Source: Dehalococcoidia bacterium
GTDB taxonomy: Bacteria; Chloroflexota; Dehalococcoidia; Lucifugimonadales; Lucifugimonadaceae
NCBI GenBank assembly: GCA_029940375.1
Contig: JAPYUX010000002.1
Span: 1-64,000, forward strand
Length of the DNA stretch: 64,000 nt
Reading direction: 5' to 3'
The notes under the pieces are model-generated. The model searched no databases. It was not told where the DNA came from and was given only the letters and a program-made list of their open reading frames with translations. The translations under genes were made by a program, and so were the position numbers. The number at the start of each line of letters is the position of its first letter. Position 1 is the first letter of the stretch. Shown one piece after another: positions 1-64,000 of this stretch.

Positions 1-67
1 AATATTTTCATACTTGAATTATGAATCAATCAGACTAATTATTCAAATATATGATTTCAGAATTAGC

Positions 68-127
68 TATCCAATATAAACAGTTATCCAACAAAATATC
101 CAACATTATCCAACATTATCCAACATT
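68..127. repeat. Short tandem repeat cluster upstream of tRNA-Asp
   Basis: Three exact head-to-tail copies of the 10-base unit tatccaacat lie at 97-126, with variant copies starting at 85 and 68. The core TTATCCAACA resembles a DnaA box (TTATCCACA) with one extra A, but this is only a resemblance. The rest of 1-198 holds no gene I can support. Confidence 0.85.
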
Positions 128-198
128 TTTTATAACAAAAATAATAGATTCATTTATAATTGATTTGGTATCATTACAAATACACAATCTGTGAAAGT

Positions 199-275
199 GG
201 TCCCGTGGTGTAGCGGTTTAACACGCCTCCCTGTCAAGGAGGAGATCGGCAGTTCGAATCTGCTCGGGATCGCCA
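199..275 (+). tRNA. tRNA-Asp (anticodon GTC), CCA encoded
   Basis: The sequence folds as a full cloverleaf. The acceptor stem ggtcccg (199-205) pairs with cgggatc (265-271) with one G-U pair; the discriminator is G and CCA is encoded at 273-275. The anticodon loop ctgtcaa carries GTC, and the T-loop is ttcgaatc. It lies only 9 bases from the 3' end of the convergent acyl-CoA dehydrogenase-like gene. Confidence 0.97.
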
Positions 276-284
276 AAAATAATT

Positions 285-1379
285 TTATAATATTTTTTTC
301 AATTTTGAATTTATATAGAAAGAACCCACTGTCTCATAATGAGACATTCGTCCTTGAATTTGTTGAGATATTGCCAGCATATCCTGAAAACATCTTTGAA
401 TATCATTAAATTTAAAGATCGAAGAAGATCCTAGTAGATTGTATGCTTTTTTTACTATATTTTCTGAGCTTCTAATTGCGTGCGTAGATGCTAATCTGAG
501 CTCTGCCATACATTCATCATCCAAACTATCTCCATCAGAAACTTTAGACCAAACCTTCATAACTGATGAATTTAAGAATGATTTTGATGAACCATATATC
601 GCTTTCATTATGCCAATTTCTCTTATAAAAACTTGTTCTTTCGATAATTGACTCGAAGAGATACTACTTTTGTTTTTTGAGAATTCTATAGCGAAATTTA
701 TTGTAGAATTTGCCAAAGAATGGGCTATTGTAGAAAATCCAGCAGCAAATTTTAAATCCCTTGGTATTTTATATATAGGTCCTTTTTCGTGAAGATGTTT
801 CCTGTCATAAAAAATATTTTCTTTAGGAACGGATTTATTTTTAACAGAAAAACTGTAACTTCCGGTTCCTCTCAATCCATTAACATTCCAATTATCTCCA
901 ATATTAACGTCTGTTATTGGGAACATTATGTTTTTGTTTTCCTTATTTTCATCTGTATAAATTCCTAAAACCCAATTTGCATTTTTTATTCCACTACTAA
1001 AAGACCATTCACCAGAAACAATTACCCCTTCTTTTGTTTCTTTAACATTTGATTTTATTGGTGGACCATTCGAGATGATACTTTTGGGGTTGTCAAAAAT
1101 TTTTTTTGCTAATTGAATGTCCATAAAAGCTGCATTTGTTGCTAGAACATTACTTTGATTAATACACCAAGCTACACTAGCATCATATGATGCTATTTCA
1201 AAAATAATTTTCAAATAATCAATAAAATCCATTTCTAAACCTCCATAACTTTTAGGAAGTAATAATCTGAAAAAATTCTCATTTAATAATTCACTAATAA
1301 TATCTTTAGGAATTTCTTTTGATTCATCAATTTTTTCAATGTTTGCTTTTATTAAATTACTAATATTTTCAGGAATCAT
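285..1379 (-). CDS. Acyl-CoA dehydrogenase-like flavoprotein
   Basis: A 364-residue protein with the acyl-CoA dehydrogenase layout: an N-terminal helical part with the conserved PKSYGGLEM segment (about 42-50), a central beta region (about 100-190) and a C-terminal helical bundle. The C-terminal half, with HAIRSSENIV and a short FNDIQRCFQDM stretch, looks more like the group D flavin monooxygenases (HsaA, DszC) than like a classical beta-oxidation dehydrogenase. It is somewhat shorter than those (about 390-400 residues). It is transcribed divergently from a crotonase gene across a 73-base gap with a TA-rich run at 1408-1420. The family is secure; whether it is a dehydrogenase or an oxygenase is not. 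Confidence 0.82.
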   Translation of the reverse strand: MIPENISNLIKANIEKIDESKEIPKDIISELLNENFFRLLLPKSYGGLEMDFIDYLKIIFEIASYDASVAWCINQSNVLATNAAFMDIQLAKKIFDNPKSIISNGPPIKSNVKETKEGVIVSGEWSFSSGIKNANWVLGIYTDENKENKNIMFPITDVNIGDNWNVNGLRGTGSYSFSVKNKSVPKENIFYDRKHLHEKGPIYKIPRDLKFAAGFSTIAHSLANSTINFAIEFSKNKSSISSSQLSKEQVFIREIGIMKAIYGSSKSFLNSSVMKVWSKVSDGDSLDDECMAELRLASTHAIRSSENIVKKAYNLLGSSSIFKFNDIQRCFQDMLAISQQIQGRMSHYETVGSFYINSKLKKIL

Positions 1380-1452
1380 ATTTTTTTATTTATAGAGTAT
1401 TTTTAACTATATATATATATAATTATAAAAAAATCTTGGAAGAAATGGATAG

Positions 1453-2229
1453 ATGGGAAATTTCAAAACTATTAAATATGAATGTGACGGCGGTATCGCT
1501 ATAGTATCCCTTAACCGACCTGAGAAGTTAAATGCTATTAATTTTGAAATGATTTTGGAATTAAAAGATCTTACAAAAAAAATCTCCCAAAATGATACTA
1601 TCAAGTGTTTAATCATAAGAGGAGAAGGTAAAGCTTTTTGCTCTGGGGCAGATCTTACTTCGGGTGAAAAAAATTGGAAAAATACAGAAGATAGTCTTAA
1701 TAATGGATATTTGCCGATTTTTCAAAATATAATTTCTATGCCTAAACCTGTAATTTCTTCAGTAAGAGGAGCAGCCGCGGGTATAGGTAGTGCATATTCG
1801 ATGTCTTGTGATTTAACGATAATGTCTGAAAATTCTTATTTACTTCAACCCTTTAGTAATATTGGCCTTATACCAGACGGAGGTTCTCATTGGTTACTAT
1901 ATAAAATACTTGGATATAAAAGAGCATTCCAAGTAGCTATTGAGAGTGAGAAGATTGTTGCTGAAGAATGTTTAAGGTTAGGATTAGCTAACAAAGTTGT
2001 AAAAGATGAAATTTTAGATTCAGAAACCATTAATTGGGCAAAAAAAATTATAAAACAATCTTCACAATCTATTATGTATTCAAAAAAAATAATGAGAGAT
2101 ATTGATAATAAAAGCTTTCTGGAAATATATAAAATTGAATCAGAAATTCAAAAAAAACTCTCAGGAACTCCCGATAACATTGAAGGAGTTAAGGCTTTTC
2201 TAGAAAAAAGAGCTCCAAAATTTAATTGA
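1453..2229 (+). CDS. Enoyl-CoA hydratase/isomerase family protein (crotonase)
   Basis: A full-length crotonase of 258 residues. It has NRPEKLNAIN (about 21-30), the oxyanion-hole segment GEGKAFCSGADL (about 57-68), the second oxyanion segment RGAAAGIGSAYSMSCDL (about 101-117) and IGLIPDGGSH (about 137-146). Classical hydratases have a glutamate before the glycine-rich turn; here the turn carries Asp, as in PaaG-type isomerases and related enzymes, so isomerase chemistry on an acyl-CoA is more likely than simple hydration. Six bases separate it from the next dehydrogenase gene, so the two are probably cotranscribed. The substrate is unknown. Confidence 0.88.
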   Translation: MGNFKTIKYECDGGIAIVSLNRPEKLNAINFEMILELKDLTKKISQNDTIKCLIIRGEGKAFCSGADLTSGEKNWKNTEDSLNNGYLPIFQNIISMPKPVISSVRGAAAGIGSAYSMSCDLTIMSENSYLLQPFSNIGLIPDGGSHWLLYKILGYKRAFQVAIESEKIVAEECLRLGLANKVVKDEILDSETINWAKKIIKQSSQSIMYSKKIMRDIDNKSFLEIYKIESEIQKKLSGTPDNIEGVKAFLEKRAPKFN

Positions 2230-2235
2230 TTTCTT

Positions 2236-3288
2236 ATGAAAAAGACAATGCTTGCTGGATTGATTTCCAAAAAAAACAAATATGAAATAAAAAAAATTGA
2301 TATACCTAAAATGTTTGAAGGATCAGCTTTAGTTAAGGTAAAAGCTTGTGGAATATGTGGAACGGATACTCATAATTTTTTTGATTCATCTAATAATAAC
2401 CATTTTCATGTAAAACCGGTTGGACATGAACTTTCTGGTCAAATTGAAGAACTCCCAAAAAATTATAACGGCTCTTTAAAGATTGGAGATAGAGTTGCTG
2501 TAAATATGAGTGCGGGAAAAGCTTGTGGAAATTGCAATTATTGCGATTTAGGGTACACCAGGCATTGTTTGAGACAATTAATTGATACTGGTGGAGGATT
2601 TGCTCAATACGTTACAAAAAGCCCTTTAGGACTTTATCGAATATCAGATGAGATGAATTGGAATGATGGTGCATTGGTTGAACCTTTAGCTATTGCTGTT
2701 CATGGTCTAAGATACAGTAGCTTTAAGTCGGGAATGAATATTGCAATAGTTGGTTCTGGAACAATTGGGTTATCTACTATTGTTGCAGCTAAATTTTTTG
2801 GTGCATCTAAAATTATTGCATCAGCTAAATATCCACATCAAGCAGATGCTGCAAAAAAAATGGGAGCCGATATAGTTGTAAATACTTCTGTTGGTGAACT
2901 GGAAAATGCATGTATGGACCAAACCAAAGGAATTGGAGTAGATATAGCAGTCGAAACAGTTGGAGGTATGCAGAATAACACTATTGTTCAAGCTTCCAAT
3001 GCTGTAAAACCTGTGAGTAATGTTCTTATTTTAGGTATTTTTAGTAAGCCAATTTTGATTGACCTGATGGATCCAATGCTGAAAGAAATAAACTATATTA
3101 ACACAACAAGTTATGCAATTATAAATGGAATTTCTGATTTTCAATTAGCGATAGATATTTTATCTTCAGGCAACCATCCCTTTAGTTCTATAGTTAGTCA
3201 TAAATTTACTCTCAAAGATATCCATATTGCTTTTGAAAAAGCATACTATAAGAAAAATAATTCCTTAAAAGTACATATAGAAATTTAA
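2236..3288 (+). CDS. Zinc-dependent medium-chain alcohol/polyol dehydrogenase
   Basis: A 350-residue medium-chain dehydrogenase. The catalytic zinc site is visible as CGICGTDTH (first ligand Cys, about 38) and GHELSG (about 64), and the structural zinc site as the four-cysteine run CGNCNYCDLGYTRHC. The NAD(P)-binding loop is GSGTIGLS (about 172). It probably oxidises a secondary alcohol or polyol to a ketone, as in threonine, sorbitol and butanediol dehydrogenases. It follows the crotonase by 6 bases. A 64-base gap separates it from the sulfatase downstream. The exact substrate cannot be read from the sequence. Confidence 0.88.
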   Translation: MKKTMLAGLISKKNKYEIKKIDIPKMFEGSALVKVKACGICGTDTHNFFDSSNNNHFHVKPVGHELSGQIEELPKNYNGSLKIGDRVAVNMSAGKACGNCNYCDLGYTRHCLRQLIDTGGGFAQYVTKSPLGLYRISDEMNWNDGALVEPLAIAVHGLRYSSFKSGMNIAIVGSGTIGLSTIVAAKFFGASKIIASAKYPHQADAAKKMGADIVVNTSVGELENACMDQTKGIGVDIAVETVGGMQNNTIVQASNAVKPVSNVLILGIFSKPILIDLMDPMLKEINYINTTSYAIINGISDFQLAIDILSSGNHPFSSIVSHKFTLKDIHIAFEKAYYKKNNSLKVHIEI

Positions 3289-3352
3289 TATATATACTAT
3301 AATTCATGATTAATTTAAGTATAAAATTATATTATAAATACAGGAGTTTTAA

Positions 3353-4741
3353 ATGTCAGACAAAAGACCAAATTTCATAGTTTTTCTTACCGATGACCAA
3401 GGATATGGAGACCTTTCATGTATGGGTACAACAGATTTCAAAACTCCTTCTTTAGATAAGCTAGCGTCTGAAGGAATACGATTTACAGATTGGTATACTA
3501 ATTGTCCAGTCTGCAGTCCTGCCAGAGCTGCTCTTCTAACAGGCAGATATCCTGGTAATACAGGTATAAGAGGCATTTTAACAGGCCACAGAAAAACTAA
3601 GGGGTTACCAGAATCAACACCCACTCTAGCTACAATTTTAAAATCTGAAGGTTATAGTACATCTATGGTTGGGAAATGGCATCTTGGACTTGAAGAAAAT
3701 TCTAGACCTCATAGTCATGGTTTCGAAAACTGGTTTGGATTCTTAGCTGGTAATGTTGATTACTATTCACATATTTATTACTACGGCGCGAATATGAAGG
3801 ACAAGACTGTGGGCTTAGTTAATCCTACACATGATCTTTGGGAAAATAACAAAGAAGTTTGGATGGATGGAGAATATTTTACAGAAATTATAGCCAACAA
3901 ATGTATAGAATATTTACGAAAAATGAATAAAAATGATAAACCTTTCTTTCTATATGTCCCATTCAATGCACCTCACTATCCAATGCATGCTCCTAAAAAA
4001 TATATGGATAGATTTGCTCATTTGCCTTGGGATCGTCAAGTAATGGCAGCTATGATTAGTGCTGTAGATGATGCTGTTAAAGATATTATGGATGAAGTAG
4101 ATAGATTAGGTCATTCTGAAAACACTTTGACTTTTTTCACTTCAGATAATGGTCCATCTAGAGAATCAAGAAATTGGCTAGATAATAATTTAGATCCTTA
4201 TTATGGAGGAACTGCAGGGAAATTAAAAGGTCATAAAGTGAGTCTCTTCGAAGGTGGAATTAGGGAACCTGGGATAATGCACTGGCCAGGAAAAATTCAA
4301 AGTGGTGTTATATCAAGTGAGCCATGCGCCTCAATGGACATAGCACCTACCGTTTTGGATGCTGCTGGAGTAGATTTAAGCGACCATTATCTTGATGGAA
4401 AAAGTCTATTAGAATTAGCAAAAGGAAAATCTGATAATAAAGAGAGAATCATATTTTGGGAATACTTAGAACAAACTGCAGTTCGAAAAGGGAAATGGAA
4501 ATTAGTATTAAAAGGGAAATTGATAGATGCTTATGGCCCTGTTCCAGATATACATCTTTCAAATTTAGAAGAGGATATAAGCGAATCAAATAATCTTGCT
4601 GATAAAGAACCAGAAATTACTGAAGAACTAAAAAATTTAGCAGAAAATTGGAGAGGTAAAATTGAAGAAAAATGGGAAAAAGATTATGGTGCACCTAATG
4701 AAGAACAAAGGTTAAATAATTTCCAACTGAAATTTAAGTAA
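3353..4741 (+). CDS. Type I sulfatase (formylglycine-dependent)
   Basis: A 462-residue arylsulfatase-family protein. The N-terminal metal site NFIVFLTDDQGYGD and the sulfatase signature CSPAR (Cys54), whose cysteine becomes formylglycine in active enzymes, are both intact. A second metal segment, TSDNGPS, is also present. The start is supported by an AGGAG six bases upstream of the ATG. The protein begins directly with the fold, with no signal peptide, so it should act in the cytosol on an imported sulfate ester. No formylglycine-generating enzyme is seen in this window. A second sulfatase, of different length and context, lies at 11630-13045. Confidence 0.93.
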   Translation: MSDKRPNFIVFLTDDQGYGDLSCMGTTDFKTPSLDKLASEGIRFTDWYTNCPVCSPARAALLTGRYPGNTGIRGILTGHRKTKGLPESTPTLATILKSEGYSTSMVGKWHLGLEENSRPHSHGFENWFGFLAGNVDYYSHIYYYGANMKDKTVGLVNPTHDLWENNKEVWMDGEYFTEIIANKCIEYLRKMNKNDKPFFLYVPFNAPHYPMHAPKKYMDRFAHLPWDRQVMAAMISAVDDAVKDIMDEVDRLGHSENTLTFFTSDNGPSRESRNWLDNNLDPYYGGTAGKLKGHKVSLFEGGIREPGIMHWPGKIQSGVISSEPCASMDIAPTVLDAAGVDLSDHYLDGKSLLELAKGKSDNKERIIFWEYLEQTAVRKGKWKLVLKGKLIDAYGPVPDIHLSNLEEDISESNNLADKEPEITEELKNLAENWRGKIEEKWEKDYGAPNEEQRLNNFQLKFK

Positions 4742-4782
4742 AAAAACACCAAGTAAAAGCCTAATTTCAATCAATGTGCTAG

Positions 4783-5475
4783 TTAGCTGTTTTTTAAGAA
4801 AAAATCTCCATTCCATTTATATCCATCAAAACTAAACTTTTTCAATTCTTCAAAATCTTTGATATTATGTTGAGCTAAGAACCTTATGAATTTTCCTTTG
4901 ACTACTTTTCCAGCATGAGCAGATTGGATTATTTTTCCATCTTTATTAATAACGAAGTTAATTTTAAAGACATTTTTTTTTAAATCAAAAGCTTTTCTGT
5001 GTGCATCTGGCAATAAATCTAAAATCAAATCTTCTTTATTCAGTTGATTTGAAATATGTAGTTTCCAGAAATTTGTTAAAGCTAGGACATTCATTTTTAA
5101 TTTATAGTTAGGTATTAAATCATTTGGTTTCAATAATCCAAACATTCCGCTAAAAATTCTTAAATTTTTGTTCAAGTATGCTTTTTCGTTGTTATCTAGA
5201 GATTTCCAATCAAGATTACTAAATACAACTCCAGTATATCTTTCTATTGCCATTGAACATTCATTATCAAAAACTTTTAAATTGTTTTTATGTAAATCTT
5301 TTGCTTTTTCCAAATTTGTACCGTAAGTCGAAACCATTTTATTTTCATTAAGAGGTTTAAGTATCATCAATATTTCTTTTACCTGTTTTTCAAATACAAA
5401 ATTAGTTTCAGAAAATTTCTTGGTTACTGTATTTTGAATTGATTTCCCCTCACTTGGGGGGGTTAATATCAACAT
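4783..5475 (-). CDS. yaaA: YaaA family protein (peroxide stress, DUF328)
   Basis: A 230-residue protein with the YaaA N-terminus MLILTPPSEGKS and the family's central RIFSGMFGLLKPNDLIPNYK-like block and C-terminal NHDF-like region. In E. coli YaaA lowers free iron and limits oxidative DNA damage during peroxide stress; some members bind DNA. AAAGGA precedes the ATG. Codons 5-7 (PPS) contain an unbroken run of seven cytosines on the coding strand (5456-5462). It is divergent from the cupin gene. Confidence 0.9.
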   Translation of the reverse strand: MLILTPPSEGKSIQNTVTKKFSETNFVFEKQVKEILMILKPLNENKMVSTYGTNLEKAKDLHKNNLKVFDNECSMAIERYTGVVFSNLDWKSLDNNEKAYLNKNLRIFSGMFGLLKPNDLIPNYKLKMNVLALTNFWKLHISNQLNKEDLILDLLPDAHRKAFDLKKNVFKINFVINKDGKIIQSAHAGKVVKGKFIRFLAQHNIKDFEELKKFSFDGYKWNGDFFLKNS

Positions 5476-5578
5476 TTATATTCCTTTGAGTCTAAATCTT
5501 TAGCTTAAGAAAATTTACTATTTAGATTATATAATTCATTTTAAGTAATTGTATAAATCATAATTTTGGAGGTCAATA

Positions 5579-5941
5579 ATGAAGAAAGTTACTTTGGAGG
5601 ATGTAGAAAAAATAAAAAGAGACGCCTCCCTTTTTACGGGAAGCGTCTATGCACAAACAGTAATTGAACATCAAGAAAGTGATAATTTTAACTTTGCGAT
5701 TATCAATTTTCCAAAAGGAGTAAGGACAAAGTTTCATACTCATTCTGGAGATCAGATTCTAATCATAACTAAAGGCTATGGGAAAGTTTGTAATGAAGAA
5801 GAAGAACTAGATGTTAAAGAAGGAGATATGGTCCTGATAAATGCAGGAGAAAATCATTGGCATGGAGCAACTGAAGAAACTACTATGTCGCATATAACCA
5901 TTACTGTCCAAGGGAGCGAAACTACCCAGACAGAAGACTGA
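5579..5941 (+). CDS. Small single-domain cupin protein
   Basis: A 120-residue protein with one cupin barrel. Motif 1 gives likely metal ligands His53 and His55 in KFHTHSGDQ; motif 2 gives ENHWHGA (His93, His95). It has a strong GGAGG ribosome site. It is followed 9 bases later by the LivG-type ATPase, so it may be cotranscribed with the transporter; a role in handling or sensing the imported compound is possible but only inferred. Small cupins of this form are often of unknown function or annotated as carboxymuconolactone- or sugar-isomerase-like. Confidence 0.87.
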   Translation: MKKVTLEDVEKIKRDASLFTGSVYAQTVIEHQESDNFNFAIINFPKGVRTKFHTHSGDQILIITKGYGKVCNEEEELDVKEGDMVLINAGENHWHGATEETTMSHITITVQGSETTQTED

Positions 5942-5950
5942 TTTTTCACA

Positions 5951-6727
5951 ATGAGTAAAAAAGTAATGCTAAAAATAGAAGAAGTTTATAAATATTTTGG
6001 AGGAGTGAAAGCAGTTGATGGAGTAAGTTTTGACATTTCATCTGAAAAAATAACTGGACTCATTGGACCAAATGGTGCTGGAAAATCAACTATTTTTAAC
6101 CTTATTACTGGATTTTCCCGAGTTGATGAAGGAAGTATTAAGTTTGAAAATAAAGAAATATCTCAATTTTCTACTCAAAAAATGGTGGACATGGGATTAA
6201 TAAGAACTTTTCAACTTCCAGGAGAATTGAAAAACATGTCAGTGTTGGATAATTTATTAGTATCACCTAGGCATCACCCAGGAGAATCCCTTTTATTTGG
6301 TTGGATAAATAGTCGAAAATCCAACCACTTTGAAGTGAAAAATATAGTAGCTGCAAAAAAAAATTTAGAAATAGTGGGTTTAACTCATCTCATAAATGAA
6401 AAGGCAGGGAACCTTTCAACCGGACAGAAAAAACTTCTTGAATTGGCAAGAATATTAATGATGAATCCAAAGCTGATTCTACTTGATGAACCTGCGGCGG
6501 GCATTAATCCAACATTAATTAATAGCTTATCTAAAGTAATTTTAGATATAAATAAAAAACAACGAATAGATTTTGTGATAATTGAACATAACATGGATTT
6601 CATAATGTCTCTTTCAGACGAAATTATAGTTATGGCAGAAGGAAAAACTTTGTTTAAAGGAACTCCAGAAGAAGTGAGGAAAAACGATAAAGTTTTAAAT
6701 TCCTATTTAGGATATAGTGAAAAATGA
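5951..6727 (+). CDS. livG: Branched-chain amino-acid-type ABC transporter ATPase (LivG)
   Basis: A 258-residue ABC ATPase. Walker A is GPNGAGKST (39-47), the signature is LSTGQKK (variant, T in place of the second S/G position), and Walker B is LILLDEPAAG, the LivG-typical form. The region after Walker A, with GFSRVDEGSI and IRTFQLPGELKNMSVLDN, is characteristic of LivG rather than LivF. It acts on the cytosolic face with LivF and permeases LivH and LivM. The stop codon overlaps the start of livF (ATGA). Confidence 0.93.
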   Translation: MSKKVMLKIEEVYKYFGGVKAVDGVSFDISSEKITGLIGPNGAGKSTIFNLITGFSRVDEGSIKFENKEISQFSTQKMVDMGLIRTFQLPGELKNMSVLDNLLVSPRHHPGESLLFGWINSRKSNHFEVKNIVAAKKNLEIVGLTHLINEKAGNLSTGQKKLLELARILMMNPKLILLDEPAAGINPTLINSLSKVILDINKKQRIDFVIIEHNMDFIMSLSDEIIVMAEGKTLFKGTPEEVRKNDKVLNSYLGYSEK

Positions 6728-7443
6728 AAACAACCCCCCCAATTTTAGTTGCAAAAGAAATTACAGCTGGTTATGGAAACCAAGTCATTATTAGGAACAT
6801 TAATTTAGAATTATACAAATCAACGATAACTACAATAATTGGGCCCAACGGATGTGGAAAATCGACGTTTTTAAAGAGTATTTCTGGAATAATAGATCCT
6901 GTCGAAGGGAGGATTCTTATAAATGACATTGAAGTAACTAATCTTAACACCTTTGAATTATCTAAAATGGGACTTGGATATGTTCCGCAGTCAGAGAATA
7001 TTTTTCCATCTTTATCAGTCATAGATAATTTAAAAATGGGCGGTTATATATTAGATAATCAAAAATATAAAATCAATTTGAACAAAGTTTTGGAAATGTT
7101 TCCAGATCTAAAAAGTAAATTGTTTGATTCCGCATCAAATTTATCTGGAGGACAAAGACAAATGTTGGCTTTATCTAGAGCTTTAATGCTTGATCCAAAG
7201 ATTATAATGCTCGATGAACCTACTGCTGGTTTATCACCTGTAATCGTCGACGAAGTTTTGGATAATATAATTTCCTTAAAGAAATCTAGCATCACAGTTC
7301 TTCTTGTTGAACAAAATGCTAAAAAAGCATTATCTATTTCTGATAAAGGTGTTGTCTTTTCCTTTGGTAAAAAAGTTATGGAAGATGATGCAAAAAATAT
7401 TTTAAAAAATAAACAAATTTCTAAGCTTTATTTAGGAGGTTAA
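6724..7443 (+). CDS. livF: Branched-chain amino-acid-type ABC transporter ATPase (LivF)
   Basis: A 239-residue ABC ATPase with Walker A GPNGCGKST (40-48), the signature LSGGQRQ (about 140) and Walker B IIMLDEPTAGLSP; YVPQSENIFPSLSV is the LivF form of the Q-loop region. It is translationally coupled to livG by a 4-base overlap. Codons 4-6 include a run of seven cytosines (6734-6740), which is unusual in this AT-rich sequence. An AGGAGG at its 3' end serves the next gene. Confidence 0.93.
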   Translation: MKTTPPILVAKEITAGYGNQVIIRNINLELYKSTITTIIGPNGCGKSTFLKSISGIIDPVEGRILINDIEVTNLNTFELSKMGLGYVPQSENIFPSLSVIDNLKMGGYILDNQKYKINLNKVLEMFPDLKSKLFDSASNLSGGQRQMLALSRALMLDPKIIMLDEPTAGLSPVIVDEVLDNIISLKKSSITVLLVEQNAKKALSISDKGVVFSFGKKVMEDDAKNILKNKQISKLYLGG

Positions 7444-7447
7444 CAGC

Positions 7448-8443
7448 TTGAAAAAATTAGATATATTATTGGATAATAAAATTCTCTCTCTAATTATTAT
7501 TGTAATTTGTTTGGCCTCATTTTTAAAACCATGGTTATTAATTAATGGTATTTTAATCGGTTCATTATATTCTTTAGGATCTATTGGTTTGTCCTTAATT
7601 TATGGGAATCTCAAATTTGCCAATATGGCCCATGGAGATTTTATGACCTTATCTTCTTATATAGCCCTTACGTTAATGATGTTTTTATTCCCAAATAGTG
7701 AAAACTCTACTTCAGTAGGACCGTTTACATTCAAATATGAATTATTAATGGTTATGCCTTTAGCAGTAATTATTATTGGTTTTATGGCTGTAATTTTAGA
7801 CAAACTAATTTTCAAGAAATTGCGTAAATTAAATGCTACATCTGCCGCTATAGCATTATGCTCATTGGGATTAGCTGTGAGTATAAGAGGTTTAATACAA
7901 TTTATTTGGGGTACAGATTCTGCACGTTTTCCTAGAGAATCTAAATTATTTTGGGATTTACCTTTTAGGATAAAGATTCCTCCCGATATGTTTTTTTGCT
8001 CCGTAGTTGCTGTAATTATTGCTATTATTTTTTACCTTGTTCTATTTAAAACAACATTAGGTAAGGCTATTCGTGCAACTTCAGACAACCCCGATTTGGC
8101 ACGTATTACTGGTATAAATACCGATAGAATTATTTTATATATTTGGTTTATTGGTGGAATTTTAGCAGCTACCGCCGGTATATTAATAAGCGTCCAACAA
8201 GCATTGATAACACCTGTTATGGGATGGAAGATCCTAATCCCCCTTTTTGCAGCAGTAATAGTTGGGGGAATTGGAAATCCAATAGGGGCATTGATTGGAG
8301 GAATTTTGATTGGAATTACTGGAGAATTAGCCACTGGATGGATCAATCCGTCATATAAACCAGCAGTTTATTTTTTTGTTTTACTGATTGTTTTATTACT
8401 AAGACCGAATGGAATTTTAGGAAACAAAGGAAGGCAATTTTAA
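7448..8443 (+). CDS. livH: ABC transporter permease LivH type (TTG start)
   Basis: A 331-residue integral membrane permease of the LivH type with about eight or nine hydrophobic segments. It has the family's SLYSLGSIGLSLIYGNLKFA segment and EAA-like cytoplasmic loop GKAIRATSDNPDLARITGIN. The start is TTG at 7448, chosen because the AGGAGG at 7435-7440 is well placed and no ATG fits better. The stop overlaps the livM start by one base (TAATG). It forms the membrane channel with LivM. Confidence 0.92.
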   Translation: MKKLDILLDNKILSLIIIVICLASFLKPWLLINGILIGSLYSLGSIGLSLIYGNLKFANMAHGDFMTLSSYIALTLMMFLFPNSENSTSVGPFTFKYELLMVMPLAVIIIGFMAVILDKLIFKKLRKLNATSAAIALCSLGLAVSIRGLIQFIWGTDSARFPRESKLFWDLPFRIKIPPDMFFCSVVAVIIAIIFYLVLFKTTLGKAIRATSDNPDLARITGINTDRIILYIWFIGGILAATAGILISVQQALITPVMGWKILIPLFAAVIVGGIGNPIGALIGGILIGITGELATGWINPSYKPAVYFFVLLIVLLLRPNGILGNKGRQF

Positions 8444-9384
8444 TGGATTCGATACTTTATTTTTTTATTGGATTTTTAATCATGAGTGGAATTTATTCTG
8501 TTTTCACCGTAGGTTTGAATATACATTGGGGACAAACAGGATTGTTTAACATTGGAATCGCTTCATTCTTTTTATTAGGAGCATATACTGCTGCCATTTT
8601 TTCTAGCCCATCTCCTAATTTAGCTAAGTACGAAGAATATTTGTGGGGTGGGAATTTTTCTCAATTGACCCTTTTGGGTGTGGATATATGGTTCCCAATT
8701 ATATTGTTGTTATCAGCATTTATATGTATTTTAGTAGCAATTCCACTTGCTATGGTAACTATACGTTTAAAGGAAGATTATTTGGCTTTGGTTACATTGG
8801 GATTGGCTGAAACATTAAGAATCGTATTTATAAATGAAACCTGGTTGGCAAATGGAACAAGAGGAATGTATTCAATACCAAGGCCATTTGATTATATAAA
8901 TATTGGTAATTATGACTACATTTATTTTGTTGTTGTAGTTATCACGTTAATTTTTGTATATTTCATTGCTCAAAAAGCAACCAACTCTCCCTGGGGTAGA
9001 GTCTTGAGAGGTATAAAAGACAATGAAACCACTATGATAGCTAGTGGCAAAAATGTATTGAAGTTTAAAGTTGAAGCATTTGCATTTGGTGCAGGTATTA
9101 TGGGTATAGGAGGAGCCTTATTTACTCATGGAAAAAGGTTTATAGATCCAATAACCTTCGAACCAATGTTAGCAACTTTTATTATCTGGAGCATGTTAAT
9201 GGTTGGAGGTAGCGGGAACAATAAAGGAGCTATTTTTGGCTCTTTCCTAATGTGGGGTATATGGACATTCACCCAATTTTTACCTGGATTTTTAAGCGAT
9301 GCGAACCTTAGGTTTGTTTTTGTAGGATTAATCATTATACTTTTTCAACTATACAAACCACAAGGTATAATTCCTGCAAAATAG
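8443..9384 (+). CDS. livM: ABC transporter permease LivM type
   Basis: A 313-residue permease with about eight membrane segments. It has the LivM-type N-terminal sequence GLNIHWGQTGLFNIG and a cytoplasmic loop GRVLRGIKDNETTMIASGKN with the LivM EAA motif. It is coupled to livH by a one-base overlap and is the last gene of the + strand transporter operon. Its TAG stop lies inside the left arm of the bidirectional terminator that follows. Confidence 0.92.
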   Translation: MDSILYFFIGFLIMSGIYSVFTVGLNIHWGQTGLFNIGIASFFLLGAYTAAIFSSPSPNLAKYEEYLWGGNFSQLTLLGVDIWFPIILLLSAFICILVAIPLAMVTIRLKEDYLALVTLGLAETLRIVFINETWLANGTRGMYSIPRPFDYINIGNYDYIYFVVVVITLIFVYFIAQKATNSPWGRVLRGIKDNETTMIASGKNVLKFKVEAFAFGAGIMGIGGALFTHGKRFIDPITFEPMLATFIIWSMLMVGGSGNNKGAIFGSFLMWGIWTFTQFLPGFLSDANLRFVFVGLIIILFQLYKPQGIIPAK

Positions 9385-9407
9385 ATTTAAACTATTTTGC
9401 AGGAATT
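9369..9407. terminator. Bidirectional terminator between livM and the binding-protein gene
   Basis: A perfect 16-base inverted repeat: aattcctgcaaaatag (9369-9384) and ctattttgcaggaatt (9392-9407) with a 7-base loop. The arms give U-rich ends in both directions. It sits between convergent genes, and its left arm overlaps the livM stop codon. Confidence 0.85.
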
Positions 9408-9426
9408 AAGATTTTGTTCTTTGGAT

Positions 9427-10623
9427 CTATGGAGATTCGAATCTTCCTGAAGAAGTAATTTTTCCTCCGTCGATAGACCAAATTTCTATAGTGTTGCTAA
9501 CATCACCATTTGCATCAATTTCTTGATCACCAGCTACTCCAACATAATCGATGTCTTTACCATCAGAAAGTAAATCCAATGCTTTTTTCATATCTCCTGG
9601 GCCAACTTTTTCTCCTGGAGCGTTTGCCACAAACCTTAGTGAATTACCATCAATGGTATTTCCATGCCCATCAGCGGCTGCTTTAGCCATAGCTAATGAC
9701 AATAAAATTGCACCATCAAATCCTTCTCCAATGAATGGATTACTTGGCAATTCTCCATATTTTGCTTCATACAATGATGAAAAGGTTGATTTTGCATCTG
9801 AATCTGCTGCACCAGGTGCAGTTCCGTGCATTCCTTCGAATTGAGCTACGCCTAGTTCGTCAAACATGTCCTGATTTTTTGTTCCGTCTACGAACATAAA
9901 ATCACCTGAATATCCACCTTCTATTAATTCTCTAAGATATACAGCTGCTGATTTTGGATAGCTCATTGCTACTATAACATCAGGTTCATTACCAATTGCT
10001 TTATCTATTTCAGACTTGTAAGAAGGCTGTTCTTGCTCATGAGGAACTTGAGCCCCACAAGATCCGCCTAAGCTTTCAAAAGTTGTACTAAAAATGTCAG
10101 ATAATCCTTTTCCATATGGATTATTAACATACAAAGTTGAACAATTTGTATATCCTTTCTCAATAGCTAATCTAGCTAAAACTACTCCTTGGGCTGCATC
10201 AGATACAGTTGTTCTAAATACTGTATCATTGTCATCTAAAACTGAAATAGCTGGACTAGTTGAAGCAGGAGAAATAATAACCGTTCCCGCCGGTATCGTT
10301 TTAGCTTCAGCTACTGCCATTGTAACACCACTAGATAACGAACCAACAATTCCATTTACCTTATCAATTTCGATAAGTTTTCCTGCAGCTTCAGTTGCAA
10401 TGTTTGGACTTGTTCCGCTATCTGCGTGTATTACAGTAACATCTCCACCAGCATCATTGATTAAACCAACGGCAAGGTCAACACCATTTTGAATTGGAGG
10501 CCCATAAGCACCCAAATCACCCGTTTCATCCAATAATGTACCAATCTTTGCTCCTCCACTGGAACAAGCTGAAAGTACAAACAATGCACTTGTTACTAAT
10601 ATTAAAATCTTTTTCATATTCAT
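9427..10623 (-). CDS. livK: ABC transporter substrate-binding lipoprotein (LivK type)
   Basis: A 398-residue periplasmic-binding-fold type I protein. The N-terminus is a lipoprotein signal peptide with lipobox LSAC (acylated Cys20) followed by a Ser/Gly linker. The mature part begins with IGTLLDETGDLGAYGPPIQN, the typical LivK first strand. AAGGAG lies five bases before the ATG. It is on the strand opposite the rest of the transporter and has its own upstream region (10624-10707), so the binding protein can be expressed at a different level from the membrane complex. The ligand could be an amino acid, urea, an amide or another small carboxylate; the sequence does not decide. Confidence 0.92.
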   Translation of the reverse strand: MNMKKILILVTSALFVLSACSSGGAKIGTLLDETGDLGAYGPPIQNGVDLAVGLINDAGGDVTVIHADSGTSPNIATEAAGKLIEIDKVNGIVGSLSSGVTMAVAEAKTIPAGTVIISPASTSPAISVLDDNDTVFRTTVSDAAQGVVLARLAIEKGYTNCSTLYVNNPYGKGLSDIFSTTFESLGGSCGAQVPHEQEQPSYKSEIDKAIGNEPDVIVAMSYPKSAAVYLRELIEGGYSGDFMFVDGTKNQDMFDELGVAQFEGMHGTAPGAADSDAKSTFSSLYEAKYGELPSNPFIGEGFDGAILLSLAMAKAAADGHGNTIDGNSLRFVANAPGEKVGPGDMKKALDLLSDGKDIDYVGVAGDQEIDANGDVSNTIEIWSIDGGKITSSGRFESP

Positions 10624-10707
10624 AATAACTCCTTGAAATTTTTCCTTTCTTGCGTTCTCATGAACACAAGATTTACGATCATTATAATACTTCTCAATTG
10701 TCTAAAT

Positions 10708-11619
10708 CTACCCCAATTTAGATTTCAAACTATTTTTATCTATGACATTTCTAATTAATTCAGAGAATTTAACTTCTGAATCATCTTGTGGTGAATAATT
10801 AAGATATTCCTTAGCTGTATCCAGAGACCAGAATCGTCTAGTATTGTCACTTACGCCGTATACTACTAAAAATGGGACATTATCAATATGACCTTTTACT
10901 TTGCTCACAGAAATAGCTTTATCAAAAAGTTGGGTAAGGTCTCTTGAACTAATATAAGCTCCTAGATGTCTTTTTAGATTTATTACGCCTTTACCTTTAT
11001 TTCCCTTTATGAATTGATTTTGAAACGAACTAGAAAACTTTAATTCTTCAGTTATTTCTCTTGGATATCCTATCCTCACATGAATAAATTCCAATTTTTT
11101 CCCAAATTTTCCAGATGCATATGGGATGGACAAAAGCTCATAAGATGCTTTGGACCATCCATAAAAATTATCAGAATAAGGTAATAAATCTGAACCAATC
11201 ATATCTCTTTTCTTATTGTGGACTTCATAATGTTCATACCAATCCGCTGCGTGGTTAGAAGAAGCTGTTATAATTCTCTTTATATTGGCTTCATACGCGG
11301 CTCTATATATTTTGTTAGCCATTATGACATTTGAATTTTCTATTTCAAATGCATTTATTTCATTTTCAATATTTGTCGCATTGCGGATTTCTTTTGGTCT
11401 TTTGTAAGCTAGATGAATTATCGCATCATGACCTTTAAAAATTGAAATTATTTTTTCTAATTTTTCATTAAATAAATCCAGATTTACAATTGTTACATTT
11501 GAAAGCTTTATATTATTTGAATCTAAATCAATTAACGTTAAATTATATTTTTTGTTTAATTCACTTATGATTCTGGAAGCAACATATCCATTTGAACCTG
11601 TAATTATAATTTTTTTCAT
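10708..11619 (-). CDS. NAD-dependent epimerase/dehydratase, uronate-dehydrogenase-like
   Basis: An extended short-chain dehydrogenase of 303 residues from the ATG at 11619. The longer reading frame to 11652 overlaps the sulfatase and has no better ribosome site, whereas AAGGGA precedes 11619. It has the NAD loop TGSNGYVAS (third glycine replaced by Ala), the catalytic motif YGWSK (about Tyr153, Lys157), SSNH at about 120-123 and a C-terminal YGVSDNTRRFW. SSNH...YE and GVS-NTR are typical of uronate dehydrogenase (Udh), which oxidises galacturonate or glucuronate to an aldarolactone. This fits the sugar-acid genes upstream. Specificity is inferred. Confidence 0.78.
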   Translation of the reverse strand: MKKIIITGSNGYVASRIISELNKKYNLTLIDLDSNNIKLSNVTIVNLDLFNEKLEKIISIFKGHDAIIHLAYKRPKEIRNATNIENEINAFEIENSNVIMANKIYRAAYEANIKRIITASSNHAADWYEHYEVHNKKRDMIGSDLLPYSDNFYGWSKASYELLSIPYASGKFGKKLEFIHVRIGYPREITEELKFSSSFQNQFIKGNKGKGVINLKRHLGAYISSRDLTQLFDKAISVSKVKGHIDNVPFLVVYGVSDNTRRFWSLDTAKEYLNYSPQDDSEVKFSELIRNVIDKNSLKSKLG

Positions 11620-11629
11620 TATTATTCCC

Positions 11630-13045
11630 TTAATTTTTAGGCCCGAAATCAAGAATTTTCAATATTGGATTATTATCTAAATTATAAATGCTATGATCTC
11701 CATTCATTTCAATTTCTTTCCAATATAATTTCATCATAAGTTCTTTTTGTTTAATGTAGTTCTTGTCATTAATTAAATTGTTCATTTCTTCAACATCATT
11801 TGATAAATCGTATAATTCATCGTAATCAAAGCCATTAAAAACATATTTTAAATCCTTGTACCATAAAATTCTTTGCGTCAGTTGAATTCTAGTACCATCA
11901 TATTCTGCATAGCATTTGTCTATTATATTAACTTCTTCAGTACACAAAATTGATTTGAAAGATTTTCCGTCTATATTATCAATTGGTTTACACTCTAAAA
12001 TATCCAAAATAGTTGGACATAAATCCATACTAGAAATCAGATCTTTAGAGATTTTATTTTCTTTTATACTAGGTCCGGAGATTATCATTGGAATTCTATA
12101 AATTTCTTCAAATGCACAGAGATTTTTAGCATATATACCATGTGATGCTAGTGCTTCTCCATGATCAGAAGTGAAAATTATTATAGTGTTTTCTAGTTCA
12201 CCTTTTTCCGTAAGCAAATCGATAATTTTTCCATATTCATAGTCAATTTCTGTAACCATAGCATAGTAGTTTCTAATGCTTTCAATATGATCCTCTTCAG
12301 TCATATTTTCAAATACTTTTTTTCCTCTTTTGTATATATTTGGCTTGTCAGACAGATCATCTTTAAATGATTTTGGCAATTGAATATCTATATTTTCATA
12401 CATATCATAGAATTTTTTGCTTGAAATAAATGGGTCATGAGGCTCTATTACAGACACAAAACATGCCCAAGGGTCCTCTTTGCTAATATTTGAAAGATAA
12501 TTTTTTGCTTTTTCTACCACATTTTTTAACGGCCTGCCTTCAGTTCCTTTTTCAGAAATTCCATAAAAAGGAGTTTGTTTATATCCTGGAGGATTATCTA
12601 TAAACAAATTTGGTTCATCTAAATTAATGCTATTTCTATGATTTATATTTATTTTGGAATAATCTTCGGATTTATCAGTAGAATATTCATCCCATCCAAA
12701 ATTTTCAAGTTTGTCGGTTCTTTCAACATGCCATTTTCCAAAATAAGCAGTTTTATATCCTTCACTTTGAACTATCTGAGCCCAATGTTCCTTGTCTGTT
12801 CTCAAATTAGATTGGTCTTCATCGACACAATGAGTTACGGTAGTCACACCATGATTGTGAGGAAGTAATCCTGTCATAATACTTGCCCTGGCTGGAGAAC
12901 AAACAGGATTTGGAGTATGTGCTCTATTGAATTTTACTCCACGCTTTGCGAGTTTATCTAAGTTAGGAGTAATACATGCGTTATCATCATCTAACACTTG
13001 TCCATGCATTTGGTCGACCATTAGAAATAGTAAATTTTTTTTCAT
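11630..13045 (-). CDS. Type I sulfatase family protein (second sulfatase)
   Basis: A 471-residue sulfatase. The metal-binding N-terminus NLLFLMVDQMHG, the formylglycine signature CSPAR (Cys49) and the second metal segment IIIFTSDHGEALASHG are intact. The DHGE form and overall pattern are close to the choline-sulfatase/heparan-sulfatase-like branch. There is no signal peptide, so the enzyme should be cytosolic. Its ATG overlaps the DUF1501 stop (ATGA), so the two are translationally coupled. The substrate is unknown. Confidence 0.92.
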   Translation of the reverse strand: MKKNLLFLMVDQMHGQVLDDDNACITPNLDKLAKRGVKFNRAHTPNPVCSPARASIMTGLLPHNHGVTTVTHCVDEDQSNLRTDKEHWAQIVQSEGYKTAYFGKWHVERTDKLENFGWDEYSTDKSEDYSKININHRNSINLDEPNLFIDNPPGYKQTPFYGISEKGTEGRPLKNVVEKAKNYLSNISKEDPWACFVSVIEPHDPFISSKKFYDMYENIDIQLPKSFKDDLSDKPNIYKRGKKVFENMTEEDHIESIRNYYAMVTEIDYEYGKIIDLLTEKGELENTIIIFTSDHGEALASHGIYAKNLCAFEEIYRIPMIISGPSIKENKISKDLISSMDLCPTILDILECKPIDNIDGKSFKSILCTEEVNIIDKCYAEYDGTRIQLTQRILWYKDLKYVFNGFDYDELYDLSNDVEEMNNLINDKNYIKQKELMMKLYWKEIEMNGDHSIYNLDNNPILKILDFGPKN

Positions 13046-14166
13046 TTTAAGAAAGGAGATAATTTTTCGAAATTTCCCCCCACAATATTTTTTGATTCAA
13101 CTGATAACCAATCTTCAAGAATGTCTGAATACAAGCCCCTAAAATCAAAATTAAATTTTAGATCACCTTCTATTTGTTTATCTGGGTCTAAGGATGGATA
13201 ATCATTATATTGCCCACCCTTAACATTATTCCCCAATAGAAAAGACACTCCGCCGGATCCGTGATCAGTGCCTGTACCATTGTCTAAAACTCTTCTACCA
13301 AATTCAGAGAACATAAAAACTATTATTTCCTCTCCTGTATCGTGCTCTTTTAAATCTTCAAAAAATGCACTTAATGCATCGGATAATTGTTGCCATAGAT
13401 TTTGTTGTAACACTATTTCATTAGTATGAGTATCAAAACCTCCGTGATTTGCATAAAAGATTCTTGTACCAAAATTTGCTAAATGGACCTGCGCAATTCC
13501 CTTTAATTGTTTACCAATACTAGTACTAGGATACTCAACGTTTGAATTGTACAAATCTGGTGCTTTACTAATTATCTCTGCACCTTTTACTGCATCTAAT
13601 CCAGTTTTCCCTAAATAATCCATAACATAATCATTACCCATAGTGGGTGTATAGAAACGTTTAAAGGTATTTAAAGCTTCATTTTTTTTGCTTTCATCTT
13701 CAATAGATGTAAATAAACCATAATTATTGATATCACCTACTGAAGCAACTGGGACACCCTGATTTACAAGCGCTCTTGGTAATGCCTCACTGAAATTAAC
13801 TGCAGTAACAACATTTTTAGCATTTGGATCAATCTCTTTTATAGCCTGCCCCAACCAGCCTTTTGTACCTACTTTGGTTGGTTCTGCTGTGTGCCATATG
13901 TCCATTGATCTAAAATGAGATCTTTCAGGTTCTGGATACCCAACTCCATGTATTATTGCTAAATTCCCCTCATTATAGAAATCTTTAATTGCATTCATAC
14001 CTGGATTCAGTCCTAATTTATTATCTAGAGGAATAATTTCTTCATCTGTTATTTTTATATGCTTTCTGAAATCTCTATATAAAGGATTCTCCCAAGGTAC
14101 AATACAATTTAAATAATCGTTTCCTCCAGAAAGTTGAATTGTAATCAAAACTTTTTCTTTTTTCAT
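13042..14166 (-). CDS. DUF1501 family protein
   Basis: A 374-residue DUF1501 protein, a family with an alkaline-phosphatase/sulfatase-related fold. Recognisable blocks are LSGGNDYLN (about 12-20), NPGMNAIKDFY, HGVGYPEPERSHFRSMDIW-like, HGGFDTHTNE and FSEFGRRVLDNGTGTDHG. Family members in other bacteria usually carry a twin-arginine signal; this one begins directly at the fold (MKKEKVLITIQLSGG), so it appears cytosolic. GGAGAG precedes the ATG. It is placed between a sulfatase and an NHL protein, with DUF1800 two genes upstream; DUF1501/DUF1800 pairing is common, and its biochemical role is not established. Confidence 0.9.
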   Translation of the reverse strand: MKKEKVLITIQLSGGNDYLNCIVPWENPLYRDFRKHIKITDEEIIPLDNKLGLNPGMNAIKDFYNEGNLAIIHGVGYPEPERSHFRSMDIWHTAEPTKVGTKGWLGQAIKEIDPNAKNVVTAVNFSEALPRALVNQGVPVASVGDINNYGLFTSIEDESKKNEALNTFKRFYTPTMGNDYVMDYLGKTGLDAVKGAEIISKAPDLYNSNVEYPSTSIGKQLKGIAQVHLANFGTRIFYANHGGFDTHTNEIVLQQNLWQQLSDALSAFFEDLKEHDTGEEIIVFMFSEFGRRVLDNGTGTDHGSGGVSFLLGNNVKGGQYNDYPSLDPDKQIEGDLKFNFDFRGLYSDILEDWLSVESKNIVGGNFEKLSPFLK

Positions 14167-14179
14167 TCTATCTCTCCAA

Positions 14180-15193
14180 TCAAGCCCTTTGATAAATTTG
14201 AATTCTATTCCTATTTGAATCTAAAACTAATAGATGTCCATTTTTGTCAATAACTACAGAAGTAGGATCCCAGAAATATGATTCTATGCGCGCAGATTCT
14301 TCGTGTACTTCTACATTGTCGATATTTATTACTGGGCTGAATGATTCTCTTGCTCTTTTTTCATCTTGATTTGCATTGAGATACTCTTTGGCCCATTTTG
14401 ATAATTTAGCTTGTCCTCTCAATTTCCCAATAAAGTTGAATTTTTCGTCATATATTTGAACTCTTTGATTCCCCCAATCTGCAACATAAATAAATCCATC
14501 TTTATCAACACATGCCCCAGACGGTCGTGATAAATCTCCATCATCTGTACCTGAACTCCCAAATTTATCTATAAATAATCCATTTTTATCAAAAATTTGT
14601 ATTCTGTCATTTCTCCAATCTGCTACTAAAACCTCATTATTATTCCCTAATGCTATACCCCAAGGTTTATTAAATTCGCCATCTTGATCTCCCTTTTTAC
14701 CCCACTCTCGGATAAATTTTCCCGAGGTTGTCATTACTTGAACTCTGTCATTATGAAGATCAACTATAAAAAGCTCATTATTTTGATCACATACAATACC
14801 TGATGGGGAATTTACCTCTCCTTGTTTATTGCCCTTGTTCCCCCATCTTTTCACAAAATTTCCATCTTTTTCAAAAACTGAAATTGTGTGTGTGTATTCA
14901 TCAGTAATATATACATTATCTTCTGTATCAAAAGTTATTGAACAAGGCCAATACAATTCACCTGGATTTTTCCCAAATTTAGAAAATTCTCCATAATAAT
15001 TATGGTTTACATCTGTTATTGATACCCTTAGTCCTGCTGTATGAAAAGCACCACTTCTATTTACAACAAATACCTTTTCTTTACTATTAATAGCCAAATC
15101 TCTAGGGAGATGAAAACCTCTGCCTCCAACATCAGCTGTAAATCCTACAGTGTCTATATATTTAAATTTCGTTTTTGTTATCGTACTTTTCAT
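14180..15193 (-). CDS. NHL-repeat six-bladed beta-propeller protein
   Basis: A 337-residue protein made of about five or six NHL repeats. Recurring units are NPGELYWPCSITFD, QGEVNSPSGIVCD, DGEFNKPWGIALG and DGDLSRPSGACVD, each followed by a strand such as VYITDEYTHTISVF or IYVADWGNQRVQIY. No signal peptide or membrane helix is visible, unlike many secreted NHL proteins. It could be a binding scaffold or an enzyme with a propeller active site (lactonase- or lyase-like); no catalytic assignment is possible. It lies between DUF1800 (2 bases) and DUF1501 (13 bases) in the same operon. Confidence 0.88.
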   Translation of the reverse strand: MKSTITKTKFKYIDTVGFTADVGGRGFHLPRDLAINSKEKVFVVNRSGAFHTAGLRVSITDVNHNYYGEFSKFGKNPGELYWPCSITFDTEDNVYITDEYTHTISVFEKDGNFVKRWGNKGNKQGEVNSPSGIVCDQNNELFIVDLHNDRVQVMTTSGKFIREWGKKGDQDGEFNKPWGIALGNNNEVLVADWRNDRIQIFDKNGLFIDKFGSSGTDDGDLSRPSGACVDKDGFIYVADWGNQRVQIYDEKFNFIGKLRGQAKLSKWAKEYLNANQDEKRARESFSPVINIDNVEVHEESARIESYFWDPTSVVIDKNGHLLVLDSNRNRIQIYQRA

Positions 15194-15195
15194 AT

Positions 15196-16596
15196 TTAAT
15201 TCATTTGAAATTCTCTAGTTGATACTATTAATTTAATAATTAAAGAAACTTCTTCAGAACAAATTGACTCAGGTAATGAGTTTTCAATGTATTCTTCAAT
15301 TGGTATTTTAGTGCTAAGTTCAAGTTTAATATAACCTAATTCTCCTAAACACAAATTTAAAATATTTTTTTTATCAGGGTTTTGTTTGACAATATTATTC
15401 ACAACATCTTTATTAACATCACCAAGAATTTCGGAACAATAATTAATTCTTTCTATAACTGATCCCGTATTTATCCATTCTTCTCCACCTTGCCACCCTT
15501 CAACAGAAGTTGGATTCATTAAAGGTTGACCCATTAATACAGAACTACTTGTAGCTTTGTATACTTCCTCTGAAGGTATATCAAAGCCACCTGATAGCCT
15601 AACAGAATTGACAACAAGTTCAGAAGGGCTTTTAATTCTTTTATTATAAATTTCTTCAGTCCTAAAATATTCAGACTTAAATAGATCCCTTAAAACTTCT
15701 TTTATGTTGTACTTATTTTTGAAATATGACTCGATTATAAACTCTATAGCACTAGGATCTATCGGTTCTTCGTGAGGCCATTGTGGAACAGGTAGCTCAT
15801 CTTTAATATAAAAGTGATAAATATGTCTAGCTATAAATTGAGCAGTAGCTTTTTGTTTACAGATAATTCTTACTATATCTTCCCCATTGAAATCACCTTT
15901 TTCACCGAGAAATTCCTTTTCTCCAAAATCATGATCTTTTTCATCAAACTTAAATTGCCAAGCTATATATCCGAAAGGTCTTGCTGTATTATTTCTCATT
16001 TTCATTGCGTTATATGGCATATTTTCAATAGTCCAACCAGTGAAAGCTCTTGAACATTCTTTAATATCTTTTTCAGTATAATTTCCAACCCCCATTGAAA
16101 ATAATTCTAAAATTTCTCTTCCATAATTTTCATTGATATTATCTTTATGATTATCTTGGTTGTCTAGCCACATTATCATTGCAGGATTTTTGGATAGTTC
16201 AACAAGTAACTTCTCAAAACTTCCCATTCCAAATTTCCTAAACATTTCAATTTGTGTAACCATGGGTTTACCTTGAATAAGTTTATTTTGACCTGTAGCG
16301 AAAACCCTGTGCCAAAAAAGGGCTATCTTTTCTTCAAAAGGGAACTTATTATGTGCTAATCTATACATCCAGTAAGAACCTGAACTTATATTGGTTCGTA
16401 CATCAGATAAATCTATTTGATATCTTCTAAGTAGGTCAACTGGAACAGGATCTTTGTGCCTATTATCTAGTAAATAATCTACTATATGATCATATTCAAA
16501 TGAATTTAGAGCGTCAATTTCTTCTTTTGTTCCTCCAAACCCTGCTCTTCTAAGCAAATGAGTGGTTAGTGATCTATTTGTTTTTACCGTCGCCAT
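15196..16596 (-). CDS. DUF1800 family protein
   Basis: A 466-residue DUF1800 protein, with the family hallmarks THLLRRAGFGGTKEE near the N-terminus, WLDNQDNHKDNINENYGREI and LELFSMGVGNYTEKDIKECS in the middle, and RAFTGW. Many homologues have an export signal; none is visible here. AGAG lies upstream of the ATG. The first 23 bases overlap the end of the small membrane protein gene. The function is unknown; the repeated neighbourhood with DUF1501 suggests that the two proteins act together. Confidence 0.9.
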   Translation of the reverse strand: MATVKTNRSLTTHLLRRAGFGGTKEEIDALNSFEYDHIVDYLLDNRHKDPVPVDLLRRYQIDLSDVRTNISSGSYWMYRLAHNKFPFEEKIALFWHRVFATGQNKLIQGKPMVTQIEMFRKFGMGSFEKLLVELSKNPAMIMWLDNQDNHKDNINENYGREILELFSMGVGNYTEKDIKECSRAFTGWTIENMPYNAMKMRNNTARPFGYIAWQFKFDEKDHDFGEKEFLGEKGDFNGEDIVRIICKQKATAQFIARHIYHFYIKDELPVPQWPHEEPIDPSAIEFIIESYFKNKYNIKEVLRDLFKSEYFRTEEIYNKRIKSPSELVVNSVRLSGGFDIPSEEVYKATSSSVLMGQPLMNPTSVEGWQGGEEWINTGSVIERINYCSEILGDVNKDVVNNIVKQNPDKKNILNLCLGELGYIKLELSTKIPIEEYIENSLPESICSEEVSLIIKLIVSTREFQMN

Positions 16597-16840
16597 TATT
16601 CTCTTTTATCCCGTTATCTTTTTTTTCTGAATTTCTTTCATTTAAATTGGTGTTTTTTGAACGAATGTTTTTTCTTATTTTAAAACGAACTGTGTAAACA
16701 ATCAATATAGCTCCTAGAATTGGAGCAAAACGTAAGAAAATGCTATCTTCAGATAAGAATCCGGAAAGTATAATTCTTAAAGTAATTGTAATAAGTAATA
16801 AAGCTCCTATTTCTAAAATCATAAATTGTAATCTTGGCAT
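16574..16840 (-). CDS. Small membrane protein, hypothetical
   Basis: An 88-residue protein with two hydrophobic segments (about 7-26 and 38-54) and a charged, Asn/Lys/Glu-rich C-terminal tail from about 56. GAGGAAG is well placed before the ATG. It overlaps the start of the DUF1800 gene by 23 bases and is 13 bases downstream of the Gfo/Idh gene, so it belongs to the operon. I do not recognise a family. It might anchor one of its soluble neighbours to the membrane, but nothing in the sequence shows this. Confidence 0.7.
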   Translation of the reverse strand: MPRLQFMILEIGALLLITITLRIILSGFLSEDSIFLRFAPILGAILIVYTVRFKIRKNIRSKNTNLNERNSEKKDNGIKENNGDGKNK

Positions 16841-16853
16841 TACTTCCTCTTTT

Positions 16854-17855
16854 CTATATCAATATTTTTTTTCCTTTTTCAGCTGACAAATGTGCTGAAT
16901 ATATAAGCTTTTGAATCTCTAAACCTCTTTCATACGAAATACTTGGTGATTTTGATTTAATTACATTATTTATAAAATTATGTAATTCATCAACATACAT
17001 ATCATTTGTATCAGGTGTTAATTTGAATGTTTCATTCATTTCATCGCTTGATATTTTTACTCCTTCTAGAAAATCCCAAGTTATAGTTCCATTTTCTCCT
17101 ATGATTTTAGATTTCCTTGTATAACTTTTTTCTACAGCATTTAAATGTATTTCAATTAATTTATTTGACTCAGTTTCTAGAAGAATTATGGCTGTATCTT
17201 CTGTTTCTATTTCTAGATCGGAAACCTTACTTTTAATTGAAATTATACTTGAAGGGGATCCAAGTAACCAAGTTGCAATATCAATTTCATGACATCCATC
17301 TGAAATGATTCCTCCGCCAGTTTCTTTTTTTGCAAAATACCCTTTTCGGTAATCTGTTGTAGGGCGCCAATTTGCAAGATATTGCCCGCTTTCGAAGATG
17401 CCTATTAGAGGTTTACCAATGTATCCATTGTTTAACAATTCCTTTACTTTGATCATAGATTCATGAAACCTCCAATTAAAACCTATAGTTATAAATTTTG
17501 GATAGTTTTTTATTCTCTTATATAATTTTTTTGCTTGTTCATAACTATGTGATAGAGGTTTTTCAATGAAAACGTGGGCGTTAAATGACATTAATTTATC
17601 CAAATAAGACAAATGTAAATATGGAGGAGTACATATCAGAGCTATGTCAATCTTTTGATCTCTAAGATCTTCAAAATTAGTAACAAAATTAAAACCTAAT
17701 TCTTCTACAAAGGGTTTTTGTTTTTTGTTTGGATCAAAAACTGAAATCTTAGTAGCACCCAAATGTTTTAAATTTTTAGTATGTCTCAAACCTATTGAAC
17801 CTGATCCAACAACAGCAAAATTAAGATTTTTAATATTCATAATGTTTTTTGTCAA
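16854..17855 (-). CDS. Gfo/Idh/MocA family oxidoreductase (TTG start)
   Basis: A 333-residue NAD(P)-dependent sugar oxidoreductase. It has the nucleotide loop AVVGSGSIGLRH, the family motif FIEKPLSH (Lys and Pro of EKP) and the catalytic region GGGIISDGCHEIDIATWLLG (Asp and His). The reading frame starts with TTG at 17855; an ATG at 17840 is the alternative and is also compatible with the Rossmann fold start. It probably oxidises or reduces a sugar, inositol or uronic-acid derivative, consistent with the surrounding sugar-acid genes. Confidence 0.88.
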   Translation of the reverse strand: MTKNIMNIKNLNFAVVGSGSIGLRHTKNLKHLGATKISVFDPNKKQKPFVEELGFNFVTNFEDLRDQKIDIALICTPPYLHLSYLDKLMSFNAHVFIEKPLSHSYEQAKKLYKRIKNYPKFITIGFNWRFHESMIKVKELLNNGYIGKPLIGIFESGQYLANWRPTTDYRKGYFAKKETGGGIISDGCHEIDIATWLLGSPSSIISIKSKVSDLEIETEDTAIILLETESNKLIEIHLNAVEKSYTRKSKIIGENGTITWDFLEGVKISSDEMNETFKLTPDTNDMYVDELHNFINNVIKSKSPSISYERGLEIQKLIYSAHLSAEKGKKILI

Positions 17856-17869
17856 TTTCTTTTTTTCAT

Positions 17870-19132
17870 TTAAAAATCCGTATTACACCAAGGCTTTTGT
17901 AAAACATTAAACATATTAGAGAATAAATTTAATTTATCAAAATTTTTTGCATTTATATTTCTTGAATTTACTAATTCAAAAGGGGTAATCGCTCCAAAAA
18001 AGCAACTACTTAAATCCGAAGGTCTCATAGAGATATCTGGAGATGTGTTTACTTTCTTCACTAGACATGTTTCTCCATTAGTATCTATTTCATAAACACC
18101 TTCAATATCTGATTGATTTTGTCCTGTTATTTCTAAATTTATTTTTCCTTCATGATTATATTTTCGGGCTTCTAAGAATTTAATTGGATCAAGAATTCTT
18201 ACCCATAACCCATCAATAGTCTTTCTTTCAAGTTGTCGAGGATTTTCTAACAAGAAATATAGAGGATCATGCGGAGATCTTCTATTAATTGTAACTTTTT
18301 CAACTAACTCAATACCAAAAATGTAGTTCCAAAGAGAAATATTAGTTTCTTTATCCACTGCGATCAACTCTTGAACAATAAGTTCCCCTTTATCATCTTC
18401 GTGTGCAATTCCGGATTCTTTATTAAAGTTATAAAAGACATATCCAGAGGGACGTTTATTTTTATATGCAACAACGAAGAACAAGCCGCTCATCCCTGAT
18501 TTATTGTGCGTAGAACTTTCATTTTCGTAAAGAAAGTAATTCCAATATTCTTCTGTTCGATCCGTTGAACCATTTTGTTTTTTTCTAAATTCATCATAAA
18601 TTTTGAGTAATTCTTTTTTTGCAATCTCTTTTTCTACGAACTCTAGTTGTATATTTGTTTCATTTTCTTGAATTAGTTTTGTAGAATGAGTTTCTATGGA
18701 CCAGTCTTCTCTTAATGTTCCTAAACCATAACCAAATCGAGAATATAGCAGAGATTGGGAGGCCCATAAACCTGCTAAAACATCTCCTCTCTCTTTAGCC
18801 TGTTCATGTAACTTATTCATCATTGATGTAAATATTCCTCTTCTTTTATGAGTAGGGGCAGTCCCCATATAAGCAATCCCAGCCATATTAAGATTCTTTC
18901 CTCCAGGAACAGTAATTTTAAATTCATCTGCTCCTCCTGTCCCAACAATTGTGTTGGTTTCATCATCTAAAGCAGCTATTAATCTTTTTGTCCAACTCGT
19001 ACTTTTAGCAAATCGTCCAGCTAGCATCCTTTCGATATCTGACTTACTTGGGATATCTCCAAAAACCCTTCTTACGGATTTTCTCCACTCATTAACATTA
19101 TTCTCATTAACAGTAATTATTTTAATTGTCAT
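17870..19132 (-). CDS. Eis-family GNAT N-acetyltransferase
   Basis: A 420-residue protein of the Eis type. The N-terminal GNAT domain has the acetyl-CoA loop GTAPTHKRRGIFTSMMN (about 109-125) and the Eis-specific ASQSLLYSRFGYGLG (about 145-159). A second GNAT-like domain and a sterol-carrier-like C-terminal domain follow. The protein ends in KPWCNTDF, like the conserved Eis C-terminus whose terminal carboxylate is catalytic. Mycobacterial Eis acetylates aminoglycosides and other amines; the substrate here is unknown. Its ATG is directly after the stop of the dehydratase gene (TAAATG), so it is coupled to it, an unexpected partner for a sugar-acid operon. Confidence 0.9.
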   Translation of the reverse strand: MTIKIITVNENNVNEWRKSVRRVFGDIPSKSDIERMLAGRFAKSTSWTKRLIAALDDETNTIVGTGGADEFKITVPGGKNLNMAGIAYMGTAPTHKRRGIFTSMMNKLHEQAKERGDVLAGLWASQSLLYSRFGYGLGTLREDWSIETHSTKLIQENETNIQLEFVEKEIAKKELLKIYDEFRKKQNGSTDRTEEYWNYFLYENESSTHNKSGMSGLFFVVAYKNKRPSGYVFYNFNKESGIAHEDDKGELIVQELIAVDKETNISLWNYIFGIELVEKVTINRRSPHDPLYFLLENPRQLERKTIDGLWVRILDPIKFLEARKYNHEGKINLEITGQNQSDIEGVYEIDTNGETCLVKKVNTSPDISMRPSDLSSCFFGAITPFELVNSRNINAKNFDKLNLFSNMFNVLQKPWCNTDF

Positions 19133-21133
19133 TTATTTTTTCTTTAGAGCTTCTTTACCAGCATTTAGGGTTTCTACAATTTTATCCACATCATAAACAC
19201 AACCTCCCCAGGTACCCCCGCTAACATCTTGAAGAGCTGCCCATAATCTAGTGTCATCTGGTAAATTTTCATTTGGTTTTATTTCAAGAGATGCATTACG
19301 TGTTAAAAATTCTTTATCTCCCCATTCTTTACCATAATTATTTTGATTTTCACCTACCAAATTTATAGATCCTGATAATTTTTTTGTATCGATGATTATT
19401 TCTATTAGATCAGAATCCTTTAATAGTCCAATTGGTCCTCCAGCTAAGGCTTCAGGACCAATATGTCCTATACAAGCTCCCGTTGAAACCCCAGAAAATC
19501 TTGCATCTGTTAATAGAGCAATATACTTTCCATAGGATAAATGTCTGAGTGCAGCAGTAATTTGATATGTTTCTTCCATTCCTGTACCACTTGGCCCCCC
19601 GCACATTATTACAAGAATTTCTCCTTTTTTTAATTTATCGGTGCCTGTTGATTTTATTGATTGCATTGCTTCTTTTTCAGAGTTGAAAACTCTTGCCATG
19701 CCTGTATTTCTATATACACCATCTTTATCAATTACTTCTGGGTCTATAGCAGTCGACTTTATTACTGAACCTTCAGGTGCGATATTTCCTACAGGAAAGG
19801 TAACTGTAGATGTTAATCCCTTTAAGGTAGCATTAGATTTACTCATGATTACATTTTCCGGATTTATTTTGTCGTTATCAGATAAAAACTTTCGAACGTA
19901 TTTTCTTCTTTCTGATTCTTCCCACCACTCCAAATTTTCTCTCATAGTTTTTCCAGAAACGGTTAGTTCATCAAGATTTAGAAGTCCAAGTTTTTTTAAA
20001 TTCAACATAACTTCCGGAACACCTCCTGCAGCATAAAATTGCGAAGTTGGGTGTCCAACTGGTCCATTTGGCAAAACATCCACAAGTCTTGGAACAAAAC
20101 TATTAATCCTTGCCCAATCTTCAACACCCATTCTTTTTCTACCTATTGAATGTGCTATTGCTGGCAAATGTAACAACAAATTGGTTGAACCTCCACAAGC
20201 TGCATGAACTACCATTGCGTTTTCAAATGCTTTGTCAGTTAATATTTTGTCTATTGTTATATTATTTTTTTCAAGATTAAATAATGCTTTAGCTGATCTT
20301 TCTGCGTTAAAATACCATGCAGGAGTTCCGCTTGGCGTGCATGCAGAATGTGTCAATGCAAAACCTAAAGACTCCGCTATTACTTGTGAAGTACCAGCGG
20401 TACCTAAGAATTGGCAACCTCCACCAGGAGATGCACAAGCTTTGCATCCCATATCTTGAGCGTATTCTAAAGAAATTTCTCCCTGTGAAAATCTTGCCCC
20501 TATAGACTGAATTTTTCCTGCATCCTCTCCATTAATTGGTGCTAAAGTGGATCCTCCCGGAACAATTATAGATGGAACTTTTTTCATACCTGCTAGAGCC
20601 ATCATCATTGCTGGTAAGCCTTTATCGCAGGAAGCTATTCCAACAATTGCTTTTGCTGTTGGTAAAGATCTTGCTATTCTTCTAAAAACTTTAGCAGCGT
20701 CATTCCTATATGGGAGAGAATCAAACATCCCAGGGGTCCCCATACTTCTCCCATCACAAGGATCGGAACAGTATGCTGAGAAAGGCAGTCCTCCCATACT
20801 ATTGATGACATTTGCTGTTTTTTCAACTAAAGATGAAAGTTCCCAATGACCAGTGTGAAATCCTAATGCTACTGGTTCTCCATCTTTGTTTTTTAAACCA
20901 CCACTAGTTGATAAAATTAGAAATTGTTTTCTTAGTAATTCTGAAGGATTCCATCCCATTCCCGCATTTTGAGTTAATCCAAAGTGATTTCCACTAGGTT
21001 CATTTATTAAAATATCTTCTGTGAATGGGATTTTTCCTTTTGGGCCTTCAGCATGAGTTTTAATTCTAAAATCTTCTTGAGATTTACTATCCATTATTTC
21101 CTCAAATGATAAATCCTTATTTGATGTAGCCAC
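19133..21133 (-). CDS. YjhG/YagF-type aldonate (xylonate) dehydratase, IlvD/Edd family
   Basis: A 666-residue IlvD/Edd-family dehydratase. It closely follows the E. coli YjhG/YagF D-xylonate dehydratase pattern over the whole length: THAEGPKGKIPFT near the start, DPCDGRSMGTPGMFDSLPYR (Cys126), GIASCDKGLPA (Cys169, Lys171) and GGGCQFLGTAGTSQ (Cys240). These three cysteines are the expected [2Fe-2S] ligands, and the Lys after Cys-Asp is the expected metal-site lysine. Length also fits YjhG (about 655) rather than IlvD (about 560-615). It should convert a C5 or C6 aldonate to a 2-keto-3-deoxy acid. The start is GTG at 21133, with AGGAG five bases upstream. Confidence 0.92.
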   Translation of the reverse strand: MATSNKDLSFEEIMDSKSQEDFRIKTHAEGPKGKIPFTEDILINEPSGNHFGLTQNAGMGWNPSELLRKQFLILSTSGGLKNKDGEPVALGFHTGHWELSSLVEKTANVINSMGGLPFSAYCSDPCDGRSMGTPGMFDSLPYRNDAAKVFRRIARSLPTAKAIVGIASCDKGLPAMMMALAGMKKVPSIIVPGGSTLAPINGEDAGKIQSIGARFSQGEISLEYAQDMGCKACASPGGGCQFLGTAGTSQVIAESLGFALTHSACTPSGTPAWYFNAERSAKALFNLEKNNITIDKILTDKAFENAMVVHAACGGSTNLLLHLPAIAHSIGRKRMGVEDWARINSFVPRLVDVLPNGPVGHPTSQFYAAGGVPEVMLNLKKLGLLNLDELTVSGKTMRENLEWWEESERRKYVRKFLSDNDKINPENVIMSKSNATLKGLTSTVTFPVGNIAPEGSVIKSTAIDPEVIDKDGVYRNTGMARVFNSEKEAMQSIKSTGTDKLKKGEILVIMCGGPSGTGMEETYQITAALRHLSYGKYIALLTDARFSGVSTGACIGHIGPEALAGGPIGLLKDSDLIEIIIDTKKLSGSINLVGENQNNYGKEWGDKEFLTRNASLEIKPNENLPDDTRLWAALQDVSGGTWGGCVYDVDKIVETLNAGKEALKKK

Positions 21134-21231
21134 GATATCTCCTGATTTTTATATGTTTATTTTTTTATATTTTTTGTAATGTTATTCAATCAAAACAAGC
21201 TTTTCAAATAAATCTTCAGCAAGAAATATAT

Positions 21232-22521
21232 TTAGCTCCAAGTTCTATCATGAGAATCTAGTCGATCCCACTCTAAAGTTTCCTCAAACATACCTTTAGG
21301 GTAAACAGAAAAATTATTGGATTCTTTGGCTAAATGTTCATTGATTTTATCTTCATTGACTTCCAATCCTAGACCTGGAGCATCTGGGACATTAATAAAA
21401 CCTTTTTTGATCATAGGTTCATTGTCATCAATTAGTGTAACAATATCGTTCCACCAGGGATTGTCAACTGAATGCATTTCTAGGGCAATAAAATTATCAA
21501 TTGTTGCAGCACAATGGACATTGGCCATTGCAACTATAGGTGATCCTGCTTGGTGAAGTGCAATCGGAATCCCCGCATCTCTACAGTAATCAGCTATTCT
21601 TTTAGTTTCCAAAATCCCTCCTGAAGTAGCTAAATCTGGATGAGCCACTGATATTGCTCTAGCTTCTACTAGAGGCTCAAAACCATCTTTACAATATATA
21701 TCTTCACCTGTACCAACTGGGGTATCAACTCTGTTTTTTAAACTTTTCCATTGATCAACTAGTTGCCAAGGGATCATATCTTCATACCATGCAAGAGTAA
21801 ACTGATCTAGATTTTTTCCTATTCGTATAGCATTTTCTACTCCCATATGACCAAAATGATCCGAAGCAAGAGGAATCTCATACCCTATGATATCTCTAAC
21901 AGTTTTTACGTATTCTTTCATTTTCGATATTCCATAATCAGTCACCTGAATACCAGTAAAAGGATGCATAATATTGCTAGATTCATTTATCAATTTTTTA
22001 TTTACCACTCCTCCCTGAAATTCAGACGCAATCCATAGTCCAATATCCATTTTTAGAAATTCGAATCCTTTCTTAATTCGACCCAAAAGAGCTTTCCCCA
22101 TTTCTTCAGGATCTTTTTTTAAAGGAGTATCAGCATAAACTTTAATTTTATCCCTATATTTTCCACCTGCCAGCATGTATGCTGGAACGCCAAAAGCTTT
22201 CCCTGCTAAATCACATAAAGCAATTTCTATTCCACAGACACCCCCGCCTAATCTTCCGTGCCCTCCAAATTGTTTAATCTTTTGAAAAATTCTATCTATA
22301 TCACATGGATTTTCACCCAGAATTTTACTTTTAAGCATTAGTGCATATTTTGCAGAGGCTCCATCTCTTACCTCTCCGTATCCAACGATATCTTGATTTG
22401 TATATAATTTGATTATTGGCCATCTCCAACCTTTTTCACCTATAACTGCTATTCTCATATCGGTTATTTTTAAGCTTGATGGATTGGAAAGCTTAAAGTT
22501 TTTTTTGGATTCTTTTTTCAA
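21232..22521 (-). CDS. Mandelate racemase/enolase-superfamily enzyme
   Basis: An acid-sugar dehydratase or lactonising enzyme of about 429 residues. The barrel residues are visible in order: LKMDIG (K-x-D on the second strand), SDHFGH (metal Asp), WYEDMIP (metal Glu), GTGEDIY (metal Glu), AHPDLATSGG (Asp of the His-Asp dyad) and ALHQAGSP (catalytic His). The open frame reaches a TTG at 22560 inside the RraA gene, but I chose the TTG at 22521. It has GGGAG at 22528-22532 six bases upstream and starts just after the RraA stop. The substrate could be an aldonate, aldarate or aldarolactone. Confidence 0.88.
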   Translation of the reverse strand: MKKESKKNFKLSNPSSLKITDMRIAVIGEKGWRWPIIKLYTNQDIVGYGEVRDGASAKYALMLKSKILGENPCDIDRIFQKIKQFGGHGRLGGGVCGIEIALCDLAGKAFGVPAYMLAGGKYRDKIKVYADTPLKKDPEEMGKALLGRIKKGFEFLKMDIGLWIASEFQGGVVNKKLINESSNIMHPFTGIQVTDYGISKMKEYVKTVRDIIGYEIPLASDHFGHMGVENAIRIGKNLDQFTLAWYEDMIPWQLVDQWKSLKNRVDTPVGTGEDIYCKDGFEPLVEARAISVAHPDLATSGGILETKRIADYCRDAGIPIALHQAGSPIVAMANVHCAATIDNFIALEMHSVDNPWWNDIVTLIDDNEPMIKKGFINVPDAPGLGLEVNEDKINEHLAKESNNFSVYPKGMFEETLEWDRLDSHDRTWS

Positions 22522-22534
22522 TCTTTTCTCCCAA

Positions 22535-23338
22535 TTATTTTTTTTCCTTCCAATTTTCAAAATCCTTGTTCATTTCTTTGGAAAATTCTCTATCAATTTC
22601 TCCTGGAGTATAAATCCCTTCTCGAATTCTTTGTTGGCCAAATTCATCTTTTAGTCGAATGCTTTCTGAATTGATAACAACTTCTTCAGCCAGATGAGGA
22701 GGAATAAAAATTACTCCAGATCTTGTTCCGAGGACTACATCTCCTGGCATACATGTTGCTTCACCAATTCTAGTTATCCCGTTAATTTCTACCATACTTA
22801 CATTGTTTATTGCACTAGGATCATAACCTCTTACAAAAGCATTAAAATCTTCCATTTCAAAGATTCGTTGTGTATCCCTTATGCCTCCATCTATAATCAT
22901 TCCTGTTCCTGTTTTTGATTTAATTGCTGTACTTAAATTATCGCCAGCAAAAGTCCCATCAAAAATTTTACCAAATAAATCAACTACGATTAAATCATTT
23001 TCTTTCAATTCATCAATTACCCATGAGTTTTGAAAACCAATTCGATTATCTTTTTTTCCTTGAGAATCGATTGCTTCGTGTAAATCAGGTCTTCTTGGTA
23101 CCCACCTACATGTTACAGCCCTTCCAACCACTACACGTTCAGGATGAAGATTTTTCCATTTCCCAACAAATTGAAAATTATATCCATGCTTTCTACAAGT
23201 ACCCCATGCTTCTTCCGTAGTTACCAGACTCATTCTTGCCAAAATATTATCAGGTACCAAAGGTCTTTGATTGTTATCTCTTTTGCCACTCCATTTATTT
23301 GTTATTGATTGAATAATCGCTGAGTTCGTTAATTTCAT
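22535..23338 (-). CDS. RraA-like family protein (class II pyruvate-type aldolase candidate)
   Basis: A 267-residue member of the RraA/HMG-aldolase family. The catalytic core has FAGDNLSTA (the GDN loop), MIIDGGIRDTQRI (Arg and Asp of the substrate/metal site) and a second block MPGDVVLGTRSGVIFIPP. Family members include 4-hydroxy-4-methyl-2-oxoglutarate aldolase and oxaloacetate decarboxylases; E. coli RraA itself is a ribonuclease regulator. Placed directly before two dehydratases, a retro-aldol role on a 2-keto-3-deoxy acid is a reasonable inference. GGAG precedes the ATG. It is the first gene of the long minus-strand run. Confidence 0.88.
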   Translation of the reverse strand: MKLTNSAIIQSITNKWSGKRDNNQRPLVPDNILARMSLVTTEEAWGTCRKHGYNFQFVGKWKNLHPERVVVGRAVTCRWVPRRPDLHEAIDSQGKKDNRIGFQNSWVIDELKENDLIVVDLFGKIFDGTFAGDNLSTAIKSKTGTGMIIDGGIRDTQRIFEMEDFNAFVRGYDPSAINNVSMVEINGITRIGEATCMPGDVVLGTRSGVIFIPPHLAEEVVINSESIRLKDEFGQQRIREGIYTPGEIDREFSKEMNKDFENWKEKK

Positions 23339-23381
23339 ATATTTTCTCCATAAGTATATTTTATAATATTTATCTATATTT

Positions 23382-26300
23382 TTAGATTGGTTTTGAAAGT
23401 TTTCTAAATTTTTCTATCATCTCTACTCTTAATAAAGATAATTCTCTAAGAAAAATCTCAATCTCTAAAAGAAATTCTTCCTTATTTTCAGGTATAAAAA
23501 TAATTTGTTTAGATCCAATTGAAAAATTACCTTTAACTTTTTTATTTATATAACCTTTCATGTCAGACAATGAATAATCAAAAGTAATTATTACTTTTTC
23601 TTCATTTCCTTTAATACTAATAATCGTATTTATGTAGCTGATTATTTTTAACTTTGTAATTTGAATTAAATTCTGTAATTCTATAGGGATTTTACCGAAT
23701 CTATCTACGATTTCTTCAACAAATTTTTTCAACTCTTCTAAAGTTCTAATTTTTGCAATTTGAAGATATATTTGTAATTTTAAGCTTAAATCTCCAATAT
23801 AAGAATCTGGTATTCTAGCATTGATTTTAATATCAATTATATTTTGTAAAAAAAATCCTAAATCTAAATCATTTCCTTTTTTCAAGGTATCAACAGCCGA
23901 TTTTAATAATGAATTATATAAGTCATAACCTATGTTATTTATATGTCCACTTTGTTCCTTACCCAAAACATTGCCTGCACCTCGAAGTTCTAGATCCCGT
24001 AATGCTAAATTATAGCCAGTTCCATATTCTGAAGAACTAATTAAGGCACTTAATCTATCTTCTGAATTTTTATTCAATATAGAATTTTTTGGTACCATAA
24101 AATAAGCAAATGAACTTTTTTCACTTCTTCCTATTCTTCCTCTAATTTGGTAAAGTTGTGACAACCCAAATTTATGAGAATTATTAACAATTAAAGTGTT
24201 GACATTTGGCATGTCTATCCCTGATTCGATAATAGTAGTACATATCAATACGTTGAATTTTTTATCAATAAAATCATTTATTACATTTTCGAGATGATTT
24301 TTTTCCATTTGTCCATGGGCGAAATTTATAATTGCTTCTGGGACTAGTTTTTTTATTTTTTGAGTAATAATTTCTATATTGAAAATTTGATTGTGAATAA
24401 AAAAAATTTGTCCTTTACGATCAATTTCTCTTATAAGTGCTTCTCGTATTAACTTATCTGAGTATTCAGAAACATACGTATTTACAGGAAGGCGATTCTC
24501 AGGAGGAGATGAAATCATACTCAGATCTCGTATGCCATTAAGTGCCATGTTTAAAGTCCTTGGGATTGGAGTGGCGCTTAAGCTAAGAACATCGACATTT
24601 ATTTGTTTATGTTTAATATACTCCTTTTGATTTACACCGAATTTATGCTCTTCATCAATAATTAATAATCCTAAATTATTAAATTTAATGTCATTTTGTA
24701 TTAATTTATGAGTTCCAATGATTATATCCACTTGACCTTTAGATAACTCTTTTTTGATTTTTGTTACATTTTTATCACTGACAAATCTGGATAAATATTG
24801 AATATTTATTGGGAAAGGATTAAGTCTTTCTTTGAAAGTTTTAAAATGTTGTAATGCCAAAACCGTAGTAGGAACTAAAATTGCAACTTGATAACCATTT
24901 TCAACAGATTTGAATGCAGCTCTTATTGCTACTTCTGTCTTACCATATCCAACATCACCACATAATAATCTATCCATTGGATTTTTTGATTCCAAATCAT
25001 TTTTTATCTCTTCTATCGCGCTTAATTGATCTTTGGTTTCTTTGAACTCAAAAGATTCCTCTAATATTTTTTGCCAATCTGAATCTTCAGAATATTTGTT
25101 TCCTTTAATTTTTTCTCTAGCTGCATAAATTTTCAATAATTCTGCTGCAAGGATTTCAATTGATTGTTTTGCTTTATTTTTAGATTTTATCCATTTTGTT
25201 GACCCCAAGCTCTCTAACTGAGGATTATTTTTTTGATAAGATTTATATGGTTGGATCCTATCTATTTGATCAGCAGGAACATATAATTTGTCATCATTTT
25301 TATAAAATATTTCAATAAATTCTCTACCTGTTTCATCCAATATAATTGTGCCATTATATCTTCCTATCCCGTGATCAATATGTACAACAAAATCATTTTT
25401 TTCAAAAAGATCTAAAGACTTTGTTGATTGAGGTATATTTGAAAGAGAATTATACCTGTGTTTTTTTCTAATTCCAAAAATTTCTTTATCTGTAAGAATC
25501 AAAATTGACATATTGTCCTTTGTTTTTAAGCTAAATCCTTCTCCTAAATTCTTAGATATGAGTGATAATTTTGATTTAAGAGAAATTTCTATTCCATCAA
25601 ATATATTTAAATCATCCATATTTAGAATTTCTTTTACTCTTTTTGGGTAATCAGTAGTAATGATTATTTTTTGATTTGGTACATTTTTGTCAATATATTT
25701 TGATAATATATTTTCACTTGAGCTATAAACTGTTGGTAATGAGAAATTGAATTTAGATTTTTTGTTTGTCTCTCCTCGGTCTATCTGAGCAATATTTATA
25801 CAATTAGAAAAAGAATGGTATATTTTTTCCATCTCATTTATTGATATGTATGGAACAGGGAATGATTTTGAGATCTCTTTTTTTTCAACCTTTATATCGT
25901 AAGAATCTTCTCTATATTTTGTAATAGTATTAAGTTCTGAAAATATTTTATTTTGATCTAAATTGATGATCAAATAATCGTTTTTAATATAATCAATAAT
26001 GGTTCCATAATCAAAAAATCCGGAGTATAGATTTTTTGAATCGTCATTATCAGTTTCAATTATTTCTTTTAATTCTTCGCACAAGTTGACATAAGTTTCC
26101 TTATTTTCAAAACAATTTTTATTTTGTAATTTTATTTTTTCAAAATTCCTATTGATCACCAAAGTTTCTTCAATAGGAGTTATTTCTATTTTTTTTAGTT
26201 CATCATAAGATTGTTGATCATTTGGATTAAATAATCTTATATTCTCAATTACATCATAAAAAAAATCGACCCTGATCGGATTTTTATTTGATAGGGAAAA

Positions 26301-26870
26301 AATATCTAAAATATCACCTCTAATTGCAAATTCTCCTGGATTTTCAACCAATGATGTTTTTTTATATCCGTTATTGATCAAATTATTTACTGCTTCTTCG
26401 AGTTTTTTCTTCATTCCAATTTCTAAATTAAAACTTAGTTCAGTAAATAAATCAAAAGGTATTGTCTTTGTACTTAAGGATTGAATAGAGGTAGCGATTA
26501 TTGGTGTTTTTCCATAATAATTTTTCATAAAAAGAGCGTTTAGACATCTCAGTCTTTCAATTGTATTTATTTTATTTGGCTTATATTTTTCAAGAAAAAT
26601 TTCATTTCTTTCATTGAAGTTCATATGTATTGTTCTGGTACTCCAAAAATTAAGATCTTCTATTAAATTTCTAGACTCTTCTGGATTTGATGTAACTACA
26701 ATAGTGGGTTTATTTATGTACCTAACTAATGAAATTATTAGATAGCCAAAAACTTGTCTAGGAGCTATTATAGTAGGTTTATTTTTTGAGTAAGCAGAAC
26801 CAACCACATCAGAAAATGTGGGATCATTATTTAAAATATCCGTTATTTCAACCAAACTATTAGAATACAT
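23382..26870 (-). CDS. mfd: Transcription-repair coupling factor Mfd
   Basis: Full-length Mfd of 1162 residues. It has the UvrB-like N-terminal modules, the RNA polymerase-interacting region including DFVVHIDHGIGRYNG, then a translocase with Walker A CGDVGYGKTEVAIRAAF, the DEEH box LLIIDEEHKFGVNQK, motif III LSATPIPRTL and the RecG-like TRG region ending in LRDLELRGAGNVLGKEQSG. The C-terminal regulatory domain follows. It removes RNA polymerase stalled at DNA damage and recruits the excision machinery. It is transcribed away from proB across a 60-base divergent promoter region. Confidence 0.98.
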   Translation of the reverse strand: MYSNSLVEITDILNNDPTFSDVVGSAYSKNKPTIIAPRQVFGYLIISLVRYINKPTIVVTSNPEESRNLIEDLNFWSTRTIHMNFNERNEIFLEKYKPNKINTIERLRCLNALFMKNYYGKTPIIATSIQSLSTKTIPFDLFTELSFNLEIGMKKKLEEAVNNLINNGYKKTSLVENPGEFAIRGDILDIFSLSNKNPIRVDFFYDVIENIRLFNPNDQQSYDELKKIEITPIEETLVINRNFEKIKLQNKNCFENKETYVNLCEELKEIIETDNDDSKNLYSGFFDYGTIIDYIKNDYLIINLDQNKIFSELNTITKYREDSYDIKVEKKEISKSFPVPYISINEMEKIYHSFSNCINIAQIDRGETNKKSKFNFSLPTVYSSSENILSKYIDKNVPNQKIIITTDYPKRVKEILNMDDLNIFDGIEISLKSKLSLISKNLGEGFSLKTKDNMSILILTDKEIFGIRKKHRYNSLSNIPQSTKSLDLFEKNDFVVHIDHGIGRYNGTIILDETGREFIEIFYKNDDKLYVPADQIDRIQPYKSYQKNNPQLESLGSTKWIKSKNKAKQSIEILAAELLKIYAAREKIKGNKYSEDSDWQKILEESFEFKETKDQLSAIEEIKNDLESKNPMDRLLCGDVGYGKTEVAIRAAFKSVENGYQVAILVPTTVLALQHFKTFKERLNPFPINIQYLSRFVSDKNVTKIKKELSKGQVDIIIGTHKLIQNDIKFNNLGLLIIDEEHKFGVNQKEYIKHKQINVDVLSLSATPIPRTLNMALNGIRDLSMISSPPENRLPVNTYVSEYSDKLIREALIREIDRKGQIFFIHNQIFNIEIITQKIKKLVPEAIINFAHGQMEKNHLENVINDFIDKKFNVLICTTIIESGIDMPNVNTLIVNNSHKFGLSQLYQIRGRIGRSEKSSFAYFMVPKNSILNKNSEDRLSALISSSEYGTGYNLALRDLELRGAGNVLGKEQSGHINNIGYDLYNSLLKSAVDTLKKGNDLDLGFFLQNIIDIKINARIPDSYIGDLSLKLQIYLQIAKIRTLEELKKFVEEIVDRFGKIPIELQNLIQITKLKIISYINTIISIKGNEEKVIITFDYSLSDMKGYINKKVKGNFSIGSKQIIFIPENKEEFLLEIEIFLRELSLLRVEMIEKFRKLSKPI

Positions 26871-26930
26871 AATCCGATATCATATATTGTATGTGATATT
26901 TTTTTATTATTTAATTATTTAGAGCTAGTT

Positions 26931-28058
26931 ATGGTAAACAAAAGACAATTAAGAATTGTATTGAAATTTGGTAGTAATCTTATTACAACCAATAATACTG
27001 TTTTAAATTACAAAGTAATTGATAATTTGGTATCTCAAATAGCTAAAATTTTTGAAGAACATGAAATAATTTTAGTAACGTCTGGTGCAGTAGCTGCAGG
27101 ACTTCAATATATTTCTTCAGAAAATACAACAAAAATATTGAAAAAAAACTCGGTAGTTCAAAAACAAATTCTTGCCTCAGTGGGGCAACCAATATTAATG
27201 AAAGCATATGAAGAATCGTTTGATAAATATTCTATTTCTGTTTCACAAGCGTTACTTGCAAGAGGAGATTTTGAAAATCGAAATGGCTACTTAAATATAA
27301 GAAATACACTACTTGAATTATTACAAATAGGTATTTTACCAATAATAAATGAAAATGATGTTGTTGCAATCGAAGAGTTAAATAGATACGGAGACAACGA
27401 TAGACTTTCTGCAATGGTTGCTAATGCTGTTGACGCAGATATTTTAATTCTTCTTGGTACAATTGATGGATTGTATACTAAAGATCCAAATATAAATAAT
27501 GATGCAAAAAAAATTGAAATAGTTGAAAAAATAGATCCCAAAATCATCAGTTATGCTAAAGGGCCTATAGATAAAGTGGGTACTGGCGGAATGACATCAA
27601 AAATTCAAGCAGCAAACATAGCCACCAAATCAGGAATCTCAATGTATATTGCTTCTGGCTTACAAAATCAAGTTATACAAAGAATTATAAATGATGAAAC
27701 AATTGGAACAAAATTTTTGCCAGAAGAATCTAATTTAGAAACAAGAAAACGTTGGTTAGTGACTGGATATGCTTCTTCTAAAGGTGAAATAATTTTAGAT
27801 AAAGGTGCTGTGAAAGCCGTAAATAACAATGCGAGTGTCCTTCCTGCAGGAGTAACGTCCGTTATAAGGAAGTTTGATAGAGGAGATATCATAGCAATAA
27901 AAGATGAGAAATCAACCACAATTGGTTTGGGAATATCTAATTACTCTTCAGATGAAATAAGTAAAATTAAAGGTGTAAAAAGTTCTGAAATAAATGAATT
28001 GGTTGAAAATAACTATGGAGATGAAGTAGTCCATAGAAACAATTTTATTTTTATCTAA
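26931..28058 (+). CDS. proB: Glutamate 5-kinase with C-terminal PUA domain
   Basis: A 375-residue ProB: amino-acid kinase domain with VLKFGSNLI, VTSGAVAAG, INENDVVAIEELNRYGDNDR and GTGGMTSKIQAA, followed by a PUA domain from about 280. It makes glutamyl-5-phosphate, the first step of proline biosynthesis. It heads proB-proA-thrB-lysC with only 17 bases to proA. Confidence 0.98.
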   Translation: MVNKRQLRIVLKFGSNLITTNNTVLNYKVIDNLVSQIAKIFEEHEIILVTSGAVAAGLQYISSENTTKILKKNSVVQKQILASVGQPILMKAYEESFDKYSISVSQALLARGDFENRNGYLNIRNTLLELLQIGILPIINENDVVAIEELNRYGDNDRLSAMVANAVDADILILLGTIDGLYTKDPNINNDAKKIEIVEKIDPKIISYAKGPIDKVGTGGMTSKIQAANIATKSGISMYIASGLQNQVIQRIINDETIGTKFLPEESNLETRKRWLVTGYASSKGEIILDKGAVKAVNNNASVLPAGVTSVIRKFDRGDIIAIKDEKSTTIGLGISNYSSDEISKIKGVKSSEINELVENNYGDEVVHRNNFIFI

Positions 28059-28075
28059 CTGCTGGGATTTGACAT

Positions 28076-29350
28076 ATGAAAAACGAATTAGACAATTTAG
28101 TTGATCAAATTTCTAAAGTAAAATTTGATTCAAATAATCTAGTGTTAATAGAGGCCTCAGAGCGGAAAAAATGCTTGGAGATTATTTCTGAGGAACTTAA
28201 AAATAAGTGTTCAAAAATATTGGATGTAAATTCAAAAGAAATATGTGATGCTAATAAAAATGGATTACCTAAACATGTAATAAATAGAATGAAATTATCA
28301 GAAAATTCTATATTAAATATGGCTCAATCTGTTGATAGCGTAATTAAATTATCAGATCCAGTAAATGAAGTTATAGAAACAAATCATCGTGATAATGGTT
28401 TAATAATAAAGAAAATAAGAGTTCCTTTAGGAGTTTTAGCAGTAATTTTTGAAAGTAGGCCGAATGTGGTAGTAGAAATTGCTTCTTTAGCGATAAAATC
28501 TGGGAATTCCTTGATTCTGAGGGGAGGAAAAGATTCATATAATACAAATAAATTTCTTTTTAACATTATTCAAAAAGCTTTATTGGACACCAATTTCCCT
28601 AAACATTCTATGTATTTTGTTGAATCAACTGATAGAAAAATGGTAAATCGAATCATGGAATTAGACAAATATATTGATTTGTTAATTCCTAGAGGTTCCG
28701 CGAGTTTGGTTAATTTGGTAAATGAAAAAGCTAAAATGCCTGCAATAACTGGCGGGATTGGGGTATGTCACACTTATGTTGACAAATCGTACGAATTGTC
28801 CAAAGCTTTAGATATAATAGCTAATGCCAAAATTCAGAACCCTTCAGTTTGTAATGCATTGGACACGATCTTAATCCACAAGGATATATTAGAAGAATTT
28901 GTAGATCCAATGTTTGACCTCCTTGTTGATAAAAATGTTGAGGTTAGAGCTGATCAAAAATCTTTTGAGAGTTACTCAAAATCACCTAGAAATTTACTTA
29001 AATTAGCAAAAAATAGTGATTTTGGTGAAGAATTTTTAGATTTGATACTAAGTGTAAAAACAGTAAAAAATATAGATGATGCCATTGCACACATTGCTAA
29101 ATATGGTTCAGGTCATTCAGAAGCGATAATAACCGATAGTCAAGAAGAGGCAAAATATTTCTTACAAAAAGTAGATGCAGGTGCAGTTTTTCATAATACT
29201 TCTACCCGATTTAATGATGGATTTGAATTTGGATTAGGAGCTGAAGTTGCAGTTTCTACAGATAAAATGCATGCTAGGGGGCCAATGGGAATAATAGAAA
29301 TCATGACCTATAAATGGCAAGTATTTGGTAATGGACAACTAAGAAGTTAA
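28076..29350 (+). CDS. proA: Glutamate-5-semialdehyde dehydrogenase
   Basis: A 424-residue gamma-glutamyl phosphate reductase. It has VPLGVLAVIFESRPNV, IPRGSASLVNLV and the active-site cysteine in NPSVCNALDTILIH, with the C-terminal GAEVAVSTDKMHARGPMG block. It reduces the ProB product to glutamate semialdehyde using NADPH. It starts 17 bases after proB and is followed 7 bases later by thrB. Confidence 0.98.
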   Translation: MKNELDNLVDQISKVKFDSNNLVLIEASERKKCLEIISEELKNKCSKILDVNSKEICDANKNGLPKHVINRMKLSENSILNMAQSVDSVIKLSDPVNEVIETNHRDNGLIIKKIRVPLGVLAVIFESRPNVVVEIASLAIKSGNSLILRGGKDSYNTNKFLFNIIQKALLDTNFPKHSMYFVESTDRKMVNRIMELDKYIDLLIPRGSASLVNLVNEKAKMPAITGGIGVCHTYVDKSYELSKALDIIANAKIQNPSVCNALDTILIHKDILEEFVDPMFDLLVDKNVEVRADQKSFESYSKSPRNLLKLAKNSDFGEEFLDLILSVKTVKNIDDAIAHIAKYGSGHSEAIITDSQEEAKYFLQKVDAGAVFHNTSTRFNDGFEFGLGAEVAVSTDKMHARGPMGIIEIMTYKWQVFGNGQLRS

Positions 29351-29357
29351 AAAAAAT

Positions 29358-30257
29358 ATGAAAAAAATAAAAAAAATAATGGTTCCAGCTTCATCTGCAA
29401 ATTTAGGATCAGGATTTGATTCAATAGGCTTGTGTTTAGATTTATGGAATGAAATTGAATTTCATCAATCAAAATTTAAAATTAGTATTTCTGGTGAAGG
29501 CACAGAAACTATAAATAAAGATAAAAACAATTTAATTTATCAGAGTTATTTAAAAACTATTGATATTTTAAACACACAAGAAATTGATTTATCAATAAAT
29601 TGTATTAATTCTATTCCTATTTCTGGAGGCCTAGGTAGTAGTTCATCTGCTGTGATAACAGGTATACTGATTGCTTTTTCAATTAATCAAATCGAAATAG
29701 ATAAAAATAAAATATATCAAATTGCTTCACAAATCGAAGGACATCCAGACAATGTAGGCCCTGCTATTTTTGGAGGTATAACCATTGGATTTAAAGAAAA
29801 AAATAATTGGCACATAAATCAAATACCATTTCCAAAAGATTTAAAAATAGTATCTTTTGTTTCTAATCAAAAGATATTAACTGAATACTCAAGAAAACAA
29901 TTACCCGATAATATTTCTAGAAAAGATGCTGTATATAATATTTCTAGAGTTGCGACTTTAGTAAATTCTCTCAACAATTCACAATATAATGAATTGAAAT
30001 ATTCAGTTCAGGATGCAATTCATGAGCAATATAGAATTGAATCAATTAAAGGATTTAAATTAATTTCAGATGCCGCAATGAATGCAGGAGCATTAGCTAC
30101 TTATTTATCAGGTTCAGGCCCTACAATTTCAGCCATAACTAATAATAAAGAAGTAACAATAAATTATGAAATGCTTGAAGCTGCAGCTAGATTAAATGTT
30201 GATGGGAAAGGGTTTATCAACAATGTTTCTTATAAAGGAGCACACATAATTGAATAA
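29358..30257 (+). CDS. thrB: Homoserine kinase
   Basis: A 299-residue GHMP kinase. The N-terminal PASSANLGSGFDSIGLCLD and the ATP loop PISGGLGSSSSAVITGI are typical of ThrB, and LSGSGPTISAI is the third GHMP motif. It phosphorylates homoserine on the way to threonine. It ends in an eight-base overlap with lysC, so aspartate-family and proline genes share one operon. Confidence 0.95.
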   Translation: MKKIKKIMVPASSANLGSGFDSIGLCLDLWNEIEFHQSKFKISISGEGTETINKDKNNLIYQSYLKTIDILNTQEIDLSINCINSIPISGGLGSSSSAVITGILIAFSINQIEIDKNKIYQIASQIEGHPDNVGPAIFGGITIGFKEKNNWHINQIPFPKDLKIVSFVSNQKILTEYSRKQLPDNISRKDAVYNISRVATLVNSLNNSQYNELKYSVQDAIHEQYRIESIKGFKLISDAAMNAGALATYLSGSGPTISAITNNKEVTINYEMLEAAARLNVDGKGFINNVSYKGAHIIE

Positions 30258-31470
30258 TGTAATAGTACAAAAATATGGTGGAACTTCAGTTGGAGATGAA
30301 GAAAAAATAAAACAAATAGCAAAAAACATTTGTAAAAAATTTGATGATGGATATAAACCAATTATAGTCGTTTCTGCTATGGGGCACACTACTGATGAAT
30401 TGATAAAAATGTCTCAAAAAGTTACCTTTTCTGATAAAAATCCAGACTTAAGAGAGAGGGATATTTTGTTATCAACTGGAGAATTAGTTTCATCTACCTT
30501 ATTAGCAATTTCTATAAAGTCATTGGGCAAGAATGTTATAAGTTTGTCTGGTTCTCAGGCTGGGATACTTACTAATGATATTCATGGATCAGCAAGAATA
30601 TCGGATATAAAAATTAATAGACTGAAAGATGAAATTGCTAAAAACAATATTATAATCATTGCAGGATTTCAAGGAATAAATGCTAACGGGGATATAACCA
30701 CTTTAGGAAGAGGGGGGTCTGATACTACTGCAGTGGCAATAGCAGCAGCAATTAAGGCAGATCTTTGTGAGATTTATACAGATGTTGAAGGTATTTATAC
30801 AACGGATCCAAAAATTGTTTATAACGCTCGAAAATTAGATAAAATTAACTATGAAGATATGTTGGAGATGTCAGTTTTAGGTGCAAAGATGCATCCTAGA
30901 TCCATAGAATTGGCTTCTCAATATAAAGTCCCCATATACGTTTGTGGAACATTTTCTTCGAAGTCGGGGACCTTAATTACTGGAGGGAATGATTTGGAAA
31001 ATAATAAAAAAATTACTGGAATTGCAATAGATAAGAATGTGGCAAAAATTTCAATAAAAAAAATTAAAGATCAACCTGGTATAGTTGCTAGAATATTGGA
31101 ACCTTTGTCTGCGAAATCAATAAGTGTTGATGTTATTGTCCAAAATACTCCAGATAAAGGATATATAGATTTTTCTTTTTCTTTATCTGAAGATGATTTA
31201 GAATTTGCTCATGAAATTTTAATAAATGAAAAAAAATTAAATTATGATTCAATAGTAAAAGCAAATGGTTTGTCAAAAATCAGCCTTGTAGGAAGTGGAA
31301 TGCAAAACGAATCAGGGTATGCATCTACAATGTTTAAAGTACTCGGAGATCAACATGTTTCAATAGATATGATAACTACTTCTGAAATTCGTATAACTTG
31401 TCTTATAAATCAGAAAGATACTTCTTTAGCAGTCAATGCATTGCATTCAGTATTTGAATTAGATAAATAA
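30250..31470 (+). CDS. lysC: Aspartate kinase (TTG start)
   Basis: A 406-residue aspartokinase. The catalytic domain begins VQKYGGTSVGDEEK and includes GRGGSDTTAVAIAAA; two C-terminal ACT domains follow (about 265-406). Start is TTG at 30250, supported by GGAG nine bases upstream inside thrB. It is monofunctional, with no homoserine dehydrogenase fused. It makes aspartyl phosphate, feeding both threonine (thrB beside it) and lysine (lysA at 41381). ACT domains suggest feedback control by lysine and/or threonine. Confidence 0.96.
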   Translation: MNNVIVQKYGGTSVGDEEKIKQIAKNICKKFDDGYKPIIVVSAMGHTTDELIKMSQKVTFSDKNPDLRERDILLSTGELVSSTLLAISIKSLGKNVISLSGSQAGILTNDIHGSARISDIKINRLKDEIAKNNIIIIAGFQGINANGDITTLGRGGSDTTAVAIAAAIKADLCEIYTDVEGIYTTDPKIVYNARKLDKINYEDMLEMSVLGAKMHPRSIELASQYKVPIYVCGTFSSKSGTLITGGNDLENNKKITGIAIDKNVAKISIKKIKDQPGIVARILEPLSAKSISVDVIVQNTPDKGYIDFSFSLSEDDLEFAHEILINEKKLNYDSIVKANGLSKISLVGSGMQNESGYASTMFKVLGDQHVSIDMITTSEIRITCLINQKDTSLAVNALHSVFELDK

Positions 31471-31472
31471 AT

Positions 31473-32249
31473 TTATTTCGTTATTCCTTTTTCTAGAATT
31501 TCTAGAAATCTTTTAGCGTTAATTTTCAAATTGAGAGTGGATATTTCTTTAAGATTTGTTTCGTTGGGATTAATATCTATAATTTTTTTTCCTTCCTTTT
31601 CCGCTATCCAAAACAATCCTGAAATGGGCCTAACGGTAGCTGAAGTGCCAATTGCAAGAATTACTTTTGATTGATTAAATAATTGTTTCGCTTTATCTAA
31701 TTTTGTTTTGGAGATTGGTTCTCCGAACATAACCGTATCAAACTTTACAATCCCGTTACATTTGGGGCAATTTTTTGGAGGTTTTTTTATTATTATTTCA
31801 TTCCTGTCGAAAGTTTTTTCACACTCAATACATCTAAATTTAGTCCTATTGCCATGTATTTCAATTAAATTTTTTATTCCTGCTCTATGATCAAGATTAT
31901 CTATATTTTGTGTTATTACTCCCTTGATTATTCCCAATTTTTCTAATTTTGAAATTATAAAATGTCCGTTATGAGGTTTTGCAACATTTATTTTATGTCT
32001 TAATTCATAGATATATTTATCCATTTTCATATTGATTTCATTATTCCACCATTCCTCTGGATTATTTAGAAATTTGTTATAAGAATCCATTTTTGGTACA
32101 CCATATTTATTCCAAAGTCCATTTTCCCCTCTGAAAGTAGGAATTCCACTTTCTGCTGACATCCCGGCTCCAAGAACTATAATATTATTGTCACTAGAAT
32201 TCAATAATTCAATAATTTTTTTTAAATTATTCTTTTGAAACTTTTCCAT
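31473..32249 (-). CDS. cobB: SIR2-family NAD-dependent protein deacylase
   Basis: A 258-residue sirtuin. It has the NAD loop LGAGMSAESGIPTFRG, QNIDNLDHRAG, the catalytic His in EIHGN, the zinc cysteines CIEC and CPKC, and FGEPIS. It removes acyl groups from lysines using NAD, with nicotinamide and O-acyl-ADP-ribose as products. It overlaps the end of recF by 23 bases, and is convergent to lysC with two bases between the stops. Confidence 0.95.
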   Translation of the reverse strand: MEKFQKNNLKKIIELLNSSDNNIIVLGAGMSAESGIPTFRGENGLWNKYGVPKMDSYNKFLNNPEEWWNNEINMKMDKYIYELRHKINVAKPHNGHFIISKLEKLGIIKGVITQNIDNLDHRAGIKNLIEIHGNRTKFRCIECEKTFDRNEIIIKKPPKNCPKCNGIVKFDTVMFGEPISKTKLDKAKQLFNQSKVILAIGTSATVRPISGLFWIAEKEGKKIIDINPNETNLKEISTLNLKINAKRFLEILEKGITK

Positions 32250-33396
32250 TTTTAATCGAGTATATATTAGATTCTGTTAAAGATTTTTTGTCAATTAAAT
32301 TCATATCTGCTGTAGATATAAGAACTTGTTCAAATTTTTTTATTTTTTTTATAATATTATTTCTAATTTTCTGGTCAAGTTCCGAAAAAATATCATCTAA
32401 AATTAGTATAGGTTTTTTATTTGTTAAGTTTATAATTTCTTCAGCCTCAGATAACTTAAGAGCTAGCGACATTATTCTAGCTTGCCCTCTTGAAGCACTA
32501 TTGGATGCAACAGTTTTATTAAAATTTATAATAAAATCATCTCTATGAGGACCCAATAAAGTAGTTCGTTGATCTATGTCTCTTTGATAATTTTTTTCTA
32601 TCGCTTTAGCATACAAATCTTTTATATCTTGGACAGTTGGATTTTCATTAAATATTTCTGATGATTCATTAGAACCTATGCGTGGAGTATAATAAATTTC
32701 CATTTCTATACTTTTGTTTAATTCATTAGCAAATTGTTTAGAATTTTTCATTAATTTTTTTAAAATTGAATTTCTCTCGAAAAAAATACTTGATCCTTCT
32801 TCTGATAACCTAGAATCCCAAAATTCTAATTCAATTTTATTACTTTTCCCATCTTTGATATTTTTTATCAGTTTATTTCGTTGCATTAGGACTTTTTGAA
32901 ACCTTTGAAGGTTTTTCACATGATTATTATTGATTTGACTTAGTAAAATATTTAAATATTTTCGTCTTCCACTTGGGGGACCTGTAATTATTCGAATGTC
33001 ATCTGTGTCAAAAAAGACGGAATTTATATTCCCAACAAATTCTTGTGTAGAGACAATCACTCCGTTGATTCTGAAAGTTTTAGCAATATCCACATTTTGA
33101 AAAACCTCATAATCTATTTGGGCCTTAATATTGTTAGTTTTTTCTTCAGCTATTCCTAAAATTTGTGCATGCCCAGAACTATTTAATAAACTATGGTTTA
33201 TTAAATATTTATCGTGAGAAACTCTCGAAGACTTGGCTATAGAAAGCATGTAAATACTTTCAAGAAGGTTACTTTTTCCATGGCCATTGTCACCAAAGAA
33301 AACATTGAAACCTTCATCAAGATCTAATGATGATTTTTTGTGATTCCTATAATTATCTAATAATAAACTTTTTAATTTTATTTCTAAACTCTCTAT
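32227..33396 (-). CDS. recF: DNA recombination/repair protein RecF, start codon non-canonical or frameshifted
   Basis: RecF, about 389 residues. The first ATG is at 33249, but the same frame codes upstream for the essential N-terminus: IKLKSLLLDNYRNHKK and the Walker A loop FFGDNGHGKSNLLESIYML. The open frame runs to an in-frame TGA at 33397-33399, with ATA at 33394 next. No ATG, GTG or TTG occurs between that TGA and the P-loop. An ATG at 33398-33400 is one base out of frame; deleting one base there would give MIESLEIKLKS, a normal RecF start. So this is either an ATA start or a one-base indel. Later motifs, LGPHRDDF and LILDDIFSELD, are intact. Confidence 0.9.
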   Translation of the reverse strand: MESLEIKLKSLLLDNYRNHKKSSLDLDEGFNVFFGDNGHGKSNLLESIYMLSIAKSSRVSHDKYLINHSLLNSSGHAQILGIAEEKTNNIKAQIDYEVFQNVDIAKTFRINGVIVSTQEFVGNINSVFFDTDDIRIITGPPSGRRKYLNILLSQINNNHVKNLQRFQKVLMQRNKLIKNIKDGKSNKIELEFWDSRLSEEGSSIFFERNSILKKLMKNSKQFANELNKSIEMEIYYTPRIGSNESSEIFNENPTVQDIKDLYAKAIEKNYQRDIDQRTTLLGPHRDDFIINFNKTVASNSASRGQARIMSLALKLSEAEEIINLTNKKPILILDDIFSELDQKIRNNIIKKIKKFEQVLISTADMNLIDKKSLTESNIYSIKNGKVSKE

Positions 33397-33458
33397 TCAT
33401 CTTTTTCTTATATGATAAATTTTTATAAAGACTTAGTAACATTATTTTTGAGGTTTTT

Positions 33459-33977
33459 TTGAAAATCAATTTAAAAGACTATGTAAATTCATTTGAAGAC
33501 TTTCCTAAAAAAGGAATTACCTTTAGGGACATTTCTCCAATTTTTCAAAATATAGATGTGTTGAATCATGTGGTTAAAGAAATGTACAATTTGATCAAAG
33601 ATTATGACGCTGACTATTTGTGTGGAATTGACTCTAGAGGCTTTCTTATTGCCTCTCCATTAGCCATGTATTCTAAAATTCCATTATTGTTGATTAGAAA
33701 AAAAGGGAAATTACCTCCTCCTACTATTCAAGAAGGCTATGATTTAGAATATGGAGATTCTTTTTTAGAGATTTCTAAATCTGTAGACCTCATAAATAAA
33801 AAAGTAATTATAATCGATGATGTTGTAGCTACTGGTGGTACAGCCCTTGCATCAATTAAATTGCTGGAAAAATTACGCGCTAATATAGTAAATCTCAGTT
33901 TTTTAATTAATTTGACTAATATTCCTAAAAAAAATAAATTAATTACAAAAAAAATAAAATTTCTTATTTCTTACTAA
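33459..33977 (+). CDS. apt: Adenine phosphoribosyltransferase (TTG start)
   Basis: A 172-residue Apt. It has FPKKGITFRDISPIF near the N-terminus and the PRPP loop VIIIDDVVATGGTALA at about 120. It makes AMP from adenine and PRPP. The start is TTG at 33459 with AGG five bases upstream. It is divergent from recF and followed one base later by a HAD phosphatase gene. Confidence 0.95.
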   Translation: MKINLKDYVNSFEDFPKKGITFRDISPIFQNIDVLNHVVKEMYNLIKDYDADYLCGIDSRGFLIASPLAMYSKIPLLLIRKKGKLPPPTIQEGYDLEYGDSFLEISKSVDLINKKVIIIDDVVATGGTALASIKLLEKLRANIVNLSFLINLTNIPKKNKLITKKIKFLISY

Positions 33978-33978
33978 A

Positions 33979-34728
33979 ATGAGTTATTTAATCACCTTAG
34001 ATTTATGGGGCACAATAATAGGAGAGAAAGATTATTCTTCTGTATCACCCAAAAGAAGTATTAAAAAATGTGAATTAATTTTTGATTATATTAAAGAGTT
34101 TTCAGATACTATAACTTTAAATGATGTTATTGAGGCACTTGATTTTACGGTAAATAAAATATCTCTCTATTCTAGGTTTTTTTGTGATCAACTTTTTTTT
34201 GATTGGTTACTCGTTTTTATTCGTAGACTTGATCATAATTTAAATAAAAAATTAACCAAACTTCAAATAATCTATATTGGAGAATTAATTGATAGAGCTT
34301 TTTTGGAATTTCCTCCATTGATTTTTAATGGGAGTTTAAAATTAATAGAATTTTGTAAAAAAAATCAAATAAAGATAGGAATCATTTCTAATACTGGCTT
34401 TAATTCCCCAAAAGTTTATAAGAATTGGCTCATAAATGAAAAAATATTTTATGATGAAATTGTACTTTCAAACGAATTAGGAATTGCAAAACCTGATAAA
34501 AAAATTTTTTATTATACTTTAGACAAACTAGGGATATCCCCTGGGAATTCTATCCACTTTGGAGACAACCCTGTTGCTGATATAATGGGAGCCAATTCTA
34601 TAGGTATTTCAAGCGTTTTGATTTCAAAAAACAATTCAAAAAATTCAATTGACTCCAAAAATTTTATGACCATAGATAATATAAGTGAGTCAGTTGAAGT
34701 AATGAAAAAATGGCTTGATTTATTTTGA
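33979..34728 (+). CDS. HAD-superfamily hydrolase
   Basis: A 249-residue HAD hydrolase. Motif I is LDLWGTIIG (nucleophile Asp; Trp at the usual second Asp position as in haloacid-dehalogenase-like/nucleotidase members), motif II IISNTG, and motifs III and IV are KPDKKIF and HFGDNPVADIMGA. A cap domain lies between about 20 and 110. It probably dephosphorylates a small phosphoester or nucleotide. It is tightly linked to apt, and its stop overlaps the convergent DUF1461 gene by nine bases. Confidence 0.88.
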   Translation: MSYLITLDLWGTIIGEKDYSSVSPKRSIKKCELIFDYIKEFSDTITLNDVIEALDFTVNKISLYSRFFCDQLFFDWLLVFIRRLDHNLNKKLTKLQIIYIGELIDRAFLEFPPLIFNGSLKLIEFCKKNQIKIGIISNTGFNSPKVYKNWLINEKIFYDEIVLSNELGIAKPDKKIFYYTLDKLGISPGNSIHFGDNPVADIMGANSIGISSVLISKNNSKNSIDSKNFMTIDNISESVEVMKKWLDLF

Positions 34729-35406
34729 ATAATTAGGAAAAAATTTCATTGAACTAATGAATGCATAACATAAAAAATGAATACTTAAAAATCCCAGAAC
34801 TATAAATAAAGTTATTTCCATAAAGAATCTTTCTGGGAACATAATTATTAAATAATCATTCATAGGATCTAAAATCCATAAGTCATTTGTAAAAACTAAT
34901 TGATGAAATAATAAAAAAGTTTTATTGAAATTCACGCCTATAGAAATCAAAACAATCAACAATAATGTTCCCCAAATAATTGAAGATTTTAATAAAATAT
35001 TTCTTAAAATATTTGTTTTACTTTCTTTCAATTTTCCAAATAAAATTATGGCCAAGATTAGTATCAATATTAAAGCGCTTATTCTCTGAAAACCCATTAC
35101 AAGTTTAATCAAATGTTTAACATCGGTCATATGATCTATTTCCTTTTGTTTATATAAAGAATAATTTTGATTATCTCTCAAAATTGATACATTTAGATAT
35201 TCTTCATTATCTTTGAAATAGACTTTTATTTTCTCCGCAGACTTATCAAGTTCTTGAATTGTTAAATTTGTAATTTCAGAAATATTATTCCTATCCCAAT
35301 TATATTTATATATCCAATCTGAGAATGTTATTATTTCAAAACTAGTAGATAATAAAAATGGAATCCATAAAAACGATGCTGTTAGTTTACAAAATTTAAT
35401 AATCAT
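34720..35406 (-). CDS. DUF1461 (TIGR01906) family membrane protein
   Basis: A 228-residue integral membrane protein with about four hydrophobic segments (near 8-28, 105-125, 140-162 and 195-218). It has the family's signature features: a KEIDHMTDVKHLIK motif in the soluble loop and FHQLVFTNDLWILDPMNDYL followed by MFPERFF. Function is unknown in the family, which is common in Gram-positive bacteria and Chloroflexota. Convergent with the HAD gene and divergent from mazG by 21 bases. Confidence 0.88.
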   Translation of the reverse strand: MIIKFCKLTASFLWIPFLLSTSFEIITFSDWIYKYNWDRNNISEITNLTIQELDKSAEKIKVYFKDNEEYLNVSILRDNQNYSLYKQKEIDHMTDVKHLIKLVMGFQRISALILILILAIILFGKLKESKTNILRNILLKSSIIWGTLLLIVLISIGVNFNKTFLLFHQLVFTNDLWILDPMNDYLIIMFPERFFMEITLFIVLGFLSIHFLCYAFISSMKFFPNYSK

Positions 35407-35427
35407 ATTATTAATATATCTTCTTTT

Positions 35428-36165
35428 ATGAGCAAAAAAAATAAATTATCAGAATTAGAAAATATAATAAAAAAATTAAGAAGCGATACAGGTTGTCCTT
35501 GGGATAGAGAATTAAATTTTGAATCTCTGAAAGCTTTGACATTAGAAGAAGCTTATGAACTCATAGATGCGTTGGAAAAAAATGATAACAATTTAGTTTT
35601 AGATGAATTGTCAGATTTATTAGTTCATATTTTGTTCTATTCTGAAATTGCTAATTCTTCAAATCTATTTAACTTTAACGACATATTAGATCATGCAAGA
35701 AAAAAATTGATAAAAAGACATCCGCATGTTTTTGATAGAGAGAATTTTGGTAATTTAAAAACTTCAGAAGAAGTCGAAAAAAATTGGATAAAACTCAAAG
35801 GTGAAAATACAAATACAAAAAAAAGTTTTTTAGATGAGTTTAATTTTTTTTCTCATTCAAGTGTATTGCTGAAGAGGTTAATTAAGAAACTATTATCATT
35901 AAATATTCGAATAAATAAAAACGAAGTACCAAAGACGATTTTAGGTTTTGAAGATATTTCAAATAAATTATTCAAACTATATTTCTATTTAATTCAAAAC
36001 AATATCGACCCAGAGATTGAATTGAGAAAGAAAATAAATTCTATCAAACAAAAAATCATCAACTATGAAAATAATAGTAATAAAAAATTTAAAGATTTAG
36101 AAGATGAAATAATTTATAATTTATTATTTGTTGAAAGAGATGAAAATGAGGAAGGACCTAAATAA
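35428..36165 (+). CDS. mazG: MazG-family nucleoside triphosphate pyrophosphohydrolase
   Basis: A 245-residue MazG-type protein. The N-terminal domain has TGCPWDRELNFESLKALTLE, EEAYELIDAL and LDELSDLLVHILFYSEIA, giving the EExxE...ExxD metal site. The following HPHVFDRENFGNLKTSEEVE matches MazG; the C-terminal half is divergent. It removes non-canonical NTPs or controls (p)ppGpp-related nucleotide levels. Its stop overlaps the next start by one base (TAATG). Confidence 0.92.
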   Translation: MSKKNKLSELENIIKKLRSDTGCPWDRELNFESLKALTLEEAYELIDALEKNDNNLVLDELSDLLVHILFYSEIANSSNLFNFNDILDHARKKLIKRHPHVFDRENFGNLKTSEEVEKNWIKLKGENTNTKKSFLDEFNFFSHSSVLLKRLIKKLLSLNIRINKNEVPKTILGFEDISNKLFKLYFYLIQNNIDPEIELRKKINSIKQKIINYENNSNKKFKDLEDEIIYNLLFVERDENEEGPK

Positions 36166-37226
36166 TGAAAGCACTCCTATATCATGGGAATAAAGACATA
36201 AGATTAGAGGAAATAGAAAAGCCCAAACCAAAATCCAATGAAGTCTTGGTAAAAGTAAAATATACATCATTATGCGCGACAGACATTGAAGAATGGCAAT
36301 ATGGACCCCTATGGATCCAAACTGCTACCTTAAATCCACTCAGTGGTAAGAAAGCTCCATTAGTTATGGGACACGAAATATCAGGAGTTGTAGACTCAGT
36401 GGGAGACTTTAACCACCAGAATTTAATTGGAACAAGAGTTGTAATAAATAACGTACTTACTTGTGGTAATTGTTACTGGTGTCAATCAGGTCATCATGCT
36501 GTATGTCCTTCTATGGCTGTAGCGGGGCTATCTGCTGATGGCGGTCTTCAAGAGTATATGGTTTGGCCCATAAAAAATATTATTCCAGTGCCTGATAGTA
36601 TATCTGATGAAGAAATTTCTCTACTAGAACCGGCTACAATAGCAGTGCATGCCGTTCGAAAATCCGGAATTAAACCAGGAGATATAGCCGTTGTGGTTGG
36701 GTGTGGCACAGTGGGGCTTTTAACACTTCAAGCTTTATTGGCTGCTGGAGCTACAGTGATAGGTGTTGATATTAAGGAAAAAAAATTGAATTTAGCAAAA
36801 AAACTTGGAGCTGAAAATATTTTTAAGGTTGAAAAAAATATTTCTTACTTATATAAACAAATCCTAACCATTACTAATAATATTGGCCCTGATTATGTGT
36901 TCGAAACAGCTGGTGCCAAAGAATCTCCTGAAATATCAGTTAATATAGCTCGAAGGGGAGGAACTATAATTTTAGTTGGGATATATTCTCAAAAAACGGT
37001 ATTTGATTTTAATCAAATAGTCAGTCTAGAAAAAAAAGTTATTGGTTCTGTTGCAGCTGAAAATAACGATATGAAACACGCAGTTAATTTGGTTTCAAAA
37101 GGATTAATTAAACTTAAGCCATTGATAACAGAAATCATAACATTGTCCAATGTAATTGAAGATGGATTTAAAAAAATGTTGGATGGTGATAAAGAAATCT
37201 TTAGAATAATAGTGAAACCAGACTAA
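36165..37226 (+). CDS. Zinc-dependent medium-chain dehydrogenase
   Basis: A 353-residue zinc alcohol dehydrogenase. It has the catalytic-zinc segment SLCATDIEEW (about 35-44), GHEISGVV (about 71), the structural-zinc cysteines CGNCYWCQSGHHAVCP, and the NAD loop VVGCGTVGLLTLQAL. The overall pattern resembles butanediol, sorbitol and threonine dehydrogenases. It may be a sugar or polyol dehydrogenase given the DUF4432, SDR and SMP-30 genes that follow. It is coupled to mazG by a one-base overlap, though no functional link is evident. Confidence 0.88.
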   Translation: MKALLYHGNKDIRLEEIEKPKPKSNEVLVKVKYTSLCATDIEEWQYGPLWIQTATLNPLSGKKAPLVMGHEISGVVDSVGDFNHQNLIGTRVVINNVLTCGNCYWCQSGHHAVCPSMAVAGLSADGGLQEYMVWPIKNIIPVPDSISDEEISLLEPATIAVHAVRKSGIKPGDIAVVVGCGTVGLLTLQALLAAGATVIGVDIKEKKLNLAKKLGAENIFKVEKNISYLYKQILTITNNIGPDYVFETAGAKESPEISVNIARRGGTIILVGIYSQKTVFDFNQIVSLEKKVIGSVAAENNDMKHAVNLVSKGLIKLKPLITEIITLSNVIEDGFKKMLDGDKEIFRIIVKPD

Positions 37227-37284
37227 TTATGCTGAACACTTATAATATTCTGTTTAAATTATAGTAAATAAGGGAAAATGATTA

Positions 37285-38361
37285 ATGAGCACAAACTATC
37301 AAGACGAAAGAGCTTTTGGAGCTAGAATTTCTGACTCTTGGAAATATCGAGGGTTGAAAACTGTAATTCTGGAAAATAAATTTATACGAATTCAAATTAT
37401 TGCAGATAAAGGCGCTGATATTTCAAGTTTTATTTATAAGCCTACTGATACAGAAATTATGTTCAAAACCCCCTGGGGTATAAGGAATCCATCAATTAAT
37501 GTTCCTTCTTCTGGGGATGGTGCTTCAGTTTGGTTAGATTATTATGAAGGAGGATGGCAAACAGTGATTCCTCATGGTGGATATCCAAGTACATATTATG
37601 GAGCAGATTTTGGGATTCATGGTGATGTAAATAATATTCCTTGGGATACTAAAATTATTGAAGATACGCCAGAACTTTGTAAAGTAGAATTTACAGGTAG
37701 AAGTATACGAAGTCCATTTGAAATTAAAAGATTAATATCATTGAAATCTGATGAAAGTTTTATAGAAATCCATCAAGAAGTAACAAATTTTGGTGAAGAA
37801 GATTTAAATATAGTTTGGTTAGAACATATTGCTGTCGGAGGGACTTTTTTATCTGAAGAATGTACTTTAACGATTCCTGATTGTACTATACTTTCTCACC
37901 CAGAAGATGTCGATAAATCCTCAAAATTAAAACCTAGTTTTTCTGGACCTTGGCCATTTGTAGAAATGAAAGATGGAAGTTTATCCGATTTTAGATTAAT
38001 ACCTGGGAAATCCGATAGATCTTTAGATATGGCGTATTTTACCGATTTATCTGATGGCTGGTATGTTGTAACAAATAATAAAATAAATTTATCATGGGGC
38101 GTAGAATTTCCAAAAGAATTATTCAAATACATTTGGTATTGGAGAAATTATGGTGGTGGTTATGGTTACCCATGGTATGGAAGAAGCTACAATGCAGGAC
38201 TTGAGCCCTGCACAAGTTGGGGCAACGGCGGAGTTGAACATGCAAAAAATAATGGTTCTGCACTTCCTGTAAAAGCTGGGCAAACAATTTCAGCAAATAT
38301 GAAAGCTGGAATTATATTAGAATATTCGATTGATGAAAGAAAAGGTCCTTTTGACAAATAA
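37285..38361 (+). CDS. DUF4432/aldose-1-epimerase-like protein
   Basis: A 358-residue galactose-mutarotase-fold protein. It begins with SWKYRGLKTVILENKFIRIQ and IIADKGADISSFIYKPTD, typical of the DUF4432 family, with the usual VWLEHIAVGG and WRNYGGGYGYPWYGR segments. These proteins are thought to bind or isomerise sugars or sugar-related compounds. It lies 58 bases after a zinc dehydrogenase and is convergent with the SDR gene. It would fit a mutarotase-type step in the sugar group, but no experiment-based function can be inferred. Confidence 0.85.
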   Translation: MSTNYQDERAFGARISDSWKYRGLKTVILENKFIRIQIIADKGADISSFIYKPTDTEIMFKTPWGIRNPSINVPSSGDGASVWLDYYEGGWQTVIPHGGYPSTYYGADFGIHGDVNNIPWDTKIIEDTPELCKVEFTGRSIRSPFEIKRLISLKSDESFIEIHQEVTNFGEEDLNIVWLEHIAVGGTFLSEECTLTIPDCTILSHPEDVDKSSKLKPSFSGPWPFVEMKDGSLSDFRLIPGKSDRSLDMAYFTDLSDGWYVVTNNKINLSWGVEFPKELFKYIWYWRNYGGGYGYPWYGRSYNAGLEPCTSWGNGGVEHAKNNGSALPVKAGQTISANMKAGIILEYSIDERKGPFDK

Positions 38362-38385
38362 AGTATTCAATTACTTCTGAGAATA

Positions 38386-39183
38386 TTATTCTCCCTGCAG
38401 TTCTGTATCCCACCCTCCTTTAGCCATAATTCCTCCGTCTACAATAATATATTCTCCAGATATAAATGATGCTTTTTCACTACATAAAAATGAAGCCACT
38501 TGTCCTATTTCTTTGGGTTCTCCGACTCTTCCCATAGGAATATCTTTTCCAAATAATTTTAAATTTTCATTAATGTTTCCAGAAATTGAGTTTGTTACCA
38601 TAGGAGTGTTAAATGTACCAGGACATATCGCATTTATTCTTATGTTTTCCTTAATATAGTCCAGTGACATTTGCCTTGTTAAAGACAAAACAGCACCTTT
38701 ACTTGCAGCGTAGGGAGGAACAAGCTTTTGTGATTGTAATCCCTGCACACTCGCTATATTCACAATTGCACCCTGTCCATTTTTCCTCATAAAAGGAATT
38801 GAGTATTTAGACATCAAAAAATAGCTTTTTAAGTTTACATTTATAATAGCATCCCATACTTCCTCTGAAGTTTCTTCTATATTTTTATAAGATGTAGATG
38901 GCTGTATACCCACGTTATTTACCAATATACATATGTTTCCTAGCCTGCTAACACACTCCTCGATTACTTTTTTAGGTTCTTCAGAATTTTCAAAATTTGC
39001 TTTAATATAAATTGCTTTTTTACCTGACTTCTCTATTTCAGTTACTGCTTTAATTCCATGTTCTTCAGAAATGTCAGCTATACATATTTGAGCCCCCTCT
39101 GATGAAAGAACATCCACAATCCCCTTTCCAATACCTTGTGCTCCGCCTGTTACTAAAGCTACTTTGTTATCGTGATCACCCAT
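38386..39183 (-). CDS. Short-chain dehydrogenase/reductase
   Basis: A 265-residue classical SDR. It has the cofactor loop TGGAQGIGKG, the structural NNVGIQ (NNAG position), a catalytic Ser in NIASVQGLQSQK, YAASK (Tyr and Lys), and NAICPGTFNTPM. It is probably NAD(P)-dependent sugar or polyol dehydrogenase, for example a fucose- or glucose-1-dehydrogenase-like enzyme, judged from neighbours only. The ATG at 39183 is divergent from the SMP-30 lactonase gene. Confidence 0.9.
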   Translation of the reverse strand: MGDHDNKVALVTGGAQGIGKGIVDVLSSEGAQICIADISEEHGIKAVTEIEKSGKKAIYIKANFENSEEPKKVIEECVSRLGNICILVNNVGIQPSTSYKNIEETSEEVWDAIINVNLKSYFLMSKYSIPFMRKNGQGAIVNIASVQGLQSQKLVPPYAASKGAVLSLTRQMSLDYIKENIRINAICPGTFNTPMVTNSISGNINENLKLFGKDIPMGRVGEPKEIGQVASFLCSEKASFISGEYIIVDGGIMAKGGWDTELQGE

Positions 39184-39274
39184 ATATTCCCTTTCTACTA
39201 ATATTCTTCAAAAAGTATACATGATATGAATATTTACTGATATTATGAAAATCAAATTGTAAACAAGGAGACTA

Positions 39275-40174
39275 ATGAAATATCACATTGAAAAAGTTGC
39301 TTCTCCTGAAGCTATAGTTGGCGAAGGTCCAGTATGGAGCCCTGAAGAAGAAAAATTATATTGGACAGATATCCAAGGAGGTAAATTATTTAGATACAAC
39401 CCGGCAGATAACTCAAATGAAATAATACATAATGGAGTTGAAGTAGGAGGTTTCAGATTTAACGATGGAGGAGGATTAGTTTTGGGAACTTGGAAAGGAA
39501 TAATGCTTTGGAATTCTGATGATGAATTTAAATGGATTAAAGTCGGAAATTTTGAAGGAAAAGATACTGCTATTAGAATTAATGACGTTATCTCTGGACC
39601 TGATGGTAGTTTTTATTGTGGAACTGATACCTCAAAATGGGAAAATGATATTCTCTTTAGAGTAAATATCGATGGAACAATCGACATTATTGATGAAGGA
39701 ATAACTTTATGTAATGGTATGGGGTTTTCGCCTGATGAAACAAAGTTCTATAATACAGATACTTTGGCAAAAACCATTTATCAATGGGATTATAATGCTA
39801 TCAATAGATCTTTATCAAATAAAAAAACTTTAGTTAAAATTGAAGATGATTTTGAAGGCATATCAGATGGAATGACTGTCGATTCAGAAGGATTTATTTG
39901 GTCGGCAATTTGGTTTGGTTCCAAAGTTAAGAGATTTGATCCTGATGGAAAACTAGAAAGGGAAATACATTTTCCTGCTACGCAAACATCTTGTCCGATG
40001 TTTGGCGGAAAAGATTTAAATGAATTATATGTCACTACAGCGAGTGCAGGAACGGGAGATCCTCCAATAGGATTTGAGCCACGAGGTTATGACTTTGAAG
40101 CATATAGAGGAGGAGATCTTTTTAAAGTAAAATTAGACATCCAAGGAAAACCCGAATATAAAACCAAATTTTAA
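39275..40174 (+). CDS. SMP-30/gluconolactonase family protein
   Basis: A 299-residue six-bladed propeller lactonase. It has GEGPVWSPEEEKLYWTDIQG (metal Glu about 18), RINDVISGPDGSFYCGT (Asn, Asp), LCNGMGFSPDETKFYNTD (Asn) and ISDGMTVDSEGFIWSAIW (Asp about 203) - all metal ligands of the regucalcin/gluconolactonase family. It hydrolyses sugar-1,4- or 1,5-lactones to aldonates. AAGGAG lies before the ATG. With the SDR and mutarotase-like genes it gives the oxidation-hydrolysis half of a sugar-acid pathway. Confidence 0.93.
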   Translation: MKYHIEKVASPEAIVGEGPVWSPEEEKLYWTDIQGGKLFRYNPADNSNEIIHNGVEVGGFRFNDGGGLVLGTWKGIMLWNSDDEFKWIKVGNFEGKDTAIRINDVISGPDGSFYCGTDTSKWENDILFRVNIDGTIDIIDEGITLCNGMGFSPDETKFYNTDTLAKTIYQWDYNAINRSLSNKKTLVKIEDDFEGISDGMTVDSEGFIWSAIWFGSKVKRFDPDGKLEREIHFPATQTSCPMFGGKDLNELYVTTASAGTGDPPIGFEPRGYDFEAYRGGDLFKVKLDIQGKPEYKTKF

Positions 40175-40235
40175 TGTTTTTATAATATGAATAATGCGAT
40201 GTCTTTTCTGACTTTTTTCTCTGTAACCATCTATG

Positions 40236-41282
40236 CTATCTATCTACCAAAATCTGTGAATTAGATTTTTTAATAGTTTCTCCTATTTTTTTTGCAAAAA
40301 ATGTTTCGATAGAGTTGATTGCATCAATAAGCTTTTTTGATTTACTTTTCTCAACTGATAATAATAATCCCCCTGATGTTTGTGAATCAAATAAAATCAT
40401 TTTTTCATTATTTGAAATTGTTTCGTCCCAAGTAATATTTTTGTCCAGGATCCTTTTATTATTTTTCGTTCCCCTTGACCAAAATTCTTTTTTTGATAAT
40501 TCCAAACTTCCTTCAAGAATAGGAATTTCATTGAAATTGAGTTTAGCTGAAATCTTACTTCCTTCTAAAATATTTGTTAAGTGTCCTATAAGCCCAAAGC
40601 CACTTACATCTGTGCCCGCTTTAACTTTCAAAGAAATAGCTTTTTCACAAGCAACATTATTAAGTTGCTTCATGTAATAAATTGCCTTATCCATTATTTG
40701 TTTTTCTAATAAGGTAGATTTTGCCGCTGTAGTTATTATTCCATTTCCAATTGGTTTAGTTATAATTAAGTCTTGATTTGGCTTTGCATTTGTTACCTTC
40801 ATTACATTTTTTGGATTAATGTTACCTATAACTGCAAGACCATATTTGGGCTCAGAATCATTAATTGTATGACCTCCAGCAATAATAACATTTGCTTTTT
40901 GAGCAATGTTATTCCCTCCAGCAAGGATTCTTTCAATATATTTGCTAGGTAAATTATCTCCAAAGCATGATATATTCAATGCGAGAAAAGGATTTCCCCC
41001 CATAGCATATACATCAGAAATTGCATTTGCAGCGGCTATTTGACCAAAAACATAAGGATCATCCACTACTGGAGAAAAAAAATCAGTAGTAAAAACAATA
41101 GCATTGTTTTCTGAAACTTTATAGATAGCTGCATCATCTTTCGTAGTATGATCTACCAATAAATTTTCAGAAATTCTATTTATATTGAGCTGGCTCAGAA
41201 CCCTGTCCAGTTCCTCTAATGAGGCTTTACCAGCTCAACCTCCGCTTTTGGAAAGGCTGGTCAACCTAAATTCTTTGTTCAT
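40236..41282 (-). CDS. selD: Selenophosphate synthetase, selenocysteine-containing (in-frame TGA)
   Basis: SelD of 348 residues when read from the ATG at 41280-41282 through the TGA at 41235-41237. An ORF finder starts at 41159 and loses the catalytic N-terminus. The upstream frame gives RLTSLSKSGGU-AGKASLEEL, where U16 is at the catalytic Cys/Sec position and Lys19 matches the essential Lys20 of E. coli SelD. Sec at this position with GGU context is known from other bacteria. TGA is a normal stop elsewhere here (for example crotonase, lysA). Later motifs, GGHTINDSEPKYG and GTDVSGFGLIGH, are intact. It makes selenophosphate from selenide and ATP. Divergent from lysA. Confidence 0.95.
41185..41238 (-). 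promoter_or_regulatory. Bacterial SECIS-type hairpin in selD
   Basis: Perfect 9-base inverted repeat on the minus strand: the 5' arm (41238-41230, ttgagctgg) contains the UGA and the 3' arm (41193-41185) is ccagctcaa. Inside, GAAC and GTTC can pair around a G-rich loop (tggacagg). Position just downstream of UGA and within the coding sequence fits a bacterial SECIS bound by SelB. Confidence 0.85.
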
Positions 41283-41380
41283 AAAATTAAATTCTTTTAA
41301 ATTTTAAATTAAAGTATAGAATTTAGAATAGAATAATAAAGTAAATAGTTATATAAAATTACCAATATAAGTAGGTATAT

Positions 41381-42712
41381 ATGAATTTTAGTAATCAATT
41401 CATAGGAAAAGAATTATTCCCAAACAAAACTGATGTAAATTCTGATAATAATTTATCTATAAATGGATTTGATTTAACAAAATTGGCTGAGAAATATCAA
41501 ACACCATTGTATGTATATGATGAAGATACAATAGTTTCAACAATTAAAGATTTTCAAAATTCTTTCAAATCAGAATTAGAAACCTCAATAATATCTTATT
41601 CAACAAAAGCCTTTTCGAATCCTTATCTACTAAAAGTATTAAATGAAAATGATATGTATATTGATGTAGTTACAGGAGGAGAATTGGCAATAGCTAAATT
41701 CGTTGAATTTCCTTCAAGCAGAATCAATTTTCATGGAAACAATAAATCAATTGATGAATTAAAAGAGGCATTAGATTATGGCATCAAGCATATAACTATT
41801 GATTCATTCAATGAAATTCAAAATTTAAAAAAAATAACAGAAGAATTGAATGTGATTCAGGATGTGATGATAAGAGTCTCTCCATCTGTCGACCCAAAAA
41901 CTCATTTGTTAACAACAACAGGTATTTTGGATTCAAAGTTTGGTTTCTCTATAGAAACAGGAGATGCTGAAAAAGCAATATATGAATTGACTAAAATAAA
42001 GAATCTTAATTTAGTTGGTTTACATTTTCATTTAGGCTCTCCTATTTTTGAAGTACAGCCATATACAGAAGCAATTGAATATGTTTATAGTTTTGCTTCT
42101 GATATGAAAAATACATATAATTTCCAAATGAAAAAATTTAGCCCTGGAGGTGGATTTGCTATTGGATATACCACTGAAAAAAAACCTTTAGTGATACGTG
42201 AATATGCAAAAGCAATTTGTGATTCTATAAAAAAGTCGGCAAAAAAATATAAATTCCCTATACCAATAGTTATACTCGAACCAGGACGTGCACTTATTGG
42301 ACGATCTGGTGTTAGCATTTATAAAATAGGTTCTATTAAATCTATTCCTGCCGTCAGAAATTATATTTCAATTGATGGTGGAATGGGTGATAATATTAGA
42401 CATGCATTGTATGGATCAGAATACTCTGTTTTTTCAGTGTCTAAAATAAACAGTAAAAAGAAAATGACAAAGGCTACTATTGCAGGAAAATTTTGCGAAT
42501 CAGGAGATATACTGGCAAAAGATGTTTATATTCCAGATCCTGAAATAAATGATTTATTGGTATTGCCATCATCAGGGGCATATAATCTTGCCATGTCAAG
42601 CAATTATAATATGCAAGTAAGACCAGCTGTAATAATAATTACAAAAGGAGAAACTAAAATTATAAAGAGACGAGAAACATATAAAGATTTATTATCAACT
42701 TCACTTTTATGA
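41381..42712 (+). CDS. lysA: Diaminopimelate decarboxylase
   Basis: A 443-residue LysA. It has the PLP lysine region ISYSTKAFSNPYLLKVL (K in the STK segment), GLHFHLGSP, SPGGGFAIGYT, EPGRALIGRSG and the C-terminal CESGDILAKD and GAYNLAMSSNYN. It makes lysine from meso-diaminopimelate, the last step. Coupled by a four-base overlap to holB, so lysine synthesis is joined to a replication/lipid gene run. The 98 bases upstream are shared with selD on the other strand. Confidence 0.97.
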   Translation: MNFSNQFIGKELFPNKTDVNSDNNLSINGFDLTKLAEKYQTPLYVYDEDTIVSTIKDFQNSFKSELETSIISYSTKAFSNPYLLKVLNENDMYIDVVTGGELAIAKFVEFPSSRINFHGNNKSIDELKEALDYGIKHITIDSFNEIQNLKKITEELNVIQDVMIRVSPSVDPKTHLLTTTGILDSKFGFSIETGDAEKAIYELTKIKNLNLVGLHFHLGSPIFEVQPYTEAIEYVYSFASDMKNTYNFQMKKFSPGGGFAIGYTTEKKPLVIREYAKAICDSIKKSAKKYKFPIPIVILEPGRALIGRSGVSIYKIGSIKSIPAVRNYISIDGGMGDNIRHALYGSEYSVFSVSKINSKKKMTKATIAGKFCESGDILAKDVYIPDPEINDLLVLPSSGAYNLAMSSNYNMQVRPAVIIITKGETKIIKRRETYKDLLSTSLL

Positions 42713-43719
42713 GAACCATTGGTCATGACAATGCGATTAATTATTTAAAAAATGCATATCGTCAAAATTCTTTCGCGCATTTTTATATTTTTCATGGTCC
42801 AGAACATGTTGGGAAAACTACCTTAGCATATGACTTTGTTAAACTTTTGAATTGTACTTCAAAAGAAAATGAATTTGGTTGTGAGTCTTGTGAAAATTGT
42901 AAAAAAATAAACCTTAATAATTATTATGATTTAATATGTGTTAATAGTAATACACCAATAGAAGTAACTTCCACGAATTCTTCTGATCAAATAAGAATAG
43001 GACATATTCACCAAATAAATCATTCTGCAAATCTAGGACCGTTTATGGGAAAATATAAGACATTTTTAATTGAAAATGCTCAAAACTTGAATAATGAGGC
43101 ATCAAATGCATTTTTGAAACTATTAGAAGAACCTCCCAAAGGGTCAATTTTTATTTTTTTAGTTTCAGACCTTTCAAAATTATATCCAACGATATTATCC
43201 AGAGCTCAAAAAATTGTATTATCAAAATTAAGAGATTTGCAAATTGAAGATTGGATAAAACAAAAGTATGATTATGATCATGAGACAATAAAAAAAATAG
43301 TTCAATTTTCACAAGGGTTACTGGGCAAAGCTTTTTTAGTTTCAGAAAACATTTCTTTACTGGAAGAATATAAAGAATCATACAATAGGTTTTATGAGTT
43401 TTGCAACTCAGCATTGTCCAATCGACTAAATATCTCTCAAAAATTATCTACTAGATTTAGAACTGATCGAAATGGTATATATCAAGAACTAAATAATTGG
43501 ATGAATTTTTGTGATTTGATAATTAAAAAAAATTTTGAGAAAGATCTAAACTTCATATTTGATTTTGATCTGAAAAAAACATATAGCATAATGGAAATAA
43601 ATAAAATAATAATCACATTATTAAGATCGATTAATAATCTTAAGATTAATGTAAACTCTAGACTTGTTTTTGATGTTATGAGTTTGGATATTCCAGAGAA
43701 ACAAAATAGTGTCCGGTAA
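42709..43719 (+). CDS. holB: DNA polymerase III subunit delta prime
   Basis: A 336-residue clamp-loader AAA+ protein. Walker A is HGPEHVGKTTLA, followed by the zinc module cysteines (NCTSKENEFGCESCENCKK). FLIENAQNLNNEASNAFLKL and LEEPPKGSIFIFLVSD are the HolB Walker B/sensor 1 region. It overlaps lysA by 4 bases and cmk by 11. Confidence 0.92.
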   Translation: MRTIGHDNAINYLKNAYRQNSFAHFYIFHGPEHVGKTTLAYDFVKLLNCTSKENEFGCESCENCKKINLNNYYDLICVNSNTPIEVTSTNSSDQIRIGHIHQINHSANLGPFMGKYKTFLIENAQNLNNEASNAFLKLLEEPPKGSIFIFLVSDLSKLYPTILSRAQKIVLSKLRDLQIEDWIKQKYDYDHETIKKIVQFSQGLLGKAFLVSENISLLEEYKESYNRFYEFCNSALSNRLNISQKLSTRFRTDRNGIYQELNNWMNFCDLIIKKNFEKDLNFIFDFDLKKTYSIMEINKIIITLLRSINNLKINVNSRLVFDVMSLDIPEKQNSVR

Positions 43720-44371
43720 TACAAAATTTAAATCTATCTCAATCGATGGTCCTGCTGCATCTGGAAAATCTGCGGTAGGTAAAATTCTTTCATTAGAACT
43801 CAAATATAATTTTTTAGATACAGGAATAATGTATAGAGCAGTAACCTACATATCTTTGATAGAAAAAATCACTCCTGAAATAATTTCAACATTTTTTGAA
43901 AAAAGAAAGTTGAAATTAACAACAGAAAATTCTAAAAACTCTTTATTTTATGAAAACAAAGAAATCACAAATGCACTTTATTCGAAGAAAATAGATTCTA
44001 AAGTCTCAGACGTATCCAAAAAATTAATTGTTAGAAATAATTTAGTAGATTTCCAAAGAAATTTGGCAAATGAAGGAAATATAGTTATGGTTGGTAGAGA
44101 CATAAGTACAGTAGTACTTCCTAACTCAAATTTGAAAATTTTTTTGCGAGCTAGTTTGGATATAAGAGCTACAAGAAGAGCCGAAGAAATCAGTTCAATA
44201 GATATAAACATAATCAAAAAAAGTATTCTTATAAGAGATGAAATAGATTCTACAAGAGAACTTTCGCCTTTGAAAATTGCAAAAGAATCGTTTGTCATAG
44301 ATACTGATGAATTAGATATAGATGAAGTTGTTTCAGAAATAAAAAAATTGTATGAAAAAATAAATGACTAA
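43709..44371 (+). CDS. cmk: Cytidylate kinase (GTG start)
   Basis: A 220-residue CMP kinase. It has the P-loop IDGPAASGKSAVGKIL, the LDTGIMYRAVTY segment and VGRDISTVVLPNSNLKIFL with RATRRAEE and SRxRE-like DSTRELSPL. It phosphorylates CMP and dCMP. Start is GTG at 43709 within holB. Downstream it overlaps plsC by eight bases. Compact nesting of this kind recurs in the whole run. Confidence 0.95.
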   Translation: MSGNTKFKSISIDGPAASGKSAVGKILSLELKYNFLDTGIMYRAVTYISLIEKITPEIISTFFEKRKLKLTTENSKNSLFYENKEITNALYSKKIDSKVSDVSKKLIVRNNLVDFQRNLANEGNIVMVGRDISTVVLPNSNLKIFLRASLDIRATRRAEEISSIDINIIKKSILIRDEIDSTRELSPLKIAKESFVIDTDELDIDEVVSEIKKLYEKIND

Positions 44372-45035
44372 ATTATATGAGATATGTGATACAGCTTTAA
44401 TGTGTACTTTTAAAGCATTCGGAGATTTTAAAGTATTAGGTAAAGAAAACGTTCCAAAAGATGTACCGATTATACTTGTTTCAAATCATCTTTCTATTAT
44501 CGACCCACCATTGTGTGCAAGTGCGGTGGGTAAAGAGCCAAGATTTTTGGCCAAAAAGGAATTATTTAGGTTCCCAATCAATGTTTTCTTAAAATATTAT
44601 GGAGCATTTTCAATTAAAAGAGGATTTACAGATATTAGAGCATTTCAATGGTCCAAGCAGCAACTTAAAGGCAATAAATCTTTATTAGTTTTTCCTGAAG
44701 GCACTCGTAGTAATGATGGAAAACTAAAACAGGGATATAATGGGGCAATAAGTTTAGCACTTGCTACAGAATCAATACTATTACCTGTTTCTGTAACTGG
44801 TACAGAAACATGTAAAAACTATTTACAATTTTTGTATCCAAAAAAAATGAAAGTTAGAATAACAATTGGAAATCCTTTTACTTTGCATAACGTTCCCAAA
44901 GATAGAAATAAAAGTTTTATAAACAGTGCAACAAGCGAAATGATGATGAGAATAGCGAATATTTTACCTGAAAAATATAAATTTAATAAAGAAATATACA
45001 AGGAAAATTTTTTTATTTATACTAAAAAGATTTAA
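44364..45035 (+). CDS. plsC: 1-acyl-sn-glycerol-3-phosphate acyltransferase family protein
   Basis: A 223-residue PlsC-family acyltransferase. It has the catalytic HX4D motif in VSNHLSIIDPP (His about 39) and the substrate motif FPEGTRSNDGKLK. It acylates lysophosphatidic acid to phosphatidic acid at the membrane, or a related lysolipid. It begins inside the end of cmk and is followed three bases later by dgt. Confidence 0.93.
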   Translation: MTKLYEICDTALMCTFKAFGDFKVLGKENVPKDVPIILVSNHLSIIDPPLCASAVGKEPRFLAKKELFRFPINVFLKYYGAFSIKRGFTDIRAFQWSKQQLKGNKSLLVFPEGTRSNDGKLKQGYNGAISLALATESILLPVSVTGTETCKNYLQFLYPKKMKVRITIGNPFTLHNVPKDRNKSFINSATSEMMMRIANILPEKYKFNKEIYKENFFIYTKKI

Positions 45036-45038
45036 AAA

Positions 45039-46121
45039 ATGGAACTTAATGAAATTTCAAATATATTTCAAGAAAAAATTGATAATAATGAATCTTTTTT
45101 ATCTAAGTATGCCATAAAACAAATTAACTCTAAGAGAAAAAATAAAGAATGTGAAGAAAAGAAATCCTATAGAAGTGCTTATCAAATTGATAGAGATAGA
45201 ATAATACACACTAATTCATTTCGAAGACTCAAACATAAAAGTCAAGTTTTTGTAGCACCCAAAGGTGACCACTATACTACAAGATTAACTCATGTGATAG
45301 AAGTCTCACAAATAGGTCGAACAATAGCTAGGGCACTAAATTTAAATGAAGATATGGTTGAGGCAGCATCTTTGGGTCATGACTTAGGACATACCCCTTT
45401 TGGGCATATAGGTGAATCTGCCTTAAACGATTTATTATCAAGTGGTTTTCACCATTCAAAACATTCGGTAAGAATTATAGAAGTCCTTGAAAAAGATGGA
45501 GTTGGACTTAATCTTACCTTAGATGTTATTGAAGCAATTAGGACGCATTCTAAACCTCAAGGAAACTTTTTGACAAGAGAATCAGTTATGGGAATGTCTT
45601 TGGAAGCACAAATAGTTCGAATCTCAGATGCTTTAGCTTATTTAAGCCATGATTTAGAAGATGCTTTCCGGTCAAATTTCTTGTCAATAAAAAAAATACC
45701 TAATAATATTGCTGAATTTATAAATTTGCCGCTTTCAAAAAGAATTAATATTTTGGTAAGCGATCTTGTAAAACACTCTTGGGCTTGTACTGGATTTGAG
45801 AATGCTAAACAGATCCCTATTATTAAAATGTCTAATGATATCTCTAACCTTGTTACTGAACTTAGAAATTATATGTTTGAAAACTTTTATTTGCCTGTTA
45901 GTAATTCTGAACAGGGGAAAACAGCTTATAGAATTGTTAGACTTTTGTTTGATTTTTACTTGGATAATGAACAATTTATACCGAAAACCTACTACAAAAC
46001 AGGACAAAATATTGAAAGAGCTGTGGTCGATTATATTTGTGGGATGACTGATAATTTTGCTATTGAAGAAGCAAGAAAAATTTCTCCAGAAATAACAAAA
46101 AAATTATATATTGATATTTGA
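45039..46121 (+). CDS. dgt: Deoxyguanosinetriphosphate triphosphohydrolase-like protein
   Basis: A 360-residue HD-domain protein of the dNTPase family. It has TNSFRRLKHKSQVFVAPKGD, THVIEVSQIGRTIARAL, the HD signature SLGHDLGHTPFGHIGE and the distal Asp in VRISDALAYLSHDLEDA. Members hydrolyse dGTP or other dNTPs to deoxynucleoside and tripolyphosphate. It is three bases after plsC and about 100 bases before dnaG, so dNTP control is placed beside primase. Confidence 0.94.
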   Translation: MELNEISNIFQEKIDNNESFLSKYAIKQINSKRKNKECEEKKSYRSAYQIDRDRIIHTNSFRRLKHKSQVFVAPKGDHYTTRLTHVIEVSQIGRTIARALNLNEDMVEAASLGHDLGHTPFGHIGESALNDLLSSGFHHSKHSVRIIEVLEKDGVGLNLTLDVIEAIRTHSKPQGNFLTRESVMGMSLEAQIVRISDALAYLSHDLEDAFRSNFLSIKKIPNNIAEFINLPLSKRINILVSDLVKHSWACTGFENAKQIPIIKMSNDISNLVTELRNYMFENFYLPVSNSEQGKTAYRIVRLLFDFYLDNEQFIPKTYYKTGQNIERAVVDYICGMTDNFAIEEARKISPEITKKLYIDI

Positions 46122-46221
46122 TTTAAAAAACCAAAAAGAGTAACAAAAAATAAACAAAAATTTATTTATTTTTTATAAGATAACTATACAATTATTTTTA
46201 CTTTAAATTCTAAAATATACT

Positions 46222-48084
46222 ATGCCTCAAGATTTGAAAGAAATTATAAAAGAAAGACTCGATTTAGAAGATTTTTTACAGCATAAAGGATTCAATTGGT
46301 CAAAAAGTGGATCGATATCAAAAACTCTTTGTATGTTTCATGATGAAAAAACACCTTCCTTCACCCTGAGTAGAGATAAAAAAAGATTTAAGTGCTTTGG
46401 GTGTAATCAAGGTGGAGATGTTTTTGATTTTTTAATGTCCTATGAGAAATTAACTTTTACAGATTCCATAAAGCAACTTTCATCTTATCTTTCTATCGAC
46501 TATGACGAAAGCTCTTTTATAGATGTGAAAGAAAAAAATAAAAAAAATGACTTAATGAAAAAAGAAGTTTACGAAGTAAATAAGATAGCAAACAGTTATT
46601 TTCAAAAGCAACTGACCAATAATACTTCGGAGAATTCGAAGGAAATATTGTCGTATTTGAACAATAGAGGAATTACTTTAGAAGCAATTAAAAAACATCA
46701 TATTGGCTATTGTCCAGATGGTAATTTAGGTAGCCTCTTTGAGTATTTTCGTTCAAATAAGACAAATAAAAGAGGTGTAAAAAATTCAAATTTACTAATT
46801 AAAAAAGAAAATGCAGAAGAATGGATAGATTTTTTTAGAAATCGTACAACTATAGCAATTTTAGATCAAAATTCTAATATCGTCGGTTTTGGAGGAAGGT
46901 CAACTAATGAATTGCAAAAAAGTAAATATATAAATTCCAAAGATAGTGAAATTTTTAGTAAATCTAAAATATTGTATGGAATAGATCGAGCTTCTGAAAA
47001 AATAAAATTAAAATCTCAAGTAGTTATTGTGGAGGGGTATTTTGACTGTATATCGGCTTACGAAAAAGGCTATGAGAACGTCGTTGCAGCTATGGGGACA
47101 CAACTATCAATAGAAAATTTTGAAAAATTGAAAAACCTTATCACATATAGTTCAGATACAGGAGAAATGATTTTTTGTTTTGATAATGACGGTGCTGGGC
47201 ATAAGGCAGCAGTAGATTCAATTAACAAATTGAGAGCACATATAGCAATAAGCGTTAGAAAAGCCAATAAAAAAATAAAAGTAAAAATATGCTTTCCTAA
47301 ATCCGGCAAAGATCCTGATGAGATGATAAGGACTAATCCACTTGAATGGGAAGAAATGATATTGAATTCTCAAAATTTCATTGATTTTATGATCGACCAT
47401 TATACAGAAGAATTATTAGGTGAAAAAAATAAAGACACATTTAAATTTTTAGAAATAATAATGCCTTTTGTAGTTGAATGCTCAGATGAACTGCAACAAG
47501 GGAATTATTTAAAACATATTTCAAAAATAACAGCAATTGATACTGATTTACTTAAAATAGAAGTTACAAATAATTTGAAATCTAAATTTAGAAAATCAGG
47601 GAAAAGATTATCAGACAATAAAAGAATAAAAGAAGTTATTTATAACGATGAAATGACAAGTGAAAAGCATTTCTTAGCTTTATTATTGGAATTCCCTTAT
47701 TTATTTGAAAACGTTAAGGATGTTGAAGAATTCTATTTTTCAGACCTTCATTATAGATCTATTTTTAATTTGTGGAAAGAAAAAAATAAAGTTATTGAAA
47801 AAGACCAAATAAAAGTTGATTTGAAATTTATTTATGATGATATAAATAAATACATAAGAAAAAATTTAATCGACAATCCCGATTTAAGTAACGATATAGA
47901 ATTAGAAACGGTGAAAAATAGAATAGCTATTGATTACCATAAGAGAAAAATTCAAGAAACAGAAAGTAGATTAAATGAAGAAGAGACTTTAGATTCTAAA
48001 AATGAGCAGGTTATATCTTCTTTGATGCAAGAATTGACAGATATTACAGAGAAATTGAAATTACTTGAAAGGGCACAATATTAA
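46222..48084 (+). CDS. dnaG: DNA primase
   Basis: A 620-residue DnaG. The N-terminal zinc site is Cys37, His40, Cys58 and Cys61 ([22 protein letters not shown]). The TOPRIM catalytic motif is [20 protein letters not shown], with [12 protein letters not shown] supplying the metal Asp pair. A C-terminal DnaB-interacting region (about 450-620) rich in charged helices follows. Its stop overlaps the rpoD start (TAATG), recalling the classical macromolecular-synthesis operon without rpsU. Confidence 0.97.
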
Positions 48085-49565
48085 TGAAAACTAATCCATC
48101 GCAAAATGAAAATGAAAATTTGTTTGTTAATATTGACAATCTTGATGCTCCTTCAAACCTTAAAGAAGTATATGTTCCAAAATCTAACACCATGGAAGAT
48201 GAAGAAGATCTCCCATCAATAAACTCATCGGATTCTGATGATTTATTGAGAATTGTGTCTCGAGAAAAAAAAATACATAAAGATAATTATGAAGATCCTA
48301 TAAGAATGTATTTAAAAGAGATTGGAGATGTAAAACTTCTATCTAGGAAAGACGAAGAAATATTGGCTAGAACAATAGATCTTAAATACAAATACCAGGA
48401 TTTGATTACAGAATTAGAAGAGACTAAAACAGGGATTGTGACGTCTGTAGATTTGGTAAATGAAGTTATGAATAGAATAAATACCTTCTATTCTGTTATG
48501 AAAAACATAAGTGAATATTACGGAGGTCCAAAGCAAATTACACTCAATGATTTGATTCAAACTGACTCACATGTTAATAAAATTCATGGAGTATATGAAG
48601 ATGCTTTGATTGCCTATCTTTCGGATAAAAACAATATTTCAAAAGAAGAAGTAGTAGCTCAAATAAAACAAATATCTGATTTGTTGGGGTTAATTCCTGT
48701 GGATATTTCAGATTTTGTTGATGAGAAATTTTTATCTTTAGAATTAAAGAAATTTATGTCTGATAAAGATTTCTATGATCAATTGAAAGTTTATAGGATG
48801 ATAATTGATAGTAATTATCATCAGATATTATCAAGAGCAGAATTAGCACAAAATCACTTGGCTGAAGCTAATTTGCGATTGGTTGTATCCATAGCAAAGA
48901 AATATATTGGTAGAGGATTATCCTTGTTAGATTTGGTACAGGAAGGAAATATAGGATTAATTAGAGCAGTAGAGAAATTTGACTATAGAAAAGGATTTAA
49001 ATTTTCTACTTATGCAACTTGGTGGATTAGACAGTCAATTACAAGAGCAGTTGCCGATCAATCAAGAACTATAAGAATACCTGTACATATGGTAGAACAA
49101 ATAAATAAAATCTTGAGAGTTTCGAGAAGATTGGTACAGGAAAATGGAGTTGAACCTACATCTGATGATATAGGAAAAGAATTGGACATGGATGGTGATA
49201 AAGTGAATGAAATATTAAAAGCATCTCAAGATCCAATATCTTTAGAAGCTCCTATAGGAGAAGAGCAAGATTTGAATTTATCCGATTTGATAGAAGATCA
49301 AAATGCAGAATCTCCGCAAAATTCTGCGTCTAAGAGCCTACTGAAATCTCAAATTGTTGAAGTTCTAGATACTCTTTCTCCAAGAGAAAGACAGGTAATC
49401 GAATTAAGGTTTGGTATTAACGATAGTAGACCCAGAACACTAGAAGAAGTAGGATCTACATTTGGAGTCACCCGAGAAAGAATAAGACAAATTGAAGCTA
49501 AAGCATTGAGAAAATTACGACACCCAACCAGGTCCTTTAGTCTCAAAGACTACCTAACCTTATAA
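48084..49565 (+). CDS. rpoD: RNA polymerase primary sigma factor
   Basis: A 493-residue sigma-70. It has region 1.2 ([12 protein letters not shown]), a long spacer, region 2 ([38 protein letters not shown]), region 3, and region 4 ending with [21 protein letters not shown]-terminal region 1.1 is short and acidic. It directs housekeeping transcription. It is coupled to dnaG by a one-base overlap. A palindromic hairpin follows the stop. Confidence 0.97.
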
Positions 49566-49590
49566 ATCATTTAGTTAATAACTAAATGAT
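49566..49590 (+). terminator. AT-rich palindromic hairpin after rpoD
   Basis: Perfect 11-base inverted repeat atcatttagtt / aactaaatgat with a 3-base loop, immediately after the rpoD stop (TAA). The stem is weak and no clean T tract follows, so it may be a terminator or a processing/stability hairpin. Confidence 0.45.
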
Positions 49591-49658
49591 AACTAATTTT
49601 GATTAAATTCAATTTATTAGCTATATTTAAATATATAGATTAAAAAAATAGGTATATT

Positions 49659-49919
49659 TTGACAATAACATTAGATAATTTAAGAGATGTTTTAATGATA
49701 AGTTTTTTTGTGATATTTATCATTTGTGGTTTGATTTGCACATTAATTTTTGTTGTTGTTTATAGACGTTTGGCGAATGTAAAAAGTCAATTAGAGAAGG
49801 CAAATGAAAAAGTAGAAGACTTTCGTGAGTCATTAAGTGCTATAAATAAAACAATTTCTATCGTTAAGTCAATATTCAGTACTTCTAATAAAGAGAAAAA
49901 GAGTAAAAAGAAAAAATAG
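49659..49919 (+). CDS. Small membrane protein, DUF948/YtxG-like (TTG start)
   Basis: An 86-residue protein with one N-terminal membrane helix (about 12-35) followed by an amphipathic coiled-coil segment (ANVKSQLEKANEKVEDFRES) and a Lys-rich tail. It resembles the DUF948 (YtxG) family. Start is TTG at 49659, with AGG upstream. The YtxH-like gene follows directly; in Bacillus ytxG and ytxH are adjacent stress-operon genes, which supports this reading. Function is not established. Confidence 0.68.
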   Translation: MTITLDNLRDVLMISFFVIFIICGLICTLIFVVVYRRLANVKSQLEKANEKVEDFRESLSAINKTISIVKSIFSTSNKEKKSKKKK

Positions 49920-49929
49920 GTAGGTGTAT

Positions 49930-50172
49930 ATGTCTAAAGAAGATGCTTTTTATAAAGGTTTTTTTTATGGTTCAACATTAGGTTTTTTAGCGGGGATTAT
50001 TTTTGCTCCCAAACCAGGCGATGAAACTAGAAATATTCTTTCCCATAACATTAATGATTGGAAAGAAAAGGCTAATGATCTTGTAGACTCTGCTAAAGAC
50101 AGATTGATTGATGCAGTTGAAGAAGGGGTTGAAGCTTCTAAAAGATCAAAATATGATTTATATGACGATTAA
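49930..50172 (+). CDS. YtxH-family protein
   Basis: An 80-residue protein with a glycine-rich membrane segment GFFYGSTLGFLAGIIFAPKP near the N-terminus (the YtxH GxxxGxxxGxxxAP pattern) and a helical tail. The open frame starts at GTG 49924, but ATG 49930 is better placed for the AGGTAGG upstream. It follows the DUF948-like gene by about 10 bases and its stop interlocks with pheA from the other strand. It is probably a membrane-associated stress protein of unknown mechanism. Confidence 0.85.
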   Translation: MSKEDAFYKGFFYGSTLGFLAGIIFAPKPGDETRNILSHNINDWKEKANDLVDSAKDRLIDAVEEGVEASKRSKYDLYDD

Positions 50173-51020
50173 TAACTTCTAGGGTAAGAACCCAGAATTT
50201 TAAGTAGAGTTGTTATTTTTGAAAGTTCATTTAATGCGTCAATTACTAATTTATCCTCTATGTGCCCATTGAAATCTATAATGAATACATATTCACCGAT
50301 TTGAGTTCCTTTGGGTCTACTTTCTATCTTTTGTAAGTTTAGATTTCTTTTTGAAAAACATTCTAGAGCGGATAACAGTAGCCCTGATTTGTCTTTGGTT
50401 TTAAAATCAAATGCAATAGAAGTTTTATCTTTACCACTTTTTTTTGTTGGATTATTAGAAATAACAACAAATCTAGTAATGTTATTTTTAAAATCCTGAA
50501 TTCCTCTTTCAAAAATATAATACTCATTAATTATTGCAGCTCTTTCAGGTCCTATCGCAGCGACATTAGAATCCTGATTATTTAAAGAACTAACAGCACC
50601 ACCTGTTGAGGTAGATTCAGTTAAAATAACATCTTCATTGAGATTATTTCTAATCCATTCATGACATTGATTAATTGCTTCGGGTTTACTAATAATTTCA
50701 GTAATATAATCCAAACTATCAATTTTATTTTTTGTTATTAAGCAAGCTTCTATAGGAACTAAGATTTCTTCATTCAAGAATAAATTTTTTGATTTTATGA
50801 GATAATCTATAACTTCAATTATTGTTCCAACTCTAGAATTTTCAATTGGGATTATTCCTTCAAAATTTATCTTTTTTTCAACACTTTCTAAAACCTCGAA
50901 AAGATTTTTTTTAGGAACAATTAAATTTTCTTGCTGATTTTTATGTATTAATGCAGCCTGTTCAGAATATGTTCCTTTGGGTCCTAAATAACTTATTCGA
51001 TTATCAATTTCTTTTTTCAT
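50169..51020 (-). CDS. pheA: Prephenate dehydratase
   Basis: A 283-residue PheA. The catalytic domain begins ISYLGPKGTYSEQAAL, with IPIENSRVGTI and TSTGGAVSSL; it contains NITRFVVIS, the prephenate-binding signature, and ends with an ACT domain (about 205-283, KTSIAFDFKTKDKSGLL and ESRPKGTQIGEYVFI). It makes phenylpyruvate for phenylalanine; the ACT domain suggests feedback inhibition. It is the last gene of the potassium-uptake operon, overlapping the previous gene by 17 bases. Confidence 0.95.
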   Translation of the reverse strand: MKKEIDNRISYLGPKGTYSEQAALIHKNQQENLIVPKKNLFEVLESVEKKINFEGIIPIENSRVGTIIEVIDYLIKSKNLFLNEEILVPIEACLITKNKIDSLDYITEIISKPEAINQCHEWIRNNLNEDVILTESTSTGGAVSSLNNQDSNVAAIGPERAAIINEYYIFERGIQDFKNNITRFVVISNNPTKKSGKDKTSIAFDFKTKDKSGLLLSALECFSKRNLNLQKIESRPKGTQIGEYVFIIDFNGHIEDKLVIDALNELSKITTLLKILGSYPRSY

Positions 51021-51669
51021 TTAAAAAATTCAATTTAGTTTTTTCATCTTTTAATGGAATTTGTATTAATATTTTATCAAGAACTCTCAGATCTGTTGAA
51101 TAATCATAATTTATATTTCCTGATGAATTTATCATAGCGATTATTTTTGAATCGTTAGGTAAAAATATTTCATTAAGGGTTTTTCCTATATAATTTGAAT
51201 TTTCCGAAATGATTATCATTATAATTTCTGTATGACTGTCAGTATTAGTAAACAAATGTAATATAGTATTATTTTCAATAATTGAGGAAATTGTGTCTGC
51301 AGTGATTTGATTAGATTTTATTATAAAATCAAAATCATTACCCTTAAAAATATCAATGTTACTTTGATCATTGATTAAAATTATATTGAAAATTTTGGAA
51401 TTAATATTTTTCGCTATTTGCGAAGACACAAAGTTGATTTTATCATCTCCATTCGCTGCTATAAAAAAATTTGCTCTTTCTATTCCTGCATCTATCAGAG
51501 TCTCTTTTGAATAAGAGTTCCCATGCTGATTAACAAATCCAAAAATCCCCTCATTTTTTTTTATTTTCTTTTCGTTATTATCAATAAATATAAATTCATC
51601 ACCATGTTCTAATAAATTTATAGCCAAATTTTTTGACATTTCATTTATACCAGAAATTATTATATACAA
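51004..51669 (-). CDS. TrkA-like (RCK) protein with degenerate nucleotide loop
   Basis: A 221-residue RCK-type protein: an N-terminal TrkA-N Rossmann-like domain and a C-terminal TrkA-C domain (about 135-205). The nucleotide loop is ISGINEMSKN, where the canonical GxGxxG has been lost, while an acidic FIDNNEKK strand follows. It probably regulates the TrkH channel as a paralogue of the intact KtrA-type protein, perhaps by heteromer formation. It is in the same operon as trkH and overlaps pheA at its 3' end. Confidence 0.75.
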   Translation of the reverse strand: MYIIISGINEMSKNLAINLLEHGDEFIFIDNNEKKIKKNEGIFGFVNQHGNSYSKETLIDAGIERANFFIAANGDDKINFVSSQIAKNINSKIFNIILINDQSNIDIFKGNDFDFIIKSNQITADTISSIIENNTILHLFTNTDSHTEIIMIIISENSNYIGKTLNEIFLPNDSKIIAMINSSGNINYDYSTDLRVLDKILIQIPLKDEKTKLNFLNEKRN

Positions 51670-51681
51670 TTATATTCCTTT

Positions 51682-52080
51682 CTATACATTCAACCTTGTT
51701 AGCAAATTTTCTTTTTCTAAATCAATTTGATTAATAACGTTAATTTGTTTTTCAAAATATATTTCGTATAAACTAAAATCATTGATAAAAACAAGTAATT
51801 TCAAATCATCATTAAAATTTCTGATCTTGTAGTAAAAAAAAATATTTTTTACATCATCTTTGGTTAGGATTAATAATCTTTCTGCTTTTTCACTAATGGA
51901 TAATAAATCCTTTTCAATGTCGTTATGTTCGATAATTGTAATATTGTTTTTACTTTTATATTTGTTTTTTAAGTCTGCGGAGATCTGTATGTCATAAATT
52001 ACTATATTTTCATAAATATCTTCAATATAACGTATTACATGTTCTGTAATTTCATTAATCCCTATTATCGTGATTTTCAT
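51682..52080 (-). CDS. Short TrkA-N-like protein with degenerate nucleotide loop
   Basis: A 132-residue protein resembling only the N-terminal Rossmann half of TrkA. It begins MKITIIGINEITEHVIRYI, with GINEIT in place of GxGxxG, like the next gene's SGINEM. This suggests the two degenerate proteins are related. No TrkA-C domain follows. Its start overlaps the USP-like gene's stop by four bases. It might bind the RCK ring of the channel; function is unproven. Confidence 0.6.
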   Translation of the reverse strand: MKITIIGINEITEHVIRYIEDIYENIVIYDIQISADLKNKYKSKNNITIIEHNDIEKDLLSISEKAERLLILTKDDVKNIFFYYKIRNFNDDLKLLVFINDFSLYEIYFEKQINVINQIDLEKENLLTRLNV

Positions 52081-52490
52081 AAATTATTTAATTCTAAAAT
52101 AGTTGTGTTTGAGTACTTTTTTATGTAATTATGTTCGTTCAATTCAAGATTGACTTTTTTTGAATATGCAATGATATCTATATCCAATCTCTTTGCTTCT
52201 TTTACTATTCCTACACCAATACTTCTTGATTGTATTAATATAAAATTCTCTCCATTTATATCATAATTTATATTAAAATCTAACAATATTCCATGGACTT
52301 TTTTAAGAGCAGATTGACCGATAAGAATTAAATTTTGTTCCTCATGATCAATTGGATATTTTGGAGGAATTTCTATTACATAAACAAAATAGACTATAGA
52401 TTTATTTTGTTTTATAAAAGAACAGATAAAATCAATTAGCAAATCATTAATTTCATGATTAAGTAAAACTAAATATCTTTTAGGTTTCAT
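52077..52490 (-). CDS. Universal-stress-protein-like protein
   Basis: A 137-residue alpha/beta protein with a UspA-like layout: first strand RYLVLLNHEIND, a central QSALKKVHGILLDFNINYD helix and strand, and IVKEAKRLDIDIIAYSKK where UspA members have a DLIVMG-like strand. The ATP-binding G-2xG-9xG motif is not clear. It sits between two RCK-type genes; Usp proteins are known partners of ion transporters in other bacteria, so a regulatory role in potassium uptake is plausible. Confidence 0.55.
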   Translation of the reverse strand: MKPKRYLVLLNHEINDLLIDFICSFIKQNKSIVYFVYVIEIPPKYPIDHEEQNLILIGQSALKKVHGILLDFNINYDINGENFILIQSRSIGVGIVKEAKRLDIDIIAYSKKVNLELNEHNYIKKYSNTTILELNNL

Positions 52491-52492
52491 TA

Positions 52493-53152
52493 TTATATGA
52501 GTAGTTTATTAATATTGGAATTATTCCCAATTATTGATACTTCATCGCCTTCATTTAGTATCTCTTGATTTGATGGATATAGGATAATATTATCTCCTCT
52601 TTTGATTGATATGACAGCCAATTTTTGATTACCAGGTTGATTTATAAATCCCGCTTCTAATAAAGACATGCCAACAATCCTTTTAGGAATAGATAATTTA
52701 CTTATTCCCATATTTGGAGATAATTCTAAATACTCTGTTACATTTGGAGAAAAAATTGTACTTGCAAGTTGCTCTCCCATTTCATCTTCAGCAAACACAA
52801 CTCGATCGCAACCCAATCTTATTAAAGTATCTTTATGTAGATCTGAAGATGCTCTAGCGATTATGTTGTTTATGTTTAGAGTTTTGAAAAGTACAGACAC
52901 CATAATGGATACTTCTATGTCTGCTAAGGCTACAACACCCACATCGAAATCTTGTACTCCTAATTCACGTAATGATATTTCAGAGGAAGCATCGGCAGTT
53001 ACTGGGTAGGTTACTTGACCTACCATTGATTGGACTTTGTCAGGATCTATATCAATGGCCATTACATCATGCCCTAGATTATACATTTTTGAAGCAAAAC
53101 TTTTTCCAAATCTTCCTAGACCTACAACAACAACTTGAGGTTTTAATTTCAT
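52493..53152 (-). CDS. KtrA/TrkA-type potassium uptake regulator
   Basis: A 219-residue RCK protein with an intact NAD(H)/nucleotide loop VVVGLGRFGKSFASKM, acidic AIDIDPDKVQSM, TADASSEISLRELG and a C-terminal TrkA-C domain (about 135-219). It should form the octameric cytosolic ring that gates the TrkH/KtrB channel. It starts three bases downstream of the trkH stop. It is the only one of three RCK-type proteins here with a normal loop. Confidence 0.92.
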   Translation of the reverse strand: MKLKPQVVVVGLGRFGKSFASKMYNLGHDVMAIDIDPDKVQSMVGQVTYPVTADASSEISLRELGVQDFDVGVVALADIEVSIMVSVLFKTLNINNIIARASSDLHKDTLIRLGCDRVVFAEDEMGEQLASTIFSPNVTEYLELSPNMGISKLSIPKRIVGMSLLEAGFINQPGNQKLAVISIKRGDNIILYPSNQEILNEGDEVSIIGNNSNINKLLI

Positions 53153-53154
53153 AA

Positions 53155-54639
53155 TTATCCTATTCTTACTGATTCGTAGGGTTGTCTTATTTTTCCTTGC
53201 TCTCTATTACCTAATAATAAAGTTGCTAAAAGCAATGGTCCAAATCTTCCAATTATCATTAAAATTGAAAGTATAATTTTTGAAAGATGATTTAAATCTT
53301 TTGTTATTCCTGTAGATAAACCAACGTTTCCAAAAGCGCTTACACTTTCAAAAAGTAATTCTTTAAATAAATCATCAGGTTCAAAAGAAGCCATTATTAT
53401 AAAACCTACACTTACTAAAATTATACTAAAAACAAAAATTACAAAAGACCTTCTAACTACTTGTGCCGAGATTGTTCTTTTGAAGATGGTGACTTCTTCT
53501 TTTCCTCTTATATTCGATATGAGGGCTATTATAATAACTGTCAAGGTTCCAACCTTTATACCTCCTGCAACTGAAAGGCTACTTCCACCAATAAGCATTA
53601 ATGCAATTGTAGTAAATGTTGTACTATTATGTACAAGATCGTAGTCTATTAGTGAGAACCCAGCTGTTCTAGTAATAACATGAAAAAAAGATTGAGTTAT
53701 TTTTTCATTAATAGGACTTCCATAAATTGTATATATATTATTCCATTCTCCAAACAAAAATTGCAGAGATCCAAGAAATAGAATTATAAAAGTAGAAAAA
53801 ATTACAATTTTAGAATTTAGAGATAGATGTATTTCTTTAAATTTTTTTAGGGATATCATTTTTATATTTCTCAACAATTCAAAAACTATTGGATAGCCAA
53901 TACTTCCAAAAAAAATAAGAAACATGGTTACAAGTAAAAAATTATGATTATTTGTTAATGAACCTATGCTTCCTCCATTTCCATCCTTGATCATATCAAA
54001 GCCAGAACCATTGAAAGATGCAACAGAATGAAAAATAGAATTATATATTCTTCCATGATCATTAAATTGTATTTTTTCGCCAAAAACAAAATATAGAATG
54101 ATTATTCCAATTATCTGAAAAACAATTGCTAAATACACAACGTTAAATAAAAAGTTTGGTGTATTTCCTGTTTCCAGTTTGGCTGGACCGCTATCTGAGA
54201 GACCTTCCCTAATTAGCAATCTCTGTTTTAAGTTTATTTTTCTTCCAGTTATGATTAGTAACAAAAAACCAGCACCTACCATAAATCCAAGTCCACCTAT
54301 AAAACTTAAAATAATAATAATAGATTTACCCATGAGACTCCAACCTAATTCTGTATCAAAAGGAACCAATCCTGTAACCGTAACAGCTGAAGTTGAAACA
54401 AAAATGTAATCTACAAAAGAATATTCTACTAAACCTGATTTGGAAAAAGGTAAAGACAAACCAATTGCTCCTAAGATAATTAAGAAAATAAGACCATAGA
54501 AAATTAAAAGAGGAGAATATATTCCTCTTTTAGAATTTTTTTTTACTTGAATTCTTAATATTTCGGGAGATAATTCTTGTGATCTTTTTACTCGATGTAT
54601 TTTTTCTCCCGAATAAAGATTATCTTCTTCGATTGCCAT
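53155..54639 (-). CDS. trkH: TrkH/KtrB-family potassium uptake membrane protein
   Basis: A 494-residue potassium transporter with four pore repeats. The selectivity-filter glycines are visible in TVTGLVP, SFNGSGFDM, TRTAGFSLID and GNVGLSTG. About ten membrane segments are visible, with an N-terminal cytosolic extension of about 40 residues. First gene of a six-gene operon (trkH, ktrA-like, USP-like, two degenerate RCK-like, pheA). It imports K+ with the RCK ring, important for turgor and salinity response. Confidence 0.93.
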   Translation of the reverse strand: MAIEEDNLYSGEKIHRVKRSQELSPEILRIQVKKNSKRGIYSPLLIFYGLIFLIILGAIGLSLPFSKSGLVEYSFVDYIFVSTSAVTVTGLVPFDTELGWSLMGKSIIIILSFIGGLGFMVGAGFLLLIITGRKINLKQRLLIREGLSDSGPAKLETGNTPNFLFNVVYLAIVFQIIGIIILYFVFGEKIQFNDHGRIYNSIFHSVASFNGSGFDMIKDGNGGSIGSLTNNHNFLLVTMFLIFFGSIGYPIVFELLRNIKMISLKKFKEIHLSLNSKIVIFSTFIILFLGSLQFLFGEWNNIYTIYGSPINEKITQSFFHVITRTAGFSLIDYDLVHNSTTFTTIALMLIGGSSLSVAGGIKVGTLTVIIIALISNIRGKEEVTIFKRTISAQVVRRSFVIFVFSIILVSVGFIIMASFEPDDLFKELLFESVSAFGNVGLSTGITKDLNHLSKIILSILMIIGRFGPLLLATLLLGNREQGKIRQPYESVRIG

Positions 54640-54711
54640 TTTATATTTTTTTTATCTAATACATAGATTATACTTATTTAGGTTATATTAAGCTTAATAG
54701 TTAATTTCTGA

Positions 54712-55524
54712 ATGCAAAAATATTCCATAGAAATAGTTCCAAAACAAATTGAACGTTTGAAATATTTACCCAGAGATGTTTTTACTGAGGTTTATGTTGC
54801 ATATATACCTGGAGAAAAATATGAAAATATTGTTGAAGCATCTAAAAGTTTAATAAAAGATGGATTTAATGTCATACCTCATTGTCCAGCAAGAACTATA
54901 TCATCCAAGAAAGAACTTGATTCTTATCTTTCACAATTGTCATTTATTGGAGTGAAAAAAATTTTAACTCTTGCGGGCAGTGGTAATAATCACTTTGAAA
55001 TCACAAAAAATCCTAATAATATTTTCTCGAATACATTAGAAATGCTAGAAACTGGATTGTTTGAAAAATATCAATTTGAACAAATAAATATAGCTGGCCA
55101 CCCAGAGGGAAACCCAATGGATCCAGAATCTGATAAAAATCTTCAATTAAAATGTCAATGGTTGCACAATCATAATTTCAATTCTTCAATTGTGACCCAG
55201 TGGACTACTAATTTAGAATCAACTAATAAATGGATTCTTGATACAAAAGAAATGATAAAAAGTAAATTTGATAATAAAATATCCATTACTATAGGTATTG
55301 CAGGACCTGCAAAGCTAACAACTTTGATAAATTATGCAAAGATATGTGGAGTTGATGCCACTTCTATGATAATAAAAAACAAAAAATTAAGCCTAAGACA
55401 TTTGGTCAAACATAATCCTACAAAAATAATTTCTGAATTGAGAAATTATGATAGTTTACATTTTTTTCCTTTTGGAGGGATTAGAGAAATATGCAATTGG
55501 GTTAATGGAAAAGTGAAATCATAA
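54712..55524 (+). CDS. Methylenetetrahydrofolate reductase-like (MetF family) protein
   Basis: A 270-residue protein with the MetF TIM-barrel layout, starting with KYSIEIVPKQIERLKYLPRD, then ARTISSKKELDSYLSQL, a LTLAGSG segment (LALRGD position of MetF), NIAGHPEGNPMDPESDKNLQ (matches the AGYPE...H folate/FAD region), and FGGIREICNWV at the end. Shorter than MetF (about 296). It may reduce methylene- to methyl-tetrahydrofolate, or run the reverse. It is coupled by a one-base overlap to a pterin-dependent methyltransferase. Confidence 0.82.
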   Translation: MQKYSIEIVPKQIERLKYLPRDVFTEVYVAYIPGEKYENIVEASKSLIKDGFNVIPHCPARTISSKKELDSYLSQLSFIGVKKILTLAGSGNNHFEITKNPNNIFSNTLEMLETGLFEKYQFEQINIAGHPEGNPMDPESDKNLQLKCQWLHNHNFNSSIVTQWTTNLESTNKWILDTKEMIKSKFDNKISITIGIAGPAKLTTLINYAKICGVDATSMIIKNKKLSLRHLVKHNPTKIISELRNYDSLHFFPFGGIREICNWVNGKVKS

Positions 55525-56531
55525 TGTCAGATTTCATAATAATAGGCGAAAATATTCATACAACCAGATCAGTTAAAAGAGGAGGTATTCGTACAGCTGT
55601 AGTTGATGATAAAGAAGTACTTATATTTAACAAAAAAAATGACCAATTTGATTATATGGACATACCTGAAGTATTTAAAAATACACAACCTTACCAACAA
55701 GGTCAACTTAAGCATTTTATGATTGCTATATGGCAGGGAATTAATGGAGATCAAGAAAGAAAGAACCAAGGTATAAGTTATATAAGATCTGAAATTAAAA
55801 GACAAATAAATAACGGAGCTGCTTTTTTAGATATTAATGTTGACGAGTATAGCTATAAACTTGATCAGCAAATTACTGCAATGAAATGGGTTGTAGGTAT
55901 TATGAAAGAATTTTCTGATGTCCCTCTTTCAATTGATTCTTCAAATATAGATATTATTAAAGAAGGGCTTATTGAATATAATAATATAAAAAGACCTCTG
56001 GTTAATTCATTGTCTTTGGAAAGAGTTGATTTATTAGATATTATTGTAGAACAGAATTGTAAAGTTGTTGTGAGTGCTGCAAGTGAAAGTAGCATGCCGG
56101 AATCTTCAGATGAAAGAATTACAAATTTATCAAAAATTATGGAGATTTCTCTATCAAAAGGAATAAAAGAAGAAGATATATTTATAGATCCCTTGGTTTT
56201 TCCAATTTCAGTGGCTTCAAATTATGGGAATGATGTTCTGGAAGCGATAAACAAAATTAGAAACATTTGGCCTAAAGTGAACATTACAGGAGGTATGAGT
56301 AATATATCTTTTGGGCTACCGAAAAGAAGATTGATAAATGATGTTTTCATTCACATGGCTATTAAAAATGGAGCTAATTCTGGAATTATAAACCCAATAG
56401 AATCAAAATTGGATAGAATAATCAATATGAATCAAAATGTAAATCAGTATAAAATAACAAAAAATATGTTAGAAGGTAATGACGAATTTTGTACAGAATA
56501 TCTGACAGCTTATAGAGAAAATAAACTTTAA
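55524..56531 (+). CDS. Pterin-binding methyltransferase (AcsE/MetH-folate-domain type)
   Basis: A 335-residue TIM-barrel protein of the pterin-binding family. It has IIGENIHTT, NNGAAFLDINVDE, PLSIDSSN, RPLVNSLSLE, IFIDPLVFPIS and VNITGGMSNISFGLPKRRL, the features of methyltetrahydrofolate:corrinoid methyltransferases and of the MetH folate domain. An N-terminal insertion (about 20-75) is extra. No cobalamin-binding protein is next to it. Together with the MetF-like gene it should move C1 groups between a corrinoid-bound methyl donor and tetrahydrofolate. Confidence 0.86.
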   Translation: MSDFIIIGENIHTTRSVKRGGIRTAVVDDKEVLIFNKKNDQFDYMDIPEVFKNTQPYQQGQLKHFMIAIWQGINGDQERKNQGISYIRSEIKRQINNGAAFLDINVDEYSYKLDQQITAMKWVVGIMKEFSDVPLSIDSSNIDIIKEGLIEYNNIKRPLVNSLSLERVDLLDIIVEQNCKVVVSAASESSMPESSDERITNLSKIMEISLSKGIKEEDIFIDPLVFPISVASNYGNDVLEAINKIRNIWPKVNITGGMSNISFGLPKRRLINDVFIHMAIKNGANSGIINPIESKLDRIINMNQNVNQYKITKNMLEGNDEFCTEYLTAYRENKL

Positions 56532-56535
56532 ATAA

Positions 56536-57447
56536 ATGTTTTTTATTAGATATATAATATGGTTATTGGGTTTCATCGGTGATATAACGAATGAATTCCT
56601 TGATAAAAATATCCCTTTCATGTCTGCAGCAATTTCTTTTTATGCTTTTTTTTCATTATTTCCGTTATTATTAGCATTGATCATTATTTTCTCTTTATTT
56701 TTTGGTATAAAAGGTTTTGAACAACTATTAATTGACTCAGTAAAAGACTTTATTCCAATTCTTGATGAACAAGATGATGCTTTTATTAAAACTTTTTTTG
56801 ATAGTTTGACTTCAAAAAGGTTTATAACAAGTGCAATTGCAGCACTTGGTCTCTTGATTGCTTCTACCGCCGTATTTAGTAGTGTTAGAAAAAGTATAAA
56901 TGCAATATGGGGTATAGAAAAGAAACGAACATTTATTCAAGAAAGAGCTATTGATTTCACTTTAATTTTTTTTGCTTCCTCATTACTCCTGATTTCATTT
57001 ATTCTTACAACTGGTTTAAGTTTTCTTAGTGAATTAATAACAATAACCTTTCCTGATTCTCCACTCAGAGATCCAACTATTTGGAGTAGATTAACGTTAC
57101 TGATTCCACCTTTATTGACTTTTTTGGTATTTTTTATTTGTTTATGGTGGCTACCAAATGTAAAGTTAAGATTTATAGACGTTTTTCCTGCAGCTTTTCT
57201 TGCTGCAATTGCTGAAGAAATAAACAAAATGGTTTTCATATTATATTTGAGAAACTTTAGTGGAATTTCTGGTTCGATTTACGGTGGAGTCAGTGCAATT
57301 ATAGTTTTGATGGCTTTTATTTATATATCAGCAATTATTTTGTTAATTGGAGCGCAAATTACAGCAAGATTTACTGTTTATCTTTCTGTAAGAAAACTAA
57401 ATAAACAAAATAAAATATTAAAATTAAGTTTAGATAGGTTAAATTAA
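56536..57447 (+). CDS. YihY/BrkB (UPF0761) family membrane protein
   Basis: A 303-residue integral membrane protein with about six helices. It has MSAAISFYAFFSLFPLLLAL, SSVRKSINAIWGIEKKRTF, YLRNFSGISGSIYGGVSAII and IYISAIILLIGAQITARF, all typical of the YihY/BrkB family. Function is unsettled (not RNase BN). Its stop codon interlocks with that of the convergent ileS. Confidence 0.92.
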   Translation: MFFIRYIIWLLGFIGDITNEFLDKNIPFMSAAISFYAFFSLFPLLLALIIIFSLFFGIKGFEQLLIDSVKDFIPILDEQDDAFIKTFFDSLTSKRFITSAIAALGLLIASTAVFSSVRKSINAIWGIEKKRTFIQERAIDFTLIFFASSLLLISFILTTGLSFLSELITITFPDSPLRDPTIWSRLTLLIPPLLTFLVFFICLWWLPNVKLRFIDVFPAAFLAAIAEEINKMVFILYLRNFSGISGSIYGGVSAIIVLMAFIYISAIILLIGAQITARFTVYLSVRKLNKQNKILKLSLDRLN

Positions 57448-60400
57448 TTTTTTTTGATGAATAGCCTTATTTTCTTTTCTTCAGAGATATTAATTTCTTC
57501 AGTTTCTTTGAGTTCTTGAATTTTTATCGATTTTGCAAGTGAATTGATTGATATGTAATCCTTAAATTGTTTGATCGAACTTTGAACTTGTGTGTCTCCC
57601 CAAATAATTACATTTATTTCATCAGAAATATCAAAATTTAGATCTTTTCTTTTATTTTGAATCGTTCTAAGTACATCTCTTGCTATTCCTTCTTTTATTA
57701 ATTCTTGATTTAATTCTAGCTTTAGGGATGCTACAATTTCTCCTTTATTTATTTCTTCAGACTGTGTACCTGGCATTGATTCTTTTTCTATTGAATATTC
57801 ATCCTCTAATAAAATATATTTTCTTATTTTTGCTGTTCCATCTTCGTTAATTTTCCATTCATAATTATTAGCACCTTCTAAACAATCTTTAATGTTCTTA
57901 CCTAATTTAGGTCCTAATTTTCTAAGATCGATAGTTAATTTTTCCTTATATAAAGAATCAGAATCTTTCTGGATAATGATATTTTTTATATTTATTTCTT
58001 CTAAAATATAATCTTTAAATTCCAAAATCCATTCTAAATTTTCTCCTACAAGAATAATTTCTTCTAATGGTTGCCTGACTCGAATATTATTAGATTTTCT
58101 TATAGATAGACCTGCTGAACATATTTCCCTAATAATGTCCATTTTATTTAAAAAATCATCATCCTTAGGGAAAAAATCAGTAGTTGGCCAATTCAACAGA
58201 TGCACGCTTTTTCCACCTGTTAATTTAGTATAAATTTCTTCAGAAATCAATGGCATTAATGGAGATAACACTTTAGTTATATTTAATAATACGGTGAATA
58301 AAGTATCGTAGGCATTGCTTGAGTCTTTATTATCTGCATGTTTCCAAAACCTTGGTCTACTTCTACGTATATACCAATTGTTTATCGCATCTATGAAATT
58401 TGGGACTGATTGGCATGCACCTGCAATATCATAATTTGAAAGATTATTTTCAATAGAATTTATTAATTCCTTAGTTTTCAGCAAAGCATATAAATCTAAA
58501 GGATTTTCAGATGTATAATTTTCCTTAGCCTTTATCCCTTCTGCATTTGCATATAAACAGAAGAAATAGAAAGCATTCCATAAGGGTGTTATTATTAATC
58601 TTTGTGTATCAGAGATCCCCTTACCTTCCATATCTATTTGTAGATTTTGACCCTTAAGAATTGGCGATGCCGCAAAAAACCACCTTAAGGAATCTGATCC
58701 AAATTTTTTCCAAATTAATTCAGGCTCAGGATAATTTCTAAGTTTTTTTGATAACTTTACTCCATTTTTATCTAGAACTATTCCATGGCATATACAATTT
58801 TTGAATGGGGGTTTATCAAAAATAGCTGTACTTAATACCATCATAGTGTAAAACCATCCTCGTGTTTGACCTATGTATTCGACAATAAAATCTGCAGGAA
58901 AATGTGATTCAAACCAACTCTTATTTTCAAAAGGATAATGTACTTGGGCAAAAGGCATAGAGCCAGATTCAAACCAACAATCAAATACTTCAGAGACTCT
59001 CTTCATTGTACTTTTTCCAGTTGGATCATCTGGATTTGGCCTAGTTAATTTATCTATAAAAGGTCTATGAAGATTTGTTGGCTTTACCTGAAAATCTTTT
59101 TCAAGATCTTCCAAACTTCCATATACATCAACTCGTGGATATTTTGGATCATCTGATTTCCAAACTGGGATAGGTGAACCCCAAAACCTGTTTCTACTTA
59201 TTGACCAATCTTTTGCACCTTCAAGCCATTTTCCAAATGTACCTTCTTTTATATGATTTGGGACCCAATTAATCCCTTGATTCAATTCAACCATCCTTTC
59301 TTTAAATGAAGAAACATTTACATACCAAGAATTTACAGATTTATATATTAAAGGCTCGTCAGTTCTCCAACTATGAGGATAATTATGTGTGTATTTTTCT
59401 TTTTTAAAAAGTGTATTTTTTTCTTGTAGATACAAAATTATTTTTTCATTTGTATCAAAAACATTGATTCCGTAATAATCAGTTACTTCTTTCGTAAATC
59501 TACCTTGATCATCTACAGGACACACTAATTGTATGTTATTTTCTTCACAAACTATTTGATCATCTTCACCAAAGCCTGGTGCCATGTGGACAATTCCTGT
59601 CCCTTCTTCAGTATTAACAAAATCTGCAGATAACACGCGAAATGAATTTTTATTAGCTTTAAAATAAGAGAAAATAGGTTCATATTTTGTTCCCAAAATC
59701 TTTTCACCTTTGATTTTTTTAATAATTTTCATATCTTTTAGTTCTTCAGTGAAATTTTCCAAAACATTAGAAGCAATGATAAAATTTTCATTGTTTTTGG
59801 TGATTAGTGAATAATCTATATTTTTCCCAACTGCACATGCTAGATTGGAAGGTAAAGTCCAGGGTGTGGTAGTCCAAGCTAATAAGTAGGATTTATGATT
59901 ATTGTTAAAATCTAAATTTGTTTCTGTGATTTCAAATTTAACAGTTACAGCAGGATCGATCCTCTCTCTGTATGAATCATCTAGCCTTGTTTCAAAATTT
60001 GACAGAGGAGTTTCTGCTTTCCACGAATATGGCATAACCCTATCTTTTTCATAAATCAATCCTTTATCCCAAAGTTGTTTAAATGCCCACATGACGGATT
60101 CCATATAATTTAAATCCATAGTTTTATAATCATTGACAAAATCTACCCATCTTGCTTGTCTTCCTACCGTTATTTCCCATTCTTTTGTATATTTCATAAC
60201 AGATTCTTTGCAATGGTTATTGAAATTTTCCACTCCAAATTCTTGTATCTGTTTTCGACCAGAAATTCCTAATTCTTTCTCTGATTCCATCTCTGCTGGT
60301 AAACCGTGACAATCCCAACCAAATCTTCTATCAACTTTATTACCCATCATAGTTTGAAATCTTGGAATTATATCTTTTACAAATCCTGTCAGTAAATGAC

Positions 60401-60593
60401 CATAATGAGGAAGTCCATTTGCAAAAGGAGGGCCATCATAAAATACAAACTCCTTCGAATCCTTTCTATTTGATAAGGATTCCATAAAAGTTTTTTCTTT
60501 ATTCCACTTAATAAGAATTTCTTCCTCAATATTAGGGAATGAAACGGAAGATTCAATTTCTGGATAATATTTTTTGTTTTCTAAAGATTTCAT
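57444..60593 (-). CDS. ileS: Isoleucyl-tRNA synthetase, eukaryote-like (IleS2) type
   Basis: A 1049-residue class I synthetase. It has the HIGH-type motif in GLPHYGHLLTGFVKD, FGWDCHGLPAEMESEKELG, editing-domain segments (LAWTTTPWTLPSN), and the KMSKS loop KNGVKLSKKLRNYPEP. The HYGH and KLSKK forms, lack of the C-terminal zinc-finger, and long C-terminal domain place it in the eukaryote-like IleS2 branch, known for low sensitivity to mupirocin. It is followed (upstream on this strand) by a small conserved-looking gene. Confidence 0.96.
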   Translation of the reverse strand: MKSLENKKYYPEIESSVSFPNIEEEILIKWNKEKTFMESLSNRKDSKEFVFYDGPPFANGLPHYGHLLTGFVKDIIPRFQTMMGNKVDRRFGWDCHGLPAEMESEKELGISGRKQIQEFGVENFNNHCKESVMKYTKEWEITVGRQARWVDFVNDYKTMDLNYMESVMWAFKQLWDKGLIYEKDRVMPYSWKAETPLSNFETRLDDSYRERIDPAVTVKFEITETNLDFNNNHKSYLLAWTTTPWTLPSNLACAVGKNIDYSLITKNNENFIIASNVLENFTEELKDMKIIKKIKGEKILGTKYEPIFSYFKANKNSFRVLSADFVNTEEGTGIVHMAPGFGEDDQIVCEENNIQLVCPVDDQGRFTKEVTDYYGINVFDTNEKIILYLQEKNTLFKKEKYTHNYPHSWRTDEPLIYKSVNSWYVNVSSFKERMVELNQGINWVPNHIKEGTFGKWLEGAKDWSISRNRFWGSPIPVWKSDDPKYPRVDVYGSLEDLEKDFQVKPTNLHRPFIDKLTRPNPDDPTGKSTMKRVSEVFDCWFESGSMPFAQVHYPFENKSWFESHFPADFIVEYIGQTRGWFYTMMVLSTAIFDKPPFKNCICHGIVLDKNGVKLSKKLRNYPEPELIWKKFGSDSLRWFFAASPILKGQNLQIDMEGKGISDTQRLIITPLWNAFYFFCLYANAEGIKAKENYTSENPLDLYALLKTKELINSIENNLSNYDIAGACQSVPNFIDAINNWYIRRSRPRFWKHADNKDSSNAYDTLFTVLLNITKVLSPLMPLISEEIYTKLTGGKSVHLLNWPTTDFFPKDDDFLNKMDIIREICSAGLSIRKSNNIRVRQPLEEIILVGENLEWILEFKDYILEEINIKNIIIQKDSDSLYKEKLTIDLRKLGPKLGKNIKDCLEGANNYEWKINEDGTAKIRKYILLEDEYSIEKESMPGTQSEEINKGEIVASLKLELNQELIKEGIARDVLRTIQNKRKDLNFDISDEINVIIWGDTQVQSSIKQFKDYISINSLAKSIKIQELKETEEINISEEKKIRLFIKKN

Positions 60594-60600
60594 TTAAACT

Positions 60601-60882
60601 TTATTCCCAATAATCCTTAGATATAGTTTCTATTACTTCTTGATTTTCCAGTTCAACACCAGCATCAGATCTTTTTTTTGTGATATCTTCACGTTTCGTT
60701 AGTACTTCAAATTTTGATGGGTCTTTAACTTTTGTAACGTCATACACTTTAGGTTTATCAGAGTTAGTGCCTGCCCAAAGTATTTTTGTACCTAGCTCAT
60801 TCAAGTCAGGTTCAATCTCTTTGTACATTTTGAACCAAGCATCAAAGCCTTTAGTAATTTTAAAAGTTGATAAGAATTTCAT
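60601..60882 (-). CDS. Small protein, possibly DUF3764-like
   Basis: A 93-residue protein, 7 bases upstream of ileS. It begins FLSTFKITKGFDAWFKMYKE, a pattern like short ferredoxin-fold DUF3764 proteins, then GTKILWAGTNSDKPKVYDVT and a Lys/Glu-rich tail. A strong AAGGAGG precedes it but at 12 bases from the ATG; an in-frame TAA directly before the ATG rules out an earlier start. Function unknown. The family likeness is weak. Confidence 0.65.
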   Translation of the reverse strand: MKFLSTFKITKGFDAWFKMYKEIEPDLNELGTKILWAGTNSDKPKVYDVTKVKDPSKFEVLTKREDITKKRSDAGVELENQEVIETISKDYWE

Positions 60883-60940
60883 TTATATTTATATCCTCCT
60901 TATGTATTTTATAATTTTACAATTGAATGGTATAAAAATA

Positions 60941-61765
60941 CTATAAATTAAATACTGATATTGGATTGTAAGAAAAAATATGTTTTTTTTCTATGTCAGT
61001 TAAATAATCTGTTTGTTTCAAACATTTATTCAAATCGATTAATGGAAAATCAGAAGCAAATAAAATTTTGTTAATAGATGAACTTAAGATTGATGTTCTA
61101 TATATACTTTTATCATAAAGAAAAGGTTGAGCAGCACTGTCATAATATACATTGGTGAATATTTTTTTTATTTCTGGCATTTGTTCATAAAAAACTAAAC
61201 CACCACCAAAATGAGAAAATATGAAAATATTATCTTGATTTTTTTCTACTAATTTAAACAAAAATTTGGGATATGACCTTCCCTTTCCTCTATATTTGTG
61301 ACCTAGAGGTTCGGAACCATGAATAATTATTGGCAAATTATAATGTAAAGCTATTTTTAAAATATTATTAAAAATTTTGTTATCCAAAATATTTTCTAAA
61401 TTATTAATGTGTAATTCTCCTATCCCTTTTACACCTTTGGATATACATCTTAAAAGTTCTTCTTCAGATTTTTTTGAATTTATATCTAAACTACAAAAAG
61501 GTATTATTTCCTCTGGGAATTGTTTTTTTGAAAGTAAGATATAATCATTAACCATGATTGCTAATTCGTGATTAGTCCAACCAAAACCAGCAGTTACTGA
61601 TTTATTTATACCATTTTTTTGCATTTGCTTAATTAATTGTTCTGCTTGAACAATTTTGGTATTTTTATCAAAAAAATCATTAAAAATAGAATCTAATCTT
61701 TTAAATTGATTTAAATTTTTTGAAATTTCTTCAGGGAGTATGTGAGTAAGTGAATCAATTATCAT
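60941..61765 (-). CDS. Amidohydrolase-family (amidohydrolase 2) TIM-barrel hydrolase
   Basis: A 274-residue metal-dependent hydrolase of the PF04909 kind. The N-terminal DSLTHILPEE retains one His of the usual DxHxH; the central PIIIHGSEPLGHKYRGKG supplies His, IFSHFGGGLVF another, and ILFASDFPLIDL the Asp. The family includes decarboxylases and lactonases. The altered first metal motif leaves function open. Divergent from the DUF362 gene. Confidence 0.82.
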   Translation of the reverse strand: MIIDSLTHILPEEISKNLNQFKRLDSIFNDFFDKNTKIVQAEQLIKQMQKNGINKSVTAGFGWTNHELAIMVNDYILLSKKQFPEEIIPFCSLDINSKKSEEELLRCISKGVKGIGELHINNLENILDNKIFNNILKIALHYNLPIIIHGSEPLGHKYRGKGRSYPKFLFKLVEKNQDNIFIFSHFGGGLVFYEQMPEIKKIFTNVYYDSAAQPFLYDKSIYRTSILSSSINKILFASDFPLIDLNKCLKQTDYLTDIEKKHIFSYNPISVFNL

Positions 61766-61801
61766 TTTATTATTCTTTTTTTTATTTATAATTTAATAAT
61801 T

Positions 61802-62920
61802 ATGACAAAAAATAAAATTGATAGTAGTAAATTTGGTGAAGTTTTTATCACAAAAACTTCACCTGAAAATGTTATTAATGATTATCATGAATTGCTCTCT
61901 AAAGCTAAAATACATAAGAAATTTAACCTTAATACCCATACTTTACTTAAAGCTAATATTTCTTGGCAACATTATTTTCCTGCTTGTTCAACTGCTCCTT
62001 GGCAATTAGATGGAGTTATACGAGGACTTAGGTCTCTTAATTTCAAGAAACTAGAAGTTGCACATAATGGAACAGTAGTTGTAAATGCAACAGAAGGTAA
62101 AATAAACAATGGTTTTTATGCAATTGAAAATGATTTGTCTATTCCCAGTACAATTCTAGATCAACCTGATCAAGAATGGGTACAGTATAGACCAAAAGAG
62201 AAAATGATTGTGTTGGATAAAATATATAAAGATGGAATATTAATACCCAAGAAACTAATCGGAACCAATATAATTCACCTTCCAACAGTCAAGACACATG
62301 TTTTTACGACAATAACAGGTGCTATGAAGAATGCATTTGGAGGACTATTACATCAAAATAGACACTGGGCTCATAGAGATATACACAACACTTTGGTTGA
62401 TCTTTTAAAAATACAGTATGAAATTCATCAGAATATATTTGCTGTAATGGATGGTACATTTGCTGGAGATGGACCAGGTCCAAGAGCGATGAATTTTAAG
62501 GAGAAAAATATACTTTTGGCTTCTTATGACCAAGTAGCTATTGACGCAATTGCTGCCAAATTAATGGGCTTTGATCCAATGAGTATTCCGAAAATCAGAA
62601 TCGCACATGAAAATGAATTAGGAATTGGGAACCCAAGGGATATAAAAATTACGGGAAATTCTATAGAAAAAATAAACTGGGGGTTTACTGATACGAAGAA
62701 CACATTTGCCAGTCGAATTCAAAAATTAATTTATTGGGGGCCATTGAGGCCCTTGGAAAAATTTTTATTACGTACATTTTTGGTTAACTTTTCATTTATG
62801 GCTTCAAATTTATATCATAATGTTTACTGGTTGAAATTTATAGGAAAACGAAGAATACGAGATGCTTTTGATACTCAGTGGGGGAAACTACTAAAAAACT
62901 ATAAAATCATAAAACCATAA
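61802..62920 (+). CDS. DUF362 family protein
   Basis: A 372-residue DUF362 protein. It has LPTVKTHVFTTITGAMKNAFGG, the family hallmark, plus an AVMDGTFAGDGPGPR segment and a LASYDQVAIDAIAAKLMGF helix. Many DUF362 proteins carry ferredoxin-like cysteine clusters; none is seen here. Function unknown; some relatives are linked to iron-sulfur or archaeal lipid metabolism. The C-terminal 60 residues (SRIQKLIYWGPLRPLEKF...) are hydrophobic/aromatic and may associate with membranes. Convergent with trxB. Confidence 0.88.
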   Translation: MTKNKIDSSKFGEVFITKTSPENVINDYHELLSKAKIHKKFNLNTHTLLKANISWQHYFPACSTAPWQLDGVIRGLRSLNFKKLEVAHNGTVVVNATEGKINNGFYAIENDLSIPSTILDQPDQEWVQYRPKEKMIVLDKIYKDGILIPKKLIGTNIIHLPTVKTHVFTTITGAMKNAFGGLLHQNRHWAHRDIHNTLVDLLKIQYEIHQNIFAVMDGTFAGDGPGPRAMNFKEKNILLASYDQVAIDAIAAKLMGFDPMSIPKIRIAHENELGIGNPRDIKITGNSIEKINWGFTDTKNTFASRIQKLIYWGPLRPLEKFLLRTFLVNFSFMASNLYHNVYWLKFIGKRRIRDAFDTQWGKLLKNYKIIKP

Positions 62921-62942
62921 GGAGATCAATAGTTCAATTTTT

Positions 62943-63893
62943 TTATGAAGTTTCCATTAAGAAGTTATACGAACTTAATGCTGCAATCGCCCCTTGAGAT
63001 GCAGCAGTAATAGTTTGTTTTAAATTAGAACTGTTTGTGATGTCTCCTGCCGCATAGATGCCTTCAATATTTGTTCTTTGATCTTTATCAACTATGATTT
63101 CATTAGTTTGTGAATCTAATTTTATATTTAATTTTTTCGGTATTTCAATTCTAGGATCAGCTCCTGCTTCAATCATTAACCCATGTGTAGCAAAAATTTT
63201 TTCACCCTTAAATTCATTCTCTAGTTTTACTTTCTCTAATCCTTTTATTTCATCTCCAATCAATTCAACAACAGTATTATTTAGGATTAATTTAATATTA
63301 TGAGTGCTATTTAGAGTATCAATTAATATTGGTTCTGGCCTCCATAGTTTTTCTCCTCTATATACTAAGAAAACAGTTTTAGCATATTTCGAAAGTAAAA
63401 TTGAACCTTCTACTGCAGCATTTCCTCCACCAATAACTATCGCCATATCCTTGTTTTTATATAAAGGTGCATCACAAGTTGAACAATAAGAAATTCCTTT
63501 TCCTATCCATTCTTCTTCATTTTTCAGACCTAATTTTCTTCGTTCTCTTCCTATAGCTAAAATAACTGATTTGGCATATATTGTTTCGTTATTTTCAAGA
63601 TAACAAGTAAATGACCCTTCAGTTTTTTCAATAGAACTTACATTTGATTCTATAATTGGGACATCTAAATTTATTACCTGATTTTTAAACTCAAGCATTA
63701 GATCAAATCCATCAATTTCTGCGTTTCCAGGGTAATTTTCTATAATGCCTCCTATCGCAGTTTCACCTCCGAATTCTTGACCTACAATTACTGTTTTCAT
63801 TTGATATCTTGCAGCATAAAGTCCTGCAGCGTATCCTGCAGCTCCCTGACCAGCAATTAACAAGTCTATTGATTTATTATTTGAATTTTCCAT
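62943..63893 (-). CDS. trxB: Thioredoxin reductase
   Basis: A 316-residue low-molecular-weight thioredoxin reductase. FAD loop LIAGQGAAGYAAGLYAARY, redox pair CSTCDAPLY (about 137-145), NADPH loop VIGGGNAAVEGSILL and C-terminal GIYAAGDITNSS. It reduces thioredoxin with NADPH. TrxB can also reduce selenium compounds, a possible but unproven link to the selD gene elsewhere in the window. No thioredoxin gene is adjacent. Confidence 0.92.
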   Translation of the reverse strand: MENSNNKSIDLLIAGQGAAGYAAGLYAARYQMKTVIVGQEFGGETAIGGIIENYPGNAEIDGFDLMLEFKNQVINLDVPIIESNVSSIEKTEGSFTCYLENNETIYAKSVILAIGRERRKLGLKNEEEWIGKGISYCSTCDAPLYKNKDMAIVIGGGNAAVEGSILLSKYAKTVFLVYRGEKLWRPEPILIDTLNSTHNIKLILNNTVVELIGDEIKGLEKVKLENEFKGEKIFATHGLMIEAGADPRIEIPKKLNIKLDSQTNEIIVDKDQRTNIEGIYAAGDITNSSNLKQTITAASQGAIAALSSYNFLMETS

Positions 63894-63929
63894 AAAACTT
63901 TTCTTATTTTAGATAATAAAAGATAATTT

Positions 63930-63997
63930 TTGAATATGTATTTTATAAGTTTAGAATACTAATTATATTATAATTACTATAAATTGTAGTAGAGGAG
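63930..63997 (+). promoter_or_regulatory. Candidate promoter and ribosome site for a gene beyond the window
   Basis: A TTGAAT (63930-63935) and TAGAAT (63952-63957), 16 bases apart, could form a promoter; a second TATAAT sits at 63969-63974. GAGGAG at 63992-63997 looks like a ribosome binding site for a + strand gene just past 64000. Confidence 0.35.
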
Positions 63998-64000
63998 CAG

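Follow-up and report, generated by a model that had tools for sequence, protein, structure and literature searches.

In the present study, we analysed a window of 64,000 nucleotides (the whole stretch of DNA examined, positions 1 to 64,000 of contig JAPYUX010000002.1) from a Dehalococcoidia bacterium. The gene of interest is selD, for selenophosphate synthetase, which is listed with its surroundings in Table 1. Its frame contains a single in-frame stop, a TGA, and with this codon read as selenocysteine (Sec, U) the translation begins MNKEFRLTSLSKSGGUAGKAS. The first-pass annotation had described a frame open save for one TGA and giving a 348-residue SelD, and translation of 40236-41282 (-) proved this right in every detail. 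The gene had also been described as misread by ordinary ORF calling, and the TTG start at 41159 was confirmed: calling with table 11 returned only 40236-41159, a product of 307 aa from which 41 residues are lost. The NCBI pipeline is able to call SelD as a selenoprotein, so that misreading by standard annotation holds for plain ORF calling only. The gene has no close same-strand neighbour in the window and looks monocistronic. Between selD and the mazG-like gene, the window carries four sugar-metabolism-like genes (36165-40174), named by eye as a dehydrogenase, an epimerase-like gene, an SDR and an SMP-30-like gene; three further genomes of the genus that were read have selD and mazG side by side, without this insert.

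Table 1. Features of the selD locus in the window
Feature	Position	Strand	Remarks and evidence
selD CDS	40236..41282	-	348 aa, Sec = residue 16; conserved in 30/30 order loci
In-frame TGA, read as selenocysteine U16	41235..41237	-	opposite E. coli SelD Cys17
AAA codon, Lys19	41226..41228	-	opposite E. coli SelD Lys20; invariant in alignment
SECIS hairpin core CUGGACAGGGUUCUGAGCCAG	41190..41210	-	codon-frozen in 7 genus genomes; fold; order-wide pair counts
TTG, start of truncated 307-aa gene in ordinary ORF calling	41157..41159	-	ORF calling
Divergent intergenic stretch, selD/lysA	41283..41380	.	98 bp
lysA (diaminopimelate decarboxylase-like, named by eye)	41381..42712	+	conserved flank for empty-site test
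mazG-like gene (named by eye)	35428..36165	+	directly downstream of selD elsewhere in genus; adjoins lysA in selD-less genomes

The full translation matched the equivalog model TIGR00476 (selD) over residues 6-314 with 342 bits (cut-off 125, E 3e-102), and Pfam AIRS and AIRS_C also matched the read-through product. The Cys of the GAGCGCK motif in E. coli SelD and its lysine are the essential residues Cys17 and Lys20. In the alignment with the solved E. coli protein (3u0o), which runs from residue 4, U16 stands opposite this Cys and K19 opposite the Lys; the placement of Sec at the catalytic position with a lysine three residues on, as put forward earlier, therefore agrees with the alignment. 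Across 13 aligned SelD sequences, L7, T8, G15, A17, K19, L25 and L29 are invariant. The protein belongs to SelD by its full-length equivalog match above the cut-off and by its Cys/Sec and essential Lys residues, and it is a predicted selenoprotein by its in-frame UGA, conserved coding on both sides and a SECIS hairpin just downstream.

Conservation of the TGA codon

The nearest named relative, Chloroflexi MAG SP316 (PBER01000002.1, G132), is 95% identical and comes from an independent assembly, and the next, Chloroflexi TMED70, is 60% identical; both keep the TGA. When 250 genomes of the same order were searched with SelD, 230 of them contained relatives (E <= 0.001), some matches being weak and presumably paralogues. 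Each of the full-length order matches listed holds a single stop codon, which is a TGA, and U stands at the position of residue 16 in all 30 order loci that were fetched. A relative with a normal stop and without conserved upstream coding, which the first-pass annotation had named as evidence to the contrary, was not found among them. Outside the order, the best named relatives are mostly Clostridia and Acidobacteria, mainly with Sec forms and some Cys forms.

The hairpin downstream of the TGA

The hairpin of 21 nt starts 25 nt after the UGA and folds by CUGG/CCAG and CAG/CUG pairs around the loop GGUU (41199-41202), which lies 32 nt from the UGA. In seven genomes of the genus, this stretch reads CTG GAC AGG GTT CTG nGC CAG (codon-alignment columns 25-31), and its invariant residues are codon-frozen in six of six cases vs 28 of 129 elsewhere in selD (Fisher p = 1.8e-4, for a stretch picked after looking at the sequences). 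The sole run of at least four identical codons in selD of these genomes sits in the same stretch. In addition, GC3 is 0.50 in codons 16-33 vs 0.21 for selD overall.

In the wider order, 71% of cells were paired in the given register vs 12-43% when it was slid. Double (compensatory) changes numbered 15 vs 5.7 in shuffles, and none of 500 shuffles was as high. A second register, which overlaps the first, does well too (82% paired), and RNAalifold on 25 order SelD sequences returned no single consensus fold, apparently since the hairpin is formed in one or the other of these registers depending on the subclade. Thus, the selD hairpin has support, but its register shifts across the order. Against shuffled versions, the SECIS fold of the single sequence stands out only modestly (z about -1 to -1.8; the 21-nt core gave -0.6).

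Sec-decoding machinery and a second selenoprotein

The genome comprises 1.47 Mb in 16 contigs and is 92.9% complete. It had been predicted that selA, selB and tRNA-Sec should occur elsewhere in the organism, and all three were found in the same genome. The tRNA-Sec gene (C8:377675-377760) scored 70.6 bits (gathering score 47) and has the anticodon UCA, and ARAGORN agreed on it (tRNA-SeC, anticodon tca). SelA (C8:296866-297945) was matched at E 1.5e-121 and SelB (C8:186465-188219) at 264.6 bits vs a cut-off of 242, the latter combining an EF-Tu GTPase domain with a SelB winged helix at its C terminus. These genes are scattered in the genome and form no single operon; with selA, selB, selC (tRNA-Sec) and selD together in one genome, the organism carries the Sec-decoding trait. 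No match to TIGR03167 (SelU/YbbB) was found in this 92.9% complete genome, which thus appears to fall outside the selenouridine trait. In the absence of SelU, selenophosphate appears to serve Sec and not selenouridine, a reading that the incompleteness of the genome keeps provisional.

A thioredoxin-like gene (L001:1166-1488) ends about 12 nt before tRNA-Sec (1501-1586) on the same strand, which suggests that a redox gene is co-transcribed with selC. At two contig ends of this genome (G000), C6:1-61925 and C14:254306-316230, there are two peroxiredoxin-family hits with identical scores, frame lengths and spacing; the two regions appear to be the same sequence and are probably redundant assembly ends.

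The first-pass annotation had also expected other selenoproteins, and this was borne out by FdhA, the formate dehydrogenase alpha subunit (C6:195248-197260; TIGR01591, 768.8 bits vs cut-off 666). Its one in-frame TGA falls in DNCSRTUHAPT, the catalytic Sec/Cys site of a molybdopterin formate dehydrogenase. Full-length FdhA relatives across the family have the same single TGA, and a few lower-scoring matches have none. A hairpin follows the UGA at 18 nt, with a 7-bp stem kept in nine of nine sequences and the loop GGGAU here and GGUCU in the relatives read. Since this hairpin hardly varies among the nine sequences, its covariation is uninformative. As tRNA-Sec, SelA, SelB and FdhA are all present in the genome, the main attempt to refute the selenoprotein reading left it standing.

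A scan for in-frame TGA covered, by a crude method, about 0.52 Mb (36% of the genome, window included), and only SelD and FdhA were judged to code as one protein on both sides. The other outputs resemble adjacent genes in the same frame or N-terminal noise, and the TAG and TAA controls were similarly noisy. In an earlier coding-score scan, the flank filters missed the known selD, and other criteria recovered selD and fdhA. No internal stops occur in the genome's members of the peroxiredoxin and CMD/AhpD families.

Co-occurrence and loss of the trait

Across the family, tRNA-Sec, SelA and Sec-FdhA are for the most part found in the same genomes as SelD. Two members of the window's genus, G129 and G135 (97% complete), are without full-length SelD and without strong tRNA-Sec, SelA or FdhA matches. 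Two genera with small genomes, g4 (10 genomes) and g5 (4 genomes), likewise gave no full-length SelD match and no strong match to SelA, tRNA-Sec or FdhA, apart from tRNA hits of 50 bits in g5, which are comparable to the secondary hits seen where the Sec trait is present. In the three Sec-positive genomes that were read, selD is flanked on one side by the divergent lysA and on the other by a convergent mazG-like gene, with a slight overlap. In G135 and G129, lysA directly adjoins mazG and selD is absent, and this direct neighbourhood indicates an empty selD site and not an assembly gap. Given vertical descent, the distribution would require at least two separate losses.

In a further genus, g6 (G090, G091, G092), strong SelD matches were found in three of three genomes, with SelA in one and FdhA in another. 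No tRNA-Sec above threshold was found in these three incomplete genomes, and the tRNA-Sec of this genus is possibly divergent.

Discussion

Taken together, selD in the window most probably (about 97%) encodes a functional selenophosphate synthetase that is itself a selenoprotein, in an uncultured marine Chloroflexota bacterium. Following established bacterial Sec decoding, SerRS would load serine onto tRNA-Sec, and SelA would turn the seryl stage into Sec-tRNA-Sec with the selenophosphate made by SelD. SelB would then deliver Sec-tRNA-Sec to the ribosome at the UGA, and would act there because it may also bind the hairpin about 30 nt downstream. Since Sec decoding needs selenophosphate, full-length SelD would depend on its own product. 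The sequences themselves show the genes and how they are conserved, the constraint on the hairpin and the co-occurrence of the Sec genes; we infer from them the actual insertion of Sec, the binding of SelB and the activity of the enzyme, which would make selenophosphate from selenide and ATP.

The plainest objection is that the TGA is a true stop and that the protein begins downstream, from TTG 41159, as a shortened SelD-like product that lacks the catalytic Cys/Sec loop. Ordinary ORF calling yields exactly this gene. However, 15 codons before the TGA and 25 after it encode conserved SelD residues, the hairpin is codon-frozen and the Sec machinery is present in the genome. Moreover, E. coli SelD without its active-site residue and Lys is inactive, and a product shortened in this way would be expected to be so too. 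We therefore regard termination at this codon as very improbable.

It may further be supposed that the UGA is read by other means than Sec, either by reassignment of TGA as Trp or Gly or by generic readthrough, and TGA reassignment does occur in some uncultured bacteria. In this genome, however, TGA serves as a normal stop (85 of the 450 ORFs with 150 aa or more end in it), and there is a dedicated tRNA-Sec. The only genes judged to span a TGA in the 0.52 Mb read, selD and fdhA, belong to known Sec families and have U at the catalytic site; we regard such other decoding as highly unlikely. A sequencing or assembly error for TGT or TGC in a normal Cys-SelD gene would fit the greater frequency of Cys-SelD in prokaryotes at large, in which 19% of detected SelD genes had Sec and the rest Cys (PMC4561486). 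The same TGA nevertheless recurs in independently assembled relatives of 95% and 57-60% identity and in 30 of 30 order loci, and it is followed by a hairpin under synonymous constraint, so that we give an error almost no weight.

For SelD as a Sec-containing enzyme, the distribution of the trait invites one speculation, which we hold to be rather unlikely as a whole. This streamlined marine lineage might retain the whole Sec machinery for the sake of just a few proteins, perhaps no more than SelD and one formate dehydrogenase, the UGA of selD might act as a selenophosphate feedback switch, and loss of FdhA might lead to block collapse of the trait. If true, such a collapse would match what is seen in G129 and G135 within the genus and in the two other small-genome genera of the family. 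The distribution allows testing whether FdhA loss drives the loss of Sec decoding.

Sec-SelD is one of the two most widespread selenoproteins in Global Ocean Sampling (GOS) data, with 357 sequences (PMC2398784), and stands fourth in the Sargasso Sea (PMC1088965); it has been proposed that the Sec trait is maintained by two families, FdhA and SelD (PMC1794560). Since Sec-type SelD is a long-known and widespread marine family, the SelD of the window is solid but ordinary in kind. Mildly new are the fixation of Sec-SelD throughout the order and, in reduced genomes, the loss of the whole trait as a block. A literature search of partial coverage turned up no publication about the Sec trait in this planktonic Chloroflexota group (SAR202); from MAG names and gene content, we infer that the present lineage is of the marine SAR202 type. 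Judged by its genes, a genus of uncultured marine Chloroflexota can be taken to encode selenocysteine (in SelD and FdhA at the least), and the same genus has relatives in which the whole trait is lost. For annotation, it matters that plain ORF calling cuts 41 residues off selD and breaks fdhA at the catalytic site.

Among known systems, the deep-sea Chloroflexi single cells (PMC5736913) provide another Sec-containing formate dehydrogenase in marine Chloroflexi, although they are sediment Dehalococcoidia and SelD is unmentioned in the text of that paper. The published bacterial SECIS model (bSECISearch; PMC13188914) has an apical loop of 3-9 nt with G in the first two positions, 16-37 nt from the UGA. 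The GGUU loop of selD at 32 nt and the GGGAU loop of FdhA at 18 nt fit it, whereas the selD register drifts between order subclades and gives no single consensus fold. E. coli SelD (PDB 3u0o) is of the same family and aligns at the active site from residue 4, but has a catalytic Cys where Sec stands here. CxxU motifs (CAGU and the like) occupy SelD residues 13-16 in 23 of 30 order SelDs (L097-L126), and the window's own genus has SGGU or CGGU there; CxxU accounts for about 5.6% of single-domain Sec-SelD in GOS and was reported as rare (PMC2398784). The Sec-type SelD/SPS2 proteins (TIGR00476; Clostridioides difficile, marine metagenomes) are also among the closest counterparts, those of Clostridia being 42-46% identical to the SelD of the window. 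They differ in nothing functional, the window motif being SGGU and that of most order relatives CAGU (CxxU), and they share the single-domain form, Sec at the Cys17 position and Lys three residues on.
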